From contig WKLE02002531.1 of assembly GCA_014885115.2 (NCBI GenBank), positions 1 to 22,110 on the forward strand: DNA of 22,110 nt, in the 5' to 3' direction. The DNA comes from Asterionellopsis glacialis (Eukaryota > Bacillariophyta > Plagiogrammaphyceae > Rhaphoneidales > Asterionellopsidaceae). The translations under genes and the position numbers were made by a program. Position 1 is the stretch's first letter; each line of letters opens with the position of its first letter. Positions 1 through 22,110 of the stretch are shown piece by piece. The notes under the pieces are model-generated. The model had not been told where the DNA came from and ran no database searches. It saw only the letters and a list, made by a program, of their open reading frames with translations.

Positions 1-537
1 TAATTTCCTGTTTAGTTGTCCCTTCTAAGGAACGTGGTACTTGGAATGGCCTGGCGAGATATGGTTCCCTGTCAGCTTCTATTTGGAGCCTGATGGGTTT
101 TATCTTAAGTGTGCCGAGCCTGCCCTTAAAGGCTTGTGGGTATTTTTGTAGGAACTTAAGCGTTACTTTTTGCTCGTTATAAGTAATGTGTTTCCAATGA
201 GAAGCTGCCTTGCCTAAATTGACTTTTTCATATTCAGCATCTAATATGGATGATTGCCGTAGTTCCGCTTCCTTGAGGACAGGTGGCTGGACAGCCATGT
301 GATAGATCGCTTCCATGCATTTTGGGTCTGAAACCTCACCGTGGTATTTATGGGTAATTCATACCCTTCCCAGTGGATAGTTTGTGTACTAAAATGGATG
401 TCGAGGCCCATGGCCTGCATCAGATCGGTTCTGACGATCATGTCATACTGCGTATTTGTTTTGTTTGTGTGTTTGTCCATGTGACAGGACCAGACTATTG
501 TCTTTTTGTCTGTGAACTCCGGAAGTGTAAAATTTAT
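1..537 (-). pseudogene. Broken pol start of the same retroelement (protease end to RT entry)
   Basis: Directly after the TAA at 538-540 the same frame continues with 'INFTLPEFTDKKTIVW' and 'QYDMIVRTDLMQAMGLDI', a block conserved between protease and RT in Ty3/gypsy elements. It then ends at TAG 241-243. The conserved sequence resumes in another frame from about 340 ('EVSDPKCMEAIYHMA') and runs open to base 1 through 'ILDAEYEKVNLGKAA' to the start of the RT domain. The shift is equal to one missing base near 335-350. One stop plus one frameshift makes this copy non-functional unless recoding occurs. Confidence 0.8.
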
Positions 538-2109
538 TTACGCTTTCTGCTTAGTGATAAAGTTACCTCCCATGGTGTTCCACTGTGTAGATTTAGGGTT
601 CTTGTAAGAACTGTCCTTCCCCCATTCCATGAAATCTTTAAGGATGATTGTCACGGTAGTACCGGTGTCGAGTAGGATCCATATAGGAACGAGCTTGCCA
701 TCTTGGTTTATTATTTCGCCTACTACTTCAGTAGTGTGATGCGTAGATTTTTGCTTTTTTGCTTTTTGCTGACTGCGTAGCATGTTGTATGATTGTTCTA
801 CGTTGGGGAAAAGGTTGGATTCAGTGTAGGAAGTAGGCGTAAAGTAATTGTCTAAATCTTCACTACTATGTCTATGTTTAATTTTACTATGTTGCATAAA
901 GTACGAACTAGGTTTGTTATCAGAGGAAGCATCCAATTTGTACTGCACTTTATGTTTCTTTTTCTTAGTGTCTTTTGATACTTTGAGCAAACTAATCATC
1001 GCATTTACCTGCTCCTGTGTATAGGTCTTTGATTTAACCAAATCCTTCTTTTTTGACTTGTCTGCAGTACATTCGCTGGTGTTATGATTGTTCATACGAC
1101 AAATGCTACACCACTTACGAGTGTGCTGGCATTTGTCATTGCTTCCGTTGTTATTGCAATCGGAATCCTCTTCTGTTTGTTCACACTTGCAATTTTTCTT
1201 GCCTTCCTTAGGTGGTTTGGACTTAGCAAGTTCACGATCTATATTATCGCATACCTCCAACTGCTCAAAGTAGTCCACGGTATCCTCCCACAAGAGATCA
1301 TGCGGGTCAAGGTTGCTAGCGAGTAGGGCAGATTGCCACCTAAGTGGTTTCGCCTGATCCAAGATGTCCACATCTTCGTCTTTGTTGAATTTTTGATTTT
1401 TTTTACCATTGTGATCCATCAGAAAATATGGCAAATATTCGTTCAACTGGCAAAGCCTTACAACAAACGCTTGCAACGTGAAGTTGTTGGTCATCGCTAA
1501 GTGATAGCAAAGGTAGTTCTTCTGGCACCTTGTTGCATGCCTGGACAAGAAAAAATTCTCTCCTACATTGTTTAGTACCAGTTCAAAGACCTGTTCAGGA
1601 TCTTTTTGGGCTGGTTTCTTGAGGCTTACATTTTTGCTCTGGCGATTGGCATTTGCTGCTTGGAACAGCTGCCTTGCTCTACCCTTTAAAAGGGTGAGGG
1701 CCATGGAGGTTTTGGATGAAGCTTTGGTGAGAGGGTAATCATTCTCAACCCCAGCAAATTCAATCCTCCACTGGATCCACTCTTCAGCAGTTCCATCCTC
1801 AAATTGTTTTACTCTTTTCTCAATTGTTTTAGAGTCAGAGCCTTCATCAGAGGGATCAATTCGAACCTTGATGGTCTTGTAGGAATCTTTGTCATTGTCT
1901 TTTGACTTCAACCTCTCCTTCTTTGTTTTCACAAAGGGAATTGCAGGAGGATTCAGCAGAGTTTGCTGCTGACTCAACTCCTGTGCTTGCTTCTGAAACT
2001 CATTGGAGGAGTAAAAGGTCTTCATGTTTTTGAAGTTAAATCCTCTGAAAGAGGGAGTAACATTACTATGCCCTATGCCGCTAGTGTCGACAGCGGCACA
2101 ACACAACAA
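538..2109 (-). CDS. Retrotransposon gag-protease polyprotein (truncated by stop)
   Basis: A 523-codon open frame. The N-terminal half is a Gln/Lys-rich gag-like region with a central helical segment (about residues 100-290). A charged Lys/Glu linker follows, then the zinc knuckle 'CSICRMNNHNTSEC' from residue 334, which would bind the element's RNA. The C-terminal part carries the protease core 'WILLDTGTTVTIIL' (DTG encoded at 661-669), which would process the polyprotein. The frame stops at TAA 538-540, but the same frame stays open and keeps gypsy-like sequence beyond it, so the stop is probably a mutation. The true initiator could be the Met at about residue 29, because the first residues overlap a hairpin and may be untranslated leader. 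Confidence 0.8.
   Translation of the reverse strand: MLCCAAVDTSGIGHSNVTPSFRGFNFKNMKTFYSSNEFQKQAQELSQQQTLLNPPAIPFVKTKKERLKSKDNDKDSYKTIKVRIDPSDEGSDSKTIEKRVKQFEDGTAEEWIQWRIEFAGVENDYPLTKASSKTSMALTLLKGRARQLFQAANANRQSKNVSLKKPAQKDPEQVFELVLNNVGENFFLSRHATRCQKNYLCYHLAMTNNFTLQAFVVRLCQLNEYLPYFLMDHNGKKNQKFNKDEDVDILDQAKPLRWQSALLASNLDPHDLLWEDTVDYFEQLEVCDNIDRELAKSKPPKEGKKNCKCEQTEEDSDCNNNGSNDKCQHTRKWCSICRMNNHNTSECTADKSKKKDLVKSKTYTQEQVNAMISLLKVSKDTKKKKHKVQYKLDASSDNKPSSYFMQHSKIKHRHSSEDLDNYFTPTSYTESNLFPNVEQSYNMLRSQQKAKKQKSTHHTTEVVGEIINQDGKLVPIWILLDTGTTVTIILKDFMEWGKDSSYKNPKSTQWNTMGGNFITKQKA
2077..2097. repeat. Perfect 6-bp inverted repeat with 9-bp loop at the gag start
   Basis: GCCGCT (2077-2082) and AGCGGC (2092-2097) pair perfectly around a 9-base loop. 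The element lies at the very start of the gag frame, so it would sit in the 5' part of the retroelement RNA, where packaging or priming signals are usual. A role is not shown. Confidence 0.5.
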
Positions 2110-2833
2110 TCAGACAATCAACACACAAAAGAAAAGAAGACTTTTATTTGGTGATGAAAATTATGAGCTAGTTTAAAGATCTAGTTTTATGCTGGAGAAA
2201 TCCGGCAAATTAGTAAGGAGTAAGAATTCAGGAAATTTTAGTAAATGGTAAATTTTTGTGAGTCTGTCTGCTTGCCCATGCATCAATCATCCATCCTCAA
2301 GAGTGTCCTACAGGGAGTGTACTTCAATGGAGCCTGGTTGAGGGGGGCGTCTCAAATGTGACAAGAGTTCGTCTTCTTGTCCGCTCCATGAGAGGTGGAC
2401 TCTCAATAGCCGATGACCGTCGCGTTTTCACCATCGTCGACTTGAAGAAAAGTCGTTGATGAGAAGTCCGTGGAAAGTTGTACTTTTTTTACAGAAGCAG
2501 CGAACGAAAAACAATACGCTTTGACACATATTTTCGTATGTGTGTGCTGTTGTCTGTGGCTGGTTGTTGTGACCCCGGGTGAAAAACGTACCAGGTCAAC
2601 GAGGATCCTACATACATATTCTTTACAGACAAATCAGTACTTGGAATGCCAACCAACCCGAAAGGTATGTCATGTCTGTCTGTCTGTCTGTCTGTATATA
2701 TATATGTATGTATATATGAATTTATGTATATATGTATGAATGTGTAATGAACTAAATTTGTTTTTAAAAGTAAAAAGCCTGAAGAACCTTTTTGTTTTAT
2801 TTGAATATAATCTCTTGTCTCTCTCTTTGGTGT
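2110..2833. other. Retroelement leader/LTR-like flank and spacer
   Basis: No coding frame here is convincing. On the minus strand an AATAAA (2143-2148) lies just upstream of the gag frame, which fits the R region of an LTR. The rest, up to about 2640, is plausibly the 5' LTR. I could not fix the LTR ends or a primer-binding site, because the second LTR is outside the window. The region ends with a microsatellite and the 3' flank of the aldehyde dehydrogenase gene. The plus-strand open frame 2470-2739 runs into the microsatellite and is not considered a gene. Confidence 0.45.
2673..2745. repeat. Compound microsatellite (TGTC)n followed by TA/TATG-rich tract
   Basis: About six tandem TGTC units (2673-2696) pass directly into a TATATATG/TATG-rich stretch to about 2745. 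It lies between the retroelement flank and the 3' end of the aldehyde dehydrogenase gene. Confidence 0.9.
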
Positions 2834-4798
2834 CTAAATAATGGATTCCATGAATTTGGAAGATTTTTGAATATCCGATACAATATCTTCATTCGTATTG
2901 GATCCCTTATCTTTATAGGCGACTACAGTGGGGATACTAAATTCACGAAGTGCCTCAGTAACAGACATGACACCCAATGCAGATGATCGGCGTCCTGAAA
3001 ATGGTAAGCTATCAGGTGATCGTCCACATTGTGAATTGATATTAATCTTTCCAAAGATGGATGAAAATTGATCCACCAACGAGGCAGCTACCGCAATATC
3101 ATCGTCACTATTGGATGTAAAAATAGAACATTGTTGACCATATTCACTCTCTCGACCGTATTGTACAATTTCATCCATGGTTGAATCATCGTAGGGGACA
3201 ATGGGTACAATAGGTCCAAACTGCTCTTCCTTGTATAGTTTCATATCAGGTGTAACCGGATATAATACAGCAGGAACCATAAGTGTAGACGCACTCCCTC
3301 CAATGATAGATCCACCCTTGTCATTCATAATTTGTGCCCCCTTGGATACGGCATCGTCAATTAATTGTTTCATATACGTGACGCGTTTATGATTTGGAAG
3401 TGGTGTTATTTGAGAATATGCGGTTGTTGTCTTTGTAGTTCTAGTAGCAGTAACATCATTCTTGTCTTGTGTTGTTGTCGTCGTTGTCTTCTTTTGCCAA
3501 GGCAACCCAATCAATAATGACTCGACACGCTCCACTAATTTAGTAGTAAAGTCCTGTGCATGATTCTTGGGGACAAAGAGAAGTTTTAAGGCTGTGCATC
3601 TTTGTCCGTTGTAGGATAAGGATCCTAAAACAGCTTCGTCCAAGGCAGAATCCAACAATGCTTCATTTTTGTCTTGGAACAAATTCGGTAAGAATATACC
3701 CATATTCTTGGCTTCTAATTGCAAAAATAATTTTAATCGATGCGGGTGTGGATGTTGCTGGATTAGATTATCTGCTGCGGCAGATCCACCAATAAAGGCT
3801 AATCCATCAATTGACCCTTCTGCCATGAGTGGTGGCATCGTAGCTCGTCCACCTCCCGATACAAATTGAACAGTCCCCGTGGGCAACGCTTTCGCAAAGG
3901 CTTCCATGGTTAATAAATGCGCTAAACCACCTACCGTAGGGATTTTCATAATAACAATATTCCCCATGAGTAGTGCAGGAATTAAAGTGGCATAGGTTTC
4001 ATTCAAGGGATAATTATAAGGTCCTAAACACATAATAATCCCAACAGCGGCACGACGAACAAATGCCTTGGTCGATCCAATACTTTGCCATCCGGAAGAG
4101 AAGGGTGATGATGATGATGATGCACTATTATTTTCGGATTCTTCCAGCACAGTAATGACATTCTTTGCAAACTCAATGGTACGATCAAACTCAGATTCTG
4201 CATCTTTTTTGTTTTTACCAATTTCCCACATTAGTATATCGACAATGTCCTGTCGTGATTTTTGTAATTCCATTAAAAATTGTTGTACACGGTGTATACG
4301 TTCCTTCATGGACATTTGAGGCCATACTCCCATCCCTCCATTCCATGCTTCTTTGGCATTTTCCATAACTTGCATCGTATCTTCATGACTATACTGAGGC
4401 ATAGTACCAATCACTTGTGGACTCAAGTTCGGAGTGATCGTTGTATCGTCGTCCTCACAGTCCTCTTCCTCCTCCTCATCTCTACTAATCTTTGGGGGAT
4501 GAACTTCGCAACATCCATAAACGTCAGCTAAAGGAACATCATCAATATTCGTTATGACTTGACCGTTTTTCAATATTTTAGCATGAACAAAGGGTGGTTC
4601 CATCTTGTCATGGCTATCGTCGTCATCGTCATTTTTATTATGAATTAACAAGGATCGACTCGAGGCACACACTTTAGATCGTGTTGTCGATGACTCATTC
4701 TTCTCTAAATTACTTTTGGTCGATGTCGATGCATTGGCACCCAAACCAAGGATTAGAAGTATCTGCAAGGCAGACAATGTCGTCTTTGAAAATTTCAT
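2834..4798 (-). CDS. GAPN-like aldehyde dehydrogenase with N-terminal signal peptide
   Basis: An aldehyde dehydrogenase superfamily protein, closest by eye to non-phosphorylating NADP-dependent glyceraldehyde-3-phosphate dehydrogenase (GAPN, ALDH11 type), which oxidises an aldehyde to the acid with NAD(P). The motifs are 'GPYNYPLNETYATLIPALL' (substrate/cofactor loop, catalytic Asn near residue 261), 'LQLEAKNMG' (residues 359-367) and 'SYNGQRCTALK' with nucleophile Cys401. 'EEQFGPIVPIVPYDD' follows towards the C-terminus. I chose the ATG at 4796-4798 because it starts a clean signal peptide ('MKFSKTTLSALQILLILGLG'). An upstream in-frame ATG at 4831 would bury it. This gives 654 residues, longer than the usual ~480-500. 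The extra length is a Ser/Thr/Lys-rich leader, an acidic Glu/Asp tract (about residues 107-120) and a Thr-rich insert after Cys401. The cleavage region 'GANASTSTKS' has no Phe, so classic plastid-stroma import is unlikely. ER, secretion or the periplastidal compartment are options. The family is firm; substrate and location are inferred. Confidence 0.88.
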   Translation of the reverse strand: MKFSKTTLSALQILLILGLGANASTSTKSNLEKNESSTTRSKVCASSRSLLIHNKNDDDDDSHDKMEPPFVHAKILKNGQVITNIDDVPLADVYGCCEVHPPKISRDEEEEEDCEDDDTTITPNLSPQVIGTMPQYSHEDTMQVMENAKEAWNGGMGVWPQMSMKERIHRVQQFLMELQKSRQDIVDILMWEIGKNKKDAESEFDRTIEFAKNVITVLEESENNSASSSSSPFSSGWQSIGSTKAFVRRAAVGIIMCLGPYNYPLNETYATLIPALLMGNIVIMKIPTVGGLAHLLTMEAFAKALPTGTVQFVSGGGRATMPPLMAEGSIDGLAFIGGSAAADNLIQQHPHPHRLKLFLQLEAKNMGIFLPNLFQDKNEALLDSALDEAVLGSLSYNGQRCTALKLLFVPKNHAQDFTTKLVERVESLLIGLPWQKKTTTTTTQDKNDVTATRTTKTTTAYSQITPLPNHKRVTYMKQLIDDAVSKGAQIMNDKGGSIIGGSASTLMVPAVLYPVTPDMKLYKEEQFGPIVPIVPYDDSTMDEIVQYGRESEYGQQCSIFTSNSDDDIAVAASLVDQFSSIFGKININSQCGRSPDSLPFSGRRSSALGVMSVTEALREFSIPTVVAYKDKGSNTNEDIVSDIQKSSKFMESII

Positions 4799-5032
4799 AT
4801 TGCAATCCTTAAAAAGTAAGTGCTGACACAAACAAACACTGTCTCAAAGTCTCTAAACTTGATTGATACACAATATACACTCTATCGGAAAGACAAAAGA
4901 GAACGACAGGGGATAAGAAGAAAAATGACGCAAGGTACGAGAATCTAGCAGGAAGAACAGCGCAAGCGAGATGGAGAAAAGAAAAGAAGAAAAAAATGAC
5001 TTTCGCCAGATTTCCAACAAGAAAAGAAGAAG

Positions 5033-5042
5033 TGACGTGTCA
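5033..5042. promoter_or_regulatory. TGACGTGTCA, bZIP/CRE-like site
   Basis: The near-palindrome TGACGTGTCA contains the TGACGT core. TGACGT is the core of the CO2/cAMP-responsive elements described in Phaeodactylum promoters and of bZIP sites generally. Here it lies 235 bp upstream of the aldehyde dehydrogenase ATG. A match this short can occur by chance; only its position supports it. Confidence 0.35.
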
Positions 5043-5282
5043 TATCAATAATAATATCTTCTCAGGCTACGTCTGTAGGAAAATCGGAACGGATATCTTT
5101 TTTAACGTACTATTAATTGATACTTGGTACAGTACTCCATGGCTGATAGCTTAGACACTCGGTGTTGATTACATATTCACATAAATTTATGTAGATTAGA
5201 CGTATTAGATATATCTAAAATATTATGATTGTAATATTTGCATACCAAGCTATATTTCATTGTAATTAAGGAATATTGTAAG

Positions 5283-5298
5283 CGTACGACTTCGTACG
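5283..5298. repeat. Perfect 7-bp inverted repeat CGTACGA-CT-TCGTACG
   Basis: The arms CGTACGA and TCGTACG are perfect reverse complements with a 2-base centre. A further GTACG...CGTAC pair (5295-5312) overlaps its right arm. It lies in the divergent promoter and could be a dimer-binding operator or a cruciform/hairpin. No factor can be named. Confidence 0.5.
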
Positions 5299-5492
5299 TC
5301 CTTCGGGCGTACCAGGAAATGGAAAACGAAATCCAACATTACAGAGCAGAGACAAGTTAAATATAAAAAATAGACATGGACCCATATCTATTCCTCTGGC
5401 CACGCATTCTATTTGTCAAAGTAAAATTTTCGTTCTTTTTTTCGTTTTGAACTCTTGTACGCAGCCCGTCAATCACTATATTATTACATTGT

Positions 5493-6431
5493 ATGAAAAA
5501 GCACAAGATGAGTAATGATACTCGTAGCAACAAAAGATGCCACCAACGAAGAGAAGCTAACGGACCAGGATGGCAAGAGCATTTTGTAGATGTAAAACGT
5601 GCATCGAATTCGGCTTCCGTGGGTTTGGCAGTGTCCCAATCTCTGTCCTACGTAACTATATCACACTTTGCATCCATAGAGGAACGTCAAGCTTTGATAC
5701 AATCCGCAAGTGATTGCAACAACTGTAACAACGACAGCCAAGAGGAGATTCATAGTAGTAGCAATAGCAATCATATCTTGTTTGCGTCAGCTACAAATAC
5801 GAATTGCAATCGTTTTAGTGTGGAAACATTACTAAACGATGGGGCCAAACGCGCAAGCAATGTACTACTGAATCGCCTTTTGGGTTTCCTTGATGGTAGT
5901 CTAGGAGGCGAAGGAGAAGACTCTTTATCCGGTGAAAATAATAATAATAAGAGTAATGGTAATCCCGCAAAGTTTTTTCCACAGGGTGGTGGGCATAGAA
6001 TGTCCCTCCTTGCGGAGGAGGTTTTTGGATCAAGTTCTGATCTAAGGAGTATGAAAGTAACTTGGTACGATGAGCCTGATGAAAGTGGTATCCTCCATCC
6101 AGAACCAAAAGTTAATTTGTATTCTGAAGGAGGATATTTCAGCCAACATAGTGATGGAATGGAGCTTACCCTGTTGGTTGTTCTAACCGATGAATTCGAA
6201 GGCGGCGGGACTGCCTTTTACAAAGATTCGGATCCACCCCCCCAAGACGACGACGGTGACGACGACATCAAGAACGAGTCGAAAGAAATATCCAAACCTG
6301 TATCCCCGGAAAGGATTGCCAAGCCACCGGCAGGTACGGCTATGATTTGGGGTGGTACGCTTCAACATATGGCTTTGCCCGTTACAAAGGGTCGTCGTGC
6401 GGTGTACGTTGGATCATTTGATCTGAATTGA
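5493..6431 (+). CDS. 2-oxoglutarate/Fe(II) dioxygenase, prolyl-4-hydroxylase type
   Basis: 312 residues, one exon. The C-terminal half is a 2OG-Fe(II) double-stranded beta-helix. 'VNLYSEGGYFSQHSDGME' gives iron ligands His219 and Asp221, 'LQHMALPVTKGRRAVYVGSF' gives the distal ligand His292, and Arg301 or Arg302 is placed to bind 2-oxoglutarate. Such enzymes hydroxylate prolyl or other side chains using O2, 2OG and ascorbate. The N-terminal 130 residues are not recognised and contain Asn/Ser-rich stretches. An acidic Asp-rich loop lies between the ligand motifs (about residues 247-262). There is no signal peptide or membrane segment, so a cytosolic or nuclear site is more likely than the ER lumen. 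A second Met at codon 6 is an alternative start. The gene ends 41 bp from the minus-strand remnant at 6473, tail to tail. The substrate is unknown. Confidence 0.82.
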   Translation: MKKHKMSNDTRSNKRCHQRREANGPGWQEHFVDVKRASNSASVGLAVSQSLSYVTISHFASIEERQALIQSASDCNNCNNDSQEEIHSSSNSNHILFASATNTNCNRFSVETLLNDGAKRASNVLLNRLLGFLDGSLGGEGEDSLSGENNNNKSNGNPAKFFPQGGGHRMSLLAEEVFGSSSDLRSMKVTWYDEPDESGILHPEPKVNLYSEGGYFSQHSDGMELTLLVVLTDEFEGGGTAFYKDSDPPPQDDDGDDDIKNESKEISKPVSPERIAKPPAGTAMIWGGTLQHMALPVTKGRRAVYVGSFDLN

Positions 6432-6472
6432 GTACCAAGTAGGCCAAAAGTACACTGCATTTATTCCATGGT

Positions 6473-6940
6473 TTAGTTTGTAATTGTTTTAGTATCATCA
6501 TTTTCTTCACTCTTCACCTTGTTGATGTCGTTCTTGTTTTTCTGGCTATTAGGGTTTCCATGATGTTCTTCAAAATCATCATCCGCAGTTTCAGCAGAAA
6601 GTGTATTATGACTTGAACTTGTTGATGTTAATGATGAGCTTGATAAATCCATGATTGAAATTTCAACACTATCATCATCGTTACCATGTTTAATATCTTC
6701 TTTATTAGAATCTTCATCAAAAGATCGAATACTGTTATTTAGAATAATATTCTAATAGGCCATAAGGTGACTATTGCACTTTAGTTGTAGATCTTCCTGA
6801 TTATGATGAGATTCTACCGCTACAGCATAATTACAACCATTGGTTAGTACTAAAAATGGCGTTGTACCATAATCCAAATCTACTGAAATACTGTAAGTTG
6901 ACCGAGCACTAAAATTGAAATTCATCACAAAATTTGTAGT
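6473..6940 (-). pseudogene. Coding-like minus-strand remnant with internal TAG (unrecognised)
   Basis: From 6940 the minus-strand frame is open to a TAG at 6752-6754 and includes a 57-codon ORF from ATG 6923-6925. It has protein-like sequence such as 'TYSISVDLDYGTTPFLVLTN' and 'AVAVESHHNQEDLQLKC'. The same frame then continues open for 92 more codons, an acidic Asp/Ser/Asn-rich tail ('SIRSFDEDSNKEDIKHGNDD' and onward), to TAA 6473-6475. Long acidic low-complexity tails of this kind are typical of real diatom protein C-termini. Either a gene was broken by the TAG, or the TAG (preceded by CCTAT) is the end of an intron and the tail is a last exon. I cannot decide. No family is recognised. Confidence 0.4.
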
Positions 6941-7053
6941 CTATTTTTTACTATAAATTATTTCACGTAGTCTATTGATAACAACTGCTCGATCGCAGTA
7001 AAATTATACTCTTATTTTTATTGTTGGTATGATTGATATCTTGCATCTTCCAA

Positions 7054-7245
7054 CTATTTAGTTGACTTGGTCGTTATCGTCGTTGATGATTTTCTGCTAC
7101 TTCTTCTTTTTGAAGAACAATGATGAAAACACCATCTAACATTTATTTCTAAGATTATTGTGACCCAGTTATCACGAATGGTTTGTTTGGGGCAGTTCTT
7201 CTTATCGATAGAATAAGATTTCACACCATAACCTATAACAAGAAT
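7054..7245 (-). pseudogene. Open extension after TAG, similar to the preceding remnant
   Basis: The frame of the 7246-7956 remnant stays open for 63 codons after its TAG and ends at TAG 7054-7056. It reads 'ILVIGYGVKSYSIDKKNC', then 'TIRDNWVTIILEINVRW', then a basic Ser/Arg/Lys/Thr tail. The pattern Y-S-[FI]-[ND]-x-K-x-x-C is shared with 'EYSFNTKHVC' in the upstream remnant, which hints at a duplicated module. This is weak evidence from a short match. No function can be given. Confidence 0.3.
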
Positions 7246-7956
7246 CTACAAACTGCTGAGTGCATGCATTAATACTACAAAACTTATACCGAAAAGGTAC
7301 AAGTACCGGGAGAAAACCTGGAGAACTCTAGTTGCGCTACTAGTCGTTCCACGTCCTCCTTCATTCCCTCCATCATCAGCAGAAACCACTACAATAGTTC
7401 TCATATTGCAGACATGTTTTGTGTTAAAGCTATATTCTCCATGTTTACACTTAATTGGCAGTTGACCACTATAAATTATATCAGACTGACCAAAATTTCT
7501 GACAGAGATAGAGTAGTAATACGCAGCAGGAGCGGGTGGGAGAGTCCACTCAGTCGCTCTGGTTAGATTAGAGGTAGATTTAGTGAAGAGTTCAATGCTG
7601 TTCACAGGATTATCGTTCTAGGATCAGGGTTTTCTTTGATCAAGTACATGACTAAGAAAATAGCGAGGCTCCTTGTTCCACATTTTCGCTATGAGTGGCA
7701 TTCCAATCGTTGGTGGGATCCTGCCAGCCACGAGCATGAAATGCAACATCGTCGACGGTGACATTAGGCTCAAAGATTGCCAGACGATATCTCATTGCCA
7801 TCGTCCCACAGACGCATCCGCAGAAAATTTGTGCACCGCCATCCGGAACAGTGATAACAAGCTGTATAGTTGGACAGCACTATCGCCGTTGACATCGTCC
7901 GGATTGAAAAAGAGAACTTGGGTGTCATTGCCGGCCAACGACGGCAAAAGGAATTT
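7246..7956 (-). pseudogene. Broken gene for an unrecognised protein with GPI-anchor-like C-terminus
   Basis: Read on the minus strand, protein-like sequence moves between frames. The first piece, 7956 to about 7858, has 'GNDTQVLFFNPDDVNGDSAV'. The second, about 7866-7655, is one frame over: 'LVITVPDGGAQIFCG', 'LAIFEPNVTVDDVAFHARGW', ending at TAG 7652-7654. A short third frame holds 'KENPDPR' near 7620-7640. The last piece, 7617-7246, has 'ELFTKSTSNLTRATEW' and 'RNFGQSDIIYSGQLPIKC'. It ends in a small-residue-rich segment ('GGNEGGRGTTSSA') and a hydrophobic stretch ('YLYLFGISFVVLMHAL') running almost to the stop, which looks like a GPI-anchor signal or one membrane helix. At least three frame changes in 700 bp with no sensible introns between them indicate a pseudogene, or sequencing errors in a real gene. 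N-x-S/T sites fit a secreted protein. I do not recognise the family. Confidence 0.5.
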
Positions 7957-8252
7957 TCATTCGCAGTTTGTTTTCTTTTGTCTGCCTACAACACGAGTTT
8001 CGGGAATGAACTAGATAAGAGTGTTCTTGGAGAGCCAGATATAGAAGACACTTGATGTCCACCATGGTAGATTTTGATCGACTTTGCCGCGTTGTGACCA
8101 TGGTGACAGTCGGAAATTGATCGAATCCAAGATCTTTTCAGTCGTTTACAGAAAAAGCTAACATTTATTCCCATGCCGAACTGTATCTCTCCAAAGATAA
8201 AATGACTAGTTCATTATTTTTCATACTGAAAAGTACATACAAACTTGTATGA

Positions 8253-8260
8253 TATAAATA
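8253..8260 (+). promoter_or_regulatory. TATAAATA, TATA-box-like
   Basis: A perfect TATAAATA in mixed sequence, about 440 bp before the small frame at 8698 and 1.2 kb before the giant gene. The distance to either start is longer than usual, so it is listed only as a candidate. Confidence 0.2.
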
Positions 8261-8697
8261 GTCCGCATTGTCTTACTTCGTATCCGTAGGCTATGTAAGC
8301 AGGTACCAGTAGGTCCTATTTCATGAAAGGAATTATCGGGAACAAATAATGGGAACAGTCGAAGACTCAAATCAATGATTCGTCACTACTTGAACATTGA
8401 GCTAAATTTTTTACTTAAGAACATTTTTCGTTTCTATAGCCGCAATCACGGGTGTGATATTGCATCGGTCCTTGAACATGCTTTCTATCGAAAACAACTT
8501 TTTAATTGACTTAAATAGCTGTTTTATTTTCGTGCTTGTTTTGTTCTCAAAAATGTTTATTGCCCTAGTAAATCATTAAATGAGCATTGACTTCTATAAG
8601 TAAGATATGAGAAAACAGTCTTTATGTCTATTTCTGTTCGGTACTTGATTGATGACTACTGACTTGACGTTTGCATCCTTAGTGTTCTTTTCGGAAC

Positions 8698-8928
8698 ATG
8701 GTTATGACTGTTGATTCCCACGGGTATCTTACGAATCACGCTATGGAAATTTTTCATTGCTCAACAAGAGACATAGTATCCATCCACCCGAAACACTCAA
8801 GAGGCCCATCTGACATCGTTGTCGCCGATCGAAAGTTGCGTTGGTTGTTGCGAGACCTACTCCTCAACCAACGAACCAATTGGTGTTTGAAAACAAAGAA
8901 AAAGGTATGTGCTAACACGAATTGCTGA
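8698..8928 (+). CDS. Small hypothetical protein, doubtful
   Basis: A 76-codon ATG frame with no recognised motif; its middle reads 'DIVVADRKLRWLLRDLLLNQ'. After 'KTKKK' comes GTATGTGCTAAC, which looks like an intron donor followed by a branch-like CTAAC. The frame may therefore be the first exon of a small spliced gene, but I could not find a clear acceptor and second exon. It may also be chance. Confidence 0.2.
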   Translation: MVMTVDSHGYLTNHAMEIFHCSTRDIVSIHPKHSRGPSDIVVADRKLRWLLRDLLLNQRTNWCLKTKKKVCANTNC

Positions 8929-9489
8929 CGACTTGATGAAAGATCTGATGCTTGGTGTTACTACGATACGAAAGACAAACGAAAAAGTCGGTCACGGGAA
9001 AATCGACTTGTTTGCCTTGACACGGTGCAGTATCGAAATCATTTAGTATTTGAAATAGGTTGGATTGAGTGAATTTTGCATGTTGATCGACTGTTCATTT
9101 GCTGGTTTTCTATTATCGTCTTTCGATCAATTTAGACGACCCCACATGAGTATCGTTTTGTAAATTTTGGCGTTTTCTGAATACATGCGTCACGAAAGCA
9201 AAGTCTGCAACATCTACGCATCATAAAATTGCCACACTTATTTCAATGTCGTAATATAGTTCCAAAAAATCTCTTTTTCTGTCTCTAACCTTGTCCAACT
9301 CCATTGATGCCTCTCTTCTCTAAATCAATTTTTGCTTTGTGGTCTCCTAGATATTCAAGGCTTTTACCCGTAAAAGTATTCATTACTGATATTTTTACCG
9401 TTTATTGAAAACATTTACAAGAAAACTCTTTCTGAAATTGTCCTGCATTGGTTGACCAGAAGTAACCTCCTGTATCAAATCTCTACAAG

Positions 9490-10284
9490 ATGAAACTCCG
9501 AGTTTCTTTTACAACTGCCTTAGGGTGGTTGTTGGCTGCTCCTATGCTCACGATGGCTTTGCCATCTACCTCAGGTGCTTCTCACGCTGATGAAATGCAG
9601 CGTCTTTTGACCGAGCAAAAGATGAAGGAAGTGGAAGAGACAGCTTCCAGAAATCTTCCAATTCGTGAACATTTGGAAATCCAGCGCATCATGATTAAAG
9701 AAGAGAAGAAGAAGGAAAATTTAAGAGATGATTTCAACTCTGAACCTTTTCCAACTTTTCATGGTGATGAATTTTATCTTGAAGATCATGATTACCACCT
9801 GGAAAGATCCCTTGTAGTAAAACCTTTGAAAACTTCGCATATTGGTGACTTTATGCCACTCTCCTGTAATGATGGCAATATGGTTTGCGATGAAAAGTTA
9901 GTTTCTAGCATTATCCAAGCAAATCAAGTTCTCGAAATTCCCTGCGGCGAGTGCTATATCTTTGACCAAGAAGGAGAAATAGAACTAGCTGGAATTAACA
10001 TCAAGGGAAAGCTCCACTTTCCGCCAAACCATAAAGTTACCATCAAGACGCCGTACGTCATTGTTCAGGGCGAGCTTGAGATTACTGATACCAATGTGAT
10101 TGGTGGCGAAGATACTGATTCTGTGAATTTTATCCTAACCGGAGAAGGTGAACACAGCTTCGTGGGCGCTCATAACAATGCCGGTGTCTGCGGAGGATCA
10201 CCTTGCGCCATTGGCAGCAAAGCATTTATTGTTGCGGGAGGAAAACTCAATATTCAAGGAATGAAAGACGAATCCTGTCCTACA
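9490..10284 (+). other. Signal peptide and G8-like domain of the giant protein
   Basis: Residues 1 to about 24 form a signal peptide: 'MKLRV', a hydrophobic run, then 'TMALPSTSG' at the cleavage region. Residues 25-110 are a charged helical pro-region. From about 130, 'QANQVLEIPCGECYIFD', 'GINIKGKLHFPPNHKVTIKT' and 'YVIVQGELEITDT' follow the G8 pattern: the 'v.ip.g..v.ld' opening, 'l.i.G.L.f', then 'ilv.GG.l.ig'. 'IGSKAFIVAGGKLNIQG' is the second part, as in CEMIP and TMEM2. G8 domains are known from extracellular proteins such as CEMIP, TMEM2 and fibrocystin-like proteins. The assignment is by pattern and was not searched. Confidence 0.72.
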
Positions 10285-13200
10285 TGGACAAAGCTCATTG
10301 GTCAGGCACAAGGAGATCGGGCCTATCTTGAGGATGGAGAGTTTGCCCGCAAGACTAAGCTACCTGATTATTGTTCTGACATCATTCTAGAATCAACCTT
10401 TGAGAACGACTTAGAGCATTGGGACGGAAATGATGGAGGCAAGGCCACCTGGGATGATGTTGAGGGTGCCCTTGTGGTTAGTGAACGTGGGGCAACTTGG
10501 CAGGGTCCACGTTTTGACATGACCCATCTTCAAGAACCTCACATGTCGTGTTTATTACCAAATATTGAGTACTTAGTAAATGCTCGAGTTAAATTGACAA
10601 AAGAAGACAACTCTGGGAATGGCACCCCAACTGAGTGTGCTTCCGATTGGACCAAATGTGTTCAGATTATTCATAAAACAGCCTCCCCTCCAGGACAACC
10701 CTACATCCATGATCGGGAGCTTCTTCGACAGTCAACTCGATTAGCTGGGAATTACGGCGAATGGGTGGACCTGATCGGTATTGTCAAGTGGGATCCAGTA
10801 CAACTCAATTCTGCAAATTTGTTCCATCTATTGGAGATCCGAGGGCCCAGTGAAGGCATCGATATTCATCTAGATTCTATAAAGATTTATCTTCCCTCGG
10901 AAACATCTTTTCTCAACCCAACTGACCAATGCTACGAGTTACTGCCAAATGGTGATGCAGAGGCCAATGGAATGCACCCGTATCCGTTCCGTTCTCATAA
11001 TAATGGGAACCCAGTGTACGCCATAAAGGAGGAGAATGGTAACAATTTCTTTCGCCAGAGTCTGAGAGAACATTGGTGGTCGTTCATGTATGCAAACGTA
11101 AACCAGCATTGCTTCAAACAAGCCATCATCTATACCATGTCCATGGATGTACGGATCCACAGTGAAACTCCCGTGGCTTACTCTGCTTCAATATATGGTA
11201 AATACCAAAAAGGTACTGATCAAATCGAAAACTATGAAACCGATAGGATATCCTGTCCTAAACAAACTATTCATGATGGTTGGGTCACATGCAAAGGAGA
11301 CTTTACAATAAAGCCTGAAATGGAAGCAGCAACTGAACCTGGTAGATGGAGACTTTTTTTGAACGATTTCACTAGTCTTGTTGATATTGATTACGACAAC
11401 CTCAAAATAACTTTCAAGTCTGGTCCCGTAGAAGGCATCAAACTTGATGACTCTATTGCGTCCTGTTGGGGTGTAGGTGCTGACGTTCATATTACAAGCT
11501 CGACATTGACTGACGACCAAGCGCAATCAAGCACAATCTCAGAAATAATAAAGAAGGGTGATGGTACAGTTTCCTTACAGCTTCAAGATCCAGTCTCTAC
11601 CATTATCGGTTCTGACGAGTCTGAAGACTTTGCTGTAGAAGTTGCTCTTATATCGCGAAACATTAAGATTCAGGGAGATGGCGGTTATCTTCAAGTACTT
11701 CATACACCTAAGACTGCGCAAATATTGAAGGGTGTTGAGCTAAAAAACATGGGTGAACTTAGCGTTCCTGACCGATATGTGAGTACTACTGTGCATTCCT
11801 CGACTCATATGGAATCTTTTTGATCAGTGCTAAACTTTTGAAATATTTTCCCCTCTACTCTATAATTTGAGAGCAGCCTATTCAGTTCCTGTATTCTGGG
11901 GATGTTAATGGCACCGATGTCTCAAGAAACTCGATTCGCGATTCAAACCAGCGTTGCCTCGTGCTTGATAATACATCGAATGCTCTCGTCTCTGAGAACG
12001 TAGCCTACAACTCTACTGGGAATTGCTTTTACGTCGGATACGAATCTGAGAATAATTTATTCAAGAATAATCTTGCATCGTCTATAACTAACAGAATGAA
12101 CTGGAATAACAGGATCCTGGACATGGATGACCATTACCTTTCTGCATTCTACACTGTCTGGCCACCAAACCATTGGATTGGAAACGTGGCTGCCGGAGGC
12201 AAAGGGCAAGGATTCCGTTTTGTATCCCCATGGCAAGTCCGTGGAGAAGACAACAATGTCATCAGCGTTCCCAATGCAAGGACAAAGCAGTTTGGGATAT
12301 TTAGTGATAATGTTGCACATTCAAATATGAACGACGGTTTTCAGGCTGGCGACGTCTACGGCGGGCTTTTAAAAATCGAAAACTTCAAATCCTACAAGAA
12401 TGGAATGAAGGGTTTGTATGTTTGGTGGTCAAAAAATATCCAGATCACTGGTGGATTTTTTGCGGATAACCAAATAGGAGTTCATTTTCATTATACCGAT
12501 ATGGTTACAGTTGAGGATACTGAATTGTATGGTTTGTCTGATTGGATGAAGGAGAAAACGAAACAGCTTCCAAAAAAACACTGCCCTGGAAACCCCATCA
12601 TTGGTATCAAGCTACCTCCCTTCTTGAGAGATAGAAATGCAAAAGATGGCGCAACATTGAGAAATTTATTTTTCGCCGGCTTCGATAACAGCCCAGATTG
12701 TCCTGGAAGCGTTCCTATCACCTTCGACAAAGCTATGTTGGATAATAAATCTTTCAAACATTTTGTAAGTAATGTACCCGCTAAATTTTGACATAATTCT
12801 TCTCATTGCTTACACCTATCTTTATGTCTCTTTTTCTCTCTACCCCATCAGAACTACGCAACTTCTGTGGAAAGTATCGTGTCGCAGGATTCACGAAATG
12901 TGATCATTGATGCTTGTTCTCTTCAAGAAGTCGGAGTTCTAGATGTTTTGATACATAATGTAGATGGTTCATTGGATCCAGCTGGGCAGTCCACAGTACC
13001 TTCAGCCATTGTGAGTAACACTGGCAATATGACAGCATTTGCTAGCTGTGAAAATTACCCAGATCAATGCATTGCTTATTGTCGTGGTTGTTTGGGCACG
13101 GTAACATACCTAGTTGAGACGGATGGTTCTGAAAATTATGTAGTCGAAGTTAATAGCAACGCGAGTGGTGAGAAAGCTTACTTTTCTGGTTTTGATGATA

Positions 13201-16200
13201 ACGATGGCGATAAAAAAAAAGCCTCTGATGCCGCAGATATGCGCTATTTCACAGTGGTTGTTGCTGCCGGTCAAAAGTACAGCGCATCATTTCTCAGTGG
13301 AGTTGGTGGCCAGATAGTCTGGCCATCGTTCACAAAAGAAGAATGGGGCAAACCTCCTACAGGCTGTGCCTCATATGTTGCCGTTGGAGACATTGATATG
13401 GTTGTACCTTCTAGATCCTGCGAAGACAACTTTATTCGCAATCCTGATTTCGAAACTGAAACATATGATTACTGGAAACATAATAATATATGGAATTCGA
13501 AGGGAGGTGAAGCAATTAAATATATAAAGGAAGCTGGAATAGATGGTTCCGTTGCTTTAAGTACTGACGTGCGAAACAGTCCTTGGCAAGGACTTGGTCA
13601 ATGGCTCGACATGCGCTGTATAAGCGATCACTTGGGAAAATACTATGAATTTAAAGCTAATTTTCGTATGATGAAGAACGGACAAGGCGTATCTTGCGAT
13701 CCAAATGGAAATGAACAGAATGGAGGTTAGTTTATCCACAATTGATGTCTCTCATGTGTACGTTCATGCTTGCATCATGATTACCTGTTTCACTTATTGT
13801 CTCACACTTGGAAATGTTTAACTTCTCAGGTTGCCCAACGATTACTTTTGGTATGTACGGATATAATAATCCAGCAACCAAAGAGGGCGAATGGACACAT
13901 TGGTGGGGAAATCAGGTGAGTGTCTGATCTCGCATTCTGAAACAAAGATTTACTGAACTGCGCTATACGTATCTTAATGAGTTCTAACAGAATTTGCCTT
14001 TACTTGTACTTTCAATCATTTTTTTTTACAGGTGAAATCAGTAGTACCTTATGAAGAAAACAGCTTTGGATTAATTCAAGGGATTTTCAGAGTGTTCCAG
14101 TATCTTTCTTCTGCTAACCGTGTCTTCCTCAAGATAGAAAGGGCAACCCCAGCAGATGCTGAGATAGTTCTTGACAATATTTCAATCACACCATTTGAGC
14201 CTAGTTGTGATAACAATCTTGTGATGAATGGTGATTTTGCTTCTGGTTCATCTGATTTTTGGGACAGATATGGCACTGTGAGACTTAGCATAGTGGACGG
14301 AGTGGATTCGACGAGTGCCCTCAAGTCGTCAAATCGTGGAAATCGAGGCTGGGGCCAGAAGCAAACAATGAAAGCTGATTGCTTTCTCGAGGGAGATCGC
14401 ATCGCCATTCGTGCCATGGTGAAGCATGATATAGGCGACGAGACCTCACAGTGCAATCCATTTTCAACTCGTAAGTGACGGTATACGTGATATTTATTAC
14501 ATCTTCATGTTTCTTGTTTCTTACTACTCACTTATTTTGAACCCACAGATGACGGCCCGGAACGGTGCAGTGATATTATATTGCATTCGAAGCACCCAAG
14601 CCTGGGAGCTTGGTACCATCGGGTAATACCTGGAGTCACAACAACAACTACCAATGATGGTTGGTACGTCGTTTCTGGGGTAGCAACCATTTCTAAGAAG
14701 ACCGAAAATGCGGAGAAATTTGAGCTGTGGTTTGATGGAGCAAGCACTCAATATGACGTTATCAGCGACAATGTGATTGTCCAGAGGCTTCCGCAAAATT
14801 GTGACAACATGGTTCTTAACTCTGACCTTCAAGATGGCACGACGTCTTTCTGGGATACGTTCCATGTTACTGGATCTAAACTCAGTATTAATAGCCCAGG
14901 GGTAGGAGGAACAGGCCATGCACTACGCCAGTACGACCGTACAAATCACTATACTGGGGTTGGGCAAACTCTTGATGCACGCTGCTTGATCGAAGGAGAA
15001 ACATTGGCTATCAGTGCTTCGATGAAACTTGTGAATTCCACGACCGGTCAAGGTGGTGTATGCGATCCCGATAAACAGAACGATTGGTCTAATCCATGCC
15101 CGTCCCTTGAAATTCATGGCTCGGAATGCAGTGTTGGGAGCTTCCAATTGTACAGGAGATTTTTTAACGATGCACCTTTTTTTCAGAATTGGGCTGCAGA
15201 TGACTTTAATCCTTTCTACGCTGAAGTTCAAATCTCTCAGGATCTTGCATCGTGCAAGTATGTGAGATTTAAGATATATGCATTCGGTATGGAATTTGAT
15301 CTTATTCTGGATAATTTTTCTATAGGAATCAAAGGAACCGACGCCCCTACGCCCGCTGCAACCGAGGCTGTGTCTGAGACTCTAGCCCCAACCCCAGAAG
15401 AAGTCACTTCCGCTCCAACATCCAACCCAACGGTAGCATCGTTGACAACCTGTCCAGGAACTCTAAACACGCCATCTCCGATCACTATTGGAAACGAGCC
15501 TCTTCCAATTATGTTTGTCCGAGCTGAAACTAATAAGCTTTGTACATTGACAAGGACTGCGATCAACGAAAATGGAGAGACTCGTATTGTTCCTTTGGCT
15601 CGTTCATATGAAGAATTCGACTGGGAAACAGCTGCTGGGACTTCTGCATCATCTGTTTTTCTGGGACAAACTTGGAATTGTTACGATGACGGGTGTCAGA
15701 TAACACTGCCACCACTCGAGCAAGGCGAGTCGTACGAGCTTACTTCTTATTCTTACAATATCGCCGAGAAAGATGAGATAGCCCGATTTCTCGAATCCGC
15801 TACATTTGGTGCAACAAGTACCGATATAAACTCCTTCAGCAGCCCCTCGCTTGATTTGGACACTGCAACAACTTCATGGTTGCAAAATCAAATGAATGAA
15901 GCTTCAGTCGGGATTACAAGCCACAGAGAGTACTGGAGAAAGCGAACTAATCCTATGTTCGTCAACCCTCAGTCAACATCAAGACCTAGCCATCCATGTG
16001 ATCTTGGATCCAGGTGGAGACGATTCACTTTTACACAAAAGCACAGTGTTTGGTGGCGGGAACATATTGTAACGTTCGATGGGTCCGGACCTTACGTTAT
16101 GAATTTAGACGGTAATCCAGTGACTATAGTCCAAGAGGTAGATTTTACTGAGGAGGGTCACACATTTGACTCAAGTCTAACATATATAACTTGCGGTCGA

Positions 16201-19200
16201 CCTCAAGAGACAGTCGGCGGCAATCTGTATTTGAGACACGAAGATGGAACTTGCATCACTACTCAAAATCCAGAAGTAAATTTCACTGAGTTTGAAAGTA
16301 CTCCTAAGTTTGTGCTAGATCTCCCAAATGATGTAAACTTTTTCAGGGAAATCGACGATCACTTGGCTCCTCAAGAAATGTTTATTCTTTTGGCAGGATC
16401 AAATAGCCCAGTTTGCGGTACCATTCCAGACATCACTGAAGAAGGTGATCCTCCTGTTTTTGGTCGCCTAGGTGATACTTGGTTTATTTTTGATCCAAGA
16501 ATTGTTCTCGACGATAACACGGTTAGCTCTCCAATACCTGATGGTGGTGGATCGACAGAACTTGCGACAGGTGGGGACACACTGTGTTCTAATGCCGCGA
16601 GATCATTCCTCAACGAAGAAAGTTGCTTTTTGTCAACCTCTTCTAGCGCCTGCGGTTCCATTCCTGCGCCAGAAACATTAATTCCACTAGACGAAGAAAA
16701 TCTGTTGAATTTCCTGAACCTAACAGGAAGGTATGTCTATGCTGTTGACAAACTCGCAATCGAAGATTCTTCTGGTAACAAGATCGAGCCCGTTTGCACA
16801 CCAGGACTTCGATCCCGCTGGAAATTGAAAACGGATTCAGCTTGTACTCCCACATCCTTAGGTAGCGAAACAAATGCCACTCTGACAGATCTTCTTGTCG
16901 CACAGAGTGCTGATGAAAATCCTCAATTTCGTGATACCCACTTTCCTGCAGCAGGAGTATGTGATCCTGAAGACACAGGTCACAATATTGAGATTTTAGT
17001 CGATGGCCAATGCTGGGAACGTGTCCATCCAGATCTCATGTCTGTTTACGATATGACTTATTGGACATATAACGACACACATATGGGTAACATGCATGCT
17101 GCATGGAACAACCGCCCTCATCCGATTAAAAAATGGGCTGACATCGAAGGAACAGCAATTCTGTCGTACCCTAGTTCACACCCATTGCTTGGAGCAGACT
17201 ATGATCACCCTATTACACGGTGGACTAATAATCACCAAAGGTTTCCATATGTTGGTCGATTTGGTGATTCCGTAAGATTCCGTGATTTACCAAACGAGAT
17301 ACGGCTAGACCAAGTTGCAGACTGGTATCATGCAACCGGCTCTATCACTGGTAGTGGAGTTGTAGTTTGTGGAAGCCCAGGTGAGGTTTCAAATAATGAG
17401 ACTCTCGGTACAATCTTTGACTTCGCAACTGGCAGGGATACATCATGGAACATTGGCAAAAATCGAGAAGCAGTATGGACATCAGTTGCGCTGAGTGCTC
17501 CAGATCAATTGAGACAGAGAGTTGCCTTTGCGTTTTCGCAACTGCTTGTTGTTGTGAGGCTTGCTATCTCTTCGTCAGTTCAGGATTCGGAGGTAAGGAC
17601 ATGAAGGCAATCTTTTGACGCTTATCGCATTTATCCTTTCAAATTTTTCTCACAGTTCCACTCTCTATCGTTTCCAGTCCTTCCTGACTTACTACGATAT
17701 TTTTGTAAGAAACGCCTTTGGCAATTACCGTGATATCTTGCGCGAAATTAGTTATAGCCCCCTAATGGCCGAGAATCTGTCATACCTTCAATCAAGGAGT
17801 GCTGCATACATGTATGATGTCTTTGGACAAATAAGCTTCGCTGACGAGAATTTTGCACGTGAAATAATGTAAGTCTCGTGTGACAAAAGCTCCAGTGCTG
17901 CATCAATACTATATAATTTATCTTCCGTATTTTTCATACGCTTTCGAAATTTCTTTTCTACACACAAACATAGGCAACTTTTTTCTACAGGGCTTGTACA
18001 CTTGAATATTGATGGCACACCAAAGCTTGATGAGAATGGACAAACTATCCTAGTGTATACTAACGAAGAAATCATGTCTTTTGCACGGTCTTGGACTGGA
18101 TTTGACTACCAGAGGAAACGTGCCAACGTTGAGGAGGCTTCTTGGTCTGGCAATCATATTGACCCTATGAGAATCGAAGCACAGTGGCGCGATCGATTTC
18201 CGAAGAGTGATCTATACGATGGTTACATTGGAGACGGATATCCATTGTGTGTTGATCTTCCTAAGAAAATGTTTCTCACGAGTGGTGCTCGATATAGGCT
18301 TCTAGGTAGCTCATTCTTACCGGAGTTGATGACCGACGTAAGTTTACGAGGCTGTCTTTCTTGTAATCTTCAGCATATCAATGTCTCTTCCTCTCGCTCT
18401 CATCGTCATTTTCCTTTGTTGTACCCAATACAGCCTTCTGAATTCTCAACAGATACATCTATTGTTCATTTTGAGTTAGACCAGGGCTCAAATCTCAAAA
18501 GTAAGCTTTGCAATGACATCGCAGGTAACTGCAAATTCAATAGTAATGTGGTACTTGATGATAATCTCATATGCGTCGGACAGGAGTGTGATGTCGATAC
18601 AGTCCGAGTCGTTAAGGTGGAAAATATGTTTTATGAATATGTTTCACCTCCCTGTGTAGAGCAATTGTTCTACAAGAATGCGGTGAAATTGCTTGAACGG
18701 CATAGAGGAATGCAGGCGACATGTGCTAATCCACTATTACCCGCTGCATCGGAAGCCTGCTGTTCTTCTGGATCTTCAACAGCGATTAGAAATTCAAGGT
18801 ACGACCGTGAACGAATGACTTATGCCACAGCGACAAAGCGATGTGAAGACATAGACAAGTTAACCTGCGACTATAGCCATGTCGAGAACAATGCTTGGTA
18901 CAAGGCTGGTTGGCACTGGGCGAAGGATGACTGCTTACTTCTTGTTAAGATCAATACAGAGGGATATGCTGCAGTTGTTTACGAACCAGAGCAGTATACT
19001 ACAAAAGTAAAACACATTGATGACGAAAGTCGTAACTTCTTCAAAGTGTACTGGGAAGGAAACTTATACCCGACCGCTTTGAATGCTTGTGGAGGCTGCA
19101 AGACGCTTTCTAGTGGAGAATGTATGTGTGAAACAACCGTCAGCGAGAATCGGGTTTTCGGTGGCATGCCCAGAAGCATAGACGATGCCTTATCGAAACT

Positions 19201-21873
19201 ATATATTGGAGCTCTTGATCCATCGACTTATGATCCTGATATCACCCCAACGGTCGATGCAGTAACTGGTATTGCGGCTTACAAACAAGGAGAATTGTTT
19301 GATACCAACACTGTTTTTGTTTTCACAGATTCCAAGGGTCGCTATCATTCGTTGAAAAATGCAAGGGAAACAGTGCATTTGTTAGATACAAACCGATCTT
19401 CAACTGGTTTCTCATTCCGAAATGCTCCAACCTTTATGAGTCTTGTGCCCTCAGAAGCATCGGCACGCGATGCACAGTATGAAACGGATGCCGTGCTCGA
19501 CCATTACTTTTATCATGACAATACTGCGCCATTCCTTTGCATTCGTATGATACAGGTAAGAGATATTCTTGTCATATTTGGAACATCTTAAAATGTTACG
19601 AAACTAATTATATTGTGCATTTTGCCTTAGCGTCTGGTATCTTCTAATCCGAGTCCTCGATACATTGAGACATGTGCCAAGGCCTTCCAAACTGGGCTCT
19701 ATAAAAATTTTGGATCTGGCAAATATGGCGACCTAGCGGCAATGGTAGCAGCAATTTTACTTGATAGGGAGGCTAGAAGTGTAATTCTTGACAGGGATCC
19801 TTCTCAAGGTTCTTTGCGTGAGGCCCTTTTGAAGGTTATTGGGGTCATGCGTAGCATGGAGTTTCAATCTTCATCTAGTTCACCCGTGGTCAGGTTTCAT
19901 GATGTTATCGCCAACCGTATCGGGCAAATGGCGCATGACTTTCCCACGGTATTCTCTTTCTTCCTTCCTGAATTCCGGCCTAAAGGACGAGTTGCCGACG
20001 CATCGCTCGTCGGTCCAGAGGTATGTGCACTTTGTCCTTGGCTTGTCAACTTCTCCCCCCTTTATTATCACTATTCTCAATACTAATTTCATTCTTGTTT
20101 TCCGTTGAAGGCGTTAATTATCGATATGCCGAAGACGGTAAATCTTCTTAATGGACTGTTTTCTCTGGTCAAATATGGCCTTTCTAATTGCTATGGTGGC
20201 TTTGGAGTCTCCTCATGGAGCCGGTATTGGAATTGCAATGAGGGTAACTATGTCGACAGCGGTCAACTTACTTTTTTGCCCCTAAGCTCAGACGCTTCCT
20301 CGGTAGTCGACGAACTTGCTACTCTCTTAACAGCTGGCAGGCTGAGTGCAGAAAATCGGCGCATCATTGCGGATGCTTACGAAAGGGCGAGAAACGAAAG
20401 CAATGGAGAGGCATCCCTCCGGATTGCTCAACAATTGATACTTACCTCTCCAGAATTCCACAGTACTAATCCTGTCCAACAGAGTGGTATACAACGCGAG
20501 GCAATTGATCAACCGCAAAAACTTGGCATAAATGACTACAAAGCTGTTGTGTATCTAATGTTCTCCGGTGGCTGCGACTCATACAATATGATAGTCCCAC
20601 ACACGTGCACAGGAAAAGATATGTACAAAGAGTATCTTGCAGTTCGGGAGCAGGTGGCTATTGCAAAACAGGATCTTTTGGAAATTCAAACGAATCGCCA
20701 AACGTGTGGAACTTTTGGCATACATCCCTCACTTCCCTCTATTCAACAGTTATATAATGAGTCAGATTTACTATTCTTTGCAAATACGGGAGTTCTTACG
20801 GCGCCCTCAACCAAAGAAGATTACTGGCAAAAAACGAAAACCCAATTATTTGCTCACAATCACATGCAACGCGAGGCAAAAGCTGTAGATCCGTTTGACG
20901 TCGCGTTTGGAACAGGGGTAATCGGGCGAATGTCTGACATACTTTCAGTTCGGGGAAACAACGTAGGATCTTTTTCTATTGACCATTCGTCCGTTGCTTT
21001 AATTGGCCAGCCAGGTGTGGGCTCTGAAACCTTTATTCTGGGCCAAAATGGTATTACAGAGTTCAACCCCCAACCCTCTATGCCAAACATGACAGATCAG
21101 ATTTCCGCTTTGAACACGGCTACTACGGCTGATTCGGGATTCTTTGCTGAGACGTGGTCAGAAGAATTGATGAAGTCTCTGGTACACAACGATTTACTAC
21201 ACACGACTCTTTCTGGTATCGAAACAAGTGTACCGTTTCCAGATACTCAACTTGGAAAGAAGCTAGAAATTGTTGCCAAGATGATCGATACTAGAGATCA
21301 GAGAGGAGTAGATATGGACATGTTTTACGTTGAAATTGGAGGGTTTGACACACATGCTGATCTAAATGAAAACTTGCAAAATAGATTCGAGGAAGTGAAT
21401 GATGCTATTTACGCATTTGCATCAGAGCTGAAGAATATGAGTGTATGGGATCATGTAACTACAGTCCAGACATCCGATTTTGCTCGGACATTGGCCCCTA
21501 ATAGCGGGGATGGTACAGATCACGCGTGGGGCGGAAAGTGAGTGAGCTAATGTTTTATTGCTTTGCCGTCGCATTTTAGAAACTGCCCCTAACAAAAATT
21601 TTCTCTCTTCTGTTGTTTCGTAGCTACATGATGTTTGGAGGCTCCGTGAGTGGAGGTGAAATCTATGGTTCATATCCTGATGATTTAACAGATGATGGCC
21701 CTCTTGGTTTGGGCCGCGGCCGCCTCATACCTGAGACTCCATGGGATTCAGTTTTTGAAGCTGTTGCTAAGTGGGTTGGCCTTAGTGATGAAGTGGATCT
21801 GAACAAAGTTTGCCCAAATCGCAACAGCTTTGGTGATGACGTGCGTTTCAATAATTTGAGTCTTTTTGGCTAA
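9490..21873 (+). CDS. Giant secreted G8 / beta-helix / CBM / DUF1800 / DUF1501 fusion protein, 12 exons
   Basis: Proposed exons: 9490-11778, 11877-12764, 12852-13725, 13830-13915, 14032-14470, 14549-17592, 17678-17868, 17974-18337, 18434-19555, 19631-20020, 20111-21537, 21624-21873. The total of 11364 nt is an exact multiple of three, 3787 residues plus stop. All introns are GT-AG, and conserved motifs cross several joints: 'GELSVPDRY|PIQFLYSGDV', 'REIM|QLFSTGLVHL', 'IRMIQ|RLVSSNPSPRY', 'HAWGGN|YMMFGG'. Domains in order: signal peptide (about 1-24); G8-like (115-265); two CBM_4_9-like jelly rolls (294-650); CEMIP/TMEM2/PKHD1L1-like beta-helix (655-1110); a Cys-containing region (1110-1245); three more jelly rolls (1248-1790); Pro/Thr linker (1790-1826); DUF1800 (1935-3350) with two insertions; DUF1501 (3372-3787). 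No membrane segment is seen after the signal peptide, so secretion or cell-wall location is likely. Proposed role, as inference: binding and modifying extracellular polysaccharide. A split into two or more genes cannot be excluded without transcripts, but no internal promoter or start is evident. Confidence 0.82.
10371..15335 (+). repeat. Five diverged CBM_4_9-like jelly-roll modules in the giant protein
   Basis: Five modules share an entry motif [DN]-x-x-[LIV]-x-[NS]-x-[DT]-x-[EQA], mostly followed within ten residues by an aromatic residue: 'DIILESTFENDLEHWDGN' (from 10378), 'CYELLPNGDAEANGMHPYPF' (from 10929), 'NFIRNPDFETETYDYW' (from about 13428), 'NLVMNGDFASGSSDFW' (from about 14215), 'NMVLNSDLQDGTTSFWDTF' (from about 14806). 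Most close with an 'x-[LI]-D-[NS]-[IFV]-x-[IV]' strand such as 'IVLDNISITPF' and 'LILDNFSIGI'. A conserved Cys opens copies 2-5. This is the pattern of CBM_4_9/galactose-binding-like sandwiches, which bind glycans. Copies 1-2 lie between the G8 domain and the beta-helix; copies 3-5 lie after it. Introns 3-5 fall inside copies 3 and 4. The range includes the beta-helix and introns. Confidence 0.65.
11452..13410 (+). other. CEMIP/TMEM2/PKHD1L1-like right-handed beta-helix
   Basis: Characteristic blocks occur in the order known for the CEMIP/TMEM2/fibrocystin-like group: 'VALISRNIKIQGDGGYLQVL', 'GVELKNMGELSVPDRYPIQF', 'SIRDSNQRCLVLDNTSNALV', 'ENVAYNSTGNCFYVGYESEN', 'NHWIGNVAAGGKGQGFRF', 'FGIFSDNVAHSNMNDGFQ' and 'ITGGFFADNQIGVHFHY'. 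CEMIP and TMEM2 are linked to hyaluronan breakdown in vertebrates; here the substrate is unknown. Introns 1 and 2 lie inside. After about 13010 a Cys-containing stretch ('SCENYPDQCIAYCRGC') leads to a small beta-rich region before the third jelly roll. Confidence 0.78.
15341..15450 (+). other. Pro/Thr/Ser linker of the giant protein
   Basis: The stretch 'DAPTPAATEAVSETLAPTPE' followed by 'SAPTSNPTVAS' is a typical flexible, probably O-glycosylated spacer in diatom secreted proteins. It separates the glycan-binding and beta-helix half (residues 1-1790) from the DUF1800/DUF1501 half. Confidence 0.75.
15775..20470 (+). other. DUF1800 domain, split by two large insertions
   Basis: The start 'EIARFLESATFGATSTDINSF' matches the opening of DUF1800 ('a.rfl.qatFGpt..di'). 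After about 520 residues of insertion the core resumes with 'SAPDQLRQRVAFAFSQLLVV', 'YYDIFVRNAFGNYRDILREI', 'ADENFAREIM|QLFSTGL' and 'FARSWTGFDYQ'. A second insertion of about 350 residues (18434-19480) holds Cys-rich 'ACGGCKTLSSGECMC'. Family sequence returns with 'TDAVLDHYFYHDNTAPFL', 'RLVSSNPSPRY' and 'GDLAAMVAAILLDREAR'. It ends at 'LTSPEFHSTNP'. DUF1800 has no established activity. Introns 6-10 fall here. Confidence 0.85.
18338..18433 (+). other. Intron 8: 96 bp, frame-neutral and stop-free
   Basis: The donor GTAAGT follows 'FLPELMTD' and the acceptor AATACAG precedes 'PSEFSTDTS'. The 96 bases are exactly 32 codons with no stop in the reading frame, so an unspliced message would still encode the full protein with a 32-residue Ser/His/Leu-rich insert. 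The splice signals are strong, so I favour an intron. Confidence 0.7.
20538..21873 (+). other. DUF1501 domain (sulfatase/phosphatase-superfamily-like)
   Basis: 'YKAVVYLMFSGGCDSYNMIV' matches the DUF1501 opening ('vflrGG.Dg.n.vvp'). 'CGTFGIHPSLPSIQQLYN' matches 'falhP.l..l..ly'. 'YVEIGGFDTHADLNENLQNR' matches 'GGwDtH..q...l...l'. 'VQTSDFARTLAPNSGDGTDH' with 'AWGGN|YMMFGG' matches 'T.SEFGRt...N...GtDHGwg'. The Asp/His residues in these blocks are the likely metal-site residues of this alkaline-phosphatase/sulfatase-like family; activity is not proven for the family. It follows DUF1800 after a linker of only about 20 residues within one exon. Bacterial versions often carry their own export signal, which is absent here because the domain is internal. 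Confidence 0.87.
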
Positions 21874-21906
21874 AAAATAGGGCATTTTTTATTTATTCAC
21901 ATGAAC

Positions 21907-21912
21907 AATAAA
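21907..21912 (+). terminator. AATAAA polyadenylation signal of the giant gene
   Basis: A canonical AATAAA 34 bases after the TAA stop (21871-21873), on the coding strand, in an AT-rich short 3' UTR. It supports 21873 as the real end of the gene. Confidence 0.55.
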
Positions 21913-22110
21913 ACAGATAATTTACCAGTACCCGGAACAAAGTCAAACGTACTGTACCTACAATGATTCAAGAGCGACATTTTATTTTCAGCGGAATTTT
22001 AATTGCAGCCTATTGTTTTTTGCAGAATGCATCATTTTTTTGCAGGCGGACATTTTTTATTGCACAGTAGGTATCAATATCTGATTGATGTCATCATCAA
22101 TTGCACAGAA
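21913..22110. other. 3' flank with T-rich TGCA-containing short repeats
   Basis: No coding frame. From 21975 the pattern of a T-run followed by TGCA recurs: AATTTTAATTGCAG, GTTTTTTGCAG, ATTTTTTTGCAG, CATTTTTTATTGCACAG. Some of these resemble acceptor sites but have no exon after them within the window. Confidence 0.4.

What the first reader, a model, noticed from the sequence alone, without database searches (positions are those of the whole stretch)
9490..21873. A ~3787-residue protein joining an animal-like G8/beta-helix module to DUF1800-DUF1501
The N-terminal half has the block order of CEMIP/TMEM2/fibrocystin-like proteins, the group linked in vertebrates to hyaluronan breakdown. The C-terminal half is a bacterial-type pair whose DUF1501 part resembles the sulfatase/alkaline phosphatase superfamily. 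With five glycan-binding-like modules and a signal peptide, the simplest hypothesis is a single-chain extracellular machine for binding, cutting and desulfating or dephosphorylating an algal polysaccharide or cell-wall/adhesive glycan. I know of no described system with this combination, but I could not search.
Basis: partly seen in the sequence, partly recalled or inferred. Interest (0 to 1): 0.85.

Follow-up and report, generated by a model that had tools for sequence, protein, structure and literature searches.

The report
Giant diatom fusion protein, probably secreted
This diatom gene encodes one very long, probably secreted protein that joins a module of sugar-binding type to two protein domains that bacteria make from two neighbouring genes; several other diatoms keep the same layout, and its task is still unknown.

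Summary
Twelve GT-AG exons (9490-21873, +) give one 3787-residue frame with G8, CEMIP beta-helix, CBM_4_9, DUF1800 and DUF1501, each above Pfam's cut-off. The halves meet inside one exon (14549-17592).

Against an active sulfatase or phosphatase: the Ser at the likely nucleophile position (27 of 27 bacteria) is Ala here and in 126 of 165 aligned rows. 'Animal-like' is weak: G8 and CEMIP also occur in a bacterium and in stand-alone diatom proteins, and Pfam finds no TMEM2-type lectin insert. Most likely an extracellular glycan-holding, possibly glycan-modifying protein.

The parts
9490..21873 (+). whole gene: 12 exons 9490-11778, 11877-12764, 12852-13725, 13830-13915, 14032-14470, 14549-17592, 17678-17868, 17974-18337, 18434-19555, 19631-20020, 20111-21537, 21624-21873; 3787 aa plus stop
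   Evidence: GT-AG at all 11 introns, frame open throughout
9490..9579 (+). signal-peptide-like N terminus
   Evidence: read by eye; hydropathy peak near residues 5-25
9913..10296 (+). G8 domain
   Evidence: Pfam PF10162, 28.9 bits, cut-off 22.9
10360..10929 (+). CBM_4_9-like module a, behind G8
   Evidence: Pfam PF02018 best stretch 297-345; conserved block
10930..11439 (+). CBM_4_9-like module b
   Evidence: conserved block; Pfam PF02018 at 476-601 of relative P0001
11446..13013 (+). CEMIP/TMEM2-type beta-helix region (over introns)
   Evidence: Pfam PF24606 104.1 bits; PDB 8c6i E 3.4e-8
13416..14199 (+). CBM-like module c (over introns)
   Evidence: cross-matches module e
14200..14793 (+). 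CBM-like module d (over an intron)
   Evidence: cross-matches module e
14794..15336 (+). CBM-like module e
   Evidence: matches modules c and d in this protein
15337..15438 (+). Pro/Thr/Ser-rich linker between the halves
   Evidence: sequence
14549..17592 (+). exon 6, uninterrupted from the rear half of module d through the linker into DUF1800: the join of the two halves
15757..20467 (+). DUF1800 in three conserved pieces (15757-15981, 17212-18211, 19388-20467) with two inserts, over introns
   Evidence: Pfam PF08811 167.7 bits, 2 stretches; blocks
20525..21870 (+). DUF1501 domain (over the last intron)
   Evidence: Pfam PF07394 95.6 bits; relative P0190 models as an alkaline-phosphatase-type fold
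20852..20857 (+). Ala3477-His3478: inferred nucleophile position (Ser in 27 of 27 bacterial proteins) and the conserved His

Best explanation
It is one multi-domain diatom protein that probably leaves the cell. Shown here: the single reading frame, the domains, the same layout in other diatoms, and the matching order of the bacterial DUF1800-DUF1501 gene pair. Inferred: an ancestor of these algae took up a bacterial DUF1800-DUF1501 gene pair, the two genes fused into one chain, and one line was further joined to a diatom G8/CBM/beta-helix head. The CBM-type modules and the helix most likely hold a cell-surface or wall polysaccharide and bring it to the DUF1800-DUF1501 body, which belongs to a glycan-processing or glycan-anchoring set. 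In this copy the Asp/His site of DUF1501 is kept but the usual nucleophile appears lost, so it probably holds or anchors the glycan, or uses other chemistry, rather than acting as a classical sulfatase or phosphatase.
For: One frame, halves joined in one exon. Complete layout in 15 of 89 relatives, among them transcript-derived P0001, Cyclotella cryptica and Chaetoceros debilis. In the same genome twelve other contigs carry the C-terminal module; one of them (C77) also has G8, helix and CBM matches; seven others have a signal-like start directly before the module, by eye. Helix tree: 17 of 18 fused rows form one group, support 93. 79 of 79 bacterial loci: DUF1800 then a separate DUF1501 on the same strand, gaps 0-63 bases where one search lists both genes. 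Next gene with F5/8C and/or PA14/GLEYA domains in 24 of 41; PA14/GLEYA on 2 of 5 large verrucomicrobial DUF1800 proteins; further sugar-binding-type modules on many algal chains (Pfam accessions). Twin Arg in 27 of 27 bacterial DUF1501. Fold class.
Against: No experiment places the protein or its substrate. The 79 loci are the best of 589, ranked by a query spanning both domains, so they favour loci that hold both. The F5/8C or PA14 neighbour is confined to Bacteroidota by record title: 24 of 24 there, 0 of the 17 others (one has laminin-G); 3 of the 24 score below Pfam's cut-off. The nucleophile assignment rests on secondary structure and conservation, not on a superposition; a profile alignment with phosphodiesterases failed. 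Strict conservation of the Asp/His residues argues against a mere binding role, and 2 of the 15 full-layout relatives (P0016, P0019) keep Ser. Paralogue C77 has no room for modules a and b (46 bases between the G8 and helix matches), so the layout varies. In the C-module tree the headed rows need 8 changes.
Confidence: 0.47

Rival explanations
1. Active single-chain enzyme: the head binds an anionic polysaccharide and DUF1501 removes or transfers sulfate or phosphate groups with metal ions.
For: Fold class; Asp3385, His3478, Asp3642, His3644, Asp3699 and His3700 are kept in 164 or 165 of 165 rows, and 31 of 165 keep Ser.
Against: Ala at the inferred nucleophile here and in 126 of 165 rows; the Asp three residues on, present in 27 of 27 bacteria, is also lost.
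Confidence: 0.25
2. Structural or adhesive cell-wall or mucilage protein whose DUF1800-DUF1501 part is only a scaffold.
For: P/T/S-rich linker and many binding-type modules; some relatives have P/S/T-rich, Lys-rich or Cys-rich tails or a hydrophobic C-terminal stretch (by eye).
Against: The core pieces of DUF1800 and DUF1501 are the most conserved parts of the chain in nearly all of the 15 comparisons, unlike a passive scaffold.
Confidence: 0.17
3. Two neighbouring genes read as one.
For: Each half also occurs without the other in diatoms.
Against: The join lies inside one 3044-base exon; P0001 is one transcript ORF of 3781 aa; 15 of 89 relatives share the layout.
Confidence: 0.03

Closest known systems
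Bacterial DUF1800-DUF1501 gene pair (PF08811, PF07394; also beside chitin synthase genes, PMC5122149 passages)
   Same: Same two domains in the same order; in Bacteroidota and some Verrucomicrobiota a lectin-like partner
   Different: Two genes in bacteria, one chain here; nucleophile-position Ser in 27 of 27 bacteria sampled, Ala here; two large inserts in DUF1800
TMEM2 / CEMIP (PDB 8C6I)
   Same: G8, then inserted modules, then a CEMIP-type beta-helix
   Different: CBM_4_9 modules where TMEM2 has a lectin-like domain; large C-terminal DUF1800-DUF1501 half
Diatom G8-CBM_4_9-CEMIP proteins without DUF1800 (P0091, Phaeodactylum P0108)
   Same: Same kind of head
   Different: No DUF1800 or DUF1501 listed
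Nucleotide pyrophosphatase/phosphodiesterase and sulfatase fold (7mw8, 7ptj, 4uop)
   Different: 9-14% identity in the rows shown; nucleophile not evident; ligands not mapped residue by residue

Membership tests
DUF1800 (PF08811) | Pfam score over cut-off | tested here: met
   167.7 vs 26.1 bits
DUF1501 (PF07394) | Pfam score over cut-off | tested here: met
   95.6 vs 27 bits
Bacterial DUF1800-DUF1501 pair | both domains next to each other in this order | tested here: met
   79 of 79 loci have this order; same order here
Bacterial DUF1800-DUF1501 pair | two separate genes | tested here: not met
   one reading frame
Alkaline phosphatase superfamily | fold | tested here: met
Alkaline phosphatase superfamily | Asp/His metal ligands | tested here: inconclusive
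   six Asp/His kept in 164-165 of 165 rows, but not mapped on coordinates as ligands
Alkaline phosphatase superfamily | Ser/Thr/Cys nucleophile | tested here: inconclusive
   Ala at the inferred position; profile alignment failed
CEMIP/TMEM2 | G8 and CEMIP beta-helix | tested here: met
   28.9 and 104.1 bits; 8c6i E 3.4e-8
CEMIP/TMEM2 | lectin-like (GG) domain inserted behind G8 | tested here: inconclusive
   not among the 8 Pfam families at E <= 1, CBM_4_9 lies there; no structure of the head was made
CEMIP/TMEM2 | hyaluronan binding or depolymerisation | not testable with these tools
   none
CBM family 4/9 | Pfam score over cut-off | tested here: met
   57.4 vs 25.9 bits, 3 stretches; sugar binding not testable

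The most novel reading that the evidence does not exclude
Sugar-binding part plus DUF1800 plus DUF1501 is an undescribed machine, shared by bacteria and algae, for modifying or anchoring surface polysaccharides. Diatoms fused it into single chains, multiplied it with varied sugar-binding-type modules, and in most sampled copies, this one included, replaced the Ser-nucleophile chemistry of DUF1501 by another use of the same Asp/His site.
Probability: 0.17. Interest if true: 0.85.

Novelty: new variant of a known kind. Interest (0 to 1): 0.6.

Why it matters
DUF1800 and DUF1501 are bacterial families without a known function. Large diatom proteins that fuse them to recognisable sugar-binding-type modules, with about a dozen related loci in this genome, give a handle on that function and on how diatoms build or remodel surface polysaccharides. 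I found no description of the combination: 'DUF1800'+'DUF1501' 2 papers, 'DUF1501'+'diatom' 1, 'G8 domain'+'diatom' 2, unrelated by their listing, 'DUF1800' 4, 'DUF1501' 10, Pfam/InterPro numbers 2, diatom/CEMIP/CBM4 terms 991 of which 20 were listed. The library holds only open-licence papers.

Tried and rejected

Residue mapping of DUF1501 on phosphodiesterases by profile alignment failed (E 0.43), so the nucleophile stays an inference. It rests on position 634 of P0190, at the start of a helix, being the only residue that is Ser in all 27 bacterial rows between the first Asp and the Asp-x-His; Ser675 is Ser or Thr in 27 of 27 but lies in a strand.

Viral relatives of DUF1501: 12 stretches matched a pattern, none confirmed. 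CEMIP in bacteria that carry the pair: 1 of 21 genomes searched, a partial match over the cut-off; one of the 22 handles asked for was not held. Rfam on the window: 0 matches. NCBIfam named neither domain; a Tat signal match in L055 was just below its cut-off.

The tree of DUF1800C plus DUF1501 (79 rows that I chose out of 163 with both parts) did not make headed proteins one group. Its label 'CEMIPfull' also held the fragments P0008 and P0015; 5 of 19 such rows were dropped for coverage. Of 13 rows rechecked, many labelled headless begin inside module e, the linker or DUF1800 and look 5'-truncated; P0124 starts with a signal-like stretch and looks truly headless. In the helix tree 34 of 48 rows passed the coverage filter.

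First thought dropped: that C77 repeats the complete layout. One search shows only 46 bases between its G8 and helix matches, so modules a and b are missing there.

Not done: no structure of the N-terminal half (both fold jobs went to DUF1501 and DUF1800), no expression data, no species name for the window's genome, contigs C944, C1320 and C647 not fetched.
Full report
What is there. The window lies in an unnamed 40.3-Mb genome (1503 contigs). I call it a diatom because the close relatives that bear names are diatoms. Twelve exons from 9490 to 21873 with GT-AG borders give one open frame. My first version had 3784 residues. Residue numbers use the shorter version; add 3 after residue 763 for the numbers used here.

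Domains. On the spliced protein Pfam gives G8, CBM_4_9 (3 stretches), CEMIP_beta-hel, DUF1800 (2 stretches) and DUF1501, each over its cut-off. Order: signal-like N terminus, G8, two CBM-like modules, beta-helix, three CBM-like modules, P/T/S-rich linker, DUF1800 with two inserts, DUF1501. The rear half of module d, module e, the linker and the front of DUF1800 lie in one exon of 3044 bases, so the halves cannot be separate genes without cutting an open exon.

Conservation of the layout. A search with the C-terminal half found 89 proteins, of which 15 carry all parts from G8 to DUF1501 in the same order. They include P0001 (MMETSP/EukProt, ORF marked complete, 3781 aa; 80% identical over the C-terminal half, 57-75% over the modules of the head), Cyclotella cryptica gene models (P0003, P0005) and Chaetoceros debilis (P0016, taxid 122233). 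In the window's own genome tblastn finds the C-terminal module on 12 of the 13 other contig stretches I had in hand. One, C77, also matches G8, helix and CBM module c, but has only 46 bases between G8 and helix, so it lacks modules a and b. Upstream of C1259, C1209, C4, C1449, C406, C748 and C833 a signal-like start sits directly before the module, by eye. Contigs C944, C1320 and C647 also showed matches and were not fetched. A search with residues of the C-terminal core found 650 proteins, 120 listed; names among them include Ditylum, Helicotheca, Odontella, Pseudictyota, Nitzschia, Fragilaria, Seminavis, Epithemia and a Psemu1 gene (Pseudo-nitzschia, recalled). A Symbiodinium-type gene name (symbB) appears, so the fusion is not confined to diatoms.

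How the parts came together. The head without DUF1800 exists in diatoms: 23 hits of 620-1852 aa, a length range set by the search, some of them fragments. In a tree of the helix region 17 of 18 fused rows form one group (support 93) and P0019 lies apart: one or two joining events. In a tree of DUF1800C plus DUF1501, headed rows are clustered (0 of 500 shuffles as low) but need 8 changes; many of the 'headless' rows rechecked look truncated.

Bacterial counterpart. A scan of bacterial and archaeal genomes kept 79 loci, the best of 589 confirmed, all with bacterial titles. In 79 of 79 a DUF1800 gene (cut by the contig end in some) is followed by a separate DUF1501 gene on the same strand; none is fused. 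Where one search lists both genes the gap is 0-63 bases, not counting the 204 bases between the two pairs of L077. The set is biased towards loci that hold both. Of 72 loci with a downstream gene, 41 have one on the same strand within 120 bases and at least 150 aa. I scanned all 41: 24 have F5/8 type C and/or PA14/GLEYA domains at E <= 0.001 (21 over Pfam's cut-off), many with a type IX secretion tail; one has laminin-G; 16 have something else or nothing. All 24 are Bacteroidota by record title; none of the 17 others shows these domains. Of five verrucomicrobial DUF1800 proteins, scanned because they are large, two carry PA14/GLEYA and PKD domains and a third a CBM35 match below cut-off. Many algal chains list further sugar-binding-type accessions such as CBM_35, F5/8C and PA14, at positions I did not determine. 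So a lectin-like part keeps company with DUF1800-DUF1501 as a third gene in Bacteroidota, as a front part of DUF1800 in some Verrucomicrobiota, and within the fused chain in algae, but I did not see it in the sampled Proteobacteria and Acidobacteria. PMC5122149 (passages) reports the pair beside bacterial chitin synthase genes and suggests a functional link; PMC4452313 (passage) says DUF1501 lacks characterisation; PMC4960237 (passage) says Akkermansia muciniphila lacks the DUF1501 module; PMC7563939 (passages) lists DUF1800 among enriched domains of up-regulated genes in a coccolithophore.

The head. 8c6i (TMEM2) is the only convincing PDB sequence match, E 3.4e-8, over the helix. [quoted passage not shown] Here CBM_4_9 modules take that place. 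A hyaluronidase function cannot be transferred, and TMEM2 catalysis is itself disputed (listing; PMC10474455 one passage). G8 and CEMIP are not animal-only: the control bacterium Deinobacterium chartae has both, and also DUF1800 and DUF1501; I did not look at how they are arranged there.

Verdict. A real, single, conserved diatom protein type with an architecture for which I found no description. Most likely an extracellular glycan-holding and possibly glycan-modifying protein. The 'bind, cut and desulfate' machine is not shown, and its desulfating part is weakened by the lost Ser.

Noticed in passing
538-2109, - strand: ORF of 523 aa with a CCHC zinc-knuckle and a DTG protease-like motif near its end: looks like the gag-protease part of an LTR retroelement at the window edge; no Pfam match; motifs read by eye.
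   Followed up: partly
2834-4831, - strand: Aldehyde dehydrogenase ORF, 665 aa, Pfam 261 bits.
   Followed up: no
5493-6431, + strand: 2OG-Fe(II) oxygenase-like ORF, 26.6 bits, just under the cut-off of 27.
   Followed up: no
relatives P0022, P0025, P0033, P0026: Hydrophobic stretch behind DUF1501, followed in P0022, P0025 and P0033 by a charged tail: possibly membrane-anchored forms of the fused pair (by eye).
   Followed up: no
relatives P0006, P0007, P0009, P0013, P0016, P0018: Long tails behind DUF1501: Lys/Arg-Pro-Ser repeats in P0006 and P0007, P/S/T-rich stretches with Cys-rich units in the others (by eye); the Lys-rich ones recall silica-associated proteins (recalled).
   Followed up: no
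L089 3444-4421: Exosortase gene shortly behind a bacterial DUF1800-DUF1501 pair.
   Followed up: no
G000, contigs: Twelve other contigs carry the DUF1800-DUF1501 module in a 40-Mb genome, at least seven with a signal-like start and no head; C554 and C528 may be near copies.
   Followed up: partly
control genome Deinobacterium chartae: One bacterium rings for G8, CEMIP, DUF1800 and DUF1501 alike; whether they are neighbours there was not examined.
   Followed up: no
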